Shown here: piece by piece, positions 1 to 64,000 of the stretch | Position numbering within the stretch: position 1 is the first letter of the stretch | How the letters are laid out: each line of letters opens with the position of its first letter | Assembly: GCF_900100655.1 (NCBI RefSeq) | Contig: NZ_FNCE01000010.1 | Location: 1 to 64,000 of the forward strand | Length of the DNA stretch: 64,000 bases | DNA from: Limimonas halophila | GTDB lineage: Bacteria; Pseudomonadota; Alphaproteobacteria; Kiloniellales; Rhodovibrionaceae | Direction of reading: 5' to 3' | Program-made: the position numbers and the translations under genes | Notes under the pieces: generated by a model | Seen by the model: only the letters and a program-made list of their open reading frames with translations | Databases searched by the model: none | Told to the model about the DNA's origin: nothing

Positions 1-101
1 GTCCCGAGCATGCAAGAACAATGGGACGCGGTCACCGCGTCCCGAGCATGCAAGAACAATGGGACGCGGCGACCGTGTCCCGCCGATCCAACAAGAACAA
101 T
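1..101 (+). repeat. Tandem 38-bp hairpin array, cut by the window edge
   Basis: Two near-identical 38-bp units run from 1 to 38 and 39 to 76, and a decayed third begins at 77, keeping the 10-mer CAAGAACAAT at 92-101. The junction of units 1 and 2 forms a perfect inverted repeat, GGGACGCGG at 23-31 and CCGCGTCCC at 35-43 with a 3-base loop. The next unit repeats this at 61-81 with one change that still allows a G-U pair in RNA. The window opens inside a unit, so the array probably continues to the left. It lies just upstream of the dehydrogenase operon start at 133. Confidence 0.8.
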
Positions 102-132
102 AAAAACGAAAATGATGAGGGAGAGTCACGTC

Positions 133-693
133 ATGACAACGGGAGAGAGCGCCATGGACCGCCGGCGGTTCCTTCGGCTCGGCGGAGCCGTGGCGGCGGT
201 GACGGCCGCCGGCGCGCCGGTGCTGTTGGCGTCCGACCGGGCGCTGGCGGTCGAATTGACAGGCGCCGTGGATCAGCACGGCGCCGACACCCTGCTGGCG
301 ATGCTGCGGCGCCTGTATCCGCACGCCAGCCTGGGGGACGTCTACTACCTGAACGTCGTGGCCGACCTGGACAGCGAGGCGGCTGAAAACGGGGAAACCA
401 AGACGCTGCTCGCCGAGGGCGTGAAAACCTTGGACGACGCCATGGGCGTGCCGTTCAAGACGCTCTCCGACGGCTACCAGGTCAAGGTGCTCAAGCGGAT
501 CGAGGGCGAGCCATTCTTCGAGAAGGTGCGCGGCAAGGCCGTGGTGTCGCTCTACAACCAGAAGCTGGTCTGGCGCCAGCTCGGCTACGAGGGCGCGTCC
601 TTTCCCAAGGGCGGCTACATCCGCCGCGGGTTCGACGACCTGGCGTGGCTGCCGGATCCGCCGGCCAGCGCCAGCCCGCCCGCCCACGGCTGA
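133..693 (+). CDS. Tat-exported small subunit of a GMC-type dehydrogenase (gluconate 2-dehydrogenase subunit 3 family)
   Basis: The 186-aa protein starts at ATG 133, with GAGGGAG at 117-123 as ribosome binding site. A second ATG at 154 would also keep the twin-arginine signal DRRRFLRLGG, which is followed by an Ala/Val-rich h-region. The mature part resembles the small gamma subunit that accompanies membrane-bound FAD dehydrogenases of the gluconate and sorbitol type. The family is thought to carry the flavoprotein across the membrane through its Tat signal. The FAD subunit follows 31 bases downstream in the same operon. No cytochrome c subunit gene follows. Family assignment rests on the signal type, the size and the partner gene. 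Confidence 0.75.
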   Translation: MTTGESAMDRRRFLRLGGAVAAVTAAGAPVLLASDRALAVELTGAVDQHGADTLLAMLRRLYPHASLGDVYYLNVVADLDSEAAENGETKTLLAEGVKTLDDAMGVPFKTLSDGYQVKVLKRIEGEPFFEKVRGKAVVSLYNQKLVWRQLGYEGASFPKGGYIRRGFDDLAWLPDPPASASPPAHG

Positions 694-724
694 CCGCCCC
701 GCACGTTCAGGGAGGACGCACATC

Positions 725-2293
725 ATGGCCACGATCGACGCATCCGACGACAGCGCCGTCGTCATCATCGGCTCGGGCGCCGGCGGCGGCACGCTGGCGA
801 ACGAACTCTGCCAGAAGGGCATCCGGGTGGTGCTGCTGGAAGCCGGCAAGCGCTATTCCATCGGCGACTTCACCAACGACGAGTGGGAAGCCTTCAACCA
901 GCTGTCCTGGCTGGACCTGCGCACTGCATCCGGCAGTTGGCGCGTGGCGCGGGACTTTCCCAACCTGCCGGCGTGGATCTGCAAGACGGTGGGCGGCACC
1001 ACGGTTCACTGGGCCGGCGCCAGCCTGCGCTTGCAAGCGCACGAATTGAAAGCGCGCAGCACCTACGGCGACGTGCCGGGCGCCAACCTGGCGGACTGGC
1101 CGCTATCGCTCGACGACCTGGAGCCCTACTACGACAAGGCCGAAAAGAAGCTGGGCGTCACGCGCACCAACGACATCCCCGGCCTGCCGGGCAACAACAA
1201 CTTCAAGGTCATGTACAACGGCGCTTCGCGGGTGGGCTACGAAACCGTCCACACCGGGCGCATGGCGATCAACAGCCAGCCGCGCGACGGCCGGCCAGCG
1301 TGCCAGCAGCTTGGCTTCTGCTTCCAGGGCTGCAAGACGGGCGCCAAGTGGTCGACGCTCTACACCGAGATCCCCAAAGCCGAAAAGACGGGGAACCTGG
1401 ACCTGCGCACCCAGGCGCAGGTGGTGCGGATCGAGCACGACGACGCCGGCAAGGCCAGCGCGGTGGTTTACGTCGACGCCAACGGCGACAAGCAGCGCCA
1501 GCGGGCGCGCGCGGTGTGCGTCGCCGGCAATTCCATCGAGACGCCGCGCATGCTGTTGATGTCCGACAGCAACAAATTCCCCGACGGGCTGGCGAACTCC
1601 TCGGGGCAGGTCGGGCGCAACTACATGCGCCACATGACCGGCTCGGTCTACGGGGTCTTCAACAACCCCGTGAACGGCTACCGCGGCACCACGATGGCCG
1701 GGATCATCCAGGATGAGTCGCGCTTCGACGACAGCCGCGGCTTCGTCGGCGGCTACGAGATGGAGACCATCTTCCTGGGCGTTCCCTTCATGGCGGCCTT
1801 CCTGAACCCCGGCGCCTGGGGCGAGGACTTCACCGAGGAAATGGAAGCCTACGACCACATGGCCGGGATGTGGCTGGTCGGCGAAGACATGCCGCAGGAG
1901 AGCAACCGGATCACGCTGCACGACTCCAAGCGGGATCAGAACGGCATGCCGGTGCCGAACGTGCACTTCGACGATCACCCCAACGACATCGCCATGCGCA
2001 ACCACGGCTACAAGGCCGGCTCGGCGGTGTACGAAGCGGCGGGCGCCATCCGCACGATCGAAACGCCACCCTATCCCTCGACCCACAACCTGGGCACCTG
2101 TCGGCAGAGCGCCGACCCGGCGGACGGCGTCTGCAACAGCTTCGGCCAGACGCACGACGTGGCGAACCTTTTCATCTCGGATGGCAGCCAGTTCACCACC
2201 AGCGGCGCGGAAAACCCGACGCTGACGATCGTGACCCTGGCGATCCGGCAGGCGGACTACATCGCCGAGCAGATGCAGAAGCAGGCGATCTGA
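725..2293 (+). CDS. GMC family FAD-dependent oxidoreductase (gluconate/alcohol dehydrogenase-like large subunit)
   Basis: This 522-aa flavoprotein has the N-terminal dinucleotide-binding glycine motif GSGAGGGTLA at about residues 16-25. Its C-terminal GMC signature includes HNLGTCR and a later SGAENPTLTI segment. GMC enzymes oxidise alcohols, sugars or sugar acids using FAD. With the Tat-bearing small subunit just upstream, this one most likely acts in the periplasm and passes electrons to the respiratory chain. GGAGGAC at 711-717 is the ribosome binding site. The usual third subunit, a multi-haem cytochrome c, is absent here, so the acceptor is unknown. Substrate cannot be told from sequence alone. 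Confidence 0.88.
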   Translation: MATIDASDDSAVVIIGSGAGGGTLANELCQKGIRVVLLEAGKRYSIGDFTNDEWEAFNQLSWLDLRTASGSWRVARDFPNLPAWICKTVGGTTVHWAGASLRLQAHELKARSTYGDVPGANLADWPLSLDDLEPYYDKAEKKLGVTRTNDIPGLPGNNNFKVMYNGASRVGYETVHTGRMAINSQPRDGRPACQQLGFCFQGCKTGAKWSTLYTEIPKAEKTGNLDLRTQAQVVRIEHDDAGKASAVVYVDANGDKQRQRARAVCVAGNSIETPRMLLMSDSNKFPDGLANSSGQVGRNYMRHMTGSVYGVFNNPVNGYRGTTMAGIIQDESRFDDSRGFVGGYEMETIFLGVPFMAAFLNPGAWGEDFTEEMEAYDHMAGMWLVGEDMPQESNRITLHDSKRDQNGMPVPNVHFDDHPNDIAMRNHGYKAGSAVYEAAGAIRTIETPPYPSTHNLGTCRQSADPADGVCNSFGQTHDVANLFISDGSQFTTSGAENPTLTIVTLAIRQADYIAEQMQKQAI

Positions 2294-2318
2294 TCCCCGC
2301 ACGCCGCGCCGATGCGGC

Positions 2319-2352
2319 CGGGAGCGCTGTGCCAGCCGCAGCGCTCCCGTTT
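2319..2352 (+). terminator. Probable terminator of the GMC operon
   Basis: Eleven-base arms CGGGAGCGCTG (2319-2329) and CAGCGCTCCCG (2339-2349) enclose a 9-base loop, followed by only three T residues. It sits 26 bases after the dehydrogenase stop codon. The rest of 2350-2519 shows no convincing gene. Confidence 0.5.
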
Positions 2353-2519
2353 CGTGAGGGGATCGGATGAAGCCCAGCGCGGCGGCTTCGACCCCGCCGC
2401 GAGCGCGCCGTTATGGCGCGCCCGCCGCCGACCCGCCGTGAAGGTTCGGATGGCGACCGTCCCCGAGACAGCCGCCCCCATCGCCGGTCCGCGGGCGTCC
2501 GTTTGCCCGATTGATGGGA

Positions 2520-3467
2520 TCAACCTGCTTCCAGGTTGCGGATGATGGTGCCGACGCCGCGGTCGGTGAAGGTTTCCAGCAGCAGGCAGTGGGGCACACG
2601 GCCGTCGAGGATGACGGAGGCCTCGACGCCCTGCTCGACGGCGTGCAGGCAGGTCTCGACCTTGGGGATCATGCCGCCGGAAATCGTCCCGTCGCCGATG
2701 GCGTAGCGGGTCTGGTCGGGCGAAAGCTCGGGGATGAGCGCCCCATTCTGATCGGAGACGCCGGGCACGTCGGTGAGCATGAGCAGGCGCGTGGCGCCGA
2801 GCGCCGCGGCGATGGCGCCGGCGGCGGTGTCGGCGTTGATGTTGAAGGTCTCGCCGTTGGGGCCCCAGCCGATGGGCGCGATCACGGGGATCATGCCGGC
2901 GTTTTCCATGGAGGCGATGACGCCGGCGTTGATGTGCTTGGGCTCGCCGACGAAGCCGAGGTCGACCACGCGCTCGATCTGGGAATCCGGGTCGCGGGTC
3001 TTGCGCTGAAGCTTGCTGGCCTCGATGAGGGCGCCGTCCTTGCCGGAAAGGCCGACGGCGGTGCCGCCCTCGGCGTTGATGGTGCTGACGATCTGTTTGT
3101 TGATCGTCCCGGCGAGCACCATCTCCACGACCTCGACGGTCTCGGCGTCGGTGATGCGCAGGCCGTCGACGTACTGGGACTGGACGTTGAGGCGCTCCAG
3201 CATGCGGCCGATCTGCGGGCCGCCGCCGTGGACGATCACGGGGTTGATGCCGACGTGCTTCATCAGCGCGATGTCGCGGGCGAACACCTTGGCCAGCTCG
3301 GGGTCGCCCATGGCGTGACCGCCGTACTTCACGACGAAGGTCTTGCCCGAGTACTGGCGCATGAACGGCAGCGCCTCGGTAAGGGTGCGCGCCGTCCGCA
3401 GCCAGTGCTTGGTCTCGCCGATGCTGCGCTGTTGGGTATTGCCCGCCATGCCCGCTCCCGTCGTCAC
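2520..3467 (-). CDS. argB: Acetylglutamate kinase
   Basis: ArgB phosphorylates N-acetyl-L-glutamate, the second step of arginine biosynthesis, in the cytosol. The 315-aa sequence has the amino acid kinase fold signatures KYGGHAMG near residue 45 and [11 protein letters not shown] near residue 80, and it is full length. A GTG start at 3467 overlaps the engB stop codon (GTGA); an internal ATG at 3449 is the alternative. The gene is last in the rpmH-rnpA-yidD-yidC-engB-argB run, an order known from many alphaproteobacteria, and is probably translationally coupled to engB. In many species this enzyme is feedback-inhibited by arginine. Confidence 0.95.
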
Positions 3468-4162
3468 TGTTCGATATGCGCCGCGAGCGCCGCGAGTTCG
3501 CCGCGGACCTCTTCGATGCCCCGGCCGGTCTGCGCCGAGGTGACGCGCACGACCGGGTGGAGGGCCACGTGCTTGGGCCCGAGATCGCGAACCGCCTGCA
3601 CGGTTTCCGTCAACGCGGCCTGGCTGCGCATCTTGTCGGCCTTGGTGAGCAGTACCTGATAGGGCACCGCGGCCTGGTCCAACGCCGTCATCACGGCCCG
3701 GTCGTTGTCGCGCACACCGCGGCGTGCATCAACCAGCACGCACACCCGGCGCAGGTTCGGTCGACCACGGAGATAATCGTACGTCAGCTCGGTCCAGCGC
3801 CGCACCTTGTCCTTGGGCGCCTTGGCGTAGCCGTACCCGGGCAGGTCCACCAGCATCAGCGCGCCGGCGAGATCGAAGAAGTTGATCTGCTGCGTGCGCC
3901 CCGGCGTTTGCGAGGTGCGGGCCAGCATCTTCTGGCCCACGAGCGCGTTGATGAGCGAGGACTTGCCGCAGTTCGACCGGCCGGCGAAGGCGATTTCGGG
4001 CGTCTCGTGGGCGAAACTCGGCATGGAGTCCAGCTTGGCCGCCCCCGCGACGAAGCGGGCGGGCCGGGCGAACAGCAGCCGCCCGGCCTCCAGATCCAGG
4101 TCCGATTCCGGCTCGACAGCGGCCGGATCGGGCGCGGGGCCTTCGTCCACCTCGTCGTTCAT
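3464..4162 (-). CDS. engB: Ribosome biogenesis GTPase EngB/YsxC
   Basis: EngB is a small GTPase needed for assembly of the large ribosomal subunit. The 232-aa protein, starting at ATG 4162, has the G1 loop GRSNCGKSS, the G3 motif DLPGYGYA and the G4 motif TKAD, in the usual order. The cysteine in G1 replaces the more common valine. An upstream in-frame extension to 4348 is rejected because it is Arg/Ala/Pro-rich and lies inside yidC. The gene starts 20 bases after yidC and overlaps argB by four bases, so it belongs to the same transcript. Confidence 0.93.
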
Positions 4163-4181
4163 GGGGCGTCGCTCATGGCGG

Positions 4182-6215
4182 TCAGCGCTTGCGGCCCTTG
4201 CGGCCCTTGCCGCCGCCCTTCTTGGCCGCGGCCGGGTTGCGCTTGCTCGTGCGCGGCCCGCCGTCGCCGCCCTGGGACGCCGCGGGTTGGGCCGGTTCCT
4301 CCGCCGGCTGCGCAGCTGCCGGAGCGGGTGCGGTTTCGGCCTCGCCATTGCCCGTGCCGGCGGCGGTGGCCGTACCGCCGTCGCCGCCCGAGCCGTTGGC
4401 GTCGCCCGTGCTGGCGGCCGGCTTGGCGGGCGATTCCATCTTGCCGCCGATCTGCATGCCCGCCCGGCGCATGATGATGTACTGCTGCAGGAAGGTGAAA
4501 ATGTTGTTGCTCGTCCAGTACACCACCAGGCCGGACGGGAACTGTGCCAGCAGGAAGGTGAAGACGATCGGCAGCAGCTTGAAGATGCGCGCCTGCGTGG
4601 CGTCGGCCGGCTGCGGGTTCAGGGCCTGCTGGGCGTACATCGTGATGCCCATGATGATGGGCAGGATGCCGATGCTCAGGAAGTCGATCGGGCCCAGGTT
4701 CGGCACCTGATAGGGCAGCAGCCCGAAAAGGTTGATCCAGCTCGTCGGGTCCTTCGCCGAGAGGTCGTCCAGCCACAGCATGAAGGGGGCGTGGCGCATC
4801 TCGATCGTGACGAAGAGGACCTTGTAGACGGCGAAGAAGAAGGGGATCTGCACCAGGATGGGCAGGCAGCCCGAGGCCGGGTTCGCGCCCTCGCGCTTGT
4901 AGAGCGCCATCATCTCCTGGTTCAGGCGCTGCTTGTCGTCGCCGAACTGCTCGCGCAGGCGCTGCATCTCCGGCTGCAGCTTCCGCATCTTGGCCATCGA
5001 GCGGTAGGACTTGTTGGCCAGCGGGAAGAAGACGAGCTTGATGGCGAGCACCAGCAGGATGATGGCGACGCCGAAGTTGCCCGTAATCCCGGCGAAGAAA
5101 TCAAGCGCGTGGAAAACCGGCTTCGTCAGGAAGTAGAGCCAGCCGAAGTCGACCGCCTTGTCGAAGTGCGGGATGCCGAGATCCTCGGCGTAGCCGTCCA
5201 GCAGCGAGACTTCCTTGGCGCCGGCGAACAGGCGGTTGGTCGTCGCGAACTGCTCACCCGGCGCGATGCGCGTGCTGTTGTGCAGGTAGTCGGCCTGGTA
5301 CTTGTCGACGCCGTTGCCGTTGGTGTGGACGAAGCGCGTCTCCACCTCGGCGTCCTGGTCGGGGACCAGGCTGACCAGCCAGTACTTGTCCGTGATGCCG
5401 GTCCAGCCGCCCGTCGTGGTGCGGCTGATCGGGCCGTCCTCGCGCACGTCGTCGTAGTCGATCTCGTCCAGGGTGCCGTTGTACACCCCGATCGGGCCTT
5501 CGTGCAGAATGTAGTAGCCCAGCGTGTCCGGTGTGCCGCGGCGGGATACCAGCCCGTACGGGGCCAGCGAGACGGGCTCCCCGGCCTCGTTGGTGACGCG
5601 CTGCGTCACCTCGAACATGTAGTCTTCGTCGATGGAATAGGTGCGCTCGAAGCGCAGCCCGGTCTCGCCCGTCCAGGTGAGCGTGACGTCCTGGTCGACG
5701 GTCAGCTTGTCCGCGCTTGCCTCCCACCGCGCGTCGCGGCCCGGGACGTCCGCGGGGCCGCCCGAGGCCACCCAGCCGAAGGACGCGTAGTAGGCGTTCT
5801 CGGAATGCGGCGGGGAGAGCAGGTCGATCTTGGGGCTGTCGGGGGCGTTTTCGACGCGGTACTTGCGCAGCGTCAGGTCGTCGATGCGCCCGCCGACCAG
5901 CGAGATCGAGCCGTCCAGCTTGGGCGTGTCGATGGCCACGCGCGGGCTTTCGTCCAGCGCGTTCGCGCGGTTCGTGACCTCGCCCCCAGCACTGCCCGGC
6001 GCGCGGCCGTCCGCCGTGGCGCCGCCGCCGTCGTCGGGCTGCGGCGCCGAGGCCGGGGCGTCGCCGGTGGCCTGCGACTGGGCAGCCTGCTGCTCCGGCG
6101 CGGGCTTGCCGTCCTGGCCGGTCGGCTGCTCCTGCGTCCGGTAGAGCAGTTCGAAGCCGAGCAGAATGGCGACCGAGAGCACGATCGCCATGAGGAGGTT
6201 GCGCTGCTGCTCCAT
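4182..6215 (-). CDS. yidC: Membrane protein insertase YidC
   Basis: YidC inserts and folds inner-membrane proteins, alone or with SecYEG. The 677-aa protein has an N-terminal membrane anchor at about residues 8-24. It continues with a Pro/Gly/Ala-rich linker, a large periplasmic beta domain, and the conserved 60KD_IMP core, whose transmembrane segments start near residue 385. The C-terminal tail is very Lys/Arg-rich, as in YidC proteins that contact ribosomes. The linker and tail are compositionally biased, but the length suits alphaproteobacterial YidC. The neighbours rnpA, yidD and engB are the classical context. Confidence 0.97.
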   Translation of the reverse strand: MEQQRNLLMAIVLSVAILLGFELLYRTQEQPTGQDGKPAPEQQAAQSQATGDAPASAPQPDDGGGATADGRAPGSAGGEVTNRANALDESPRVAIDTPKLDGSISLVGGRIDDLTLRKYRVENAPDSPKIDLLSPPHSENAYYASFGWVASGGPADVPGRDARWEASADKLTVDQDVTLTWTGETGLRFERTYSIDEDYMFEVTQRVTNEAGEPVSLAPYGLVSRRGTPDTLGYYILHEGPIGVYNGTLDEIDYDDVREDGPISRTTTGGWTGITDKYWLVSLVPDQDAEVETRFVHTNGNGVDKYQADYLHNSTRIAPGEQFATTNRLFAGAKEVSLLDGYAEDLGIPHFDKAVDFGWLYFLTKPVFHALDFFAGITGNFGVAIILLVLAIKLVFFPLANKSYRSMAKMRKLQPEMQRLREQFGDDKQRLNQEMMALYKREGANPASGCLPILVQIPFFFAVYKVLFVTIEMRHAPFMLWLDDLSAKDPTSWINLFGLLPYQVPNLGPIDFLSIGILPIIMGITMYAQQALNPQPADATQARIFKLLPIVFTFLLAQFPSGLVVYWTSNNIFTFLQQYIIMRRAGMQIGGKMESPAKPAASTGDANGSGGDGGTATAAGTGNGEAETAPAPAAAQPAEEPAQPAASQGGDGGPRTSKRNPAAAKKGGGKGRKGRKR

Positions 6216-6230
6216 GGCGTCCGCCGTTCG

Positions 6231-6500
6231 TTACCGCCGGTCCTGCCCCGGTGCCCGGGCGGGTGGCACCGGATCGAAACCCCAGCTTCCCAGGGGATGG
6301 CAGCGCGCCAGCCGGCGCACGGTCAGCCACCCACCGTAGACCACGCCGTGGCGCCGGAGCGCGGTCAGCGCGTACTGGGAGCACGTGGGCTCGTAGCGGC
6401 AGTGACCGGGCGTGAGCGTGGAGATGGCCCGATACACATGAACCGCACCCAGCGCGGCGCGCTGGGCCAGCGCGGACGCGATGGGTGCGGCGTGCTTCAT
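6231..6500 (-). CDS. yidD: Membrane protein insertion efficiency factor YidD
   Basis: The 89-aa basic protein carries the YidD signature around [11 protein letters not shown] and ends with a G-W-x-P-type segment ([10 protein letters not shown]). YidD is a membrane-associated helper of YidC-dependent insertion. It overlaps the rnpA stop by four bases and ends 15 bases before yidC, the standard arrangement. Confidence 0.93.
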
Positions 6501-6934
6501 TCCGTGTCCTTCCCGGCGTCCGCCGGAGACGCGGCGGTGGTGCCCGCGCGGCCCGTTGCGGTGTTGTCGGCCCGGGCGTGCGCCGTTCGGCGATTGAGCT
6601 TGCGGACGGCGACGCGCACGTCGTTCAACAGGTCCGGGTACGCGCGGTCCAGCGTGGCCTTGCGCCCGATAACGACGTAGTCCGTGCCGGGCGCGCCTTC
6701 ACGCGGCAACACCTCGCGCGCCGCGGCCCGGAGCCTGCGGCGCGCGCGATTCCGCTGCACGGCCTTGCCGACCTTGCGCGAAACGGTGATGCCCAGGCGC
6801 GCGACATCGTCGGCGTCGACACGCGACTCGCGCGGAAGCGCCTGCACCACGACTCCCGGCATGACCTTTTTATATCGCCCGCGGGCGATACGCAGGAACT
6901 CGGGCCGTTTGGTGAGCCGGCCGAGGCGCGGCAT
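6497..6934 (-). CDS. rnpA: Ribonuclease P protein component
   Basis: RnpA is the protein cofactor of RNase P, which removes 5' leaders from tRNA precursors. The 145-aa sequence contains the basic RNA-binding motif around [10 protein letters not shown] near residue 65, preceded by the strand [11 protein letters not shown]. About 25 C-terminal residues form an Ala/Thr-rich tail beyond the family core. It lies 12 bases after rpmH and shares its promoter. Confidence 0.95.
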
Positions 6935-6946
6935 GCCTCGCGGGCG

Positions 6947-7081
6947 TCAGGCGCTCAGGCGCTTGCGGCCCTTGCGGCGACGATCGTTGATGACTCGGCG
7001 GCCGCCCTTCGTCGCCATGCGCGCACGAAAGCCGTGGCGGCGCTTACGGACCAGGTTGCTGGGCTGGAACGTCTGCTTCAC
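6947..7081 (-). CDS. rpmH: Large ribosomal subunit protein bL34
   Basis: A 44-aa, very basic protein begins [10 protein letters not shown] and ends RKGRKRLSA, a full bL34. The start is GTG at 7081, with AGGAG about nine bases upstream on the minus strand. Longer in-frame translations reaching 7153 run over the promoter and are not used. This is the first gene of the operon. Confidence 0.97.
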
Positions 7082-7117
7082 GGCTGTAAGCTCCTGTTTG
7101 TCCGGCGGTGGGGCGCG

Positions 7118-7146
7118 GGTATAAGCGGCGGTCCAGTCCGTGTCAA
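7118..7146 (-). promoter_or_regulatory. Housekeeping promoter of the rpmH operon
   Basis: On the minus strand a perfect -35 TTGACA (7146-7141) is followed after 16 bases by TTATAC (7124-7119), or after 17 bases by TATACC. It lies about 40 bases ahead of the rpmH start codon. It is the clearest sigma-70-type promoter in the window. Confidence 0.75.
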
Positions 7147-7310
7147 CGCGCATTGCCGCCGCTCGGCAGCGGGCAGCCGCCCGCGCATGCCGAGGGCACG
7201 GCTTCCACCGGGTTTCACGCCCGTTGACAGGGTCGTGATTTGGGTTCGCGCCCCAACCTGCGCCATATCAACGTTCGATGGGCGTGGGAAGACCGGGCTC
7301 CGGAAGCAAT

Positions 7311-8084
7311 ATGGGCGACAGGATGAGCACCAAGGATCAGGCAGACGCCCCGAACCAGGCCACGGGGACGGGGCGCCGTTCGCGGTTGACGCGGTGGCTG
7401 CCGCTGCTGGCGCTGGTGGCCGGGTTCGTCCTCTTCTTCGCGCTCGGCCTGGACAAGTACCTCAGCTTCGACGCGCTCGCCGAGCACCGGGCGTGGCTGG
7501 AACAACAGGTGGCCGACAACGCCGTCCTGGCGGCGGCGGCCTTCGTGGTGGTCTACGCGCTGGTGGCGGCCTTCTCCATCCCCGGCGGGGCTTTCCTGAC
7601 CATCCTGGGCGGCTTCCTCTTCGGCACGATCGGCGGGGCGATCTACGCCGTGACGGGGGCGACCATCGGGGCGGTCGCCGTCTTCCTGGCGGCGCGCACG
7701 GCCCTCGGCGACGCGCTGCGCGAGCGCGCGGGCTCGGCCGTGGAGCGCATGCGCGCGGGCTTTCAGGAAGACGCCATGAACTACCTGCTCTTCCTGCGCC
7801 TGATCCCGGTGTTCCCGTTCTGGCTGGTGAACCTCGTGCCCGCGTTCCTGGGCGTGCCGCTGCGCACCTACGCCATCGGCACGTTTCTCGGCATCGCGCC
7901 GGGCTCGGTGGTTTACGCCAGCGTGGGCAACGGCGTGGGCAACCTGATCGCCGTTGGTGAGAAGCCGAACCTGGGCATCATCTTCGAGCCGAGCATCCTG
8001 GGGCCGATCATCGGGTTGGCCCTGCTGTCCATGCTGCCCGTGGGCTACAAGAAGTACCGCGCCTGGCGCGCCGCGCGCGGCTGA
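7311..8084 (+). CDS. TVP38/TMEM64 (DedA-like, SNARE-associated Golgi) family membrane protein
   Basis: About 257 aa. A hydrophobic helix at residues 25-45 precedes a further membrane domain with re-entrant-type motifs SIPGGAFLTILGG and GxxxGSVVYASVGNG, typical of the VTT domain. Relatives include yeast TVP38 and bacterial YdjX/YdjZ; phospholipid scrambling or transport roles are proposed for the superfamily. GGAAG at 7302-7306 favours ATG 7311 over ATG 7323. The flavin disulfide reductase follows 40 bases downstream, a pairing I recall from many bacteria and sometimes as one fused protein. Membrane localisation is secure; molecular function is not. Confidence 0.85.
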   Translation: MGDRMSTKDQADAPNQATGTGRRSRLTRWLPLLALVAGFVLFFALGLDKYLSFDALAEHRAWLEQQVADNAVLAAAAFVVVYALVAAFSIPGGAFLTILGGFLFGTIGGAIYAVTGATIGAVAVFLAARTALGDALRERAGSAVERMRAGFQEDAMNYLLFLRLIPVFPFWLVNLVPAFLGVPLRTYAIGTFLGIAPGSVVYASVGNGVGNLIAVGEKPNLGIIFEPSILGPIIGLALLSMLPVGYKKYRAWRAARG

Positions 8085-8124
8085 GCGATATTCGTCCTTT
8101 CAACACGTCTCCGGATCCCGAAAC

Positions 8125-9555
8125 ATGACACGCGAGCTTACGCCGGATCTCTGCATCATCGGCGGCGGGTCCGCCGGCCTCGCCATCGCCGCCGGGGCGC
8201 AGCAGATGGGGGCCGACTGCGTCCTCATCGAGCGCAACAAGATGGGCGGCGACTGCTTGAACTACGGCTGCGTGCCCTCGAAGGCGCTGCTCGCCGCCGG
8301 CCGCTCGGCGCAGCTGGAGAAGCTGGCACGCCAGTACGGCGTTCAGTACGGCGCGCCCACGATCGATTTCCAGGGCGTACACGACCACGTCCACGGCGTC
8401 ATCGCGGGCATCGCGCCGCACGACTCCGTGGAGCGCTTCGAGGGCCTGGGGGTCACCGTCCTCACCGAGCACGCGCGCTTTGCGGATGCGCGCACCGTGG
8501 AAGCCGGCGACGCCCGCGTGCGTGCCCGCCGCTTCGTCATCGCGACGGGCTCCGGTCCCATGGTCCCGCCCATTCCGGGCCTTGATCAGGTGCCCTACCT
8601 GACCAACGAGACGGTGTTCGAGCTGACCGAGCGCCCCGAGCACCTGATCGTCGTGGGGGGCGGCCCCATCGGCTCGGAGATGAGCCAGGCTTTCGCCAAC
8701 CTGGGCTCGCGGGTCAGCCTCGTGGACATGGCGCGCGTGCTGCCCAACGACGATCCCGAGGCCGCCGAGGTCGTGCGCGGCCAGCTCCGGGCCGACGGCG
8801 TGGAGATCCACGAGCAGGTCAAGGTCGCGGGCGTGGCCAAGGGCGCCGACGGCGGCGTCGAGGTGACGCTGGCGGACGCGGACGGCGAGCGCACCGTGGC
8901 CGGGAGCCACATCCTCGTCGCCGCTGGGCGTCGCACGAACCTGGACGGCCTCAACCTGGAGGCGGCCGGCATCGAGCACGCCAAGGGCAAGCTGACGGTC
9001 GACGACCGCCTGCGCACCACCAACAAGCGCGTGTTCGCCGCGGGCGACGCCGCCGGCAGCTATCAGTTCACTCACGCCGCCGCCTACCACGCGGGCGTGA
9101 TCATCAAGAACGCGCTCTTCCGCCTGCCCGCGAAGGCGGACCACAGCGCCCTGCCGTGGGTGACCTACACCCACCCCGAGTTGGCCCACGTGGGGCTGAG
9201 CGAGGCCAAGGCGCGCGAGCAGCACGGCGACTCCATCCGCGTGCTGCAGGCGCCCTTCGCCGACAACGACCGCGCCCGCACCGAACGCCGCACGGACGGC
9301 TTCGTGAAGGCGATCACCACGGCCAAGGGCCAGGTGCTCGGCTGCACGATCGTCGGGGAGTCCGCAGGCGAGTTGATCTACCCCTGGATCCTGGCGGTGC
9401 AGCAGAAGCAGAAGGTGGGACCGCTGGCGCAGATGATCGCGCCGTACCCCACGCTGGGCGAGGCGTCCAAGGGCGCGGCGGGGCAGTTCTACACGCCGAA
9501 GCTCTTCTCCGAGCGGACTCGCCGCATCGTGCGCTTCTTGGCAAAGCTCGGCTGA
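8125..9555 (+). CDS. FAD-dependent pyridine nucleotide-disulfide oxidoreductase (mercuric reductase/lipoamide dehydrogenase-like)
   Basis: The 476-aa protein has the FAD motif GGGSAGLA, the redox-active pair C44 and C49 in GGDCLNYGCVPSK, a second glycine motif for NAD(P)H (VGGGPIGSEM), the FAD-binding AAGDAAG segment and a C-terminal dimerisation domain. The region that in lipoamide dehydrogenase holds the catalytic His (HPT) reads APYPTLGE, with Tyr in its place, so it is not a standard lipoamide dehydrogenase. No N-terminal mercury-binding domain and no C-terminal Cys pair are present, so mercury reduction is unlikely. It is probably cytosolic or membrane-associated with the upstream TVP38-type protein; the disulfide substrate is unknown. 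Confidence 0.85.
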   Translation: MTRELTPDLCIIGGGSAGLAIAAGAQQMGADCVLIERNKMGGDCLNYGCVPSKALLAAGRSAQLEKLARQYGVQYGAPTIDFQGVHDHVHGVIAGIAPHDSVERFEGLGVTVLTEHARFADARTVEAGDARVRARRFVIATGSGPMVPPIPGLDQVPYLTNETVFELTERPEHLIVVGGGPIGSEMSQAFANLGSRVSLVDMARVLPNDDPEAAEVVRGQLRADGVEIHEQVKVAGVAKGADGGVEVTLADADGERTVAGSHILVAAGRRTNLDGLNLEAAGIEHAKGKLTVDDRLRTTNKRVFAAGDAAGSYQFTHAAAYHAGVIIKNALFRLPAKADHSALPWVTYTHPELAHVGLSEAKAREQHGDSIRVLQAPFADNDRARTERRTDGFVKAITTAKGQVLGCTIVGESAGELIYPWILAVQQKQKVGPLAQMIAPYPTLGEASKGAAGQFYTPKLFSERTRRIVRFLAKLG

Positions 9556-9636
9556 CGCGCTATTGCGGACGCAAGCACCTACCACGCACGTGGATGGTGC
9601 GGTCGCCCCGAACAGGAAGGGGTGCATCCGTACAGC

Positions 9637-11055
9637 ATGTCGCGCATCCGTTTGCCGAGCGCCGTCAAGAGCCTGTCCGCGCGCCTGCTCGTGCTGACGA
9701 TCTTTTTCGTCATGCTGGCGGAAGTGCTGACCTACGTTCCCTCCATCGCGCGCTTTCGCATGACCGAGCTGCAGGACCGCCTGCAGGCCGCCCATCTGGC
9801 CGTCATGGCCGCGCAGGACAGCGAACGGCTCTCGCCGAAGGCGGAAGCGGGCATGCTGCGCGAGGCGCAGGTTTACGCCGTCGAGCTGCACCGGCCGGAT
9901 GGAACCGTGCGCAGCCTCGGCACCAGCGCTCATGTCACGCCCGCGCAGACCTATGACCTGCGCCGAGCCGGCCTTGTGGACATGGTCGGGAACGCCTTCG
10001 ACACCCTTTTTACCGGTGGCGATCGGCGGTTGCGCGTCATCGGGCCGGTGCCCGGCCGTGACGACGCCGTGCTCACCGTAGACCTGGACGAAGGGCCCCT
10101 GCGCGCGGCCATGATCGATTACAGCGAGCGCATCCTGGCGCTGTCGCTGGTCATCTCCATCTTCACGGCCACGCTCGTCTACATCGCGCTCACGCTGCTG
10201 ATGGTGCGGCCCATGCGCCGGCTGACCGACAGCATGATGCGCTTCCGCGAAGACCCGGAGAACCCGGACAGCGTCATCACCGCCTCGGGGCGCGACGACG
10301 AGATCGGCACCGCCGAGGCCGAGCTGGCGTCCATGCAGGAGCGCCTGACGAATGCGCTGCGCCAGAAGGAGCGCATGGCCGCGCTGGGCGTGGCCGTGAC
10401 CAAGATCAACCACGATCTCAAGAACATCCTCGCCACGGCGCGCTTGGTGTCCGACCGCATGGGCGAGAGCGAGGACCCCGAGGTCGCGCGCATGGCGCCG
10501 CGGCTGGTCAAGACGATCGACCGCGCGGTGAACCTGTGCGTGCAAACCCTCACCTACGCCCGCGAAGGGCCGGTGCAGCTGGATCTCGACACGGTCGACC
10601 TGAACGCGTTGGTAAGTGAGGTGGCGGCCGGACTGCCCGTTGCCGCGCCGGATCAGGTGCGCGTGGACAACGAGCTGCCCGAGGGCTTCACGGCGACGGC
10701 GGACCGCGAGCAGCTCTACCGCGTCTTCGCCAACATCGCCCAGAACGCCGTGGAGGCCGGCGCGACGCACCTGCGCGTCCACGGCGGCCGGAAGGCGCGG
10801 CGCACGCTCGTCTGCATCTCGGACAACGGGCCCGGGCTGCCGCCCACGATTCAGGACACGGTGTTCCAGCCGTTCCAGACCGCGGGCAAGACCGGCAGCA
10901 GCGGCCTCGGGCTCGCGATCGCGCGGGATCTGGTGCGCGCCCACGGCGGCGAGATCACGGTCGTCAGCACCAGCGGCGAGGGCACGGAGTTCCGCATCGA
11001 TTTGCCGGACCGCGCCGCTGCGGCGCAGGCCGTGCCGCGGGCTGCGGCGGGCTGA
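9637..11055 (+). CDS. Membrane sensor histidine kinase with HAMP domain
   Basis: About 472 aa. There is a membrane helix at residues 15-33, a periplasmic domain of about 130 residues, a second helix at 164-190, a HAMP linker, and a dimerisation helix with the phospho-accepting His at about residue 259 in KINHDLKN. The catalytic domain has an N box (NIAQNAVEAG), a G1 box (SDNGPGLP) and a G2 box (GSSGLGLA). The H box is of the NHDLKN type rather than SHELRTP. ATG 9637 is chosen; GTG 9622 is the alternative and lies nearer to AGGAAGG. No response regulator gene is adjacent, so the partner and stimulus are unknown. Confidence 0.87.
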   Translation: MSRIRLPSAVKSLSARLLVLTIFFVMLAEVLTYVPSIARFRMTELQDRLQAAHLAVMAAQDSERLSPKAEAGMLREAQVYAVELHRPDGTVRSLGTSAHVTPAQTYDLRRAGLVDMVGNAFDTLFTGGDRRLRVIGPVPGRDDAVLTVDLDEGPLRAAMIDYSERILALSLVISIFTATLVYIALTLLMVRPMRRLTDSMMRFREDPENPDSVITASGRDDEIGTAEAELASMQERLTNALRQKERMAALGVAVTKINHDLKNILATARLVSDRMGESEDPEVARMAPRLVKTIDRAVNLCVQTLTYAREGPVQLDLDTVDLNALVSEVAAGLPVAAPDQVRVDNELPEGFTATADREQLYRVFANIAQNAVEAGATHLRVHGGRKARRTLVCISDNGPGLPPTIQDTVFQPFQTAGKTGSSGLGLAIARDLVRAHGGEITVVSTSGEGTEFRIDLPDRAAAAQAVPRAAAG

Positions 11056-11158
11056 CACGGCCGCGCCGTGCGCCGAAACGGTGGGCGGCGGGAGTGCGCG
11101 TGTGTAAACTGCGCGCGGGAATCGCCCCGCTTTTTCGGACAACGGACGTTTCGACGGC

Positions 11159-11575
11159 ATGGATTTGTGGACGCGCTACACCTTGATCGGCGTCGCCATC
11201 GCGATCGCCGCGGTCATCGGGCTGAGCATGGCCGCCGGGGCGGAGACCAGCCGCGGCTACGGCTTCGGCCTGCTGATCTTCGCCGTGGCGGTGCTGCTCG
11301 AATTCCGTGTCGTGAACGCGTACTTCGACGCGCGCGACGGCCGTACGGCCAAGATCCTGCCGCGCGTGGACGAGATCACGCCGGCCAGCTTCGAGGGGCG
11401 CGTGATGGCGGGCGCCGGAAGCGCGGTCGTGGCCGTCGCGGTCGGGCTGTCCATGGCGGCGGGCGCGGCGCCGTCCAGCTTCAGCTACGCGCTGGGGCTG
11501 CTGATCTTCGCCGCCGCCGTCGGCTACATTTTCCTGCTCATCAAAAAGCACTTCGACAACCGCGACGCGGCCTGA
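11159..11575 (+). CDS. Small inner-membrane protein made of two similar halves
   Basis: The 138-aa protein contains an internal duplication. Residues 16-60 and 93-137 both follow the pattern GLSMAAGA, then a variable turn, then GLLIFAxAV, then a hydrophobic helix ending in a charged FDxRD tail. About four transmembrane helices are predicted by eye. No family is recognised and no strong ribosome binding site is seen before ATG 11159. It lies about 100 bases after the sensor kinase on the same strand, so co-transcription is possible. It is most likely an expressed gene because the half-repeats are conserved at the protein level. Confidence 0.6.
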   Translation: MDLWTRYTLIGVAIAIAAVIGLSMAAGAETSRGYGFGLLIFAVAVLLEFRVVNAYFDARDGRTAKILPRVDEITPASFEGRVMAGAGSAVVAVAVGLSMAAGAAPSSFSYALGLLIFAAAVGYIFLLIKKHFDNRDAA

Positions 11576-11611
11576 CGGCGCGGTGCCCGAACCTCTCGGA
11601 TCGCGCCCCAT

Positions 11612-11664
11612 CCCCCGGTGAATACAGCCGCGCAGAAGTGCGAGCGTAGGGGTTAAGCAGCCCA
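11612..11664. repeat. 53-bp direct repeat, copy 1
   Basis: This begins CCCCCGGTGAATACAGCCGC and ends with GGGGTTAAGCAGCCCA. It matches 11705-11757 apart from a few substitutions. An internal small inverted repeat CGCA-GAAG-TGCG is conserved. It is intergenic, between the duplicated membrane protein gene and lysR. Confidence 0.85.
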
Positions 11665-11704
11665 CCAGTGTTCGCCGTGCACCAGCCGGCTCGGTGAGAC
11701 CCAG

Positions 11705-11757
11705 CCCCCGGTGAATACAGCCGCGCAGAAGTGCGAACGCAGGGGTTAAGCTGCCCA
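11705..11757. repeat. 53-bp direct repeat, copy 2, overlapping the end of the LysR gene
   Basis: This is the second copy, 93 bp after the first. Its right end includes the minus-strand stop codon and the last few codons (Trp-Ala-Ala) of the LysR gene. Copy 1 would encode the same Trp-Ala-Ala-stop, so the element may have been duplicated from the gene end. Confidence 0.85.
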
Positions 11758-12609
11758 CAGCTTATCGCGGATCATGTCGTAGAGCCGCCGCGCGGGTTCG
11801 GAGGGCCGGCCGGGCGCGCGGTGCAGCGCGATTTCGATGGCGGGCAGGGACGGCAACCCGCTGTTTTCGTCCAGCGCGCGCATCTCCGGCGTCACCATGT
11901 TCACCGTTGTCGGGGACACGGCGAGGCCGGCGCGCACCATGGCCTGCTGGCCGGTTACGCTCTTGCTGGTGTAGATGACCCGCCACCGCCGGCCCGCTTC
12001 GGTCAGTGCGCGCGTGGCGTGTTCGCGGAAGACGCAGGCCTCGCGCGGATAGACCGCCAGCGGCAGCGGATCGGCGTGCTCGATGGCGCGCGAGCGCGCG
12101 GCGCTCCACACCAGGGGCTCGCGCCGCAGGGCCTCGCCGCCAGGGCTGCGGGTCTGGCGCGTGACGAGAGCGAGATCGAGATCGCCGCGGCGCACGCGGT
12201 CCACCAGGGAGACCGAGAGGTCGCAGCGCACGTCCAGGTTCACCGAGGGGTGCGCTTCCGAGAAGTCCCGCAGCGTCTCCGGCAGGTAGAACGCGTAGTC
12301 GTCGGGGATGCCCAGGCGCACCGCGCCCGACAGCGCCGCGCCCGTGAGATCCCGCCACGCCTCGTCGTTCAGGCGCACGAGTTCGCGGGCGTGGGTTTGC
12401 AGGCGCTCGCCGTCCACGGTCAGGCGCACGCTGCGGCCCTCGCGGTGGAAGACGGGCGTGCCGAGATCCCGCTCCAGCCGGCGGATCTGCATGCTCACCG
12501 TCGATTGCGTCGTGCCCAGCACCGAGGCCGCGGCGGTGAAGCTTCCCGCCTCCACGACCGTGAGAAAGGTGCGCAGCACGTCCAGGTCGAAGCTGTTGGC
12601 CGTGGTCAT
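11746..12609 (-). CDS. LysR-type transcriptional regulator
   Basis: About 287 aa, with the classic N-terminal winged helix (LDVLRTFLTVVEAGSFTAAA, then TQSTVSMQIRRLE). It is followed by the two-lobed LysR substrate-binding domain. ATG 12609 places the helix-turn-helix right at the N-terminus; ATG 12651 would add 14 residues. It is transcribed divergently from an EamA transporter gene 125 bases away. By the usual LysR logic it probably controls that gene and itself from the shared intergenic region. The inducer is unknown. Its stop codon lies inside a repeat. Confidence 0.9.
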   Translation of the reverse strand: MTTANSFDLDVLRTFLTVVEAGSFTAAASVLGTTQSTVSMQIRRLERDLGTPVFHREGRSVRLTVDGERLQTHARELVRLNDEAWRDLTGAALSGAVRLGIPDDYAFYLPETLRDFSEAHPSVNLDVRCDLSVSLVDRVRRGDLDLALVTRQTRSPGGEALRREPLVWSAARSRAIEHADPLPLAVYPREACVFREHATRALTEAGRRWRVIYTSKSVTGQQAMVRAGLAVSPTTVNMVTPEMRALDENSGLPSLPAIEIALHRAPGRPSEPARRLYDMIRDKLWAA

Positions 12610-12733
12610 GCGTGCGGCGCTCAACTCATCGCCGTGTTTGATCGAAGCCATCACGGAGATGTCCTACCGCGATGGTCCGTTCCGACTTAGGTGTGCGCTG
12701 GCTTCAGGGTCAAGGCACGCAGGGAGGTCGGTC

Positions 12734-13648
12734 ATGCAGCGGCGTATTCTGGACGGAACGGCAGCCTGGACGGCGAGCGAAATCCGGGCATTCGCGGCAG
12801 CGGTTTTCGCGGTGGTTCTCTGGGGGCTGCTGCCGGTGCTGCGCGAGCACGCCGCGAGCGTGCCGGCGATGCAGATGACGGCGCTGGCGCTGGCCTGCGC
12901 GGCGCTGGTGGCGAACCTCTCGGGCGGCCAGCGCGAAACCGGCGAGAGCGGCTCGGCGCACGTGGACGTGCGCACCTGGTTCGTGCTCTCGGGGGCGCTG
13001 GTGGGCGCCATCGTGTTCTACTTCCTGGGGCTCAACGCGGCGCCGGCGGCGCAGGTGACGCTGATCACCTACATCTGGCCGCTGATGTTCGTGGCCGCCA
13101 GCGAGGTGCTCACCGTCGGCCGCGTGCGCGCGGTGGTGCTGCTGGGCGCGCTGATCGCCTTCGCCGGCGCCGCGGTGCTGATCGCGCGCGACTGGGACGG
13201 CGGCATCGTGGCCGGGCACGCCGCCGGCTACGCGGCGGGGCTGGCCAGCGGCGCGTGTTGGACGGTGTATTCCCTGATCGTGCGCGGCCGGCAGGCGCTG
13301 GGCGCCGGCTTCTTTCCGCGCCTGTTCACGCTGGGCGCGCTTATCGCCGGGGCGCTCCACCTGTGGATCGAGCCCACGGCGTGGCCCATCGCGCCGGAGG
13401 CCATGCTGATCGCGGCGGCGATCGGCGCGGGCCCGTACGGCCTGGCCTTCATCGCCTGGGCGCACGGCATCCGCTACGGCCCGGTGCGCGCGGTCGGGGC
13501 GCTGACCTACGCCGTTCCCATCATCGCCAGCGCCTTCCTGGTGGCGCTCGGCCTGGCGGAGCCGTCGTGGCGCCTGGTGGTGGCGACGCTTGCCGTGATT
13601 GCCGGGGTCGCGGTGACCAGCCGCGGCAGCCGGCCCAAGGCGGCCTGA
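12734..13648 (+). CDS. EamA/DMT family transporter
   Basis: The 304-aa integral membrane protein has ten hydrophobic helices arranged as two EamA repeats of about 140 residues each, the drug/metabolite transporter plan. The first half ends near VLIARDWDGG and the second starts at about residue 165. GGGAGG lies just before ATG 12734. Members export amino acids, metabolites or drugs through the inner membrane. The substrate is unknown; the divergent LysR gene suggests inducible export. Confidence 0.88.
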   Translation: MQRRILDGTAAWTASEIRAFAAAVFAVVLWGLLPVLREHAASVPAMQMTALALACAALVANLSGGQRETGESGSAHVDVRTWFVLSGALVGAIVFYFLGLNAAPAAQVTLITYIWPLMFVAASEVLTVGRVRAVVLLGALIAFAGAAVLIARDWDGGIVAGHAAGYAAGLASGACWTVYSLIVRGRQALGAGFFPRLFTLGALIAGALHLWIEPTAWPIAPEAMLIAAAIGAGPYGLAFIAWAHGIRYGPVRAVGALTYAVPIIASAFLVALGLAEPSWRLVVATLAVIAGVAVTSRGSRPKAA

Positions 13649-13762
13649 GCGGCTCCGGCATGCTCCTTTCGGGATCGGCTCGCGTCCGCTAGACTCAAGT
13701 TAATCGGAATGCAACCCGCGTAGCCGTACGAAGACGCCGGGCGGGTCCGAGGGGGAGCGAGC

Positions 13763-15022
13763 ATGGCGCTGGATCCGGACAAGGCGCAGACCATTTGCGA
13801 CCGCATTGCGGGCGAGTTGGACCTGACCGTGTCCTTCATGGGGGAGGGCGGGGAGATCTTCGCCTCCTCCGCCCGCGAGCGCATCGGCTCGAAGCACCGC
13901 ATCGCCGCCGAGGTCATGGCGGGCCACAGCGACTGCCGCGACGTCTCCGCCGAGGAGGCGGCCCGCAGCGAGGCCATGCGCGAGGGGCGCAACATCGCCC
14001 TGGACGTGGACGGCGAGCGCGTCGCCAGCCTGGGCGTGGCCGGGCCGCTGCAGTTCGCGCGGCCGCTGGCGAACGTGGCGCGCGAGTGGGCGCGTTCCCT
14101 CATGCGCGAGGATCAGGCGCGCGCCGAACGCGACGCCGCCCTCAAGCGGCTGGGCGAGAGCCTGCGCGACGACATGGGTGCCGCCGTCCGCGAGGTCGAC
14201 GACAGCGTGCGCGCGCTCACCGACGCCTTCGACAGCGTCAGCCGGCACCATTCGACGGTGCTGGCGGATGTGAGCAGCACGCGCGAGGCCACGGAAAGCG
14301 TGCGCGCGCATCTGGACGAAATGCGCCAGCGCGCGGAGGCTCTGTCGGAATCAGCCAACACCGTCACCAGCGCGGTCAAGGAAGCCGGCAGCAGCGCGGC
14401 CGAGGCGCGCTCGGAGGCCGACGACGCCAGCGAGGTCATGGACAAGCTGCGCACCGCCGCCGACGAGATCGGCAAGGTCGTCGACCTCATCAATTCCATC
14501 GCGCGCCAGACCAACCTCCTGGCGCTCAACGCCACGATCGAGGCGCAGCGGGCGGGCGAGGCCGGCAAGGGCTTCGCCGTCGTCGCCGACGAGGTGAAGA
14601 GCCTGTCCAACCAGACCACGCAGGCGACCGAGACCATCGGCCAGCACGTGCAGGAGCTGCGCGAGCGCACCGCCGCCGTCGACGAGCGGCTGCAGCGCGT
14701 GGTGCGTGCCGTGCACGGCGTCGAGGAGACGAACACGCGGATCGACACCACGGCCGCAGAGGCGGCGCGGCTCGTGGGCGAGATCGCGGACGGCGTGCAG
14801 CAGGCGGGCGCGCAGGGCGAAGCCGCGGGGGAGCGCTCGCGCTCGGCGGAGGATGCCGCCGGCAGCGCCGACCGCGACATTCAGGCCGTCGCCGGGGTCG
14901 GAGAAACGGCCCTCACGGCTGTCGCCAAGCTGCGCGAGCACCTGGACGCGACCGTGCGCGAACTGGGCGCTGCTGGCGCCGGAAGCGCCGCCGAGAACGC
15001 GGGTACGGCGGCAGCTGCGTAG
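13763..15022 (+). CDS. Soluble methyl-accepting chemotaxis protein with N-terminal sugar-diacid recognition-like domain
   Basis: The 419-aa protein has no membrane segment. Residues 1-115 resemble the Diacid_rec sensor domain of CdaR-type regulators. Residues 125-405 form a long coiled coil with the MCP signalling tip around [22 protein letters not shown]. The tip carries Gln where most receptors have Ala (EAAR). It should assemble with CheA/CheW in the cytosol and sense an internal ligand, perhaps a sugar acid. The ligand is an inference from the domain. No che genes lie nearby, so it works with a chemotaxis array encoded elsewhere. Confidence 0.85.
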
Positions 15023-15119
15023 CCCCGGGTCGCGCTCACCACCCACGACGGTTTGACGCTCCGGCCCGGCGTGGCGACACTGTTGCAAGATGCGTGTTTA
15101 GGGCAGGTGAGGATCGCGC

Positions 15120-15875
15120 GTGGGTCGAGGGGGGACAAGCCGACGCGCCGTGGCGGCGATGCTTGTGCTGGTGCCGGCCGTGGCGAGCGCCGAGCCGCTG
15201 TCGCTGGTGACCGGGCCCGGCTACGAGCCCTTCGCCGACCCCGACCTGCCCCACGGCGGCGTGGCCACGCGCGTCGTCCGCGCGGCCTTCGCGGCTGCCG
15301 GGCGCGAGGTCACGGTGAGCTACATGCCGTGGAAGCGCGGCTACCGGGCCACCCTGGCCGGGGAGTTCGCCGCCACCTATCCCTACGTTCATACCCCCGA
15401 GCGGGCGCGGAAGCTGCGCTACAGCCAGCCGATCGTGGAGACGAAGGCCAAGGCCTGGGTCCTGGAGGGCCATTCGCTTGCCGTGTCCGAGCCGCGCCAG
15501 CTCGACGGCACGACCGCGTGCCTGCCCGACGGCTACGCGCCGTCGAGCGCCACTGCGGCGGCGTACGCCGATGGCGCGATCGAGCGGCTCAGCCCGGGCT
15601 CGATGCGTGCCTGTTTCCGCTTGCTGCGGCGCGGCCGCGTGGACTTCGTGGAAACCAACCGCCCGGTCATGATCGCCAGCGCGTCCGCCGTGTTTCGGGA
15701 CCTGGACGGGATTCGGCCGCTGCCGTTCGTGCTGGAGAAAAACGCGCTGCATCTGGTGGCGCCGCGCTCGGCGGCGGCCGCGCAGGACGTCATCGACACC
15801 TTCAACCGCGGCCTGGAAAAGCTGAAAGCCAGCGGTCGCTACGACGGGATGCTGGACACCTATCTGGCGGAGTGA
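15120..15875 (+). CDS. Periplasmic amino acid-type solute-binding protein (SBP_bac_3-like), orphan
   Basis: The 251-aa protein has a Sec signal peptide ending AVASA and then a two-lobed binding-protein fold: an N-terminal GPGYEPFAD segment, MPWKRGY, and a YSQPIVETKA core. The start is GTG 15120, with AGGTGAGGA at 15105-15113. No permease or ATPase genes flank it, so it may feed a transporter encoded elsewhere or act as a ligand-presenting sensor subunit. Two Cys residues about 25 apart in the second lobe could form a disulfide. Confidence 0.75.
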   Translation: MGRGGTSRRAVAAMLVLVPAVASAEPLSLVTGPGYEPFADPDLPHGGVATRVVRAAFAAAGREVTVSYMPWKRGYRATLAGEFAATYPYVHTPERARKLRYSQPIVETKAKAWVLEGHSLAVSEPRQLDGTTACLPDGYAPSSATAAAYADGAIERLSPGSMRACFRLLRRGRVDFVETNRPVMIASASAVFRDLDGIRPLPFVLEKNALHLVAPRSAAAAQDVIDTFNRGLEKLKASGRYDGMLDTYLAE

Positions 15876-15889
15876 CGCCGGCCCGGGCG

Positions 15890-16270
15890 TCAGGCGGCGT
15901 TTTCCGCCGCCTCGCGCACACGCCGGCTGGCGCGAGCGGCCACGCTGGGCGCGTAGAGGACCGAGAGCGCCGGCTCTTCCGCGTGCCCCGGATTGACCAC
16001 ACCCATCGGGCCGTTTTCGCCGCCGTAGGCCGGGGCTTCCTCGGCGCTCAGCCGTTCCACCCAATACAGGCTGGGATCGGCGAACCCGCCGCTCCCGCCG
16101 GGCGCTTCGTTGCCGACATGGCGCGGCACGTAAATCTCCTCGGCGTCGGCCGCAAGCACGCGGGCCATCGCCGCCGAGGGCGCGCGAACCACGACGTCGT
16201 GCCAGATCCGCCGGTCCTGCCAGCGGCTGTCGGTCCGGTCGGCCACCGGGACAAAGCGCCAGAGCGGCAT
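15890..16270 (-). CDS. Conserved hypothetical protein, cytosolic
   Basis: The 126-aa protein begins MPLWRFVPVADRTDSRW, with a strong GGGGGAG ribosome binding site before ATG 16270. It has no signal peptide or membrane helix. The N-terminal half (WRFVPVADRTDSRWQDRRIW, then an Ala-rich helix MARVLAA) looks like a compact alpha/beta domain; the C-terminus is Ala/Arg-rich. I do not recognise a family. It converges with the binding-protein gene, only 14 bases from its stop. Confidence 0.65.
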   Translation of the reverse strand: MPLWRFVPVADRTDSRWQDRRIWHDVVVRAPSAAMARVLAADAEEIYVPRHVGNEAPGGSGGFADPSLYWVERLSAEEAPAYGGENGPMGVVNPGHAEEPALSVLYAPSVAARASRRVREAAENAA

Positions 16271-16440
16271 GGTTACTCCCCCGCAGGTCACGCCCGACCG
16301 GCGCGGATACCGTACGGCGCGGCGGCTGGCAAGGCCCCGCCGCGGGCGGCAGGCGGGGCCGGGTGCGGGTGTCCCGGGCGTTGACCGGGACGGTGCCGCG
16401 GCGTCACAACCGTGCGACGGGCAACCACCGCGGAGCGGGC

Positions 16441-17430
16441 ATGTCCCAGAGCACTGCCTTCATCACGGGCGCGACGGGGTTCGTCGGCCAGAACCTGCTG
16501 GAACAGCTGACCCTACAGGGCTGGCAGGTCACGGCCCTCCACCGGCCGGGCGCCGACCCCGAGCCCCTCGACCGCTTTCACGCCACCCCCGTCGAGGGCG
16601 ATGTTCGCGACCCCGACAGCCTGCACCGCGCCATTCCCCAGGGCGTCGACGTCGTCTTTCACGTCGCGGGCAACACCAGCGTCTGGTCGCGGCGCGATGC
16701 GCAGCAGTGGCGCGTCAACGTGGAGGGCACGCAGAACCTCCTGGCCGCGGCGCGGGCGCGCGGCGCCGGCCGGGTCGTGCACACCTCCACCTGGAACGTC
16801 TACGCCCCCGAGCTGCAGGCCCGGATCACGGAAGACAGCCCCAAGCTGGGCGCGGAGTCGTGGATTCACTACACGCGCTCGAAGTATGCCGCGGAAAAGG
16901 CGGTACACGACGCCGTCGCCGCCGGGCTGGATGCGGTGGTGGTGAACCCCGGCCACGTGATCGGCCGGTACGACGCCCGCGCCTGGGGGCGGCTGATCCG
17001 CGCCGCGGCGCGCGGGCTGGTGCCGCTGGCGCCGCCGGGAGAGGGCTCCTTCGCCCACGCGGAAGCCGTGGCGCGCGCCCACATCGCCGCTGCCGAGCAC
17101 GGGCGCACCGGCGCCAACTACCTGCTGGGCGGGGCCGACGCCTCCTTCCTCGACCTCGTGCGCGAGGCCGCGACCCTCGCGCACCTGCGCTACGTGCCGG
17201 GTCACACCGTTCCGGCACCGCTGTTCCGCCTCGCGGGACGCGTGGGCGCGCTGATGGGCGCGGTCACGCGACGCGACCCGGGACTGACGCCGGAAGCCGC
17301 GGCGATCACCTGCACCCGCGCCCACATCGTCTCCGACCGGGCCGAGCGCGAGTTGGGCTACGAGCCGGCCGACCTGCACACCATGGTCGCCGACTGCTAC
17401 TGGTGGATGCGCCGCCACAACGCGCTCTAA
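16441..17430 (+). CDS. NAD-dependent epimerase/dehydratase (extended SDR)
   Basis: The 329-aa protein has the extended-SDR nucleotide motif ITGATGFVGQNLL at its N-terminus, a DVVFHVAGNT segment after the fourth strand and the catalytic YTRSKYAAEK (YxxxK). This places it with dihydroflavonol-4-reductase/nucleoside-sugar epimerase-like enzymes. The C-terminal part, with RLAGRVGALMG and a region rich in His/Tyr, is the substrate-binding domain. The start is ATG 16441; the in-frame extension upstream lacks the fold. Substrate unknown. Confidence 0.85.
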   Translation: MSQSTAFITGATGFVGQNLLEQLTLQGWQVTALHRPGADPEPLDRFHATPVEGDVRDPDSLHRAIPQGVDVVFHVAGNTSVWSRRDAQQWRVNVEGTQNLLAAARARGAGRVVHTSTWNVYAPELQARITEDSPKLGAESWIHYTRSKYAAEKAVHDAVAAGLDAVVVNPGHVIGRYDARAWGRLIRAAARGLVPLAPPGEGSFAHAEAVARAHIAAAEHGRTGANYLLGGADASFLDLVREAATLAHLRYVPGHTVPAPLFRLAGRVGALMGAVTRRDPGLTPEAAAITCTRAHIVSDRAERELGYEPADLHTMVADCYWWMRRHNAL

Positions 17431-17436
17431 ACACGC

Positions 17437-17479
17437 TCGAAAACGAAAACCGCCCGGCAGCCGCGGGGCTGCCGGGCGG
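17437..17479 (-). terminator. Intrinsic terminator of the methylenetetrahydrofolate reductase gene
   Basis: A 13-bp perfect stem (CCGCCCGGCAGCC at 17450-17462 with GGCTGCCGGGCGG at 17467-17479) encloses a 4-base loop. On the minus strand it is followed by GTTTTCGTTTTCG. It lies 25 bases past the minus-strand gene and may also stop the convergent SDR transcript. Confidence 0.85.
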
Positions 17480-17503
17480 AACGCCGCGGATTGGCCGGCG
17501 GCG

Positions 17504-18448
17504 TCAGCCGATGTCGCGGTTGACCGTGAAGCCGCGGCCGTCGCGCTTGAACTGGAAGTCGCCGTCGACGACGGCATTGGCCCAGGCCGCGGACTTGCGC
17601 AACCCGCCCAGCGGGTAGATGTGCATGCGCTCGATGCCGCAGTTGGGGTCTTCCGCCCAGTACTTGGCCAGGTCGCTGACCAATTCGTCCGGCGCGTTGG
17701 TGCTCATCAGCTTGCTGACGTTCTTCGCCCGCCGGGTGAGGAACTGGATCGAATTGCCGATCCCCGCCCAGCGGGCGTAGTTGAGCAGGGTCTTGATCGT
17801 CGCCAGCCCGGGCACGCCGATGTGGATGGGCAGGGTGTTGCCCTCCGCCTGGATCTTGCGGTCCCACTCGATGACCGGCTGGGCCTCAAAGATGAACTGC
17901 GTGACGATATAGACGTGGGCGTCGGTGCGCTCGGCGAAGCCGTTCTTCCACTTCAGCGCCCGCATGATGGCTTCGTCCGAGATATCCGGGCTGCCCTCGG
18001 GGTGGCCGGCGACACCGATCTTCTCGATCCCTTGCTTGTCGAACAGCCCGGTTTCCAGCAGCTGCATGGAATCCGAGAACTCGCCCACGGGATTGTCCAC
18101 CGCGCCGGCGAGCGCGACGACCTGGCGCACGTCGGCTTCCCCGCGCAGGCGCGCCAGGAAGTCCTCCAGCTCGCCCTTGTTCTTCAGCGAGCGCGCGGCG
18201 ATGTGGGGCGCCGGCTCGAAGCCCTCGCGGCGCAGGCGCGCGGCCACGCGCACGGTATCGCGGTAGTCCGAGCCGGGCAGGAAGGTCACCGCCACCTTGG
18301 TCCCGGGGTGCAGGTGATCGTTGTAGTCGTTGACCTTTTCGTCGCCCTTCGGGGTGGTCTCGATCGACCAGCCGCGAACGAACTGACGGATCTGCTCCGA
18401 GCGGTCGCTCGGCCGGTCGGCGTTGGCGGCGTCGCGCGCGCTGCTCAT
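17504..18448 (-). CDS. Methylenetetrahydrofolate reductase family protein
   Basis: The 314-aa protein has a MetF-like TIM-barrel pattern. It includes HLHPGTKVAVTFLPG near the N-terminus, ARSLKNKGELEDFLARL, a TQFIFEAQPVIEW strand that matches the flavin/folate site region, and IHIGVPGLATI. The family reduces methylene-THF to methyl-THF with FAD, or runs the reverse reaction in C1 oxidation pathways. It differs enough from housekeeping MetF that a role in demethylation-linked C1 metabolism is plausible; this is an inference. ATG 18448 has AAGGAG about ten bases upstream. The long in-frame extension to 18727 is low-complexity and is left out. Confidence 0.8.
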   Translation of the reverse strand: MSSARDAANADRPSDRSEQIRQFVRGWSIETTPKGDEKVNDYNDHLHPGTKVAVTFLPGSDYRDTVRVAARLRREGFEPAPHIAARSLKNKGELEDFLARLRGEADVRQVVALAGAVDNPVGEFSDSMQLLETGLFDKQGIEKIGVAGHPEGSPDISDEAIMRALKWKNGFAERTDAHVYIVTQFIFEAQPVIEWDRKIQAEGNTLPIHIGVPGLATIKTLLNYARWAGIGNSIQFLTRRAKNVSKLMSTNAPDELVSDLAKYWAEDPNCGIERMHIYPLGGLRKSAAWANAVVDGDFQFKRDGRGFTVNRDIG

Positions 18449-18899
18449 GGGGCTCGTGACTCCTTCCTCGAGGGTGGTCGGCACCGGGCCGTGGTCGGTT
18501 CGCGGTGTCGGGCCGGCCCGCCACTCGCGCGCGATGGATACCAGATCGCGCACGCGGTGCCAGGGCATCGGGCGGACTCGATCGCCGGTGAGCGTGGCGT
18601 CATCGTTGCCGCGGTCAAGGCCGGCGCAACGCCGCGGCGGTTGTCGTCGCGCCGTCACGCGGAATGCCTGATGCAGGCCCCGGCTGGCCTCCCGTGTGCG
18701 CCGCCGTCTGTTGCAGCTGCGCCACACTGCCCGCGGAGCCGTTACAGCGTAACCCGTCCGTCATCTCCCCGTCACGAACCCGCAATGGGCCGTCCCTAGC
18801 GTCCGCGCCGCACCGCGCCGGAAGGCCGCGCGGACACGGAACCAAGCGCCGCCCGGGCCGCGACGGCGCGGCCGGGGCGCACCAAGGAGGGGACGGACG
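18449..18899. other. 451-bp divergent intergenic region between the MTHFR-like gene and the porin
   Basis: Apart from the operator-like motifs annotated at 18741-18775, I see no gene here. A short reading frame on the plus strand inside it is Arg/Ala-rich shadow sequence. The right end carries the porin ribosome binding site AAGGAGGGG near 18884. Confidence 0.6.
18741..18775 (+). promoter_or_regulatory. Palindrome plus Pho-box-like direct repeats upstream of the porin
   Basis: GTTAC-AGC-GTAAC at 18741-18753 is a perfect inverted repeat. Immediately after it, CCGTCAT (18758-18764) and CCGTCAC (18769-18775) are spaced 11 bp start to start, the geometry of a PhoB box (CTGTCAT N4 CTGTCAT), though each differs from consensus. 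The porin starts 125 bases downstream. Phosphate control is an inference. Confidence 0.35.
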
Positions 18900-20261
18900 A
18901 TGGTCACAACGACGAACACGCTGCGCAGCGCCCGCCGCGCCAGCCTGGTCGCGGGCACCGCGCTTGCGGTGGCGATGACGGCCGGGCTGGCGACGCCGGC
19001 GGCCGCCCAGAACACCGAGCAAGAGCTCCGCCAGCTGCGCGAGCAGATGAACGACATGCGTGAGCGCATGCAGGAGCTTCAGGGCCAGGTGAACGACGTC
19101 CGCGAGACGGCGCCCGCCGATCGCTCGGTCCAGCCCGAGTACCCGGTGACGCTGACCGTCGCCGGCCGCGTCAACTCGGCCGTCCTGTACGCCGAGCAGG
19201 AGAACCAGGATCAGGCCTTCGTCGCCGACAACGACGGCTCCGGCTCGCGCTTCGAGTTCCTGGCCGAGACCGAGTTCGGCGAGTGGACCTCGGGCGTTGA
19301 GATCGTCGTCAGTGCCGAGGTGAACTCCACCGACGAGATCAAGTTCGGCGCCAACCAGGGCAACGCGGACGAGCTCAACGACCTGGGCAACTTCCGGCAG
19401 TCCCACTGGTTCATCGAGAACGAGCGCATCGGCTACTTCTCGATCGGCCAGGGCGACACGATGTCCGAGGACACCGGCCACGTCGACCTGTCCAACACCG
19501 CGCAGGCCGGCGCCGGCTCCGACGTCGACGACATGGCCGGCGGCCTCGAGTTCGTCGACGCCAACGGGCAGGACCTGCGGGTCGCCGGCGGCGGCGCCCC
19601 CACGGACGACGACGAGGTGGACGACTTCTTCGATGCCCTGGACGGCAGCCGCGCCCGCCGCGTGATCTACAAGACCCCGTCCTTCGGCGGCTTCTCCATC
19701 GGCGCCTCGCTGCGCAACGACGGCGACGAGCTGGTGCCGGACGTGGGCATCGAGTACGGTGCCACCTTCCAGGGCTTCGAGGTCGAGGCCGCGGCCGCCT
19801 GGCGTGAGAACGAGGACGACGAGAGCACCTTCCACGGCTCCGCGTCCGTGATGAGCCCGATGGGCATCAACCTGACGTTCATGGGGGCCACGAGCGAGAA
19901 CGACGGCACCACGGACGCCGGCAACAGCATCGAGGACCCGAACGCCTTCTTCGTGAAGGCCGGCTACCAGGCCAACTTCGTCGAGGTCGGCTCGACCAGC
20001 TTCTCGATCGACTACTACACCGGCCGCGCCAACGACACCTTCGTGGCGCCCAGCGGCGCGCTGCCGGAGGCCGAGTCCTTCGGTGTCTCCGTGCTCCAGG
20101 AGATCGAGCCGCTCGCGGCCGAACTCTACATCACCGGCCGTCAGTACGACATCGAGGACGTGAACGCGCTGGCCAACGACGGCACGGCGGGCAACAGCAC
20201 CGCCATCGGCAATCCGGACGAGATGCTGGCCGTCATCTCCGGCGCCCGCGTTCGCTTCTAA
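18900..20261 (+). CDS. Outer-membrane porin with N-terminal coiled coil, strongly acidic
   Basis: The 453-aa protein has a cleavable signal (TPAAAQ), a short coiled coil at about residues 38-65 (EQELRQLREQMNDMRERM) and a beta-barrel domain beginning LTVAGRVNSAVLYAE. It ends with Phe in SGARVRF, the BAM recognition signature. It looks like the general/anion porin type of alphaproteobacteria. Asp and Glu are far more common than Lys and Arg, which suggests adaptation to salt. AAGGAGGGG near 18884 is a strong ribosome binding site. It is monocistronic: a terminator follows. A Pho-like motif lies upstream. Confidence 0.9.
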   Translation: MVTTTNTLRSARRASLVAGTALAVAMTAGLATPAAAQNTEQELRQLREQMNDMRERMQELQGQVNDVRETAPADRSVQPEYPVTLTVAGRVNSAVLYAEQENQDQAFVADNDGSGSRFEFLAETEFGEWTSGVEIVVSAEVNSTDEIKFGANQGNADELNDLGNFRQSHWFIENERIGYFSIGQGDTMSEDTGHVDLSNTAQAGAGSDVDDMAGGLEFVDANGQDLRVAGGGAPTDDDEVDDFFDALDGSRARRVIYKTPSFGGFSIGASLRNDGDELVPDVGIEYGATFQGFEVEAAAAWRENEDDESTFHGSASVMSPMGINLTFMGATSENDGTTDAGNSIEDPNAFFVKAGYQANFVEVGSTSFSIDYYTGRANDTFVAPSGALPEAESFGVSVLQEIEPLAAELYITGRQYDIEDVNALANDGTAGNSTAIGNPDEMLAVISGARVRF

Positions 20262-20288
20262 ACCGCCGATCCGGTATCCGAACCGGTT

Positions 20289-20318
20289 CCCGGGGGTCCG
20301 CCGCGGCCCCCGGGTTTT
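20289..20318 (+). terminator. Intrinsic terminator of the porin gene
   Basis: The stem CCCGGGGG (20289-20296) and CCCCCGGG (20307-20314) is followed directly by TTTT (20315-20318), 28 bases past the porin stop. Confidence 0.85.
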
Positions 20319-20356
20319 CGCGTTGAAGGGAAATTTTGCCGTTGAAGGGGGAGACG

Positions 20357-20584
20357 ATGCGCCACCACCGCCACACCGCCCTCGCGCTCGCCCTGCTCGC
20401 CGGCGCCGCCGCCGGCTGCACGGGCGAGGGCTACGCCCCCAGGGATGTCACCTCGAACGACGACTGCCTGACCTGCAAGCCGGAAGGCGGTCTGTTCTCC
20501 GGCGGCGACGGCCAGTTCACCGTACTCGGCGGGACCAGCAAGAAGAAGCTGGACACGGATGACCACCAGGACGGGGCCGAGTAA
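20357..20584 (+). CDS. Small secreted or lipid-anchored protein of unknown function
   Basis: The 75-aa protein starts at ATG 20357 after GAAGGGGGAGA. Residues 1-20 form a signal peptide with AAAGC at its end, a weak lipobox that would make Cys21 the lipidated residue. The mature part has a CxxC pair (DDCLTCK at about 42-48), a Gly-rich stretch and a charged tail (SKKKLDTDDHQDG). No haem motif is present because His does not follow the second Cys. No family is recognised. It lies between the porin terminator and an ABC binding-protein gene. Confidence 0.55.
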   Translation: MRHHRHTALALALLAGAAAGCTGEGYAPRDVTSNDDCLTCKPEGGLFSGGDGQFTVLGGTSKKKLDTDDHQDGAE

Positions 20585-20660
20585 CCGCCGCGCCGCCTTG
20601 GCACCCGCCCGCCGCACGGCTACAACGCTGGGCAGGACCCGTGCGGCTGGAGAAACGATC

Positions 20661-21875
20661 GTGCAGCGACGCAGCCTGCTTCGCGCCGGGGCGGCGGCCG
20701 CCGCCATGCCGCTGGTGTCGCGTGCCGCGCGCGCGGCGCCGGACCCCATCGTGATCGGCGACCTGAACAGCTATTCCGCGCTGCCGGCCTTCACGCGCCC
20801 CTACCGCAAGGGCTGGAAGCTGGCGCAGGCGGAGATCAACGACGCCGGCGGCGTGCTCGGCCGCCCCGTCGAGGTGGTTTCGCGCGACGACGGCGGGGCG
20901 CCGGGGCAGGCCGTTACCGTGGTCAACGAGCTGATCCGTCGCCACGGCGCCGAGCTGCTGATGGGCACGCTGCTGTCCAACGTGGGGCTCGCGGTGGCGG
21001 ACACGGCCGCCCAGCGGCGCAGCCTCTTCCTCGCGGCCGAGCCGCTGACCGACGCGCTGGCGTGGTCGCAGGGCAACCCCTACACCTTCCGCCTGCGCCC
21101 AGGCACCTACGTCCAGGCGGCGATGCTGGCCGAACGCGCGGCGAAGCTGGATGCCAAGCGCTGGGCCATCGTCGCGCCCAACTACGAATACGGCCAGTCG
21201 GCGGTGAAGGCGTTTAAGCGCCTGCTGCGCGCGGCGCGGCCCGACGTGGACTTCGTGGCCGAGCAATGGCCGCCGCTGTTCGGCATCGAGGCCGGGTCGG
21301 TCACGCAGGCCGTGGCGTCCGCCGACCCCGACGCGATCTTCAACGTCACCTTCAGCACCGACCTCGTGAAGTTCGCCCGCGAGGGCCAGCTACGCGGGGT
21401 GTTCGAGGGCCGCGACGTCGTCTCGATGCTCACCGGGGAGCCGGAGTGGATGCAGCCCCTGGGCGCGGACCTGCCGGAAGGCTGGATCGTCACCGGCTAT
21501 CCCTGGGACACCCTGGACACCGAGGCGCACACGCGCTTTCGCGACGCCTACCGCGCGCGCTTCGACGAGCACCCCTACATGGGCTCGGTCGTCGGCTACA
21601 CCGCGCTGCACGCGTTGGCAAAGGCGATCGAGCAGGCGGGCGAGGCCGGCGCCGATGCTGTCGCCGCACAGATGCGTGGGCTGTCGCTCGACTCCCCCTT
21701 CGGCGGGATTCGCTTCCGCAGCGTCGATCAACAGTCCACGATGGGCACGTTCGTGGGCGAAACGGCGGTCAGGGACGGCCGGGGTGCGCTGGTGGACTGG
21801 ACCTACAAGCCCGGCGAGGCGTACCTGCCGTCCGACGACACGGCTGCCGAGTGGCGGACTGCCGCCGGCAACTGA
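20661..21875 (+). CDS. Periplasmic substrate-binding protein of a branched-chain amino acid/urea/amide-type ABC transporter
   Basis: The 404-aa protein has GTG start 20661, with GGAG at 20649-20652. It begins with a Tat-like signal (QRRSLLRAGAAAAA) ending SRAARA. The mature protein is a type I periplasmic binding fold of the LivK/AmiC/UrtA group (IVIGDLNSYS, GWKLAQAEINDAGGVLGRP, then RHGAELLMG). The permease and two ATPase genes of the same transporter class follow after one small gene, so together they probably form one uptake system for an amino acid, amide or urea-like compound. The exact ligand cannot be named. Confidence 0.87.
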   Translation: MQRRSLLRAGAAAAAMPLVSRAARAAPDPIVIGDLNSYSALPAFTRPYRKGWKLAQAEINDAGGVLGRPVEVVSRDDGGAPGQAVTVVNELIRRHGAELLMGTLLSNVGLAVADTAAQRRSLFLAAEPLTDALAWSQGNPYTFRLRPGTYVQAAMLAERAAKLDAKRWAIVAPNYEYGQSAVKAFKRLLRAARPDVDFVAEQWPPLFGIEAGSVTQAVASADPDAIFNVTFSTDLVKFAREGQLRGVFEGRDVVSMLTGEPEWMQPLGADLPEGWIVTGYPWDTLDTEAHTRFRDAYRARFDEHPYMGSVVGYTALHALAKAIEQAGEAGADAVAAQMRGLSLDSPFGGIRFRSVDQQSTMGTFVGETAVRDGRGALVDWTYKPGEAYLPSDDTAAEWRTAAGN

Positions 21876-22012
21876 GGGCGTGCGCCGGCACGGTTTGGAC
21901 AATCATCCCAATCGATACGGCACGAAGCACTTGAAGAACGGGACGGCCTGCCCGCAGGCTCCCCGTCATCCGCCGGTCGCCCGACCGGCCCACCCGCAGG
22001 AGACTGTGACCG

Positions 22013-22312
22013 ATGAAGCTGAATGACGAGCAAGCCAAGGTCGTCGAGGAGCGCACCGGCCTGCAGCCGATCCCCGAGGACAATCCGGCGATGAGCCAGC
22101 TGAAGGAAAACTTCGGCGACCACACCTTCTATGTGGACGACCAGGGGCTCTACGTCCTGGAGGCCACCGAGGCGGAGAGCGAGAAGGACGATCCCGAGGC
22201 CGCCCAGGCGGTGCAGATCGCCAGCTGGACCGACGAGAACAAGACCGCGCTGCAGGCGCACGAGCCCCAGGCCACCGATGCCCAGTTCAAGCTGAAGCGC
22301 GACGAGGAATAA
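22013..22312 (+). CDS. Small acidic protein of unknown function within the liv-type cluster
   Basis: The 99-aa protein begins MKLNDEQAKVVEERTG, after AGGAG at about 21999. It is rich in Glu, Asp and Gln, has no signal peptide and no membrane helix. It seems to alternate short helices with a central beta segment (DHTFYVDDQGLYVLEA). No family is recognised. It sits between the binding-protein gene and the permease gene of an ABC transporter, but whether it takes part in transport is unknown. A GC-rich stem at 22334-22353 (CCGGCGGG/CCCGCCGG) just after it lacks a T-run and could weakly separate transcripts. Confidence 0.65.
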   Translation: MKLNDEQAKVVEERTGLQPIPEDNPAMSQLKENFGDHTFYVDDQGLYVLEATEAESEKDDPEAAQAVQIASWTDENKTALQAHEPQATDAQFKLKRDEE

Positions 22313-22496
22313 CCCGGCGCCGCGCGCAGGCGTCCGGCGGGGCCGCCCGCCGGCAATGGCGGAAAAACGGGATCACGTGCTGGTCCGGTTTTTCCGGGCC
22401 TGTGCGGCTGTGCCTCCCAACCCCGGACGCGGATCGTCCCGGCGCCGTCGTGGCGGCTGAGGCCGTTCGCGCGTCCGCCAAGTTCCCCGGAGCCGC

Positions 22497-24353
22497 ATGG
22501 ATTTCGTGGTCGCTCAGGGCCTGACCGGGCTGGCGAGTGCGTCCGCCCTCTTCCTGGTGGCGTCCGGGCTGACCATCATCTTCGGTGTCACCCGCATCGT
22601 GAACTTCGCCCACGGCTCCCTCTACATGCTGGGGGCCTACGGCGCGTATTCGCTCACCACCACGCTCATGCCGCTGGCGGGCGGCCTGGGCTTCTGGGCC
22701 GGGGTGCTGGCGAGCGCGCTGGCGGTTGGCGCCGTGGGCGCGGCGCTCGAACTGCTGGTGATGCGGCGGCTCTACGGCTCGCACGAGCTGTTCCAGCTGC
22801 TCGCCACCTTCGGCGTCGTGCTGATCGTCGACGACGTGGCGCTCGCCGTGTGGGGGCCGCAGGATCTCGTGGCCCCGCGGCCGCCGCTGCTGGACGGCGC
22901 GGTCGCGATCATGGGCCGCGCCATCCCCACCTACGACCTCGTCCTCATCGCCCTGGGGCCGCTGGTGCTCGTGGGGCTGCACTGGGCCTTCCGGCGCACG
23001 CGCTGGGGGCTGCTGGTGCGCGCCGCCACGCAGGACCGCGAGATGGTGGGGGCGCTGGGCGTGAACCAGCGCGGCCTCTTCACCGCCACGGTGACGCTGG
23101 GCGCCGCGCTCGCGGGGCTGGGCGGGGCGCTCCAGCTCCCGCGCGAGGCCGCGAGCCTGACCATGGACATGGCCGTGATCGCGGAGGCCTTCGTGGTCAC
23201 GGTGGTGGGCGGCATGGGCTCGGTGCTCGGCGCCTTCCTGGCGGCGCTGATCGTGGCGGAGCTGAACGCCTTCGGCATCCTGATCCTGCCGCAGATCTCC
23301 ATCGTCCTGCTGTTTCTCGTGATGGCGGTGGTGCTCGTGGTGCGCCCGCAGGGCCTGCTGGGCCGCGCCGAGTTGCAGGCCAGCCCGACCCACGGGGAAA
23401 GCGAGCCGCTGCTGATCCCGGGCGGGCCGCGCACGGCCGCCGCCGCGGCGCTGGCGGTGGCGGCGCTGGCCGCGTTGCCGGCGGTGGCGGGCGGTTACGT
23501 GATCTCGGTGGCCACGGAAATCCTGGTGATGGCGCTCTTCGCCGCCTCGCTGCAGTTCGTGCTCGGCGTGGGCGGCATGATCTCCTTCGGCCACGCCGCC
23601 TATCTGGGGCTCGGGGCGTACGGCGCGGCCCTGCTGACGCAGTACACGGGCGCGCCCATGACCGGGGCGCTGCTGTTGGCGCCCCTGGCCGGGGGACTCG
23701 GCGCGCTCGTCTTCGGCTGGTTCTGCGTGCGCCTGTCGGGCGTCTACATGGCGATGCTGACGCTGGCCTTCGCCCAGATCGCCTGGGCGGTGGCGCACCA
23801 GTGGGTCGCGGTGACGGGCGGCAGCAACGGCATCCTGGGCGTCTGGCCGGCGCCCTGGGCGGGCGGCGTGACCGCGTTTTACTGGCTGACGCTGGCGGTC
23901 GTGGCGGCGGCGATCGCGCTGCTTTGGCGGACGGTTTTCGCCCCCTTTGGCTACGGCGTGCGCGCCACGCGCGACAGCCCCCGCCGCGCCGAGGCCGTGG
24001 GCGTGAACCTGCACCGCCAGCGCTGGCTCGGCTTCACGCTCGGCGGCGTTTTCGCCGGGCTCGCGGGCGGGCTGTACGCCTTCCTCAAGGGCAGCGTCTT
24101 CCCGGCCGTGCTGGCGATCCCGATGTCGATCGACGGGCTGGTGATGGTGCTGCTCGGCGGCGTGCAGACGCTGATCGGCCCGCTGCTGGGCGCGGGCGTC
24201 TACGACGGCCTCAAGACCGTGCTGATGAGCGCCACGGACACCTGGCGCGCGGTCGTGGGCGCGGCGATCGTGCTGCTGTGCGTCGCCTTCCCGCGCGGGC
24301 TGGTGGGCAACGTCAAGGCGTGGCTGACAACGCGAACGGGGCGTGCGGGATGA
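22497..24353 (+). CDS. Fused LivH-LivM type ABC permease (branched-chain amino acid class)
   Basis: The 618-aa membrane protein joins two permease domains usually encoded separately. Residues 1-290 match LivH (TIIFGVTRIVNFAHGSLYMLG, then VVGGMGSVLGAFLAAL). After a hydrophilic linker around residues 295-315, residues 320-615 match LivM (GMISFGHAAYLGLGAYGA, GSNGILGVW, and a final GGVQTLIGPLLGAGVY motif). Both permease halves of the inner-membrane channel are thus on one chain. Its stop overlaps the livG start (ATGA), which implies translational coupling. Substrate class as for the binding protein. Confidence 0.92.
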   Translation: MDFVVAQGLTGLASASALFLVASGLTIIFGVTRIVNFAHGSLYMLGAYGAYSLTTTLMPLAGGLGFWAGVLASALAVGAVGAALELLVMRRLYGSHELFQLLATFGVVLIVDDVALAVWGPQDLVAPRPPLLDGAVAIMGRAIPTYDLVLIALGPLVLVGLHWAFRRTRWGLLVRAATQDREMVGALGVNQRGLFTATVTLGAALAGLGGALQLPREAASLTMDMAVIAEAFVVTVVGGMGSVLGAFLAALIVAELNAFGILILPQISIVLLFLVMAVVLVVRPQGLLGRAELQASPTHGESEPLLIPGGPRTAAAAALAVAALAALPAVAGGYVISVATEILVMALFAASLQFVLGVGGMISFGHAAYLGLGAYGAALLTQYTGAPMTGALLLAPLAGGLGALVFGWFCVRLSGVYMAMLTLAFAQIAWAVAHQWVAVTGGSNGILGVWPAPWAGGVTAFYWLTLAVVAAAIALLWRTVFAPFGYGVRATRDSPRRAEAVGVNLHRQRWLGFTLGGVFAGLAGGLYAFLKGSVFPAVLAIPMSIDGLVMVLLGGVQTLIGPLLGAGVYDGLKTVLMSATDTWRAVVGAAIVLLCVAFPRGLVGNVKAWLTTRTGRAG

Positions 24354-25141
24354 GCGAGCCGGTCCTGGCGGTGCGCGGGCTGATGAAGCGCTTCGGCGGC
24401 GTCGTGGCCGTCGACGACGTCACCTTCCACCTGGCGGCCGGCGAGATGCTGGCGCTCATCGGCCCCAACGGCGCCGGCAAGTCCACCTGCTTCAACTGCA
24501 TCGGCGGGCAGCTCAAGGCCGACGGGGGCTCCGTCCGCCTCAGTGGGCGGCGCATCGACCGCCTGCCGCCCCGGCGGATCTGGCGTCTGGGGGTGGGACG
24601 GACCTTCCAGGTGGCGGCGACCTTCGCTTCGATGACGGTGGCGGAGAACGTGCAGGTGGCGCTGCTGTCGCGGGCGCGACGGCTGGGCGACCTGGTCACG
24701 CGCGCCAACCGCTTCCAGCGCGGGCGCACCACGGACCTGCTGGCGCGCGTGGGCATCCCCGACCTCGCCGACCGGCCGTGCGGGCTGCTGGCCTACGGCG
24801 ATGTCAAGCGGGCCGAGCTAGCAGTGGCGCTGGCGAACGACCCCAAGCTGCTGCTCATGGACGAACCGACGGCCGGCATGGCGCCTGGCGAGCGCGCAAA
24901 GCTGATGGCGCTCGCCCGGCAACTGGCGCACGAACAGGGCATCGCCGTTCTCTTCACCGAGCACGATGTCGACATCGTCTTCGACCACGCCGACCGTGTG
25001 GCGGTGATGGACCAGGGGGCTCTCATCGCCGACGGCCCGCCGGGGCGCGTGCGCAACGACGCGCGCGTGCGCGAGGTCTATCTGGGCGGGGGCGAGGACG
25101 AACCGGCGCCGAACGGGGCCGGGGAGGCGGCGCCGTGCTGA
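24350..25141 (+). CDS. ABC transporter ATPase, LivG type
   Basis: The 263-aa ATPase has Walker A GPNGAGKST, a LivG-type loop before the signature, Walker B LLLMDEPTAGM and the switch His in FTEHDVD. The ABC signature is degenerate, LAYGDVKRAEL instead of the usual LSYGxQRRLE, but similar variants occur in this subfamily. It overlaps the permease stop by four bases and livF by seven. A Gly/Glu/Pro-rich C-terminal tail of about 15 residues is extra. It provides one half of the ATPase pair for the fused permease. Confidence 0.92.
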   Translation: MSEPVLAVRGLMKRFGGVVAVDDVTFHLAAGEMLALIGPNGAGKSTCFNCIGGQLKADGGSVRLSGRRIDRLPPRRIWRLGVGRTFQVAATFASMTVAENVQVALLSRARRLGDLVTRANRFQRGRTTDLLARVGIPDLADRPCGLLAYGDVKRAELAVALANDPKLLLMDEPTAGMAPGERAKLMALARQLAHEQGIAVLFTEHDVDIVFDHADRVAVMDQGALIADGPPGRVRNDARVREVYLGGGEDEPAPNGAGEAAPC

Positions 25142-25833
25142 GCGTGGACGGGCTGTGCGTGCGCTACGGCCGCGCCCGGGTGCTCTTCGACGTGGGCTTC
25201 GGCGTCCCCGAAGGCCGGGCCGTGGCGCTCATGGGCCGCAACGGCGCGGGCAAGAGCACCACGCTCAAGGCCGTCATGGGGCTGGTGACGCCCGAGCGCG
25301 GTTCCATCACCTTCGACGGCGCCGAGATCACGGGCCTGCCGCCCGCGCGCATCGCTCGCCTGGGCCTGGGCTACGTGCCCGAGGACCGGCGCATCTTTCC
25401 CGACATGAGCGTGGCGGAGAACCTCGCGGTGGGGCGCCGGTCGCGCGCGGACGGCGCGGGCTGGGACGAAGCGCGGGTGTTCGAGCTCTTCCCCGAACTC
25501 AAGGGGCTGCGCGATCGGCGCGCGGGCACGACGAGCGGCGGCGAGCAGCAGATGCTTGCCCTGGCGCGGACGCTCATGGGCAACCCGCGCCTGCTGGTGC
25601 TCGACGAGCCCTCGGAGGGGCTGGCGCCCAAGGTGGTCGCGCGCATGCGCGAGACCGTGGCCGACCTCAAGGCCGAGGGCCTGACGCTCCTGCTGGCGGA
25701 GCAGAACCTGGGCTTCGCACGCGCCGTCGCCGACGACGCCGTGGTGCTGCACAAGGGCCACGTCGCCGAGACCACACGCATGGCGGCGCTCGCCGACGAT
25801 CCCGAGCTGCGGCGGCAATACCTCGCCGTCTGA
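25135..25833 (+). CDS. ABC transporter ATPase, LivF type
   Basis: The 232-aa ATPase starts at GTG 25135, inside the end of the LivG gene, with GGGGAGG just upstream. It has Walker A GRNGAGKST, the Q-loop/LivF marker YVPEDRRIFPDMSVAENL, signature TSGGEQQML, Walker B LLVLDEPSEGL and the switch segment AEQNLGFA. It should pair with the LivG subunit under the fused permease. It is the last gene of the cluster. Confidence 0.93.
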   Translation: MLSVDGLCVRYGRARVLFDVGFGVPEGRAVALMGRNGAGKSTTLKAVMGLVTPERGSITFDGAEITGLPPARIARLGLGYVPEDRRIFPDMSVAENLAVGRRSRADGAGWDEARVFELFPELKGLRDRRAGTTSGGEQQMLALARTLMGNPRLLVLDEPSEGLAPKVVARMRETVADLKAEGLTLLLAEQNLGFARAVADDAVVLHKGHVAETTRMAALADDPELRRQYLAV

Positions 25834-25968
25834 ATCCCCCGCGTGCGCGCCTGCGTATGTACGATTTCTTCACTTCGTGAGCGTTACGTGTCCATCCTGT
25901 GACGGCTCGAGCGTGATGAGGGCAGGCAGGGACGGGCCTGGCCGCACCAGGATGGGACGCGCACCGGC

Positions 25969-27420
25969 ATGAAAGCCCGCGGGTACGAGGTTTACGGCCG
26001 CGCCGACGGCCGCTGGTTCCTGGACTCCGCGCACGCGGACAAGGCGCCGGCGGTGTCGCGGGCGCGCGAGGTGGCGCAGAGCCCCGGCTCGGGCTACGAA
26101 CGCGTCGCGGTGTTCGAGGAGCGCCGCTTCCGCCCCCGCAACGTTCACGAGGAAAACTGCGCCGTCCAGCCGGGTGCCAGCCTGCGCATCGAGCCCATCG
26201 AGACGGCGCCCGTCTGCCAGCGCCTCACCGACTACTACGGCCTGCCGGCGCGGCTGACCGTGGGGCGGCTGCTGCGCCAATACCTCGACGCCGAGGGCAT
26301 CACGGCGCTGGAACTGTTGCACGACGCGCTGCGGCTGCGCCGGCTGATGGGCGATTATAGCATGGCGCCGAAGGCACTGGGGCGCGTGGCGGGGCTCCAG
26401 GCGCAGGCCCTGGGCGTCTCGCACAGCCAGCGCATGGACGCCCTCTACCGCGCCGCCGACGCGGTGCAGCGCTGGGCGCACAAGACGCAGACGCGGCGCG
26501 GGCTGGTGCAGGCCCTGGAACGCGACGGCGTGCCGGGCGTGCGATCGGTGCTGCCCCAGGACGCCTCGGACGGCGCGGTGGCCATCTACACCTCCGGCGC
26601 GGTGGCGCACTACCTGCGCCTGTGCGGCGACTGGGACGAGAAGGTCGTCGCCCTCGCGGAGCTTGCGGCGCGCGACGACGGCGATACCCTCGCCGCCGCC
26701 GACGGGGCGATCGCCGAGATTCTGGACACACCCGACGCGATCCGCCGGATCGTGGACTGGCACCCCCACCTGGACGGGCTGGAAACCGGGCTCCAGGGCC
26801 TGATCCAGTTGGCGCAGGGGCAGGGCGACGGTGCCATGCCCACGCGCGCCGCCGAGACCGTTCGGGCGCTGGCGGCGCGGCAGGGGCTGCCGCAGACGCG
26901 CAGCATCCTGCTGGACCGCGTGGATCGGGGGCTGCGCGGCGTGCAGCCGCTGCGCCGCGAGGGCGGCGGTGACGAGGAGGCCTTGGCGGCACTGGTCCAA
27001 GGGCTTATCTCGCCCGGCGGCATCGTGGGCGGCCCCACGATGGCGGCCGCGCTAACCCGGCGGGCGCGGCTGGCGTTCGCGGCGGGCGAGGAAGACCTGA
27101 GCGTCGCGGACGCCGTGGCGCGGGTGCTCGCCCTGATCGACTTTCCCGGCGCCCGGCTGGGCTATCTGCTGGCGCTGGCGGCCTCGCCCCTGGGCCGCGA
27201 GCACGCGGCCGCGGTGCAGGGCCATCTGGCCCGCTTCGCGCGTGGGCTCGCAGGCCCGGATTCCCTAGTGCCCCGGAATGGACCGCCGCTGCATGCTGTC
27301 GTGCGCGATCTCAAGAGCCACCTCAAGGACCTGGAAGACGCGGGCGTGGCCGGCGCCGAGCTGCGCGCCGACCTGGACACGCTCGTGCGCCGCGACGACG
27401 GCCGCGCCGCCCCGGCATGA
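25969..27420 (+). CDS. Conserved-looking protein of unknown function, 483 aa
   Basis: No family is recognised. It begins MKARGYEVYGRADGRWFLDS, a short N-terminal module with a W/F-rich beta pattern that reads like a query-parameter or stress-response domain, then EERRFRPRNVHEEN. From residue 90 onwards it is almost wholly alpha-helical and Ala/Leu/Arg-rich. There is no signal peptide or membrane helix, so it is probably cytosolic. Codon use matches its neighbours. It ends 30 bases before the amidotransferase gene and 135 bases after livF, so it could head a transcript with the amidotransferase and the flavoprotein. Function is not inferred. Confidence 0.72.
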   Translation: MKARGYEVYGRADGRWFLDSAHADKAPAVSRAREVAQSPGSGYERVAVFEERRFRPRNVHEENCAVQPGASLRIEPIETAPVCQRLTDYYGLPARLTVGRLLRQYLDAEGITALELLHDALRLRRLMGDYSMAPKALGRVAGLQAQALGVSHSQRMDALYRAADAVQRWAHKTQTRRGLVQALERDGVPGVRSVLPQDASDGAVAIYTSGAVAHYLRLCGDWDEKVVALAELAARDDGDTLAAADGAIAEILDTPDAIRRIVDWHPHLDGLETGLQGLIQLAQGQGDGAMPTRAAETVRALAARQGLPQTRSILLDRVDRGLRGVQPLRREGGGDEEALAALVQGLISPGGIVGGPTMAAALTRRARLAFAAGEEDLSVADAVARVLALIDFPGARLGYLLALAASPLGREHAAAVQGHLARFARGLAGPDSLVPRNGPPLHAVVRDLKSHLKDLEDAGVAGAELRADLDTLVRRDDGRAAPA

Positions 27421-27450
27421 CCCCCACGCGCGGGGTCGGGAGGCGCGCGC

Positions 27451-28152
27451 ATGACCGAGCGCGTGCTTCAGATCTTCCAGATGCAGCAGGCGCGCGGCGA
27501 CCGCGTGACGCGCTGGCTGGAAGCCGCCGGCTACGAGCTGGACCAGCGCTTCCCGTTCCGCGGCGATGCGCTGCCCGACCCGGGCGAGGACTACGCGGCG
27601 GCCGTGGTTTACGGTGGGCCGCAGAGCGCCAACGACACCACGTCCCAGATCCGCGACGAGTTGGCCTTCATCCGCGCCTGGACCGAGCGCGACAAGCCGC
27701 TCCTGGGGCTGTGCCTGGGCGCGCAGCTTTTGGCGGCGGCACACGGGGGGCGCGTCGGCAAGCACCCCGAGGGGCTGATCGAGGCCGGCTACACCCCGGT
27801 CCATCCCGGCGAAGCGGGCCACGACCTGCTGCCCGCGCCGCAGCCCTTCTACCAGTGGCACACCGAGGGCTTCGAACTGCCGGACGGGGCCGAGCGCATC
27901 GCCACGGGCGAGCGTTTTCCCAACCAGGGCTTCCGCTTGAGCCCGCGCATCTACGGCCTGCAATTCCACCCCGAAACCACGGTGCGCATCTTCTCAGCCT
28001 GGATCACCGAGGCCGGCCACATGCTTGAGCTGCCGGGCGCGCAGCCGCGCGAGCAGCACTTCCAGCAGGCCCTGCACCACGAGGACCGGGTCACCGATTG
28101 GCTGAACGGCTTCATGGCTGCGTGGCTGGGGCATGATGCAACCGGCCGGTGA
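27451..28152 (+). CDS. Class I glutamine amidotransferase domain protein
   Basis: The 233-aa protein is a stand-alone GATase1 domain. The nucleophile Cys88 lies in GLCLGAQLL and the His173/Glu175 pair in GLQFHPETT, so the catalytic triad is complete. It resembles GuaA-like hydrolases of unknown acceptor, which release ammonia from glutamine or cleave gamma-glutamyl bonds. It lies 32 bases ahead of the sarcosine-oxidase-alpha-like gene. A link to amine breakdown, such as handling a gamma-glutamyl amine, is an inference. Confidence 0.85.
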   Translation: MTERVLQIFQMQQARGDRVTRWLEAAGYELDQRFPFRGDALPDPGEDYAAAVVYGGPQSANDTTSQIRDELAFIRAWTERDKPLLGLCLGAQLLAAAHGGRVGKHPEGLIEAGYTPVHPGEAGHDLLPAPQPFYQWHTEGFELPDGAERIATGERFPNQGFRLSPRIYGLQFHPETTVRIFSAWITEAGHMLELPGAQPREQHFQQALHHEDRVTDWLNGFMAAWLGHDATGR

Positions 28153-28183
28153 GCTGCACCGGCGAATGCGAATAGGAGGGCGC

Positions 28184-29797
28184 GTGACCACGCACCGGCT
28201 TCCCCATCCCCACGGCGTGCTGCTCGACCGCGACCGGCCGATGGGCGGGCAGCTCGACGGCGCGCCCGTCGCGGGGGTCGACGGCGACACCCTCATGAGC
28301 GCGCTGCTGGCCCACGGGCGCCACGCCATCGCGCGCTCGCCCGTCTACGGGCGGCCGCGCGGACCGGTGACGCTGGCGGGCGTCGAAGGGAATCTGCTCG
28401 TCCGCGCGGGCGACGGCGCGCCGCAGCCCGCCGACGGCATGCGCCTGACCGACGGGCTGACGGCCGCGACCGTGAGCGGCCCGCCCGCGCGCGGCGGTGT
28501 TGCGGGACTGGCCCAGCGCCTGCGCGGCGGCAGCCCGTCCGGTTCGGTGACGACGGCCGGTGAGCTTCCGGCGGGAGAAGCGCACGAGCTGCACCCCGAC
28601 GTGGCCGTGCTCGGCGGCGGACCCGCGGGGCTTGCGGCGGCGGAGGAAGCCGCGGCGAGCGGCGCCGGAGTGTTGGTCATCGACGAGCAGCCGCGGCTGG
28701 GCGGTTCGCTCGTCACCGGCCGCTGGGGCATCGAGCCGGGCCGGGGCGGCGACGAAGCCAGGCGGCTGCGCGCGGCGCTGAGCCAGCGCGACAACGTGCG
28801 CCTGCTTACGGGCGCGCGCTGCCTGGGCTGGTCCGCCGACGCGGGGCTGACGGCCGTGCGCGGCGGGCAGCCCTACCGGGTGCGCGCGCGCCAGCTCGTG
28901 GTCGCCACGGGCGTGCTGGAACAGCCCATGGTGTTCCGCAACAACGACCTGCCCGGGATCATGACGGGCACGGCCGTGCAGCGGGCGCTGCGCCTGTGGG
29001 GCGTGGCGCCGGGCACGCGCGCGGTGGTGTGCACCGTCAACCCGCAGGGCTACGCCGCCGCGCTGGACCTCGCCGACGCCGGGGTGGAGGTGGCGGCCGT
29101 GCTCGACCTCAACGAAGACCACTTCGACGGGCCCGAGCGCCGCGCGTGCGAGCACCGCGGCATGCGCGTGATGCCCGGCCACACCGTCTACGAGGCGCGC
29201 GCCGGGCGGGCCGGCCGGCATCTGGGCGCGGTGGTGATCGACGCGCTTGCCGACCACGAGGGCGACGTCAGCCACGCCACGGAGCGCGTGGCCTGCGATC
29301 TCATGGTCATGTCGGTGGGCACGGCGCCGCGCGCGGACATCCCCGCGCAGGCGGGCGCGACGCGCATCAACGACACCTACCACGGCACGCTGCTGGTGGA
29401 GGACGTGCCGGCCGGCATGCACCTCGCCGGCGGGCTGAACGGGGCGCACGACCTGAACGACGTGCTGGCGGACGGGCGCCGCGCCGGGTGGGCCGCCGCC
29501 AAGGCGCTCGGGGCCAAGGTCGGCCCGCGGCCCGACGACCCCACGGGGCCGCGCCCGCTGGTCGATTATCCCTGGCCCATCTTCCCGCATCCCAAGGGGC
29601 GCGAGTTCGTCGACCGCGACGCCGACGTCACCGTGGCCGACGTGCGCCGGGCCGCAGCCGAGGGGGCGGACCTGGATGCCGTCCGGCGCGCGACGGGGCT
29701 GGGCACCGGCTGGTCGCGGGGCGCGCTCTCGGCGCTCAATGCCCTGCGGCTGGCAGCGCGCGCCCGCGGCGAGTCGTCCGGCGGGCAGGTGCTGTGA
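28184..29797 (+). CDS. FAD/NAD-binding oxidoreductase resembling sarcosine oxidase alpha subunit but lacking the folate-binding domain
   Basis: The start is GTG 28184, with AGGAGG at 28172-28177, giving 537 aa. The first 90 residues resemble the N-terminal ferredoxin-like fold of SoxA (DGDTLMSALLAHG, then SPVYGRPRGP) but hold no Cys, so no Fe-S cluster. Next come FAD binding (VLGGGPAGLAAAEEA), LVVATGVLEQPMVFRNNDLPG, and the C-terminal AHDLNDVLADGRRAGWAA. The protein stops after the ADVTVADVRRA region, exactly where SoxA normally continues into a GcvT-like THF-binding half. It could pair with another subunit or use a different acceptor. Formate-THF ligase follows. Confidence 0.82.
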   Translation: MTTHRLPHPHGVLLDRDRPMGGQLDGAPVAGVDGDTLMSALLAHGRHAIARSPVYGRPRGPVTLAGVEGNLLVRAGDGAPQPADGMRLTDGLTAATVSGPPARGGVAGLAQRLRGGSPSGSVTTAGELPAGEAHELHPDVAVLGGGPAGLAAAEEAAASGAGVLVIDEQPRLGGSLVTGRWGIEPGRGGDEARRLRAALSQRDNVRLLTGARCLGWSADAGLTAVRGGQPYRVRARQLVVATGVLEQPMVFRNNDLPGIMTGTAVQRALRLWGVAPGTRAVVCTVNPQGYAAALDLADAGVEVAAVLDLNEDHFDGPERRACEHRGMRVMPGHTVYEARAGRAGRHLGAVVIDALADHEGDVSHATERVACDLMVMSVGTAPRADIPAQAGATRINDTYHGTLLVEDVPAGMHLAGGLNGAHDLNDVLADGRRAGWAAAKALGAKVGPRPDDPTGPRPLVDYPWPIFPHPKGREFVDRDADVTVADVRRAAAEGADLDAVRRATGLGTGWSRGALSALNALRLAARARGESSGGQVL

Positions 29798-30006
29798 CCC
29801 ATCACGCGATGGTGTCGGCGGGATGAGCCCGGTTGATGACATTGGGCTTGACGCATGCGCCGGGGCACGCGAGGCCATGACGGAATTCGACGCGCCGTCC
29901 GTCGGTCTCGCGATATTGACGCGCCCGGCCGGCGGTTAGCGTGCGCGCCGACCCGACCTGACACGCGTGTATGCCCACCATCGAGGAATCAGGGACGTCA
30001 GGGACA

Positions 30007-31677
30007 ATGAGCGACATCGACATCGCACGCTCGGCGCATTACGAGCATATCAAAAACGTCGCCGAGAAAATCGACATCCCGCAGAAAGCGGTGATGGAAT
30101 ATGGCGACTACAAGGGCAAGGTCTCCTACGACTATCTCCGGTCCGTCAGCGACCGCCCGGACGGCAAGGTCGTCCTCGTCACCTCCATCAACCCGACCCC
30201 GGCGGGTGAGGGCAAGACCACCACGACCGTCGGCCTGGGCGACGGCCTGAACCGGATCGGCAAGAAGGCCGCGATCTGCCTGCGCGAGCCCTCGCTCGGC
30301 CCGGTCTTCGGCGTGAAGGGCGGCGCCGCCGGCGGCGGTCACGCCCAGGTGGTGCCGATGGAGGACATCAACCTCCACTTCACCGGCGACTTCCACGCCA
30401 TCACCTCGGCGCACAACCTGCTCGCCGCGATGATCGACAACCACATCCATCACGGCAACGAGCTGGGCTTCGACCTGCGCCGCGTGGCCTGGCGCCGCGT
30501 GATCGACATGAACGATCGCGCGCTGCGCGACGTGACGATCGGCCTGGGCGGCGTCGCCAACGGCTTCGTGCGCGAGGGCGGCTTCGACATCACGGTCGCC
30601 TCCGAGGTCATGGCCATCTTCTGCCTGGCCACCGATCTGGAGGACCTGACGCGCCGGCTGGGCAAGATCGTTGTCGGCTACACGCGCGACAAGCAGGCCA
30701 TCACGGCCGGTGAGCTGGAGGCCCCGGGCCCGATGAGCGTGCTGCTGCGCGATGCCCTGATGCCCAACATCGTGCAGACGCTGGAGAACAACCCGGCCTT
30801 CATCCACGGCGGGCCGTTCGCCAACATCGCCCACGGCTGCAATTCCGTGATGGCGACCAAGGCCGCGGCCAAGCTGGCCGACTACACCGTGACCGAGGCG
30901 GGCTTCGGCGCCGACCTGGGCGCGGAGAAGTTCTTCGACATCAAGTGCCGCAAGGCCGGCATCCGCCCGAACGCGGCGGTGGTCGTCGCCACGGCGCGCG
31001 CGCTGAAGATGCACGGCGGCGTCGCCAAGGACGACCTGAGCAAGGAGAACGTCGAGGCGCTGAAGAGCGGCTGCGCCAACCTGGCCCGCCACGTCCAGAA
31101 CGTGAAGAAGTTCGGCCTGCCGTTGGTGGTGGCGATCAACCGCTTCCCGACCGACACCGACGCCGAGCTGCAGGCCATCCAGGCCTACGCCAAGAACGAG
31201 CTGGGCGTGGACGCCGTGATCTGCACCCACTTCGGCGACGGCGGCGCCGGTGCCGAGGAGCTGGCGAACAAGGTGGTCAACCTCGTCGAGGGCGGCACCG
31301 ATCAGTTCGCCGCGCTTTACCCGGCCGACCAGGGGCTGTGGGAGAAGACGCGCACGATCGTGCGCGAGATCTACGGCGCCAACGACATCATCGCCGACAA
31401 GAAGGTCCGCGACCGCTTCAAGGAGCTGGAGGAAGAGGGCTACGGCCACTTCCCCATCTGCATGGCGAAGACGGCCAACTCCTTCTCCACCGACCCGAAC
31501 CTGAAGGGCGCGCCGACCAACTTCGACGTGCCCATCCGCGAGGTTCGCCTCTCGGCCGGCGCCGAGTTCGTCGTGGTGATCTGCGGCGCGGTGATGACCA
31601 TGCCCGGTCTGCCGAGCAAGCCGGCGGCGAACGAGATGTACGTCGACGACGAAGGCCGGATTCAGAACCTTTCCTGA
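30007..31677 (+). CDS. fhs: Formate-tetrahydrofolate ligase
   Basis: The enzyme makes 10-formyl-THF from formate, THF and ATP, feeding C1 units to purines and the serine/glycine pools, or running C1 oxidation in reverse. The 556-aa protein is full length, with the P-loop [18 protein letters not shown] near residue 65 and the family signature [27 protein letters not shown] 30007 is chosen because it begins the conserved [10 protein letters not shown]; an upstream ATG at 29971 adds 12 residues. A strong terminator follows, so it ends its transcript. With the MTHFR-like gene and the SoxA-like protein it forms a folate/C1 theme. Confidence 0.97.
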
Positions 31678-31751
31678 GGGGCTGACACCGGTTATACACC
31701 CTGCGGCGCCCGGCGGCCCGGCAGGGCCGCCATCTCCCTCGGCGCACATGG

Positions 31752-31784
31752 GGCGGGGCCGGCACACGCCGGCCCCGCCTTTTT
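31752..31784 (+). terminator. Intrinsic terminator of fhs
   Basis: A 12-bp perfect stem (GGCGGGGCCGGC at 31752-31763 and GCCGGCCCCGCC at 31768-31779) has a 4-base ACAC loop and is followed by five T residues. It lies 75 bases past the fhs stop. Confidence 0.95.
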
Positions 31785-31801
31785 CGTTGGCTGGTTGGCC
31801 C

Positions 31802-31830
31802 TTGCCAAGCCGGCGACCGCGACGGTAGAT
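31802..31830 (+). promoter_or_regulatory. Probable promoter of the tRNA-Thr gene
   Basis: TTGCCA (31802-31807), a 17-base spacer and GTAGAT (31825-31830) lie about 50 bases before the mature tRNA. Confidence 0.4.
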
Positions 31831-31879
31831 CGAACAGGCATGCCACCGCTCGGACGAGCCGGTGTGCGGCGCGGTCGGG

Positions 31880-31955
31880 GCCAGTGTAGCTCAATTGGCA
31901 GAGCAACCGCCTTGTAAGCGGTAGGTTGGGGGTTCGAGTCCCTCCGCTGGCACCA
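31880..31955 (+). tRNA. tRNA-Thr (anticodon TGT)
   Basis: The cloverleaf is complete. The acceptor arms GCCAGTG and CGCTGGC pair with one G-U. The D arm is GCTC/GAGC, and the anticodon stem ACCGC/GCGGT holds loop CTTGTAA with TGT at 34-36. The T arm is GGGGG-TTCGAGT-CCCTC with one mismatch-tolerant end pair. CCA is encoded (31953-31955). It reads ACA and, by wobble, other ACN codons. Confidence 0.96.
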
Positions 31956-32003
31956 GCCGCACGATCACGCCCCCCGATCGGGGCAGCCGAAGGTGTGGAC
32001 CCG

Positions 32004-32144
32004 ATGGCCAATCCCAACCGTGGCCGTTTCCGTATCACGCACGATAAGGTCGTCGCCGCCGCGGTCGTGGGCGCGGCCTTCGTCATGACCGTCGTGTTGC
32101 AGCCGGGGCTGACCGCGAAGCTGCTCGACGGCCTGGGGTTCTGA
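32004..32144 (+). CDS. Single-helix small membrane protein of unknown function
   Basis: The 46-aa reading frame begins MANPNRGRFRITHDKVVAAA, about 50 bases after the tRNA. It has a basic N-terminus and one hydrophobic helix at about residues 17-34. GAAGG lies about ten bases before ATG 32004. Homologues cannot be checked here, so the call rests on the start signal, the helix and a clean stop. Confidence 0.5.
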   Translation: MANPNRGRFRITHDKVVAAAVVGAAFVMTVVLQPGLTAKLLDGLGF

Positions 32145-32173
32145 CGTCGCGGCGGTCCGGCTGAGCCGCCGGG

Positions 32174-32572
32174 TCAGCCCAGGTGCTTCTTGCCGCGCTG
32201 TTCGCGCAGGATATCCACGATGCTGACCATGCCCACCAGGATGCCCTTGTTGGTCACGGGCATGTGGCGGACGCGGTGGGCGCGCATCGCCTGCATCACA
32301 CGCGAAACCTCGTCGCGCGGGGTGCAGGTCCGCACGCTGTGCAGGCAGACGTCGCCCACCTTGCGACGCAGGAAGTCGTGACCCTTGTCGCCGATCCCCT
32401 GAACGATGTCGCGCTCGCTGATGATGGTCTGCGGTTTGTGGCCGTCCGGGGACACGACCAGCGCGCCGATGCGGTGCTTGGCCAGCAGCCGCGCCGCGGT
32501 CTGGATCGACGAGCTTGGATGCACCGTAAGGATGTTCTTGCCGTTGCGCTTGAGGACGTCCTTGACCTGCAT
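32174..32572 (-). CDS. Two-CBS-domain protein
   Basis: The 132-aa protein is a tandem pair of CBS motifs: residues 5-60 (VKDVLKRNGKNILTVHPSSS, then RIGALVVS, ISERDIVQGIG) and 70-128 (VGDVCLHSVRTCTPRDEV, then HRVRHMPV, GMVSIVDILRE). Such pairs bind adenine nucleotides and act as energy sensors on partner proteins. GGGAGGGGG precedes ATG 32572. It is the common alphaproteobacterial stand-alone CBS protein; the partner is unknown. Confidence 0.92.
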   Translation of the reverse strand: MQVKDVLKRNGKNILTVHPSSSIQTAARLLAKHRIGALVVSPDGHKPQTIISERDIVQGIGDKGHDFLRRKVGDVCLHSVRTCTPRDEVSRVMQAMRAHRVRHMPVTNKGILVGMVSIVDILREQRGKKHLG

Positions 32573-32628
32573 GCCCCCTCCCGGTCGCGGCGGCGTGACC
32601 CGGCGCAAACCTGGGATGGAGGGGTTAA

Positions 32629-32663
32629 GAAACGCAAAACGGCGGGCGGCCGAAGCCGCCCGC
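32629..32663 (-). terminator. Intrinsic terminator of the glyoxalase gene
   Basis: The stem GCGGGCGGC/GCCGCCCGC (32642-32650 and 32655-32663) with a CGAA loop on the plus strand is followed on the minus strand by CGTTTTGCGTTTC. It lies 29 bases past the minus-strand gene. Confidence 0.8.
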
Positions 32664-32691
32664 GTGGCGGAACCGCGCCAAGACGCCGGCG

Positions 32692-33132
32692 TTACCAGGT
32701 GCCGGTGTTCTCCATGCTGGCCCACGGCTCCTGCTTGGGCAGCGCCTCGCCTTTCTGGAGCAGCTCGATGGAGATGCCGTCGGGCGAGCGCACGAACGCC
32801 ATGCGCCCGTCGCGCGGCGGGCGGTTGATGGTGACGCCGCTGTCCATAAGGTGCTGGCAGGTGGCGTAGATGTCGTCCACGCGGAAGGCCAGGTGGCCGA
32901 AGTTGCGCCCGCCGGTGTAGGTTTCCGGGTCCCAGTTGTAGGTCAACTCGATCAGCGGCGCGTTCTCGGCGCTGGCGCGCTCGGCGTCCTCGGGTGCGAC
33001 GAGGTAGATCAGCGTGGCGCGCGCCGGCTCCAGATCGCGGCGGCTGTGCTCCCGAAGGCCCAGCTTGTTGCAGTAGAAGTCCAGGGATTCCTCGATGTCC
33101 GCGATGCGGACCATGGCGTGCAGGTATTTCAT
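32692..33132 (-). CDS. gloA: Lactoylglutathione lyase (glyoxalase I)
   Basis: GloA converts the hemithioacetal of methylglyoxal and glutathione to lactoylglutathione. The 146-aa protein is a vicinal-oxygen-chelate fold with the usual metal ligands: His5 in [10 protein letters not shown], Glu in LIELTYNW, His in [10 protein letters not shown] and Glu in [11 protein letters not shown] 33132 starts the conserved part. The product fits the Ni/Co-type short glyoxalases. It is monocistronic with its own terminator. Confidence 0.93.
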
Positions 33133-33309
33133 GGTGCGGTGCTCCTTCGCGAGGCGGTGAGGGTAAGGGTTCCAAGGTGACGTGGCCGTGCGCGCCGCGC
33201 ACCGCAAGCGGGAATCGCCCTGGCGGCGTGCGGCGAGTGCCCGACACAGCCGTGCCGCCACCTGTACAATCACGTGCCGCCGCAGCAGCACGAATCCGAC
33301 GAGGCATGG

Positions 33310-35118
33310 ATGGCACTGGGCACCGACCTGATCCTGGTCGCCGCTGGACTCGTGTTTGTGAGCATCCTGGCCGGGCTGCTCGCCAACCGCATCGGCGCCC
33401 CGCTGCTCCTGGTCTTCATGGCGCTGGGCATGCTCGCGGGCTCGGACGCCGGCCTGGGGATCACGCTGACCAACCTGGAGGCCGCGTCCACGCTGGGCGC
33501 GGCGGCGTTGGCGATCATCCTCTTCGACGGCGGGGTGCACACGCGCACGGAGATGCTGCGCCTCGCCGCCGGGCCGGCGCTGGCGCTGGCGACCGTGGGC
33601 GTGGTGGTGACGGCCGCGCTCACCGGCGCGGGCGCGGTGGCGCTGCTGGACGTGGGTTGGCGCGAGGGGCTGCTGGTGGGCGCCATCGTGGCGTCCACGG
33701 ATGCGGCGGCGGTCTTTTTCCTGCTGCACCGGGGCGGATTGAACCTGGCCAAGCGCGTCAGCGCCGCGCTGGAGGCCGAGTCGGGCCTGAACGATCCCAT
33801 GGCCGTGTTCCTCACGGTCACGCTGGTGGACATCATCCGCGTGGGCGGCGGGATCGGCTCGCCCGGTGCGCTCGTCGTCACCCTGGTCGTGCAGCTGCTG
33901 GGCGGGTTGGTAATCGGGCTGGCCGGCGGCTTCGCGCTGGTTTCGCTGATCAACGCGGTGCGGCTGGCTTCGGGGCTCTACCCCGTGTTCGCGCTGTCCG
34001 GCGCGCTGGTGGTGTTCGCGGCGGCGCAGGGAATGGGCGCGAGCGGCTTCCTTGCCGTGTACCTGACGGGCGTGGTGCTGGGGAATCGGCCGCACCGGGC
34101 AACCCAGCTGATCGACCGTTTTCAGGACGGGATCGCCTGGCTTAGCCAGATCGCGATGTTTTTGATGCTGGGCCTGTTGGTCGACATACCCACGCTGCTC
34201 GATATCCTGCCCGCAGCGCTCGGCGTGGCGGCGGTGCTCATCCTCGTGGCGCGGCCCGTCGGCGTGAGCCTCTGCCTGCGCCCCTTCGGCTTCGCCTGGC
34301 GGGAAACCGCGTTCATCTCCTGGGTGGGGCTGCGCGGCGCGGTGCCGATCTTCCTTGGCACTGTGCCGGTGCTGGCGGGGCTGGAGAACGCGCCCGTCTA
34401 TTTCAACATCGCCTTCGTGTGCGTGGTCGCCTCGCTGCTGGTACAGGGCTGGACGCTGACGAACGCGGCGCGGTGGCTCAACCTGGTGCTGCCGCCGCTG
34501 CCGAGCGAAACCCAGCGCGTCGACGTGAACCTGCCCGGCGACGCCACCCGCGACCTGGCCGCCTTCGTCGTGCCCGAGGACAGCGACGCCGTGGGGCATC
34601 CGCCGGCCGCCGTGCGGCTGGACGAGGGGGTTACCGTGGTGTCGGTCGTGCGCGAGGGGCGCGTGATGGCGCCGGGCGAGGTGGGCCACCTCGTGCCCGG
34701 GGACACCGTGATGGTGGTCGGGCCGGGCGCGGCGCTTGAGCGGCTGGACGCCGTGTTCGGCCGCAAGCCCCCCAGCGATCCCCTGGGCCGCGACCAGGCG
34801 GCGCTCGGGGAGTTCGTCCTCAACGGGGCGACGCCGCTGGGCCGCGTGGCGGAACTTTACGAGGTGCCGGTCCCCGTCGCCGAGCACGACCTCTCGCTGG
34901 ACCGCTTCCTGCGCCGCCACCTGCGCGGGCGACCCGCCACGGGCGACCGCTTGCGCCTGGGCGCGGTGGAACTGATCGTGCGCGAAACCGACGATCGAAC
35001 GGTCACGCGGGTGGGACTGGAGCTGGAGCCGCGGCCCGTCCTCCCCATCGGCATGGACGCGCTGCGCATCTGGCGCCGGCACTGGACGCGACGGGTGTTC
35101 GGCCGGCGGCGTGCGTGA
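33310..35118 (+). CDS. Potassium/proton antiporter, CvrA/NhaP2 family
   Basis: About 602 aa. The first 390 residues form a monovalent cation:proton antiporter membrane domain of 12-13 helices with the acidic pair region [15 protein letters not shown] and [12 protein letters not shown]. Then comes a TrkA_C/RCK-C-like cytosolic domain ([25 protein letters not shown] split over residues 450-480) and a final CorC/HlyC-like domain. NhaP2/CvrA members exchange K+ for protons and help volume and osmotic control. ATG 33310 has GAGG five bases upstream; GTG 33274 is an alternative. It is consistent with life at varying salinity. Confidence 0.9.
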
Positions 35119-35129
35119 GGAACGTGAAA

Positions 35130-35166
35130 CGAAACGAGCGGCCGTCCGCGTGGGAACGGCCGCTCG
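35130..35166 (-). terminator. Probable terminator of the 49-aa membrane protein gene
   Basis: The stem CGAGCGGCCGT (35135-35145) and ACGGCCGCTCG (35156-35166) lies 38 bases past the minus-strand stop and is followed on that strand by TTTCGTTTCACG. It may also end the convergent antiporter transcript. Confidence 0.65.
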
Positions 35167-35204
35167 CTCGCGACAACGGCGCGTCGGAAAAACAGCGAGT
35201 CGAT

Positions 35205-35354
35205 TTAAAGCCCGATCATCTTGAGCGCGACCACGGTCGCCGCGGTCAGGGTTAGCCAGATGACGGTGGCCGGCGGATTTTCCAGCACGTGCATGACGCG
35301 CGTTCGAACGTCCGGCCGGTTCACGCGGGGACCGCGGGCGTCCACTTGCTGCAT
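35205..35354 (-). CDS. Tail-anchored small membrane protein of unknown function
   Basis: The 49-aa protein starts at ATG 35354, with GGGGAGG about five bases upstream. A hydrophilic, Arg-rich N-terminal half ([17 protein letters not shown]) leads to a single C-terminal helix ([19 protein letters not shown]). It has its own terminator. The strong ribosome binding site makes it likely to be real. No family is recognised. An in-frame extension to 35651 lacks coding character. Confidence 0.6.
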
Positions 35355-35683
35355 GAGAGCCTCCCCAATCGACGATGATCCGAAATCGTCCGTCGGCTCC
35401 TTTTTGGTTTTGGCGCGAAAATACCACGGGGTAGCGTCCCGCCGAAATGGATTCGAATCTCCCCGTTCGGGGTACGCGCCGGGCAGGGTTTCTGGGCGGG
35501 CGCGGGTGGATGGCTCTTGCGTCGGCCCCCCTCGCGAGCGCATCTTACCCGTGCGACCCGCGCTCGCCGTGATCGCGCCACGCGTTGACTTCGGTTTCAC
35601 CTTCTCCGGGGCAGCCGCGAAAGGGGCCGGATGCGACGGGGCGGTCGCCATACGTTCGTGACTGACTCGGAGAAGAGACGACC
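35355..35683. other. 329-bp divergent region carrying the cold-shock gene leader
   Basis: No gene is seen. It holds a 10-bp palindrome GATTCGAATC at 35450-35459 and a tight hairpin CCCCG-TT-CGGGG at 35461-35472. Cold-shock genes often have long structured 5' leaders, and this region has room for one, but no convincing promoter was found. GGAGAAGAG before 35684 is the csp ribosome binding site. Confidence 0.5.
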
Positions 35684-35893
35684 ATGACGATGGGTACGGT
35701 GAAGTGGTTTAACACCACCAAGGGGTACGGCTTCATTGCTCCGGACGGCGGCGGCAAGGACGCGTTCGTCCACATCACGGCCGTGCAGCGCGCGGGATTG
35801 GAATCCCTCCAGGAAGGCCAGCGCATCGAGTATGAGTTGGTGGCCGGCCGCGACAATCGCCAGGCGGCGGACAATCTGCGCATCGTCGAGTAA
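35684..35893 (+). CDS. Cold-shock domain protein
   Basis: The 69-aa protein is one OB-fold domain with both RNA-binding motifs: RNP1 as KGYGFIAPD and RNP2 as DAFVHIT. It opens with the canonical GTVKWFN. It binds single-stranded RNA/DNA and melts RNA structure. It is monocistronic, with a long upstream leader and a strong terminator. CspA-type name not assigned because paralogues are likely elsewhere. Confidence 0.95.
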   Translation: MTMGTVKWFNTTKGYGFIAPDGGGKDAFVHITAVQRAGLESLQEGQRIEYELVAGRDNRQAADNLRIVE

Positions 35894-35925
35894 TTCGGCG
35901 CACGCTGCAGACACCGTGACGAAGG

Positions 35926-35958
35926 GGAGCGGCAGCCGGACGGCTGCCGCTCCTTTTT
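35926..35958 (+). terminator. Intrinsic terminator of the cold-shock gene
   Basis: A 12-bp perfect stem (GGAGCGGCAGCC at 35926-35937 and GGCTGCCGCTCC at 35942-35953) has a GGAC loop and is followed by five T residues. Confidence 0.95.
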
Positions 35959-36080
35959 ATGGTCCCTCATTTTTCGCCCGGGCCCATGCTTTTCACGCCG
36001 TGCCGCTGTTTCGATCCACCAGCCCGTGACACGTGCCGCCCGTCGCGCCACGTCATCCCTGGTACGCGATGGAGGACGGC

Positions 36081-36515
36081 ATGCGCGCGATGGGCTTGGC
36101 TGTGGCGGCGATGATGTTGGCGGCGCTGCCGGCGCAGGCGGGGATGGAGCGCTTCACCTGGGCGAATCGGCCGCTCGTGGTGCTGGCGCCGGATGCCGAT
36201 CATCCCGCGCTCGGCGAACAGCGCGCCATTGCCGAGGCGCACGCGGCCGGCTTCCGCGAACGCGACATGGTTGTCGTCACGCTGGCCGGCGACGGCCCTG
36301 TGCGCGTGGACGGTGAACCCGCCCGCGATGTCGACCCGGCCGCCCTCCGCGCCCGCTTCGGCGTCGCGCATGACGCTTTTCGGGCGCTTCTGGTGGGCAA
36401 GGACGGCACGGTCAAGCTCTCGCGCGGCGAGTCCATCGCCGCCGACACGCTCTTCCGCACGATCGACGCCATGCCCATGCGCCAGCGCGAGATGCGCGAG
36501 CAGGGCGACGGGTAG
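36081..36515 (+). CDS. Exported DUF4174-like protein
   Basis: The 144-aa protein has a signal peptide ending LPAQA, then a thioredoxin-like alpha/beta pattern without active Cys residues. Its features are MERFTWANRPLVVLAPDADH, a middle FRERDMVVVTLAGDG strand, LLVGKDGTVKLSRGE and a C-terminal helix MPMRQREM. This matches the DUF4174 family as I recall it. GGAGGA at 36071-36076 supports ATG 36081. Function unknown; periplasmic by its signal. Confidence 0.78.
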   Translation: MRAMGLAVAAMMLAALPAQAGMERFTWANRPLVVLAPDADHPALGEQRAIAEAHAAGFRERDMVVVTLAGDGPVRVDGEPARDVDPAALRARFGVAHDAFRALLVGKDGTVKLSRGESIAADTLFRTIDAMPMRQREMREQGDG

Positions 36516-36518
36516 CTG

Positions 36519-37148
36519 TCAGGATCCGCCATCGCGGGCGATGACGCTGTAGACGACGTCCTCGCCGGGGCGCACCTGGACCACGTGTTCGTGCGTGCGG
36601 CCACCGTTGGTGACGGCGACCTCGTACCAGCCCGCGTCCAGCAGCAGGCGCGGCCGCGCGGCCGCGGCCTCGGCGACCTGCTTGCCGGCCGCCTTGCCGC
36701 GCGCGTAGGTGCGCACTTTCCAGCCGAGCTCGCCGGCGATGGGCGGCTGGCCCGGCTGGGGACGCAGCTCTAGGCGCACGTGGCCGGCTCTTAGGTCGAT
36801 GCGCCACGTCGCCGGCCCGTCGCCGGCTTCGAGCGTCCGGTCGATGACCCGCCGGGCGCCCTGATAGCGCACGAGCAGGCGGTAGCGCCCCGGTTCCAGC
36901 GACAGCTTCGCGGGCAGGCGGTCGCGCGCCGCCACGTGTGGGCCCGCTGTCCCGTTCGTCATCGCCCAGACGCCCACCTTGGCGGCACCCTGGAGCGCCG
37001 CCGCGCCGTCGGCGGGCACGGCCTTGATCTCAACCGGCCGCGCATGGACGGCATGCGCGCCGGCCGTCAGCGCAAGGGCCGCAAGCCCCGCGCCTGTGCA
37101 GCTTTTCCAATCGGCCACGATCCCCCCACGGCCTGTGGCAGTGAACAC
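36519..37148 (-). CDS. Probable exported beta-rich protein of unknown function
   Basis: Up to 209 aa. A hydrophobic segment (GLAALALTAGAHAVHA) looks like a signal peptide. The rest alternates short beta strands (GRYRLLVRYQGARRVIDRTLEAG, split at residues 88-110, and GWYEVAVTNGGRTHEHVVQV), suggesting two repeated Ig-like or carboxypeptidase-regulatory-like sandwich units. The start is uncertain: GTG 37148 gives the longest product, and GTG 37118 follows GGGGGGA closely. No family is recognised. It ends three bases from the convergent DUF4174 gene. Confidence 0.6.
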   Translation of the reverse strand: MFTATGRGGIVADWKSCTGAGLAALALTAGAHAVHARPVEIKAVPADGAAALQGAAKVGVWAMTNGTAGPHVAARDRLPAKLSLEPGRYRLLVRYQGARRVIDRTLEAGDGPATWRIDLRAGHVRLELRPQPGQPPIAGELGWKVRTYARGKAAGKQVAEAAAARPRLLLDAGWYEVAVTNGGRTHEHVVQVRPGEDVVYSVIARDGGS

Positions 37149-37219
37149 AGGTCAAGGAGTCTCGCGGATCGCGGTTAATTCAGCGTTTACGGTGCCGTCG
37201 GGGCGAGGCCGCAGAGCGG

Positions 37220-37558
37220 TCAGATCTCGTCGGCGGCGCGGGCGGCCATGTCGCCGAATTCGCGCAGGAAGACGGAGCCGGAGACGGTGCGCTGAACCAG
37301 GACGCTGCGCTTGTCATTGTCGTCGCGCTTGCGCTTGACGAGGTCCAGGTCGCTCAGCCGGTCGATGGCGCGGGTGATCGCGGGCTTGGAGGCGCCGAGC
37401 GTCTGCGCCAGGCCGCGCACGGTGTGCGGCGGCTCCGCCAGGTAGACGTGCAGCAGGACCGCCATCTGCCGCGTCGTCAGGTCGGGCTGTTCGCGCGCGA
37501 TCCCGGCCAGCGTCACGGCGTGCCAGAGGTTGAGCGCTTGCTTGGGGTCCATCTCCAC
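37220..37558 (-). CDS. MarR-family winged-helix transcriptional regulator
   Basis: The 112-aa protein has a single winged helix (LTTRQMAVLLHVYLAEPPHT, VRGLAQTLGASKPAITRAID, then the wing VKRKRDDNDKRSVLV) and ends in a short dimerisation helix. It is shorter than typical MarR proteins. GTG 37558, with GAGG six bases upstream, is preferred to ATG 37552. A perfect 16-bp palindrome lies 48 bases upstream and could be its operator. Targets are unknown. Confidence 0.85.
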   Translation of the reverse strand: MEMDPKQALNLWHAVTLAGIAREQPDLTTRQMAVLLHVYLAEPPHTVRGLAQTLGASKPAITRAIDRLSDLDLVKRKRDDNDKRSVLVQRTVSGSVFLREFGDMAARAADEI

Positions 37559-37605
37559 GGCGCACCTCGTTCCAGGCCCGCAACGAACCTACCCGCAGCG
37601 GCCCG

Positions 37606-37621
37606 TCGGGGGAACCCCCGA
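37606..37621. promoter_or_regulatory. Perfect 16-bp palindrome between the aminopeptidase and MarR genes
   Basis: TCGGGGG-AA-CCCCCGA is fully symmetric (7-bp arms, 2-bp centre). It sits 48 bases upstream of the MarR start on the MarR coding strand and 14 bases beyond the aminopeptidase stop. No T-run follows on either strand, so it looks more like an operator than a terminator. Confidence 0.45.
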
Positions 37622-37635
37622 TCACCTGAATAAAG

Positions 37636-39018
<1,383 letters not shown>

Positions 39019-39171
39019 CGCGGAACCTCGCGTGCCGGGACTCGTTTCGACTGCCTTACGCGCAAAGCGGCGTGCTGTCAGCCCGAACGCGGATGCCGTT
39101 TGCCCGCGCCCAGATGCGCTCCACTTTTTCGGCTGGGGATCACAGTGTCACAGACTGTCCCATCCCCCTCT

Positions 39172-39229
39172 GGGTTTGCGCCTGCGGCCCAAACCCGTCT
39201 CCCCCTTCCCCAACTGGGGAAGGGGGAGA
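39172..39229. repeat. Double palindromic extragenic element (REP-like)
   Basis: Two adjacent inverted repeats lie between divergent genes. The first is GGGTTTG (39172-39178) with CAAACCC (39190-39196). The second is a perfect 15-bp arm pair, TCTCCCCCTTCCCCA (39198-39212) and TGGGGAAGGGGGAGA (39215-39229), around a 2-base centre. Paired palindromes in an intergenic gap are the form of REP/BIME-type elements. Only this copy is seen in the window. Confidence 0.8.
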
Positions 39230-39304
39230 TTATAGAGAGGGTTGGGGCCGCATACATCGATCAAGACAGCCACAGTTTCTAGGATGAGAGCGATCGCCGA
39301 TCCC

Positions 39305-40027
39305 ATGTCCGATGTTGCGGGTGCCGCGCGCGCGGACACTGCCCTGCTGCTGTGCGCCCACGGCACCAAGGGCGTGGCCGGCGCGGTGAGCACCCACGCC
39401 GAGGCGCTGGCGGCGCGCGGCATCTTTCACAGCGTGCAGGGCGGGGCGCTGTACGGCACGCCCAAGATCGATTGTGTGCTCTGCGGCCTGGACGCCCCGC
39501 GCGCGGTGCTCGTGCCCTTCATGATGGCTGCCGGCTACACCCTGGAGACGCTGCGCACCCGCTTGGCCGCGCACCCCTGGGGCGAGCGCGTCCACCTCGC
39601 CGATCCGGTCGGGGTGCGCGCGGAGATCCCGGAGATGGTCGCGGAGATGGGCGAGGCCGCGGCGGCCGGGCGGGGCTGGGCGCCCGGCGAGGTGGCGCTG
39701 CTGGTCGTCGGCCACGGCACGCGCAAGCATTCGGCCTCGGGCGCGACCGCGCGGGCGTCTGCCGCCGAGATCGCGGACAGCGGCCGCTTTGCCGAGGTCG
39801 GCACGGCGTTCCTGGACGAGCCGCCCGAAATCGGCGAGGCCGTGGCCGCCTTCCGCGCGCCCGCATGCGTGGCCGTCGGCTTCTTCACCGATGCCGGCAA
39901 CCACGGGCGCGAGGACGTGCCCGAGCTGCTGGCGGAAACGGGCGTGCCGCACGTCTACGCCGGGCCGCTGGGCCCCGACCCGCGCATGGCCGAGCTGATC
40001 CTCAAGCAGGGGCTGGCGGCGGCATGA
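39305..40027 (+). CDS. CbiX/SirB-like chelatase family protein
   Basis: About 240 aa. It has two halves with the CbiX His motif: LLLCAHGTKG near the N-terminus and LLVVGHGTRKHSAS in the middle, plus a second-half segment VAVGFFTDAGNHGREDVPELL. CbiX proteins insert Co2+ or Fe2+ into sirohydrochlorin or act on related tetrapyrroles. The start is unclear: ATG 39305 and ATG 39284 both lack a good ribosome binding site. It overlaps the DUF4202 gene by four bases. A role in sirohaem or cobalamin metabolism is likely but the substrate is not proven. Confidence 0.75.
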   Translation: MSDVAGAARADTALLLCAHGTKGVAGAVSTHAEALAARGIFHSVQGGALYGTPKIDCVLCGLDAPRAVLVPFMMAAGYTLETLRTRLAAHPWGERVHLADPVGVRAEIPEMVAEMGEAAAAGRGWAPGEVALLVVGHGTRKHSASGATARASAAEIADSGRFAEVGTAFLDEPPEIGEAVAAFRAPACVAVGFFTDAGNHGREDVPELLAETGVPHVYAGPLGPDPRMAELILKQGLAAA

Positions 40028-40608
40028 CCGGGGACGTGAACACCGCCATCGCGGCGTTGGATGCCGCCAACGCCGAGGACCCACGCACGGTCACCGTGGA
40101 CGGCGAGTCCTGGCCGGCGGAGCTGCTCTATGCCCGGCGTATGCGCGCCTGGCTGGACCGCCTGTACCCGGACGCTTCGGACGCGTTGCGGCTGGCGGCC
40201 TCGGCCCAGCACGTGCGGCGCTGGGAGATCCCGCGCGGCGACTATCCCGAGGGGCGCGACGGCTACCTGCGCTGGCGCACGCACCTGAAGCGCCACCACG
40301 CGAAGGTTGCCGCGGCCATCCTGGCGGATGCGGAATGCGATGACGCGACGATCCGCCGGGTGCAAACGCTCGTGCGCAAGCAGGGTATCAAGACCGATCC
40401 GGAAACCCAGGCGCTGGAGGACGTGATCGGCGTCGTCTTCCTCGACAGCTATGCCGCCGATTTCGTGGAGAAGCACGACGAGGCGAAGGTCGTGCGCATC
40501 CTCGCCAAGACCTGGGCGAAGATGTCCGAAACCGGGCGCGAGGCGGCGCTGACCTTGGACCTGCCGCCGCGCGTGCGGACGCTGGTGGAGCGGGCCGTGA
40601 GCGGATAG
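40024..40608 (+). CDS. DUF4202 domain protein
   Basis: The 194-aa cytosolic protein matches DUF4202 as I recall it, with the conserved block AQHVRRWEIPRGDYP, then GYLRWRTHLKRHHA, and a C-terminal VVFLDSYAADFVEKHD and WAKMSETGREAAL. The His/Arg-rich core suggests an HD-like or metal-binding helical fold. It is translationally coupled (ATGA) to the CbiX-like gene, a pairing that suggests a shared pathway, perhaps sulfite/nitrite reduction or tetrapyrrole handling. No activity is established. Confidence 0.8.
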   Translation: MTGDVNTAIAALDAANAEDPRTVTVDGESWPAELLYARRMRAWLDRLYPDASDALRLAASAQHVRRWEIPRGDYPEGRDGYLRWRTHLKRHHAKVAAAILADAECDDATIRRVQTLVRKQGIKTDPETQALEDVIGVVFLDSYAADFVEKHDEAKVVRILAKTWAKMSETGREAALTLDLPPRVRTLVERAVSG

Positions 40609-40676
40609 CGGCGAGGTGAACGGCCGTGGGTGGCCTCGACGGCTGCTGGTCGCGGTGATTGAACGAGCTTGACGGA

Positions 40677-41783
40677 CTACCGCAGCCGCCAAGCCGGAAA
40701 AATCATCATCAGGGACGTGCCGACGTTTTTCGTGCTTTCAATGTGTAGCTGCCCACCGAGGCTCTCCACCATCGCTTTGACCAGTGAAAGGCCGAGACCG
40801 ATTCCCTCCGATGTCGAAATCCTGTCCGTGTCCGCCTGATTGAAGGCATCCGTAACGCGGGGCAGGTCTTTTTCGTCGATGCCGCTGCCTGTGTCGGCAA
40901 CCGTTAACGCCACATCGTTCGCAGCCGTCCGTTCCACGGAAATTTTCACGCGTCCGCCAGCGGGCGTGAATTTGACGGCATTGGCAAGGGCGTTGACGAG
41001 GCTTTGCCGGATCAGTTTCGGGTCGGCCAAAAGATGCCAGGCCGGAGACACATCGGCTTCCAGCTCAACCCCTTTGGTTTGGGCTGACGGTTCGTTCATC
41101 ATGCAGCATTCAGTAACGATTTGGCGCAAATTGATATTTTCTTCATGAATATCGTACTGCCCCATTTGGAGGCTGCTCATTGTCAATATGTCGTTGACAA
41201 GTTCCAGAAGATGTTTCGCGGAGTCTTTGACGTTACGAGCTGCATCGATGTAGTTTTCATTGCCGATATTTCCGTATATGTCGTTCTCGATCATCGACGA
41301 AAATCCGACGATGGCGTTGAGCGGCGTCCGGAGTTCGTGGTTGATGCTCGTAATCAAGTGATCCTTGGCCTTGTTCGCTTCCTCTGCGGCCCGCCGCGCG
41401 GCAACGAGCTCTTGCTGGCGCTGTTTTCGCTCCGTGATGTCCCGCACCACGGCGGTAAGATAATGCGTGTTTTCGTGCTCGGTTTTGAAAAAGGACGCCT
41501 CGGCGGGAAATTCCGCCCCCTTCGCGCGCAAGCCGACGATCTCGCCCCGTTGTCCCATGAAGCGGCCAGCCTCGTCGGCCCTCAGGAAGCGCTCGACATG
41601 GTCCCGGTGCGCCGTCCGATAGCGAGGCGGAATCAGGATCTCCAGCGGTTGGCCGAGGAGATTGGCGGGACTGTACCCGAAGATGTCGCCGGCCCCGGCG
41701 TTTGCAAACACAATGGTTTGGTCGGCATCGACCGAGATCACGCCGTCCGGGAGATAGGCGGGCAATTCATCCGTGATCGTCAT
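40677..41783 (-). CDS. PAS-domain hybrid-type sensor histidine kinase (soluble)
   Basis: The 368-aa protein has no membrane segment. A PAS domain spans residues 1-118 (LPDGVISVDADQTIVFANAG, then ILIPPRYRTAHRDHVERF) and ends in a PAC motif (VVRDITERK). A short coiled coil leads to the H box with His149 in SINHELRTPLNA, and a HATPase_c domain with N box and G boxes (VADTGSGIDEKDL, EGIGLGLSLVKAM). No receiver domain is attached. It probably phosphorylates a regulator encoded elsewhere. A consensus-like promoter lies 220 bases upstream. Base composition around it is less GC-rich than in the rest of the window. Confidence 0.9.
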   Translation of the reverse strand: MTITDELPAYLPDGVISVDADQTIVFANAGAGDIFGYSPANLLGQPLEILIPPRYRTAHRDHVERFLRADEAGRFMGQRGEIVGLRAKGAEFPAEASFFKTEHENTHYLTAVVRDITERKQRQQELVAARRAAEEANKAKDHLITSINHELRTPLNAIVGFSSMIENDIYGNIGNENYIDAARNVKDSAKHLLELVNDILTMSSLQMGQYDIHEENINLRQIVTECCMMNEPSAQTKGVELEADVSPAWHLLADPKLIRQSLVNALANAVKFTPAGGRVKISVERTAANDVALTVADTGSGIDEKDLPRVTDAFNQADTDRISTSEGIGLGLSLVKAMVESLGGQLHIESTKNVGTSLMMIFPAWRLR

Positions 41784-42121
41784 ACCTCGTTCCCGATTGC
41801 ATGGCGCGAAGCGACTGGACAAGGCACTGTCCGCCCGCCCGACGACATCCCGGGCATTGCGACTGCACGATTTCGGCCACGTCGGGTGCAAGTCGCCCCA
41901 GCTCCGGACACGAGCGGACGCGGCTCGCTTGCCTGCCTTCCTGGTCCGTCATGAACGCCTCGTCTGCGCGGCGGAATGACAAGGATGTTTCACCAGTAAA
42001 AACCATATATTTTTTATGGATTTTGTCAACCAGTTTCGTCTGCGCTGTCCATTCAGCCCGCTGCGCAGCCGCAACAAAATGATGGTTTCTTGTGCAAAAG
42101 AATGTGCGCGAGGGGGCGGCG
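41784..42121. other. 338-bp intergenic region with an AT-rich patch
   Basis: No gene is supported; the short plus-strand frames here are shadows. The stretch near 41985-42030 is strikingly AT-rich for this genome and holds the promoter annotated at 42002-42029 and an inverted repeat CCATA/TATGG (42003-42019). Confidence 0.6.
42002..42029 (-). promoter_or_regulatory. Promoter-like sequence for the PAS kinase gene
   Basis: On the minus strand TTGACA (42029-42024), a 16-base spacer and TATGGT (42007-42002) resemble a sigma-70 promoter; TATATG overlaps with shorter spacing. The AT-rich context supports it. Transcripts would have a leader of about 210 bases. Confidence 0.55.
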
Positions 42122-43489
42122 TCACACGGCCTGCACGTCGCGCAGGAAACGCTCGACCTTATCTTCCAGGCCTTGGCCGCGGTCGCTGATGGCGCTGGCG
42201 GCCTCCAGCACATGCTCGGCCTTGGCCCGGGTGTTCTCGACCGCCTGCGCGGCGTCCTGGATGCCCTGGGATACCCGTTCGGTGCCGTCCGAGGCCTGGG
42301 CCACGTTGCGGGCGATTTCCTGGGTCGAAGTCGTTTGCTGCTCCATCGCGCTTGCGATGCTCGACGCCGCCTCGTCGATGTCGCGGACACTGGCGGAGAT
42401 GCGTTCGATCGCGGACACGGCCTCGCGCGTTTCGTTCTGCACCTTGGTGATGCGGGCGGCGATGTCTTCGGTGGCCTTCTGCGTCTGGTTGGCGAGCGAT
42501 TTGACTTCGTCCGCGACGACGGCGAAGCCTTTGCCGGCTTCCCCGGCGCGTGCCGCCTCGATGGTCGCGTTCAGGGCGAGCAGGTTGGTCTTTTCCGCGA
42601 TGTCCTGGATCTGCTGGATGACGTCGCCGATCTGCCCGGCCGCGTGTTCCAGGGCCTGGACGCGCTCGTTGGCGCTTTCCGCTTCCCCCCGTGCGGTGCG
42701 GGCGGTGCTGGACGCCTGATTGACTTGCTGCGAAACCTCTTCGATGGACTGGTTCAGTTGCTGCGCGGCGGAGGCGACGGTCTGGACGTTGCTGTTGGCA
42801 TCCGAGACGGCGGAAACGGCGTCCTGCGTCTGCTCGCCCGTCTCGCGCGCCATGCGCCGCATTTCGGTCGCGGTGTCCTGCAGTTGCTGGGTCGCATCCC
42901 GGATGCTCGCGAGCGCGTCCTTGGCGGTGGTGTCGAATTCCTCGATCATCTCGCCGCGCCGCCGGTTGCGCTGCTCGCGCTGTTCCAGCGCCATGTCGTT
43001 GTAGACCTCCAGGGCCATGTCCATGTCCAGGAACACGGCCTTGTTGATGGTCTGGATCACCGACGACAGCTTGGCCGGGCGGAACTTGTAGATATTGATC
43101 GCCCGGTCCACGAGTTCGTTCAGGATCGTGCAGTAGCCGCCCATGTACCAGGTCTGGGCAAGACCGATCTTGTAGTGCTGTTCGCCCACGCGGCGGGCAC
43201 ATTCGCGGTATTCGCCGTCGAACGTGCCGCTGAAGAGCAGATGCCAGTGGTGCTTCTGCGCCTCGCGCACACGGCGGATGTCGCCGTCGCCGCCGAACAT
43301 CGCGGCGAGTTCGGGATAGTCGGTGATGTGCCGGTAGAAGCGGTCGAGGATGTCGTCGAGGTGGCGGTCCACCACCTCGCCGCGGACCGTGCGCACGGTG
43401 TCCGCCTCGCGCTCACCGAAGCCGAAATAGGCCTTTTTGACGTCGACGTCCTTGTGACGGTTTTCCGTCGTCTGGGCTTCAACCGTCAT
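42122..43489 (-). CDS. Globin-coupled methyl-accepting chemotaxis protein (HemAT-like)
   Basis: The 455-aa soluble receptor has a globin sensor domain at residues 15-175. The proximal haem ligand is His105 in [16 protein letters not shown], with an upstream Phe/His-rich region. A long MCP coiled coil follows, with the signalling tip [19 protein letters not shown]. HemAT-type receptors bind O2 on haem and drive aerotaxis through CheA/CheW. GGGAGAA upstream supports ATG 43489. The C-terminal RFLRDVQAV resembles the tail of the next receptor (DFLKKVNAV), suggesting shared ancestry or adaptation-enzyme binding. No che genes lie nearby. Confidence 0.93.
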
Positions 43490-43596
43490 GCCGGATTTCT
43501 CCCGCTTGGCGCCATTCGCGTTGGAATGGCCGTATCTTTATTGGGGTTATGATTCCATAAGGGGGTGTGTACCCAAAACAAAGAATCTCCACTGAT

Positions 43597-43614
43597 CACT
43601 AACCTGGGTTAGTG
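43597..43614. promoter_or_regulatory. Perfect 18-bp palindrome upstream of the globin receptor gene
   Basis: CACTAACC-TG-GGTTAGTG has 8-bp arms and a 2-bp centre. It lies 108 bases upstream of the globin-receptor start codon, a normal position for an operator. No factor is assigned. Confidence 0.5.
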
Positions 43615-43751
43615 CATATGTGGACGCTTTCATTCCGTGAGCAGGGGGAACTAAACTCGTAATGGTTCGTTGCGTATCTATTGTATTCCAAAGATTTGAG
43701 GATTGGCGTCGTTTTTCCAAATCGGCAGCTCACAGGTCTGCTCGATGACTG

Positions 43752-43787
43752 CCGAACCGGACGCGGACGGCGCCGCGTCCGGTTCGG
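43752..43787 (-). terminator. Terminator-like hairpin after the second chemoreceptor gene
   Basis: A 15-bp perfect stem (CCGAACCGGACGCGG at 43752-43766 and CCGCGTCCGGTTCGG at 43773-43787) with a 6-base loop lies 12 bases past the minus-strand stop. No T-run follows, so it may be a processing or stabilising structure instead. Confidence 0.5.
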
Positions 43788-43799
43788 GGTGAGCGGCGA

Positions 43800-45482
43800 T
43801 CAGACCGCGTTCACTTTTTTCAGGAAATCGTCCACGGTCTCGCTCAGCTCGCGCGTCTGCTTGGCGACGTTCTCGGCCGCGCCCGTGACCTCCTTGGACG
43901 CGCTCTGCGTCTCGTCGGCGGCCTCGCGCACGCCCTCGACGCTCTTGGTCACCTGGCCGGTGCCTTCCGCCGCCTCGGCGACGTTGCGCGCGATCTCGTC
44001 GGTGGCGGAGTTCTGCTCCTCGATCGCGCTGGCGATGCTGTGGGCGACCTCCTTGATCTCCTCGATCGTCTTGGTGATCGAAGCGATGGCGTCCACCGCC
44101 TTCCGGGTCTGTTCCTGAACGGAGCGGATCTCGCCCTCGATCTGCTGCGTCGCCTTGGAGGTCTGGTTCGCCAACGACTTCACCTCGTCGGCCACGACGG
44201 CGAAGCCCTTGCCGGCCTCGCCCGCGCGCGCCGCCTCGATCGTGGCGTTGAGCGCAAGCAGGTTGGTCTTGTCGGCGATGTCCTGGATCATCGTCACGAC
44301 CTCGCCGATGTTCCGCGCGGTGGTTTGCAGCCCCTCCATCGTCTCGGTCGTGCTCTGGGCTTCTTCGGCGGCGCTGGTGGCGATCTCGGTGGAGCGGTTC
44401 ACCTGCCGCCCGATCTCGCCGATGGAGTTGGACAGTTCCTGTGCCGAGGAGGCGACGGTGTCCACGTTGGTCGAGGCCTGCTCCGCGCTGGAGGCCACGG
44501 TCGTCACGCGGTCGGCGGCCTGACTGGCGGCGTCGCTCATCGTGTGCGCGGTGCTGTCCAGCTGTTCCGATGAGGCACGCAGTGTCTGCATGATCGTGCC
44601 GATGTCGCGCTCGAAGCCCTGCATCAGCTCTTCCAGGCGCTTGGTGCGCTCTTCGCGGCGGCGGTTCTCCTCGGCCTGCTCGCGCTCCAGGCGCAGGCGC
44701 TTGTCCGTGGCCTCGCGCAGGGTGCGCACGGCCTGTGCCGCTTCGCCCATCTCGTCGCGGCGTTCGGGCAGATGCATGCGCACGCTCGTGTCGTCTTCCG
44801 CCAACGCGTTGAGCGCCTGGGTAATCCGGCGCGCCGGGTCGGCGGTCCAGCCGACCAGCAGCCGGCCCGACAGGACGCTCAGCACGACGACCACGCCGCC
44901 GCCGATCAGCAGGCTCCAGAACGCCCAGGCGTTGGCGCTGGCCTCGCGCTCGCGCGCCGCGGCGACGGCGTCCTGCTGAAGGCTCTCATAGTCGGCCAGG
45001 GCAGCACGGATGGCGTCCGCCTTGTCCTGGTTCGCGCGGTTGGCGAGCATGTCGCGCGCCTCGGCCTGGTCGTCGCGCGCCGTTTCGATCAGCGGCTGGG
45101 CCACGTCCGAGCGCCAGGTCGTCACGGCGTCCTTGAGCGTGTCGCGGATCTCCTGCTCTCTGCGGTCGGTGGACCCCAGCTCGTCGGCGCGGGCCAGGGC
45201 CGTGTCGAACCGCGACGCCCGTTCCCGGTATTGCTCGACGAACCCGGTCTCGCCCGTGCGAACGTAGCTGCGCAGCGCGACGAGCTGGCCGCGCATGTTG
45301 GCGCGCATCTCCTCAATGGCGACGAGGCTCTTGTAGCGCTTGTCGACCGTGACCGTGATTTCGTGGATCGTCTGGACTTGGCTGAAGACCACGGCACCGA
45401 CGACGAGCGCCACGGCCGTGAGGCTGCCGAAGGCGAGCGCGATCTTGCGCCCGAACGAAAGATTGGCGAGCGCGGCGAACAT
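43800..45482 (-). CDS. Transmembrane methyl-accepting chemotaxis protein
   Basis: The 560-aa receptor has TM1 at about residues 14-34, a periplasmic four-helix-bundle-like domain of about 150 residues (CHASE3/4HB type by its helical pattern), TM2 at 186-206, a HAMP domain, and the MCP signalling domain with tip [28 protein letters not shown] four bases before ATG 45482 fixes the start; an upstream in-frame extension is rejected. The ligand is unknown. It probably joins the same signalling arrays as the globin receptor. Confidence 0.93.
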
Positions 45483-45671
45483 TTGTCCTCTCCCGGTCGC
45501 GCTTGGGTCTGCCTGAACCGCGGTTTGTACGGCGAACGCTGTTGACACGCCGGTTTGTCAAATGGGCGCGAACCCACATTGCGTAAACCGCCGCGGAGGG
45601 TGGGAGGGGAATCTTGACCGATCGTTGAGACGCGCCGGCCAAGTTCGTCGCGGCATCGTGCCGGTGGTCGG

Positions 45672-46316
45672 TTAGGCCCCGTTCTTGCGCAGCAGGAACA
45701 ATCCCTGCTCTGCCAGCACGTTCGAGAACCAGGGCGTTCGGAGCTTCTTGTCGAAGCCCTTGTCGTCCAGGCTGAGCGCGCGCTCGACCGTGATGTCGAG
45801 GCTGTCCGCGAGCGCCAGGAAATCGCGGATCGTGCACAGGTGGATGTTCGCCGTTTCGTACCAGGGATCGGGCAGGAACCCGGTTTCCGGCATGCGCCCG
45901 TGTAGGAGCAGGTGCCCGCGCACGCGCCAGTGCCCGAAGTTGGGGAAGGAGACGATGGCGTGCCGGCCGATGCGCACCAGGTGCTCCAGCACCAGCTTGG
46001 GCGCGCGCGTGGCTTGCAGCGTTTGCGACAGCACGACGTAGTCGAACGCGCGCGTGGGATAGTCCTTCAGGTCGGTGTCGGCGTCGCCCTGGACCACCGA
46101 AAGCCCGTGGCGCACGCAGGCGTTCACTCCGGCCTGGCTCAACTCGATCCCGCGGCCGATGGCGGCGCGCTCGTGCACCAGCAGTTCCAGCAGCGCGCCG
46201 TTGCCCGTGCCAACGTCCAGTACGCGCGCCCCCGGCTCGACCATGCCGGCGATGAGCTGGAGGTCGGCGCGGATGCTCTCGCGGCGCGGGGCGGGGGTGT
46301 CGGCGGCGGCGCTCAC
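45672..46316 (-). CDS. metW: MetW-family methyltransferase-like protein
   Basis: The 214-aa protein is a class I SAM-dependent fold ([16 protein letters not shown], then [17 protein letters not shown]) with the MetW-typical VVLSQTLQA and [10 protein letters not shown] segments. MetW is encoded beside metX in many proteobacteria and is tied to methionine biosynthesis, perhaps by activating MetX. It starts at GTG 46316 and overlaps metX by four bases (GTGA), so the two are co-translated. Confidence 0.93.
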
Positions 46317-47485
46317 CGGCCCAGCCCCCGGTGTTCGGCGCAGCCCTGGAGAAAGCCGCGCAACACGGCGAACAACTCGGGCTCGTCCAGCAGGAAGGCG
46401 TCGTGGCCCTTGTCGGACTCGATCTCGCAGAAGCTCACGTCGGCCGCCGCGGCGTTGAGGGCGTGGACGACCTCGCGGCTTTCCGGGGTGGGGAAGAGCC
46501 AGTCGCTGGTGAAGGAGATGACGCAGAAGCGCACCGGGGTGTCGCGGAAGGCCTCCGCCAGCACGCCGCCGTGCTCCGACACCAGGTCGAAGTAGTCCAT
46601 CGCGCGGGTGATGTAGAGATAGGCGTTGGCGTCGAAGCGGTCGACGAAGGTGGAGCCCTGGTGGCGCAGGTAGCTCTCCACCTGAAAGTCGGCGTCGAAG
46701 CCGTAGGTGACGCTCTTGCGGTCCTGCAGGCTGCGGCCGAACTTGCGGTGCAGCGCGGCTTCCGAGAGGTAGGTGATGTGCGCGGCCATGCGCGCCACCG
46801 CAAGGCCCCGGCGCGGTGCCGTGCCGGCCTTCATGTAGTCGCCGCCCTGCCAGTCCGGGTCGGCCATGATGGCCTGTCGGCCGACCTCGTGGAAGGCGAT
46901 GTTCTGGGCCGAGTGCCGCGCCGCGCCCGCAATGGGCACGGCGGCGAAGGTGCGCTCGGGATACGCCGAGGCGAACTGCAGCGCCTGCATCGCCCCCATC
47001 GAGCCGCCGATGACGCAGAACAGCTTCTCGATGCCCAGGTGGTCCAGCAGCATCACCTGGGCGCGCACCATGTCCGCGATCGTGATGACGGGGAAGTCCA
47101 GGCCCCACGGCTCGCCCGTGTCGCGGCGGATTTCCGGCGGTCCCTCGGTGCCCGAGCAGCCGCCCAGCACGTTGGCGCAGACGATGAAGTAGTGATCGGT
47201 GTCCAGCGGCTTGCCGGGGCCGATCATCAGCGACCACCACCCGGCCTTGCGCGAATGCGGCGGGTCCACGGGGTGCTGGTCGCCCGTGAGCGCGTGGCAC
47301 ACCAGAATGGCGTTGGAGCGGTCCGCATTGAGCGTGCCGTAGGTGCGGTACGCCATGCGGAAGGGGCCGAGTTCCGCGCCGCAGTCCAGCTTCAGCGGCG
47401 TCTCGTGGCCCAGCTCGACGCGGTGGCCGGCGTCGAGCGCGGCCCGGGCCGGGCTGCTGGTGGGCGCGGGATTGTCCATCTTCAT
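46313..47485 (-). CDS. metX: Homoserine O-acyltransferase
   Basis: MetX activates homoserine with an acyl group from acetyl-CoA (or succinyl-CoA in some members), the first committed step of methionine synthesis. The 390-aa alpha/beta hydrolase has the nucleophile Ser162 in GGSMGAMQ and the late His in DKGHDAFL, with the homoserine-binding RYG-like region near [12 protein letters not shown] 47485 or 47479 starts the conserved part, as neither has a strong ribosome binding site. No SAM-II riboswitch motif is seen in the leader. Acetyl or succinyl preference is not called. Confidence 0.92.
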
Positions 47486-47851
47486 CGCAACTCGCGGCTC
47501 GTGTGGCCCCAGGCCCTCACCGGCGAAAGCCCATCGCACACGCTAGCGGCGCACGTCCAATCGGCCGAACCGCTTGGACACGTGGACGTTGAGAGCTAGA
47601 AACCCCGGTCCGGGCTGTCAACGGATACGGCGTGGGGGTTTTGCGGTCGGGTCGCCGCCCGCGCGGGGTTTTGTTTTGATCTGCCGCGGGTGACACCCTA
47701 TTCCTACACGACGTGTGCGGGGGCTGCCACACGCCGTCCCGATGGGCAGGTGCGCCGACCGGTCGTGGCCGGGCCGCCGCGCGCCGCCGGCCAACCGACG
47801 GGCTGGCCACGCGCTTCGCGCGGCCGGCCAATCGACCAGGATACGGGTGCC
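47486..47851. other. 366-bp divergent region between metX and the chorismate mutase gene
   Basis: No gene is supported. On the minus strand TTGACA (47621-47616) could be the metX -35, with a poor -10. On the plus strand TTGATC (47676-47681), 17 bases, TATTCC (47699-47704) may serve the chorismate mutase gene. A hairpin with arms GTCCAA/TTGGAC lies at 47555-47579 in the metX leader. Confidence 0.45.
47555..47579. promoter_or_regulatory. Inverted repeat in the metX leader
   Basis: GTCCAA (47555-47560) and TTGGAC (47574-47579) flank an inner GG/CC pair. It lies 70-95 bases upstream of the metX start and downstream of the putative -35, so it would be in the mRNA leader or be an operator. Confidence 0.35.
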
Positions 47852-48700
47852 ATGACGCTGGGGGAAACCTCGCTCGCCGAGCTGCGCCAGGAAATCGACG
47901 CCATCGACGACTCGCTGCACGACCTGCTCATGCGCCGCGGCGACGTGCAGGCGCATGTCGGCCGGGCCAAATCGGGCGACGGCGTGTATATCCGCCCCGG
48001 GCGCGAGGCGCTGGTGCTGCGCCGGCTCATGGCCCGCCACCAGGGCAGCTTCCCCAAGCCCGCGCTCGTGCGCATCTGGCGCGAGATCTTCGCCGCCGGG
48101 CTGTCGCTCCAGGGCGACTTTTCCGTGGCCGTGCCGACCGCCGGCAACGGCGCCATGAAGACCCTGGCCGTGGACCACTTCGGCGCGCTGACGCCCACCC
48201 TCGAGCTCGCCGATGCGGGCGAGGTGCTGGCTGCCGTGCGGCGCGGGGACGCGGCCGTGGGCGTGCTGCCAATGCCCCAGCCGGGCGAGGCCGAGCCGTG
48301 GTGGCGCCGGCTCGCCCGCGATCCCGGCGCGCCGCCCATCATCGCCCGCCTGCCGTTCGCCGCGCCCGCCAGCCGCGCCGGCGACGCCGAGGCCCTGGCG
48401 GTCGGCGCCGCGCCCGCGGAGGACACGGGCAACGACCGCAGCTTCCTCGCCCTGGAAGCCACCGGCGAGGCCACCGACGCCGACGTCAGCACGGCCGTCA
48501 CCGACGCCGGCTTCGAGCCCGTGGCCTGGCAGACCGCGCCCGCTGACAACGGGGGCGGCCGGCTCCACCTTCTGGAAACGCCGGGCGTGGTCGTGCCCGG
48601 CGACAACCGGTTGGAAACGCTCGCCGGCACGCCCGCCGTCGCCGACGCCCGCGCGCTCGGCAGCTACGCCGTGCCGCTGACCGCCGCCGAACTGGCCTGA
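47852..48700 (+). CDS. Chorismate mutase with a C-terminal prephenate-dehydratase-like segment
   Basis: The 282-aa protein begins with an AroQ-type chorismate mutase domain (residues 5-90: LAELRQEIDAIDDSLHDLL, split, with RRGDVQAHVG and the Arg-rich segment PGREALVLRRLM). It turns chorismate into prephenate. The remaining 190 residues resemble a diverged periplasmic-fold dehydratase/ACT region (FSVAVPTAG, then DAAVGVLPMPQ) without a recognisable TRF catalytic motif, so dehydratase activity is doubtful. The downstream hisC and prephenate dehydrogenase genes use the same pathway, making a compact Tyr/His unit. Confidence 0.82.
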   Translation: MTLGETSLAELRQEIDAIDDSLHDLLMRRGDVQAHVGRAKSGDGVYIRPGREALVLRRLMARHQGSFPKPALVRIWREIFAAGLSLQGDFSVAVPTAGNGAMKTLAVDHFGALTPTLELADAGEVLAAVRRGDAAVGVLPMPQPGEAEPWWRRLARDPGAPPIIARLPFAAPASRAGDAEALAVGAAPAEDTGNDRSFLALEATGEATDADVSTAVTDAGFEPVAWQTAPADNGGGRLHLLETPGVVVPGDNRLETLAGTPAVADARALGSYAVPLTAAELA

Positions 48701-48727
48701 TACCTTTTTCGAGCCCGGAGACGTTCC

Positions 48728-49816
48728 ATGCCGCCGCAGCCGCGCCCCGGCATCCTGGCCACCGAGCCCTATCAGGGCGGCGAAAAGGAGCTGCCCGGCT
48801 TCTCGCGCGTCGCCCGCCTCGCCTCCAACGAGAACCCCTTCGGCGCCAGCCCGCGCGCGCTGGAGGCCTACGAGACCGCGCGCGAGGGCCTGAATCGCTA
48901 CCCGGACGGCCACAGCGCCGCGCTGCGCACGGCCATCGGCGAGGTGCACGGCCTGGACCCGGCGCGCATCGTCTGCGGCGCGGGCTCGGACGAGCTGATC
49001 GGGCTGCTGACCGAGGCCTACGCCGGGCCGGGCGACCGCGTCGTCTACAGCCGCCACGGCTTCCTGATGTACCCCATCTTCGCCACCACGGCGGGCGCCA
49101 CCCCGGTAGCGGCGCCGGAGGCGAACCTCACGACCGACGTGGACGCCATTCTGGCGCGCGTGACGCCGGAGACGCGCGCGGTCTTCCTGGCGAACCCGAA
49201 CAACCCCACGGGCTCCTACCTCTCGCGCGCGTCGCTGGAGCGCCTGCACGCCGGCCTGCCCGAGGACGTGCTGCTGGTGATCGACGCCGCCTACGCCGAG
49301 TACGCCACGGCCGGCGATTACAGCGACGGCGCGGAGCTGGCGGCGCGCAGCGGGAACGTCGTGGTGACGCGCACCTTCTCCAAGATCTACGGGCTCGCCG
49401 GCCTGCGCATCGGCTGGGCCTACGGGCCGCCGGGGATCGTCGACGTGCTCAACCGCGTGCGCATGCCCTTCAACGTCGCCACCCCGGCGCAGGAAGCCGG
49501 CGCGGCCGCCGTGCAGGACCGCGACTTCGTCGCGCGCTCGGTGGCGCACAACACGCAGTGGCGTGCCTGGTTCCGCGAGCGCGCGCAGGCCGCCGGCATC
49601 GAGGCGCTGCCGTCGGAGGCCAACTTCGTCCTGTTGCGCTTCGCCGACGAGGACGCGGCCGAACGGGCGCTCAGCACGTTCAAGGCGGGCGGCGTGCTGG
49701 TGCGCCAGATGGGCAAGTACGGCCTGCCGGACTGCCTGCGCGTCTCCATCGGCGGCAGCGAGGACATGCACATGGCCGCCGACGCGCTCGACGCCTTCGC
49801 GGGGCAGCCGGGATGA
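48728..49816 (+). CDS. hisC: Histidinol-phosphate/aromatic aminotransferase
   Basis: The 362-aa PLP aminotransferase (fold type I) has the N-terminal ASNENPFGASP, ANPNNPTGSYL, and the PLP lysine Lys219 in TRTFSKIYGLAGLRIGW. HisC makes histidinol phosphate. In alphaproteobacteria this homologue next to tyrA often also transaminates prephenate or phenylpyruvate in Tyr/Phe synthesis. Its stop overlaps the downstream start (ATGA). The position between chorismate mutase and prephenate dehydrogenase favours an aromatic role here. Confidence 0.9.
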   Translation: MPPQPRPGILATEPYQGGEKELPGFSRVARLASNENPFGASPRALEAYETAREGLNRYPDGHSAALRTAIGEVHGLDPARIVCGAGSDELIGLLTEAYAGPGDRVVYSRHGFLMYPIFATTAGATPVAAPEANLTTDVDAILARVTPETRAVFLANPNNPTGSYLSRASLERLHAGLPEDVLLVIDAAYAEYATAGDYSDGAELAARSGNVVVTRTFSKIYGLAGLRIGWAYGPPGIVDVLNRVRMPFNVATPAQEAGAAAVQDRDFVARSVAHNTQWRAWFRERAQAAGIEALPSEANFVLLRFADEDAAERALSTFKAGGVLVRQMGKYGLPDCLRVSIGGSEDMHMAADALDAFAGQPG

Positions 49817-50790
49817 GCGGGCAGCGCGTCGCCAACCGCCTGGCGATCCTGGGGATCGGCCTGATCGGCTCCTCGCTGGCGCTGGCGGCGCGCCGCCACG
49901 GCCTGGTCGGGGAGATCGTGGGCTGCGCCCGCTCGCCGGAAACGCGGCGGACGGCGCTCGACCTCGGCATCGTGGACGCGGCCACGGGCGACCCGGCGGA
50001 AGCGGCGGCGGACGCCGACATCGTCGTCTTCGCCACGCCGCTGAGCGCCTATCCCGCGCTGGCCGAGGCCGTCTCGCCGGTGCTGAAGGCGGAAAGCATC
50101 GTCACCGACGTCGGCTCGGTGAAGCAGTCGGTGATCCGCGACATCGGCCCCTTCGTGCCGGACCACGTGCACTTCGTGCCCGGCCATCCGGTCGCGGGCA
50201 CGGAGAAGTCGGGGCCGGAGGCCGGCTTCGCCGAGCTGTTCGAGGACCGCTGGACCATCCTCACGCCGCCGCCGGGCACGGACCGCGACGCGATCGCGCG
50301 GATCACGGCGCTCTGGCAGGGCGTGGGCGCGATGGTCGAGGAGATGGACCCGCGTCACCACGACCGCGTGCTCGGCATCACCTCGCATCTGCCGCACCTG
50401 ATCGCCTACACGATCGTCTCCACGGCGTCGGACCTGGAGGGCGACGAGCGCCAGGAGGTCATCAAGTTCGCCGCCGGCGGCTTCCGCGACTTCACGCGCA
50501 TCGCCGGGTCCGACCCCGTTATGTGGCGCGACATCTTTCTGAACAACCGGGATGCGGTGCTGGAGATCCTGCAGCGCTTCAACGAGGACATCACCGCACT
50601 TCAGCGTGCCATCCGCTGGGGCGAGGGCGAGGTGCTCGCCGAGCGCTTCGACCGGGCGCGCCAGATCCGGCGCGGCGTCATCGAGGCGCATCAGGCCGGC
50701 TCGTTCGATCCGCGAGAACCGGAGAAAGCCGCCCCAGCGGCATCGGACCCACAAGCACCTTCCCGTTCCGGAAATGAAGGGGAACGGTGA
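49813..50790 (+). CDS. tyrA: Prephenate/arogenate dehydrogenase
   Basis: The 325-aa protein has the NAD(P) motif ILGIGLIGSSLALAA at its N-terminus, DVGSVKQSVIRDI, the catalytic His region FVPGHPVAGTEKSGPEAG and HHDRVLGITSHLPHLIAY. It oxidatively decarboxylates prephenate or arogenate on the way to tyrosine. It overlaps hisC by four bases and its last 113 bases overlap the convergent DUF2125 gene. The C-terminal ~30 residues are Pro/Ala/Glu-rich and disordered-looking, and lie in that overlap. Confidence 0.93.
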   Translation: MSGQRVANRLAILGIGLIGSSLALAARRHGLVGEIVGCARSPETRRTALDLGIVDAATGDPAEAAADADIVVFATPLSAYPALAEAVSPVLKAESIVTDVGSVKQSVIRDIGPFVPDHVHFVPGHPVAGTEKSGPEAGFAELFEDRWTILTPPPGTDRDAIARITALWQGVGAMVEEMDPRHHDRVLGITSHLPHLIAYTIVSTASDLEGDERQEVIKFAAGGFRDFTRIAGSDPVMWRDIFLNNRDAVLEILQRFNEDITALQRAIRWGEGEVLAERFDRARQIRRGVIEAHQAGSFDPREPEKAAPAASDPQAPSRSGNEGER

Positions 50791-51712
50791 TCGTCTTCGG
50801 CCCCTCGTCCTGAACCTGCTGCAGCGCCGCCGCCAGCATGCGCGCATAGCCGGCGATGCGCTCCGACACCCAGCCGGCCTCCAGCAGCGCCCGGACGGCC
50901 GGTTCCAGCCCGCGCACGTCGACCTGAAGCGTGCCCGCCGGGCGCAGCTTTTCGTCCAGGGCCACTTGACCGTCGGCTTTGACCGTGACGTCCGCCCAGT
51001 GGACGCTTGCCGCGTGGACTTCCAGCGCGCCGCCGTTGCTGCGCCAGGCCTGCAGGCCCTCGCGCGTGATCGCGTCCGGAAGCGGCCCGCGCAGCGTGGC
51101 GTCGATGCGGATGCGCCGCACCGTCCGGCCGAGCGGGAGCGCCAGTGGGGCCGGCAGCGTGACCTGTCGAGCCTCCGTCCGGAGTGGGACGCGGTGCTCA
51201 CCGGCGTTTGCCCCACCGCCCATGCGCGCGGTGACGTGCTCGGCGCCAACCCGGCCCGCCCGAAGGCCCGTCAGGTCGACCTCCGCGAGCCGCATCCGGC
51301 CGCGCTGGAGGGCCCCGGCGGTCGAGAGGGTGGCCCGCCCCCGCGCTTCCTTGCCGTCCAGGCGCAGTGTGCGGCCCGCCTGGGTGGTGAGCGTGTGCGT
51401 GCCCGGCGCGCGCCAGTGCACCGTCAACGGCTGTGTCAGCTGCGCTCTCGCCGTCACGCCGGGAAGCTGCCAGTGCCAGCCGGCGGGCGCCCGCACGGCG
51501 GGGCCGTCGAAGCGCGCGGTGATGCGGCTCGGAAAGCCTCCGATCTCGGGCTCGGCATCGGTGAAGGCATAGCCCTCCGCGCGCCGCTCGGCGAGCCAGT
51601 TGCGCCAGCTTTCCGCCAGTGCCGTGCTGGCCCACAGCCAGCCGCCGCCGACGACGGACGCCGTCAGCACGAGCAGCGCCAGCGGCACGAAAACCAGCAG
51701 CTTGCGGCGCAT
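50678..51712 (-). CDS. DUF2125 envelope protein
   Basis: The 344-aa protein starts at ATG 51712 after GAGGAG. One N-terminal helix (VFVPLALLVLTASVVGGGWLW) anchors it or acts as a signal. The rest is beta-rich with the DUF2125 hallmarks TDAEPEIGGFPSRITARF and later ALVPLAL-like strands (PLALPLGRTVRRI). AsmA-like architecture is suggested by alternating strands and DGQVALDEKLRPAG. Function is unknown. Its 3' end overlaps tyrA by 113 bases on the other strand. Confidence 0.85.
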   Translation of the reverse strand: MRRKLLVFVPLALLVLTASVVGGGWLWASTALAESWRNWLAERRAEGYAFTDAEPEIGGFPSRITARFDGPAVRAPAGWHWQLPGVTARAQLTQPLTVHWRAPGTHTLTTQAGRTLRLDGKEARGRATLSTAGALQRGRMRLAEVDLTGLRAGRVGAEHVTARMGGGANAGEHRVPLRTEARQVTLPAPLALPLGRTVRRIRIDATLRGPLPDAITREGLQAWRSNGGALEVHAASVHWADVTVKADGQVALDEKLRPAGTLQVDVRGLEPAVRALLEAGWVSERIAGYARMLAAALQQVQDEGPKTITVPLHFRNGKVLVGPMPLGRLSPVLADRTSRPDAPR

Positions 51713-51823
51713 GGCACGTCTCCTCGTGTGCGCGGGCCGGTGTGAGCAGGCGGGTCGCGGCGGTTTTCCCGCCCCGCCGGACGGGGTAGGCTCCGCCGGC
51801 GCGTTCATCACGGGCCCCGGACC

Positions 51824-52408
51824 ATGACCCGATCCGATCAGTCAGCCAAGTTCTACCAGGGCAAGCCGCGGCTGGACCCGCCGCCGGACGCGGATTTCTG
51901 GGTGTTCGCCTACGGCTCGCTCATCTGGCGGCCGGGCTTTCCGCACCTCGAGGTCAAGCGGGGGCTGTTGCGCGGCTATCACCGCCGCTTTTGCGTGTAT
52001 TCCCACACCTATCGCGGAACACCCGACCGGCCGGGCCTCGTGCTCGGCCTCGACCGCGGCGGCTCGTGCCACGGGCTCGTGTACCGCGTGCCCGCCGCCG
52101 AGGGCGAGTGGGTCATGGACTACCTGCACGACCGCGAGATGGTCCTGGGGGTCTACGATCCGCGCTGGCTGGCCGTGGATACCGACGATGGGCGCGTCAT
52201 GGCGGCGGGCTTCGTCGTCGATCCCGGTCACCCGCAGTACGCCGGCGACATCAGCCGCGCGGAGATGGTGCGCCTCATCCGCCAGGGCGAGGGGCGCGGC
52301 GGTCCGTGCGTGGACTACCTGCGCAACACCGTGGCGCACCTGGACGCGCTGGACATGCACGACCACACGCTGCATGAGCTCTTGCGCGAGGTGGACGGCG
52401 CCACCTGA
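51824..52408 (+). CDS. ChaC-like gamma-glutamylcyclotransferase
   Basis: The 194-aa protein has the gamma-glutamylcyclotransferase motif VFAYGSLIWRPGF near residue 27 and a likely catalytic Glu near YLHDREM. ChaC-type enzymes cleave the gamma-glutamyl bond of glutathione to 5-oxoproline and Cys-Gly. It starts 111 bases from the divergent DUF2125 gene. A glutathione-degrading role is the best match. Confidence 0.9.
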   Translation: MTRSDQSAKFYQGKPRLDPPPDADFWVFAYGSLIWRPGFPHLEVKRGLLRGYHRRFCVYSHTYRGTPDRPGLVLGLDRGGSCHGLVYRVPAAEGEWVMDYLHDREMVLGVYDPRWLAVDTDDGRVMAAGFVVDPGHPQYAGDISRAEMVRLIRQGEGRGGPCVDYLRNTVAHLDALDMHDHTLHELLREVDGAT

Positions 52409-52415
52409 GGGATGG

Positions 52416-52994
52416 TCAGCCGACGGCGGCCGTGCGGCGGCTGGGGACGCCCGCGCCAATGTCGATGAAGGTGATGTCGAGCGCGCCCTCGCGCGCGGCC
52501 GGGTTGGCGCGCGTGTCCACGGAGAAGGGGCGCTCGTCGCTGTCGGAAACGGCAAAAAACTGGCAAACGCCGCGGCGGTCGTCCGCCACGGGCAGGAAAC
52601 AGATCTCCGCGCGGTAGGCCAGGCCGTGGCGGCGCACGACCTCGCGCACCAGCCGCATGCCGCAGGGATGCTGGACGGCCTCGCGGATGACGTGGACGCG
52701 CCAGTCCGCGTGTTCTCCCGGCAGGCAGTCGCGGAAACGCATGCCGGTGGGCTCGAATCCCCAGCGCTCGACCACGTTCGAGCCGGCGAGCCGGATGACG
52801 GGGTCGCCCGCGTCGCCGTCGAAATCCATGACCAGACAATCGGCCATCAAGCGGCCCAGGCTTTCCGGGGCGATCCCGCTGCGTGCCGGGATCACGGTCC
52901 TGGCCGCGTCCCGCCAACCGCACCACGTATGCACGAACGCGCGGCACGTCGGGCCGGTGAACTGTTGGGGCAGGCTCCTCTCGCTCGTGGGCAC
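52416..52994 (-). CDS. PAS_5-like domain protein
   Basis: The 192-aa protein resembles the alphaproteobacterial PAS_5 group, with FVHTWCGWRDAARTVIPARSG, split by DPVIRLAGSNVVERWGF and FRDCLPGEHADWRVHVIREAV, and ends in beta strands (RAEICFLPVADDRRGVCQFF). GTG 52994 has GGAGAGG six bases upstream and is preferred to ATG 53012, which lacks a site. PAS_5 members bind small ligands or partners and sit beside motility or signalling genes. The ligand is unknown. It lies just after the convergent ChaC gene. Confidence 0.75.
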   Translation of the reverse strand: MPTSERSLPQQFTGPTCRAFVHTWCGWRDAARTVIPARSGIAPESLGRLMADCLVMDFDGDAGDPVIRLAGSNVVERWGFEPTGMRFRDCLPGEHADWRVHVIREAVQHPCGMRLVREVVRRHGLAYRAEICFLPVADDRRGVCQFFAVSDSDERPFSVDTRANPAAREGALDITFIDIGAGVPSRRTAAVG

Positions 52995-53106
52995 GCGGGA
53001 CCTCTCCAGCATCGACGGTTGTGGGAACGCTAGTGCGGCTTCGCCCACGCCACAACATTTCAATTTCGAGATATTCAAATGCGTTAACTGTGGTGCGGCT
53101 CGCGGC

Positions 53107-54948
53107 TCACGCCCCGCAGCGGGAGGCGCCGCAGTGCGCGCACACCCGGCACCCCGGATGGCCCAGCACCTCGCGGGCACCACAGACCCGGCACGGTTCC
53201 TCGGCGAGCGTGCGGTGGTCACCCGGGCTGGTTTGGCCCGCATCGCCGCCGGCTTCCAGCACCGCGCCGGTCGTGGGGTTCGGACGGTAGGTGGTGCAGC
53301 CTTTGCAGCCCGCCTCGAACGCGCGGCGGTAGACGTCCTTGAAGGCGTCGAAGCCGATGTCGGCGGGGACGTTGATCGTCTTGGACACCGAGGCGTCGAT
53401 GTAGCGCTGCACCGCCGCCTGCATGGCGACGTGAGCGTCCGGTGTCAGCGATTCCGTGTCGACGAAGGCGGGCGGCAGGGCGCTGTCATCGCCCACCAGG
53501 CGGCGGTATTCGGCCACGGCGTAATCCGTGACCGTGACCTCGCGGTGGGTGTCGTCGCGCTGGCGGATCTTGCGCGTATAACTCGGGCTGTAGACCGGCT
53601 CCAGGCCGGAGGAGACGTTGTTGGCGACCAGCGAGATCGTGCCCGTGGGCGCGACCGAGCCGACGAGGCCGTTGCGCACGCCGTGCGCGGCGATCGCCGC
53701 GCGCACGTCGGCGTCCAGCGCCTGCACCGTGGGGCTTTCCAGGTAGCGCTCGCGGTCGAACAGCGGGAAGGGGCCGCGCTCGCGCGCCAGCTCGACCGAA
53801 GCCAGATAGGATCGCCGCTGTAGCGCGTGCAGCCAGTCTCCGGTGCGCGCGACGGCGGCGTCGCTGCCGTAGGTCAGCCCGCACATCATCAGCGCGTCGG
53901 CCAGCCCGGTCACGCCGAGCCCGATGCGGCGCTTGGCCACGGCTTCCTCGCGCTGCTGCGCCAGCGGGAAGCGCGAGACGTCGATGGCGTTGTCCAACAT
54001 GCGCACGGCCCGGGGCACCAGCTCGTCCAGCGCGCTTACGTCCAGGTCGGCCGCGTCCGTGAAGGGATGGCGCACCAGCCGCGCCAGATTGATCGAGCCG
54101 AGCAGGCACGCCCCGTACGGGGGCAATGGCTCTTCGCCGCACGGATTGGTTGCATGAATAATTTCACAATATGCGAGATTGTTGAGGGCGTTCACGCGGT
54201 CGATGAAGATGACGCCCGGCTCGGCGTAATCGTAGGTGGCCGCCATGATGCGGTCCCACAGTTCGCGGGCGCGCAGCGTGCGGTACACCTCGCCCCCGAA
54301 GGTCAGCGGCCAGGCGTCGTCCGCCTCGACGGCGGCCATGAAGGAGTCCGTCGCCAGCACCGAAAGGTTGAACATGCGCAGGCGGGCCGGGTCCGCCTTG
54401 GCGGCGATGAAGGCCTCGATGTCCGGGTGGTCGCAGCGCAGCGTGCCCATCATGGCGCCGCGCCGGTTGCCGGCGCTCATGATGGTGCGGCACATCGCGT
54501 CCCAGACGTCCATGAAGCTGACGGGCCCGGAAGCCGTGCCGCCCAGCCCGCGCACGGGCGCGCCCGCTGGGCGCAGCGTGGAGAAGTCGTAGCCGATGCC
54601 GCCGCCGGCGCGCAGCGTTTCCGCAGCTTCGCGCAGGTGGGTGAAGATCCCGTGCAGGTCGTCCGGGATCGTGCCCATGACGAAGCAGTTGAAGAGCGTG
54701 ACCTCCAGCCCCGTGCCCGCGCCGGCCAGGATGCGGCCCGCCGGCATGAAGCGGAAATCGTCGAGCGCCGCGCGGAAGGCGTCGCGCTGCGCCGCGCGCG
54801 TGTGCGCCGGCTCGGCCTGGGCGAGCGCGGCGGCCACGCGGTCCCAGGTCTCGCCGATGTCGGCTTCCAGGGGCGTTCCGTCGGCCGCCTTGCGGCGGTA
54901 CTTCATGTCCCAGATGCGCTGGGCGATGGGCGTCAACTGGACCGTCAT
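53107..54948 (-). CDS. nrdJ: Adenosylcobalamin-dependent ribonucleotide reductase (class II)
   Basis: The 613-aa enzyme reduces ribonucleotides to deoxyribonucleotides using coenzyme B12, without oxygen or an Fe/Mn cofactor. It has FNCFVMGTIPDD (Cys88 of the redox pair), RAGGGIGYDFS, active-site NPCGEEPLPPYGACLLGSINL, and TGTISLVANNVSSGLEP. The C-terminal tail has a CxxC-x8-CxxC-CG pattern that can form a zinc ribbon or redox tail. It is the shorter class II form, not the ~1200-aa rhizobial type. No B12 riboswitch fits in the 66 bases upstream. Confidence 0.95.
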   Translation of the reverse strand: MTVQLTPIAQRIWDMKYRRKAADGTPLEADIGETWDRVAAALAQAEPAHTRAAQRDAFRAALDDFRFMPAGRILAGAGTGLEVTLFNCFVMGTIPDDLHGIFTHLREAAETLRAGGGIGYDFSTLRPAGAPVRGLGGTASGPVSFMDVWDAMCRTIMSAGNRRGAMMGTLRCDHPDIEAFIAAKADPARLRMFNLSVLATDSFMAAVEADDAWPLTFGGEVYRTLRARELWDRIMAATYDYAEPGVIFIDRVNALNNLAYCEIIHATNPCGEEPLPPYGACLLGSINLARLVRHPFTDAADLDVSALDELVPRAVRMLDNAIDVSRFPLAQQREEAVAKRRIGLGVTGLADALMMCGLTYGSDAAVARTGDWLHALQRRSYLASVELARERGPFPLFDRERYLESPTVQALDADVRAAIAAHGVRNGLVGSVAPTGTISLVANNVSSGLEPVYSPSYTRKIRQRDDTHREVTVTDYAVAEYRRLVGDDSALPPAFVDTESLTPDAHVAMQAAVQRYIDASVSKTINVPADIGFDAFKDVYRRAFEAGCKGCTTYRPNPTTGAVLEAGGDAGQTSPGDHRTLAEEPCRVCGAREVLGHPGCRVCAHCGASRCGA

Positions 54949-55014
54949 GCCGCGCGCGTCCGCCGGTGCCTGTGGTCCCGGCAGTTTGGCGGCACAAGCT
55001 CGCGCGGCAAAGGG

Positions 55015-56196
55015 TCAGGCGACCTCCACGGTTTCACCCGCCAGCGGCACCCCGGCGTCGGCCAGCATCGCCAGGTCCACGTCGCTGATGTCCCGGCTCT
55101 CCCCGGCCCTGAGCGCGGTGGCCATGAGGTCGCCGTCGTCGGCGAGATGGTAGGGATCGCCGTCCGCCAGCGGGACGGTATCCCCGCCGTTCGCCTCGCG
55201 CGCCGACGCGCCGTCGAAGACGAGGCCGCCGAAGGGGTCGCTTTCGACGTTGGTGTCGAAGGTGGACACACGGCCGACGTTGCTGGTGTGCGTGCCGTTG
55301 AAGCCGAGAACGTGGCCCAGCTCGTGCGTCAGGATGGTGAGTGCATCGAACTGCGTGCGCGGCACGTCCTCGGACAGCTCGGTGTTGAAGACCCAGTCGT
55401 CGACCTCGGGGATCTCGATGCGCAGATCCTCGCCGATGCCGTTGGGATCGGTGCCGGTCTTCAGCTCCGCGACGACGCCCTGCTGGTGCACCGGCTGGCC
55501 CGCGTCGTCGACCAGCCCCGTGTCCACGGTCGTCCCGCTGAGGGCCTGCGCGAGGGTGCTGTCCGGGAGATCGGGGTCGCTGATGATCTCGGCCTCGATC
55601 GTGACGTCGGTGTCGATGGCCAGTTCGTCCGTCCACTGCACCCAGGCCGCTTGCAGGGAGTCGCGCAGCTCCGGCCGGACGCCGTCGAACACACCCGCCG
55701 GGTCCGTGAAGGTGGCTTCCAGTTCGGCGCCCGCGGTTGCGCCGCCGTCATCGGATCCGTCGCTCGTCGAGGTGCCGCCGCTTCCGGTGTCGGCGATGCC
55801 GGAGATGTCCGTGCCATCCAGGTTGACCGTCGACGGATCGAAGCCGGAATCGACGGCCCGCCCGTCCACCTGAACGCTCGGGGTGCCGCTGCCCGCGTCG
55901 ATGCCGGCGGTCGTGCTGCCGTCGGCGAAGGCCAGCTCGACATCGGCGTTGAGCGCGATCTCCGCGCTGGCGCCGTCGGGGCGCGAGACCGTCAAGACGT
56001 TGCCGCCGGCGGAGAAATCGTAGGCGTCGGCGTCGCGCGCGAATTCCACCCGGTCGCCCGTGTTGCCGCCGAAGCTGATGTCCCCGCGGGCCGGCACCTG
56101 AAGGGTTTCCGCCGCGCGGGTCCCGCTTACCCGGGCCTGAAGCGGCAGCAGCACCGTCTGCTGGCTGCCGTCGAGGACGAAAAGGTTGCCGTCCAT
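55015..56196 (-). CDS. Matrixin-like zinc metalloprotease with N-terminal beta domain, non-Sec
   Basis: The 393-aa protein starts at ATG 56196 after AGGAG. There is no signal peptide. Residues 1-130 are beta-rich with a GNTLTVSR/FADGST-type pattern seen in type I secretion substrates. After an acidic Gly/Ser linker (residues 135-158) comes a metzincin core. His291, Glu292 and His295 form HELGH with Gly298, but the usual third His at position 301 is Gly and a His sits at 303. A possible Met-turn is DGDLMATAL. It may use the shifted His or be inactive. No type I secretion genes are adjacent. Secretion is inferred. Confidence 0.75.
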   Translation of the reverse strand: MDGNLFVLDGSQQTVLLPLQARVSGTRAAETLQVPARGDISFGGNTGDRVEFARDADAYDFSAGGNVLTVSRPDGASAEIALNADVELAFADGSTTAGIDAGSGTPSVQVDGRAVDSGFDPSTVNLDGTDISGIADTGSGGTSTSDGSDDGGATAGAELEATFTDPAGVFDGVRPELRDSLQAAWVQWTDELAIDTDVTIEAEIISDPDLPDSTLAQALSGTTVDTGLVDDAGQPVHQQGVVAELKTGTDPNGIGEDLRIEIPEVDDWVFNTELSEDVPRTQFDALTILTHELGHVLGFNGTHTSNVGRVSTFDTNVESDPFGGLVFDGASAREANGGDTVPLADGDPYHLADDGDLMATALRAGESRDISDVDLAMLADAGVPLAGETVEVA

Positions 56197-56329
56197 GCCG
56201 CCACGCTCCTTTACCGCCAAGGCCGCCCATCATGCCGCGCCAGCTTGAACAAAGCTTTAACCCGGAGGGGCCCATCGTTGGTCGCCAGCCAGAACAGCAT
56301 ATCGCTCCGCGCCGCCGAAGGGGGAGGCG

Positions 56330-56734
56330 ATGCCGCGCCACGCACCGACCGCCGCGGCACCGGCTGCCGCGGCTCGCTCGCCGTTCAAGGCCCTGCGCGC
56401 CTGGCTTCAGGGCTTTCAGTACAGCGAGGATGCCGACCCCGAGGGCGCCTTCGTCGGCGACCCCGCGCGGCTGGCCCGGATCGGCCGGCGGCAATTCAAG
56501 CGCCACCTCGCCGCGCTGGAGCGCATCGTTGCGGAAAACCGCGTCAACCGCCGCGACCGCGTGCTCAACATCTTCATCGGGCTGGCGCTGTGCGTGATCG
56601 TGATCGGGGTCGTGATCCTGGTTCCCAACCTGCTGCGCTACGCGCGCTACGGCCTGTCGGAGCGCAACGCCCGGCGCCGGCTGGACGCGGACCGGGCCCG
56701 CTTTCGCGCGCGTTTCGGCACGCCGCCGGGGTAG
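56330..56734 (+). CDS. Single-helix membrane protein of unknown function
   Basis: The 134-aa protein starts at ATG 56330 after GGGGGAGG. An Ala-rich N-terminus and a helical stretch (ARLARIGRRQFKRHLAALE) lead to one strong hydrophobic segment (VLNIFIGLALCVIVIGVVILV, about residues 78-98) and a basic cytosolic tail. No family is recognised. It converges with plsC, whose stop lies four bases away. Confidence 0.65.
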   Translation: MPRHAPTAAAPAAAARSPFKALRAWLQGFQYSEDADPEGAFVGDPARLARIGRRQFKRHLAALERIVAENRVNRRDRVLNIFIGLALCVIVIGVVILVPNLLRYARYGLSERNARRRLDADRARFRARFGTPPG

Positions 56735-56737
56735 GGC

Positions 56738-57484
56738 TCACCCCGCGCGGGCCTGCTCGGATACGGCCTGCTTGTCGCCGCGCGCTTCGCGCACCAGCCG
56801 CGCCGTCGCCGGTTCCAGGCTGTCGGTCAGGCGGCGCATGAAGGCCTTGCGGCTCAGGCCCGGTTCGATGGGCGGCTGGATTTCCATGACGATCCGGCCC
56901 GGCTGCTTGCGGAAGGCGTGCCGCCCCCAGAACACCCCGGAATTGAGCGCGATGGGCACAACCGGCAGGTTGAGGTCGCGGTACAGCGCGGCCACGCCCG
57001 GATGATAGTCGCCGGGCGCGTCGGGCGGCCGGCGCGTGCCCTCGGGATAGATGATCAGCGGCCGGCCCTGGTCGACCACGGCCCGCGCCCCGCGCAGCAT
57101 GCGGCGCAGGGACGCGGCGCCGCCCGCACGGTCGATGGGCACGGCGCCGTGGCGCAGCAGGTACCAGCCGAACGGCGGGCTCCAGGTCAACTCGCGCTTC
57201 AGGATGTAGGCGGGGTCGTCGAACACCAGCGGAAACGCGAGGGTGTCCCAGGCGGACTGATGCTTGGCCGCCACCAGGAAGGGCGGGTCCGGCAGGTTCT
57301 CGCGCCCGCGGATTTCGTGGCCCAGGCCGACGATCCCGCGCAGCAGCCAGAACAGCACCCGGATCCACACGCGGCCGCCAGCCAGGATCCACCGCCGCGG
57401 CGCCGCCAGCAACGGCAGGCAGGCGATCATCATGAACGCGGTCCAGGCGAAGCCGACCACGTTGAACGTCAGCGAGCGCATCAT
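56738..57484 (-). CDS. plsC: 1-acylglycerol-3-phosphate O-acyltransferase
   Basis: The 248-aa inner-membrane enzyme acylates lysophosphatidate to phosphatidate. It has the HX4D catalytic motif in KHQSAWDT, the RELTW-type glycerol-phosphate segment, YPEGTRRPP and a final PVVPIALNSG motif; two N-terminal hydrophobic stretches anchor it. ATG 57484 overlaps the YdcF gene stop (ATGA). The long upstream extension of this reading frame is the ydcF gene read in another frame. Confidence 0.92.
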   Translation of the reverse strand: MMRSLTFNVVGFAWTAFMMIACLPLLAAPRRWILAGGRVWIRVLFWLLRGIVGLGHEIRGRENLPDPPFLVAAKHQSAWDTLAFPLVFDDPAYILKRELTWSPPFGWYLLRHGAVPIDRAGGAASLRRMLRGARAVVDQGRPLIIYPEGTRRPPDAPGDYHPGVAALYRDLNLPVVPIALNSGVFWGRHAFRKQPGRIVMEIQPPIEPGLSRKAFMRRLTDSLEPATARLVREARGDKQAVSEQARAG

Positions 57485-58113
57485 GGATGAGCGGCTCCGG
57501 TCAGGCTCTCGCGCACCAGCGCGGCGAGGTACTTGCTGTATTCCGTCATCAGCAGGCGCGCCTTGTTCGGCGCGCGCCACCAGGGCGCGGCGCTCAGCCC
57601 CGGCGGGAACACGGGATGGGGCACGATGTGCACGTCCGGCAAGCGGGCGCGGAACGCCAGCAGGCTGCGCGGGATGTGGTAGGCGGCGGTGACGAGGCGG
57701 AGGGACTCGACGCCGTGCCGGGTCACCCATTCGGCGGTCTCGTCCGCGTTGCCGCGCGTCGTCCGTGCCGTGTGGCCCAGGTCGACGCAGCAGGTGATGT
57801 CGCCGTGATCGCGCCCGTTCGCCTTGAGCACCGCGTCCAGGTCGACGCGCTCGTGCACGCCGGAAATCAACAGGCGCTCACCCAGGCCCTCGGCCAAGAG
57901 GTCCAGCCCGACCGCCACCCGGCGGTTGCCGCCCGTGAGCACGACAATGGCATCGGTGGCGCGTGTGGGCTCCGCCACGCGCTCGGGCAGGTGGGTTGTG
58001 AACCACAGGAACCCGCCAAACCAGCCGGCCGCTGCGAGGCCCACGAGCCCGATCAGCCAAGCGGCGCCGCGCCGGCGCACACGCTTGCCGCTGGCGAGCG
58101 CCCGGCGGGCCAT
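57481..58113 (-). CDS. YdcF-family (DUF218) membrane protein
   Basis: The 210-aa protein has one N-terminal transmembrane helix (AWLIGLVGLAAAGWFGGFLWF) and a DUF218 domain: DAIVVLTGGNRRVAVGL, LLISGVHE, CVDLGHTARTTRGNADETAEW and VTAAYHIPRSLLAFR. The family is tied to envelope and peptidoglycan precursor metabolism (SanA/ElyC/YdcF group). It begins one base after ftsX ends and overlaps plsC by four bases, forming an ftsE-ftsX-ydcF-plsC envelope operon. Confidence 0.92.
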   Translation of the reverse strand: MARRALASGKRVRRRGAAWLIGLVGLAAAGWFGGFLWFTTHLPERVAEPTRATDAIVVLTGGNRRVAVGLDLLAEGLGERLLISGVHERVDLDAVLKANGRDHGDITCCVDLGHTARTTRGNADETAEWVTRHGVESLRLVTAAYHIPRSLLAFRARLPDVHIVPHPVFPPGLSAAPWWRAPNKARLLMTEYSKYLAALVRESLTGAAHP

Positions 58114-58114
58114 G

Positions 58115-59002
58115 TCACGCCAGCCTCGCCAGGGTGCGCAGCACGGTCAGCCGCGCCGTCGCCGTGGCCACGGCTGCGGTCGCCACCGGGATGAGGCCGA
58201 GCGACGCCCACTGCCAGCCGGCGAGTGCCAGGTCCGGGATGAGCGCGCCGCCGCCCACCGAGATGGCTTCGCGCAGGATCAGCAGCGTGGCGGCTGCCAG
58301 CACCACCCCGATCACGCCGCCGAGCAGGCCCAGCCGCAGCGCGTGGTGCTGGAACTGCCGGGCGATGTAGCCGTCCTGCGCCCCGATCAGGTGCAGGATC
58401 TCGATCACGTTGCGGTGCACGGCCAGGCCCGTGCGCGTGGCGAAGATCACCGTCACCACGGCGGCCGCCGTGACCAGTCCCATGACCAGCACGGCCACGC
58501 CCTGGAAGGAGCGCACCACCTCCAGCAACCGGCCCAGCGTGCGCTGGTGGTCGTCGATGGTCGCGCGCGGCGCGGCCGTTTGCACGGCGGCCTGGAGGTT
58601 CGCCATGTCGGGCGGGTTGGCGCGGTTCACGCGCGCCGCCACCAGCGCGGGCAGCGGCAGCTCGCCCAGGCTGCGGCGCTCGCCCAGCCAGGGGGCCAGC
58701 ATCTCGCGCACCCGCTCGTCCGGAATGGGGCGCGCGCTGGCGATGCCGGGCCGGCGCTTGAGGGTGTCGACGACGTTGTTCACCTGCGCGGCGCGGCTCA
58801 CCTGGCTGTCCGGGCCGGGCGGCGGGATCTGCACCGTGAGCCGGCCGGCCAACCCGGTGTCCCAGCGCTCGGCCAGGTTGCTCACGGCCAGCGCCGCCGC
58901 CAACGCCAGCGTGGCGAGATAGACCATGAAGCCGATCAGCCACGGCAGGTAGCGGGCCGAGGCGTCCTTCTGCAGGGGAACGTCGCGCCGGGCGAAGATC
59001 AC
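58115..59002 (-). CDS. ftsX: Cell division protein FtsX
   Basis: The 295-aa integral membrane protein has one N-terminal helix near residue 20-40, a periplasmic domain of about 120 residues (VQIPPPGPDSQVSRAAQV start) and three C-terminal helices, the FtsX/MacB-like plan. It partners FtsE and couples septal peptidoglycan hydrolysis to division. GTG 59002 lies 13 bases after the ftsE stop. Confidence 0.92.
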   Translation of the reverse strand: MIFARRDVPLQKDASARYLPWLIGFMVYLATLALAAALAVSNLAERWDTGLAGRLTVQIPPPGPDSQVSRAAQVNNVVDTLKRRPGIASARPIPDERVREMLAPWLGERRSLGELPLPALVAARVNRANPPDMANLQAAVQTAAPRATIDDHQRTLGRLLEVVRSFQGVAVLVMGLVTAAAVVTVIFATRTGLAVHRNVIEILHLIGAQDGYIARQFQHHALRLGLLGGVIGVVLAAATLLILREAISVGGGALIPDLALAGWQWASLGLIPVATAAVATATARLTVLRTLARLA

Positions 59003-59015
59003 GCCGTCCCCCGCC

Positions 59016-59696
59016 TCAGCCGTGACGCTGGCGCGGGGGATCGCCCGCGGCGCTGTCCCCGCCCGCGAGGCGGATGACGGGGTGCTGGAAGCGCTGCACC
59101 AGCTGCTCGCTGTGGGTGGCGATCACGACGGTCGTCCCCATCTTGTTGAGTTCCTCGAAGAGGTACAGCAACCGGAGAGCAAGACGATCATCCACGTTGC
59201 CCGTGGGCTCGTCCGCGAGCAAGAGGCTGGGCCGGCCGATGACGGCGCGCGCGATGGCGACGCGCTGCTGCTGCCCGCCGGACAGCGTGGGCGGGTAGGC
59301 GTGCAGGTGCTCGCCCAGCCCCACCCAGGCGAGCAGCTCGGCCACGTGCTCCGAGACGCTGGTGCCGCCCTTGCCCTGGACGCGCAGCGGCAGCTCGACG
59401 TTCTCCAGGGCCGTGAGGTGGTCGAGCAGGCGGAAGTCCTGGAACACGACGCCGATTCGCCGGCGCAGCAGCGTCTTGTCGCGCCGCGTGAGCTGGGCGA
59501 TGTCCTTGCCGAACAGGCTCACCCGACCGTCGGACGGCTTGTGCCAGAGGTACATCAGCTGCAGCAGCGAGGTCTTGCCCGCGCCGCTGGCGCCCGAAAC
59601 GAAGTGGAACGAGCCGGGCTGAAGGTGGAAGCTGAGATCGCGCAGCACGTGGTGGCCGGTGCCGTACTGGAAGCTCACGTTGTCGAAGCGAACCAC
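59016..59696 (-). CDS. ftsE: Cell division ATP-binding protein FtsE
   Basis: The 226-aa ATPase starts at GTG 59696 ([12 protein letters not shown]) with GGGGG six bases upstream. It has Walker [11 protein letters not shown]-loop region [17 protein letters not shown], signature [14 protein letters not shown], Walker [13 protein letters not shown] and switch His in IATHSEQL. It drives FtsX. The longer frame reaching 59780 is not used. It is divergent from the zinc-ribbon gene, a familiar alphaproteobacterial order. Confidence 0.95.
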
Positions 59697-59821
59697 CGGC
59701 GTCCCCCTTGTGGCCCCTGCTGGCCCCCTGCGTGGGCGCGCCGCCGCAACGCCGCGGCTTGCGCGCACGGACGCCGACACCTATAAAGCGGGAAACCAAG
59801 GTTTTCCAGCGCCCTCGCGCA

Positions 59822-60574
59822 ATGATTCTGACCTGTCCCCAATGCGGTTCTCAATTCCGGGTGGCGGCTGAGAAGCTCGGCCTGTACGGGCGGACCGTGC
59901 GCTGTTCGCGCTGCAAGCACAGCTGGCACGCCACGCCGGACGACGACGAGTCCGAGGAGCTGGAGCTGAGCCCGGACGGCGAGCCCAATCAGACGGGCGA
60001 GGGCACAGCGGCCGCCGAAGGTAACGACGGGGCGGGCGAAGCGGCCTCGCCCCACGCCTTCGACGAGGATCTGGCCGAGTTCCGCGCCGCCCACCGCCGG
60101 GCCATGCGCGCGGCCAACCCGGAGCCGGACGCGGGTCGGCGCTTCCCGCTTGGCTGGCTGGTGTTCGCCGCCGTCGTGCTCGCCATCGTCGCGGGCGGGT
60201 GGTTCGGCCGCCAGCAGGTCGTCGCCTACGTGCCCCAGACGGCGGCGCTCTACGATCTGGCCGGCGTGCCCGTGAACAGCGTTGCGCCGGGGCTGAAGCT
60301 GCGCGACGTCACGCGCCGCCGGCAGCTGGTGAACGACACCAACCAGCTCGTGCTGGAAGGCCGCATCGTGAACAGCGGCGACCGGGCGCAAAGCGTTCCC
60401 CCGATCCGGGCCACGCTCTACAATCAGGCCGGGGAGCGCCTGACGGCGTGGCGGTTCCGTGCCGAGGCATCGCAGTTGGCGCCGGGGGCGGAGACGACCT
60501 TCAGCTCGCGCCGCCCCGATCCCCCGAAAGAAGCACGCGAACTGTCCCTGACCTTCGTCGCGTCGTCGTCCTGA
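59822..60574 (+). CDS. MJ0042-type zinc-ribbon/DUF3426 membrane protein
   Basis: The 250-aa protein has an N-terminal zinc ribbon with Cys5, Cys8, Cys28 and Cys31 (LTCPQCGSQF and VRCSRCKHSW), an acidic linker, one transmembrane helix (LGWLVFAAVVLAIVAGGWFG, about 139-158), and a C-terminal DUF3426 beta domain (LVLEGRIVNSGDRAQSVPPIRATLYN, split). The beta domain should be periplasmic. Function is unknown; it is usually beside ftsEX. Confidence 0.9.
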   Translation: MILTCPQCGSQFRVAAEKLGLYGRTVRCSRCKHSWHATPDDDESEELELSPDGEPNQTGEGTAAAEGNDGAGEAASPHAFDEDLAEFRAAHRRAMRAANPEPDAGRRFPLGWLVFAAVVLAIVAGGWFGRQQVVAYVPQTAALYDLAGVPVNSVAPGLKLRDVTRRRQLVNDTNQLVLEGRIVNSGDRAQSVPPIRATLYNQAGERLTAWRFRAEASQLAPGAETTFSSRRPDPPKEARELSLTFVASSS

Positions 60575-60643
60575 CTTGTGATAAGGTTTTCCGCCGAAAT
60601 CGGCTCGGTCGGGGTGTGACCGGGCGCCACGACGGGGCGGGCC

Positions 60644-61063
60644 ATGGCGGACGCTGAAACCTCGGAAAGTGCCCATGCGGCGGTGGGCGGCGCGGCGCAA
60701 CGCGTTCTCCTGGTCGACGACGACACGGCCGTGCGCACCTTCGCCGCGCGCGCCCTGGCCAACCGCGGCTACGCGGTGACCGCCGCGGCCAACGGGGAAG
60801 AGGCGCTGCGGCTGCTGGACGACGGCGCCGGCGCCGAGATCGTCGTCACCGACATCGTCATGCCGGGCATGGACGGGCTGGCGCTGGCCCGCACCCTGCG
60901 CCAGCGCCAGCCCGGCCTGCCGGTGATCCTGATGACGGGCTACGCCGAGGCCGCGCAGCGCAGCGAACTGGAAGCCGCCCCGGCACTGACGCTGCTCACC
61001 AAGCCCTTCCGGCTGCACACGCTGTGCGACAGCGTCGCCGCGCGGCTGGGCGATCCGGCGTGA
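60644..61063 (+). CDS. Stand-alone response regulator receiver domain
   Basis: The 139-aa protein is one receiver domain. It has acidic pocket DDD at 25-27, phospho-acceptor Asp70 in VVTDIVMPGMDG and Lys120 in LLTKPF; the first ~20 residues are a nonconserved extension. No output domain is attached, so it acts by protein contacts like CheY or CpdR. Any link to the orphan kinases in this window is unknown. Confidence 0.9.
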   Translation: MADAETSESAHAAVGGAAQRVLLVDDDTAVRTFAARALANRGYAVTAAANGEEALRLLDDGAGAEIVVTDIVMPGMDGLALARTLRQRQPGLPVILMTGYAEAAQRSELEAAPALTLLTKPFRLHTLCDSVAARLGDPA

Positions 61064-61084
61064 TCCGGGGCGCCGGGGCGGCGG

Positions 61085-61939
61085 TCACGCCGCGCCGTGC
61101 AGTGCCTGGAGCAGTTCCGGATACTGCGGTTCCTCGTCGGGCGTGACGACGCCGTGGCGGATGAAGAAGTCGATCATCACCACGGAAACGTTGAACTTGA
61201 AGGCGTCGCTGTCGCGCACGCGCGCCAGGGCATCCGCCACGTCCATCAGCTCGAAGCGCACGATCTCGCCGTCGCGGCACGCGGGCGTGAAATCGGCCGG
61301 CACATCCAGGTCGTAGATGAAGAGGGTGTCGTCGCGCAGTCCGCTCTCGGCCTCGCAGACGTAGCTGAGCGCGCCGACCGGTGTGGCCTGGCGCGCCAGC
61401 TCGGCCGGCATGGCGGCTTCCTCGTCGGCCTCGCGCACCACGGTGTCGTGCGCGCTGTCGCCGTGGGCCATGCCGCCGGCGACGAGGTGGTCCAGCTTGC
61501 CGGGGGCGACGCGCTTGTCGGCGGCGCGGGTGCCCACCCAGATCGCCAGGCCGTCCGGCCGGCGCACGAAGCCGTTCAGGTGAACGCCGTAGGACTTCAC
61601 GCCGAACAGCGGCACCACGCCCCGGTCCAGGCGCAGGCGGGCGGGCGTCGCCCAGGTTTCCGAAACCCCGTAGGCCTCGCCCCGCGGCGTGGGCGCGTCG
61701 CCGCGCGCGGCCAGGGTTTCCGCCACGTCGTGAACGGCGCGCGAGCGTGCGTCCACGTCCGCCAGGCGCGGGGAGAGCGTCACCGCCGCCGCGTCCACCC
61801 GGAAAACGTCGGGAAAGTCGGCGAGCGCGCGGGCCGTGGCGTGGCGCACGCGCCCCACACGGTGGCCGTCCACCACGAAGGGGCGGAAGGCATCCGGGTC
61901 CCAGGTGCGGACGGCGGCGATGCGGTCGAAGAAGCTCAC
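61085..61939 (-). CDS. NUDIX hydrolase with N-terminal DUF4743 domain
   Basis: The 284-aa protein has an N-terminal DUF4743-like domain (residues 1-110) and a NUDIX domain with the core GGMAHGDSAHDTVVREADEEA, where the conserved Gly after the Glu pair is Ala. This organisation matches thiamin pyrophosphokinase-related NUDIX proteins as I recall them. The likely reaction is pyrophosphate or phosphate release from a nucleotide or thiamine derivative. It overlaps the ACT-domain gene by four bases. Confidence 0.88.
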   Translation of the reverse strand: MSFFDRIAAVRTWDPDAFRPFVVDGHRVGRVRHATARALADFPDVFRVDAAAVTLSPRLADVDARSRAVHDVAETLAARGDAPTPRGEAYGVSETWATPARLRLDRGVVPLFGVKSYGVHLNGFVRRPDGLAIWVGTRAADKRVAPGKLDHLVAGGMAHGDSAHDTVVREADEEAAMPAELARQATPVGALSYVCEAESGLRDDTLFIYDLDVPADFTPACRDGEIVRFELMDVADALARVRDSDAFKFNVSVVMIDFFIRHGVVTPDEEPQYPELLQALHGAA

Positions 61940-62253
61940 GCGAAGTCCTTGTCCGAGGTGAGCACGGCCTCCACGCCCCAGATCTGCCGCAGCAGCCGGG
62001 CCAGGAAGGCGCTTTCGTGTTGGCTCAGGTCGGCCACCTGCACGTCGATGGCCAGCTCGTCGCGCTCCGGCCCCATGCGGTCGGCGTGCCAGCGCTCGGG
62101 GGTGAGGCTGCGCTTGGCAAAGACTTCCAGCACGCGCGGCATCAGGCCGGGATCGGCGCAGGCGCGGATGGCGAAGCAGGTGACGCGGTGGGGATGGGGC
62201 GCGGATGCGGTCGCTTGGGACGGCGCGGCGGCGCCGGACGGATCAGCACGCAT
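61936..62253 (-). CDS. ACT-domain-like small protein
   Basis: The 105-aa protein begins with about 22 Ala/Pro-rich residues, then an ACT-like betaalphabeta pattern (TCFAIRACADPGLMPRVLEVF, then ERDELAIDVQVADL and a second helix FLARLLRQIWG). It resembles the small regulatory subunit domain of acetolactate synthase or similar amino acid sensors, but no partner enzyme is adjacent. GCAGGAG precedes ATG 62253. It heads a pair with the NUDIX gene. Confidence 0.65.
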   Translation of the reverse strand: MRADPSGAAAPSQATASAPHPHRVTCFAIRACADPGLMPRVLEVFAKRSLTPERWHADRMGPERDELAIDVQVADLSQHESAFLARLLRQIWGVEAVLTSDKDFA

Positions 62254-62489
62254 GGGAAACTCCTGCGCGGCGATGGCGGATCGGGATCAGACGCACTGCA
62301 TACCCGGTGCCCATGCGGGCACCGGGCCCGTAATTCGCTCATCGCGGCTGCGCAGGACGGTGCGTGTCATGACAGGCCGAACGGTAGGAAGCCCTCGGGG
62401 AAGGGTCAAGGCGGCGGGCCGGATCATCCCGGCCCAATGCACGTCCCGGCATTCTCCACGGCGCTGTCCCCAAGGGGCTCCACCGCTTC

Positions 62490-62642
62490 TGGGGATAATC
62501 CTACCCCGTTCGAGGGCGAGGCTGCCACTACCAGGTTATCCCGAAGGTGATCCACAGGGCCGTCCCCGCGATCTGGGGACGGAAATTCATCCCCAACGCT
62601 ATCCCCAGGGTGATCCGCAGTGCTGTCCCCGCGATCTGGGGA
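62490..62642. repeat. 63-bp tandem repeat bearing six DnaA-box-like 9-mers (candidate origin or DnaA-binding locus)
   Basis: A 63-bp unit at 62535-62597 is repeated from 62598 to 62642, where the similarity stops. Six 9-mers resemble the DnaA box TTATCCACA: TTATCCCCA (minus strand, 62490-62498), TTATCCCGA (62536-62544), TGATCCACA (62548-62556), TCATCCCCA (62587-62595), CTATCCCCA (62599-62607) and TGATCCGCA (62611-62619). TGATCCACA is the G-box of the Caulobacter origin as I recall it. No AT-rich unwinding stretch is obvious. Confidence 0.55.
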
Positions 62643-62671
62643 AAACCGCGTTTGGCGGCGGACGCGGGGCG

Positions 62672-62712
62672 TCCACACACGAACGCGCCGCCGGGCGGCT
62701 TCCCGGCGGCGC
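62672..62712 (-). terminator. Terminator-like stem after yceI
   Basis: GCGCCGCCGGG (62685-62695) and CCCGGCGGCGC (62702-62712) form an 11-bp stem 34 bases past the YceI stop. On the minus strand the tail GTTCGTGTGTGG is only partly T-rich. Confidence 0.45.
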
Positions 62713-62745
62713 GCGGTGTACGGTCCAGGTCTGTGGAGGGCGCCC

Positions 62746-63381
62746 TTACTCGGGCAGCTTGTCCAGCTGGTCCTGGGCGAAGCCCTCGATCTCGATGAGC
62801 AGCTCCATCTCGTCGCCGATCGCGGGGGTGTACTTGGAAACGCCGAAATCCGAGCGCTCGATGGTGCCGCGTGCGGAGATGCCGGCGGTGAGGATGCCGT
62901 TGTACTGGGGGAGCGGGTGCTCGCCCAGCTTGTTCAGCGTCACATCCAGCGTCACCGGCTTCGTGGTCCCGTGCAGCGTCAGCTCGCCCGTGATCTCGGC
63001 GGTGTTTTCGCCCGTCTTCTCCACATCCGTCGAGGTGAAGGTGATCTCCGGGTATTCCTTCACGTTGAGGAAGTCGGGGCTGCGGATGTGCTCGTCGCGT
63101 TTGTCGTGCTGGGTGTCCACGCTGTCGGCCTGAATGGTGACGTTCACGGCCGCGTTGTCCGGGTTCTCCTTGTCGATCGTGAAGGTGCCGGAGAAGTCGG
63201 TGAACTCGCCGATCGCGTCCGAATAGCCGAAGTGCGTGATCATGAAGGCGATGTCGGAATGCGCCTCGTCGATCTTGAAGGTCTGCGGCTCGGCCTGGGC
63301 GGCCGTTGCACCGGCCAGCGCGGCGGTCATGCCGGCCGCGGCGGCGAGCGTGCGTCCGGTTCGCGTGATCGGGTTGCGCAT
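62746..63381 (-). CDS. YceI-family periplasmic protein
   Basis: The 211-aa protein has a signal peptide (ATAAQAE) and a YceI lipocalin-like barrel: FKIDEAHSDIAFMITHFGY, then GEFTDFSGTFTID, FTSTDVEKTG and GTIERSDFGVSKYTPAIGDEM. YceI proteins bind polyisoprenoid or other lipid-like ligands. It is acidic. A second yceI gene lies upstream on the same strand, so the pair may be one operon. Confidence 0.93.
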   Translation of the reverse strand: MRNPITRTGRTLAAAAGMTAALAGATAAQAEPQTFKIDEAHSDIAFMITHFGYSDAIGEFTDFSGTFTIDKENPDNAAVNVTIQADSVDTQHDKRDEHIRSPDFLNVKEYPEITFTSTDVEKTGENTAEITGELTLHGTTKPVTLDVTLNKLGEHPLPQYNGILTAGISARGTIERSDFGVSKYTPAIGDEMELLIEIEGFAQDQLDKLPE

Positions 63382-63415
63382 GGCGTTGTGGCTCCCGTTG
63401 TGTTGGTGATGGCTT

Positions 63416-63997
63416 TCAGTCTCCGGCCGGGCGTGTCGCCACGATCCGGATTTCGATGTCGACCTCGTTGGGCACCATGCCGGTGTTGCGCCACACGCCC
63501 TGGCCGATGCCCCAGCGCAGGCGCTTCACCGTCACCGTGCCCTCGGCGACCGCCTTCAGCGTGGCGTCCCGGCGCGTGACCGCCAGGGTGAAGGGCAGGT
63601 CCACCGGGTGCGTCTGCCCGCGCATCGTCAGCTCGCCGTGGGCGACGTAGCGCTTGCCGTCCTTGTGGGTGAAGTCGTCGGCGACGAAGCGCGCGGTGGG
63701 ATGCTTCTCGGCGTGAAAGAGTTGTTCGGACGTGATCGTGTCGTCGCGCTCCGCCGAGCCCGCGTCGACACTGGCAATCTCGATTTCCACGTCCACGCGC
63801 CCGGCGTCCGGGGCGTCGCGGTCGAACGCGATGCTGGCGTCGAACGCGGTGAACTCGCCGGGCACGGGCGAGCCGGACTGCTCGGCCACGAAGCCCACGC
63901 GGCTTGCCTCGGGATCGACGTCCCAGCTCGGCGCGTCGGCGGCGTGCGCGGGCGGCGCGGCGAACAGCAGCGCGGCGGCGGTCAGGCGCTTCATCAT
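63416..63997 (-). CDS. YceI-family exported protein (second copy)
   Basis: The 193-aa protein starts at ATG 63997 or 63994, at the very edge of the window. Signal peptide ends PPAHAA. The YceI pattern is SWDVDPEASRVGFVAEQSGS, GEFTAFDASIAFD, DDFTHKDGKRYVAHGELTMRG and GIGQGVWRNTGMVPNEV. It differs clearly from the neighbour at 62746, so the two are diverged paralogues. Lipid-like ligand binding is expected. Upstream promoter lies outside the window. Confidence 0.9.
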   Translation of the reverse strand: MMKRLTAAALLFAAPPAHAADAPSWDVDPEASRVGFVAEQSGSPVPGEFTAFDASIAFDRDAPDAGRVDVEIEIASVDAGSAERDDTITSEQLFHAEKHPTARFVADDFTHKDGKRYVAHGELTMRGQTHPVDLPFTLAVTRRDATLKAVAEGTVTVKRLRWGIGQGVWRNTGMVPNEVDIEIRIVATRPAGD

Positions 63998-64000
63998 GGG

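Follow-up and report, generated by a model that had tools for sequence, protein, structure and literature searches.

A conserved, phased array of DnaA-box-like sequences away from the replication origin of Limimonas halophila, a candidate DnaA-control locus

The DnaA-control sites DARS1 and DARS2 of E. coli have equal box spacing, with box I in the opposed orientation (PMC5742627), and their head-to-head box pair is functionally essential (PMC10380432). In the genome of E. coli MG1655, the DARS1 and DARS2 cores each have a pair of direct boxes spaced by 12 bp, with an opposed box 14 bp further on (>12 >14 <), and no further triple of this kind is present in the E. coli stretches examined. The DARS2 core is conserved among E. 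coli-related gammaproteobacteria (PMC4245941), and a review notes DARS-like sequences for many species of proteobacteria (PMC10380432). The recharging or storage of DnaA in alphaproteobacteria is poorly known, and the limited set of open-access literature searched contained no description of a DARS site from an alphaproteobacterium. The DnaA boxes described in Caulobacter include the G-box, TGATCCACA, and the W-box, TCCCCA (PMC4285127), and the Caulobacter origin Cori is located between hemE and COG1806 (PMC1914354).

The window analysed here comprises positions 1 to 64,000 of contig C10 (93,771 bp) from the 3.04 Mb draft genome of L. halophila. An intergenic region between yceI and an ACT-like gene holds an array of three tandem modules of about 47 bp, which share the box order A> B> C> D< and whose box starts are 12, 12 and 14 bp apart (Table 1). 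Both bordering genes and a NUDIX (DUF4743) gene, which forms a pair with the ACT-like gene, are encoded on the minus strand. The ACT label was read from the sequence by eye; Pfam and PDB searches with this gene gave no significant match. Four relatives of the same family (Rhodovibrionaceae) were available for comparison: a fragmented MAG (G001), a one-contig genome of 4.18 Mb (G002), Ferruginivarius sediminum (G003) and Rhodovibrio sodomensis (G004). A 38-bp tandem repeat with 2.2 copies, with which the contig begins (window positions 1-82), may reflect the assembly break.

Table 1. Coordinates of the array, its boxes and the neighbouring features in the window (boxes are listed with start position and strand)
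Feature	Position	Strand	Basis or remark
Intergenic region holding the array	62254..62745 (492 bp)	.	ORFs, Pfam, orthologous intergenic regions
ACT-like gene	61936..62253	-	borders the intergenic region; ORF list
yceI	62746..63381	-	borders the intergenic region; ORF list and Pfam
Sigma70-type promoter of the ACT-NUDIX operon	62381..62409	-	TTGACC 62404-62409, 17-bp spacer, TACCGT 62381-62386; five-genome alignment
Module M0	62452..62498	+	27/47 identical to R. sodomensis module
M0 boxes			A TTCTCCACG 62452 (+); B CTGTCCCCA 62464 (+); C GGCTCCACC 62476 (+); D TTATCCCCA 62490 (-)
B>12 C>14 D< unit of M0 (35 nt)	62464..62498	+	E. coli DARS-core order and spacing
Module M1	62536..62582	+	box 9-mers, repeat comparison, spacing
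M1 boxes			A TTATCCCGA 62536 (+); B TGATCCACA 62548 (+, Caulobacter G-box sequence); C CCGTCCCCG 62560 (+); D CCGTCCCCA 62574 (-)
B>12 C>14 D< unit of M1	62548..62582		equivalent of M0 unit
Additional box TCATCCCCA	62587..62595	+	between M1 and M2
Module M2	62599..62645	+	38/47 identical to M1; A-B part matches F. sediminum and R. sodomensis element
M2 boxes			A CTATCCCCA 62599 (+); B TGATCCGCA 62611 (+); C CTGTCCCCG 62623 (+); D TTTTCCCCA 62637 (-)
B>12 C>14 D< unit of M2	62611..62645		equivalent of M0 unit

The first-pass annotation had drawn attention to six 9-mers with up to two mismatches to TTATCCACA within 130 bp. All six were recovered at 62490-62619, a span of exactly 130 bp, and a seventh 9-mer of this quality starts at 62637. 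Likewise, the 9-mer TGATCCACA, present at 62548-62556, had correctly been recognized as the Caulobacter G-box sequence (PMC4285127). The reported 63-bp tandem repeat exists in the form of two 43-nt copies, which are 88% identical; 63 bp, however, is the spacing from start to start, and a TRF run left this repeat pair of the array unreported. The more diverged third module M0 and the regular 12/12/14 spacing go beyond that earlier description. M0 is identical to M1 and M2 at 25-27 of 47 positions; the positions of the C boxes at 62560 and 62623 were taken from a half-site scan. M1 and M2 are copies of each other, and M0 is probably a homologue of both, so that the array provides one or two independent instances of the module, and its boxes do not represent independent events because the repeat copies are duplicates.

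The segment 62452-62645 reached a weighted box score of 18 and is the densest DnaA-box cluster found in this genome; the next-best score, among about 486 kb scanned, was 11 at hemE. The score and spacing scans cover these 486 kb in selected stretches; pattern searches over the whole genome complement them. Shuffling the locus 2000 times gave a mean box score of 1.2-1.7 and a maximum of 7-8, a score of 18 never being reached, and 60 shuffles of the entire contig reached at most 7. The hexamer TCCCCA is found six times in 221 bp, compared to an expectation of 0.3. The assumption that this clustering is unlikely to arise by chance is borne out by the locus shuffles, and box scoring beyond the locus, which had been suggested as a check, placed the array above everything else in the about 486 kb.

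Replication initiation had been proposed as one role of the locus, with a secondary-replicon origin as an alternative, and dense DnaA boxes within intergenic DNA would indeed be expected of an origin. However, the single hemE gene of this genome is located at C7:66909, beside a gene read from the sequence as COG1806/DUF299, and the intergenic region between them harbors a cluster of seven boxes upstream of hemE (C7 about 66641-66803) with parS-like sites around it. All parS-like sites (up to two mismatches) are on C7 at 65.9-75.1 kb, within 10 kb of this cluster, and throughout the order, boxes of the TTATCCCC type are again found upstream of hemE. The hemE box cluster, which is conserved order-wide, is the likely oriC of L. 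halophila. The GC-skew comparison recommended by the first-pass annotation also speaks against initiation at the array: the sampled skew of the one-contig relative switches sign within the interval 280-520 kb, which contains hemE (374 kb), and a second time near 2.4-2.6 Mb, roughly opposite the first switch. No switch is seen at its counterpart of the array locus, which lies at 620-624 kb (NUDIX gene at 619-620 kb), and the skew of C10 is weak, mostly positive on both sides of the cluster and without a switch. Two features that the annotation itself had listed as missing are indeed absent: no 30-bp stretch exceeds 50% AT, and the origin-type neighbours are found elsewhere, dnaA on C25 and hemE and parS on C7. 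A secondary-replicon origin is unlikely, since the gene order ftsX, ftsE, zinc-ribbon gene, response regulator, NUDIX and ACT is common to C10 and the single-contig relative, by which C10 can be regarded as chromosomal. Thus, the array shares the box classes TGATCCACA and TCCCCA with an alphaproteobacterial oriC such as Caulobacter Cori, but it differs by lacking a hemE/COG1806 neighbour, parS, an AT-rich stretch and a skew switch. An ordinary origin can be excluded here as far as sequence permits, and an origin of either kind, chromosomal or of a secondary replicon, would be highly improbable. Common ancestry of the array with the hemE origin was also considered and was not convincing, the several shared 9-11-mers being mostly the boxes themselves, in addition to GCCACTACCA. 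The latter is present in the array (62524-62533) and in the hemE origin region (stretch L070, about 6821-6830), possibly as a shared motif or by chance.

Comparison with the four family relatives, another check that had been suggested, revealed what by sequence is an orthologous element in three of them, namely in the one-contig relative, F. sediminum and R. sodomensis; no element was found in the fragmented MAG. A strict A-B pattern, which was derived from the sites of L. halophila, F. sediminum and R. sodomensis and matches these by construction, occurs at one place in each of the three genomes, always in the orthologous intergenic region, and has no match in the remaining genomes searched. 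The R. sodomensis module is identical at 27 of 47 positions to M0 as well as to M2, and its boxes A, B and D have the spacing of those in L. halophila. The orthologue of the one-contig relative, at 624.25 kb, is nearly identical to that of R. sodomensis around A and B and is located about 4 kb from the ACT gene and the ACT-NUDIX promoter, with other genes between. In all three relatives, A is followed by B at 12 bp and then, at 14 bp, by an opposed half-box ending in CACA; the opposed box of F. sediminum has two mismatches, and boxes of this kind make up 0.2% of positions. The register of the opposed box differs, with A-B-I in the relatives and B-C-D in L. halophila, and the elements of the relatives comprise only two to four boxes. 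Separately, TTATCCACA and further boxes, one of them opposed shortly after, are found near the syntenic region of the one-contig relative (C1, about 613.8 kb).

With a TCCNC half-site criterion, B>12 C>14 D< of all three modules corresponds in order and spacing to the DARS1 and DARS2 cores. No other (12, 14) unit is present in the about 486 kb scanned (0.09 expected), and when the same half-sites were placed at random, one or more such units appeared in 0.5% of trials and two or more in 0.008%, figures that have to be read in light of the fact that the comparison with DARS was chosen after the 12/14 spacing had been seen. If up to two mismatches per box are allowed instead, all three modules drop out, and 2 Mb of related DNA show no enrichment of the 12,14 class relative to other spacings (10 versus a mean of 7.9). 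A loose triple-box pattern is common in the relatives, partly due to unrelated repeats, and was excluded as evidence. Like the DARS cores, the array is intergenic, lies away from oriC and has two direct boxes followed by an opposed last one, with starts 12 and 14 bp apart. It differs from them by its W/G-like boxes, the degenerate middle box, the extra box A in front, the threefold tandem arrangement and its alphaproteobacterial host. Box C, which corresponds to DARS box II, deviates from the DnaA consensus by 4-5 mismatches (box D by 1-4), and membership of the array in the DARS class is not established for this reason. CtrA, IHF and GANTC sites were looked for in the array locus and none was found; the IHF consensus, and with it a DARS2-type IHF site, is absent at the array even if two mismatches are allowed, a further difference from DARS, although IHF/Fis sites are not required for DARS1.

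The presence, density, phasing, conservation and non-origin location of the array are evident from the sequence, and the DnaA protein of this genome has normal ATPase and DNA-binding domains. Of the two functions originally proposed, replication initiation has to be given up, while a DnaA-binding locus has good support from box class, density, phasing and conservation; binding of DnaA itself is suggested by the class of the boxes. We infer that the array is a non-origin DnaA-control locus of some kind, with a probability of about 0.75. Its most likely roles are DnaA reactivation, which we consider possible at somewhat less than even odds, and titration, an alternative already raised in the first-pass annotation, which we rate as only slightly less likely than reactivation. 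In a DARS-type mechanism, DnaA would bind the phased boxes of each module, and DnaA molecules on the direct boxes would meet an oppositely oriented DnaA on box D. Contact between the opposed molecules would then result in the release of ADP, thereby recharging DnaA for the next initiation as at E. coli DARS; the step of ADP release is suggested by the match in order and spacing. In its most specific form, namely a DnaA-reactivating site that is conserved in the family (Rhodovibrio, Ferruginivarius) and was amplified in L. halophila to three tandem cores with weak G-/W-type boxes instead of consensus boxes, the proposal is doubtful. Nevertheless, a conserved non-origin DnaA array with DARS spacing is a concrete and easily tested candidate.

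A titration site, datA-like in effect or similar to the clusters of B. subtilis and Streptomyces, would absorb DnaA once replicated and thereby delay re-initiation, and the opposed box would then merely serve packing. In B. subtilis and Streptomyces, DnaA-box clusters are described to repress initiation (PMC5742627), and for E. coli, an accumulation of boxes in the vicinity of oriC is known (PMC12371093). The array resembles such sites as a non-origin box cluster, the densest found in the genome, and the element is origin-proximal in the sole relative with a measurable distance, where it lies about 250 kb, or 6% of the chromosome, from the hemE origin and would therefore double early. However, titration needs neither a fixed spacing nor an opposed box, both of which recur in each module, the two to four boxes of the relatives' elements are few for this purpose, and an IHF site of the datA type is absent. 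Even with titration as its sole role, the array would represent a mapped site of DnaA control in this family. Quite unlikely is the explanation that the array is bound by another protein recognizing TCCCC-type half-sites, or that it is a functionless repeat amplified by recombination. In many of its boxes, TCCCCA or TCCCCG takes the place of TCCACA, the C and D boxes of M1 depart strongly from the DnaA consensus, and duplication alone accounts for part of the density. On the other hand, similar boxes make up the hemE origin cluster in this genome and across the order, and three further genomes retain the boxes and spacing of the element despite a changed spacer sequence.

Even less probable is a DnaA-responsive control of the ACT-NUDIX promoter or a neighbouring transcript, in which DnaA bound upstream of TTGACC-N17-TACCGT would activate or repress transcription. 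Caulobacter DnaA is a transcription factor (PMC3193534), boxes are also present upstream of the probable nrdJ of L. halophila and of gcrA in other Rhodospirillales, and the array shares with DnaA-regulated promoters of the Caulobacter DnaA regulon and E. coli nrd the position of its boxes upstream of a conserved promoter, the nearest box starting 43 bp from the -35 hexamer. In the relatives, however, box-promoter distance is variable. The TTGACC-N17 promoter is kept in all five genomes with or without boxes, those of the fragmented MAG and the one-contig relative having none adjacent to it, and in the latter the element is found about 4 kb away. This distance argues against simple promoter control and, together with the conservation of the promoter irrespective of boxes, indicates that the array is independent of the ACT-NUDIX promoter, which is probably not a part of it.

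Further box-bearing sites were noticed during the analysis. Five DnaA-like boxes lie upstream of a gene assigned by eye to a vitamin-B12-type ribonucleotide reductase (C4:170582-170643), and an intergenic triple of DnaA-like boxes in the same direction is found at C1:214845-214883. In other Rhodospirillales (L168, L169, L171, L188, L192, L198 and L200), an exact TTATCCACA precedes a GcrA-like gene, recognized by eye, upstream of ACT-NUDIX. Because of this arrangement, it was considered that the array might be a remnant of a gcrA promoter; the idea was dropped, as gcrA of L. halophila is located on C3 without boxes. An Rfam search of positions 60000-64000 gave no match up to E = 1, and this also applies to a stem-loop in the 5' leader of ACT-NUDIX (62303-62326, minus-strand sense). 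Its CGAATTA and CCCGG...CCGGG columns are nearly invariant in the five family genomes, and it is possible that it represents an unreported leader RNA.
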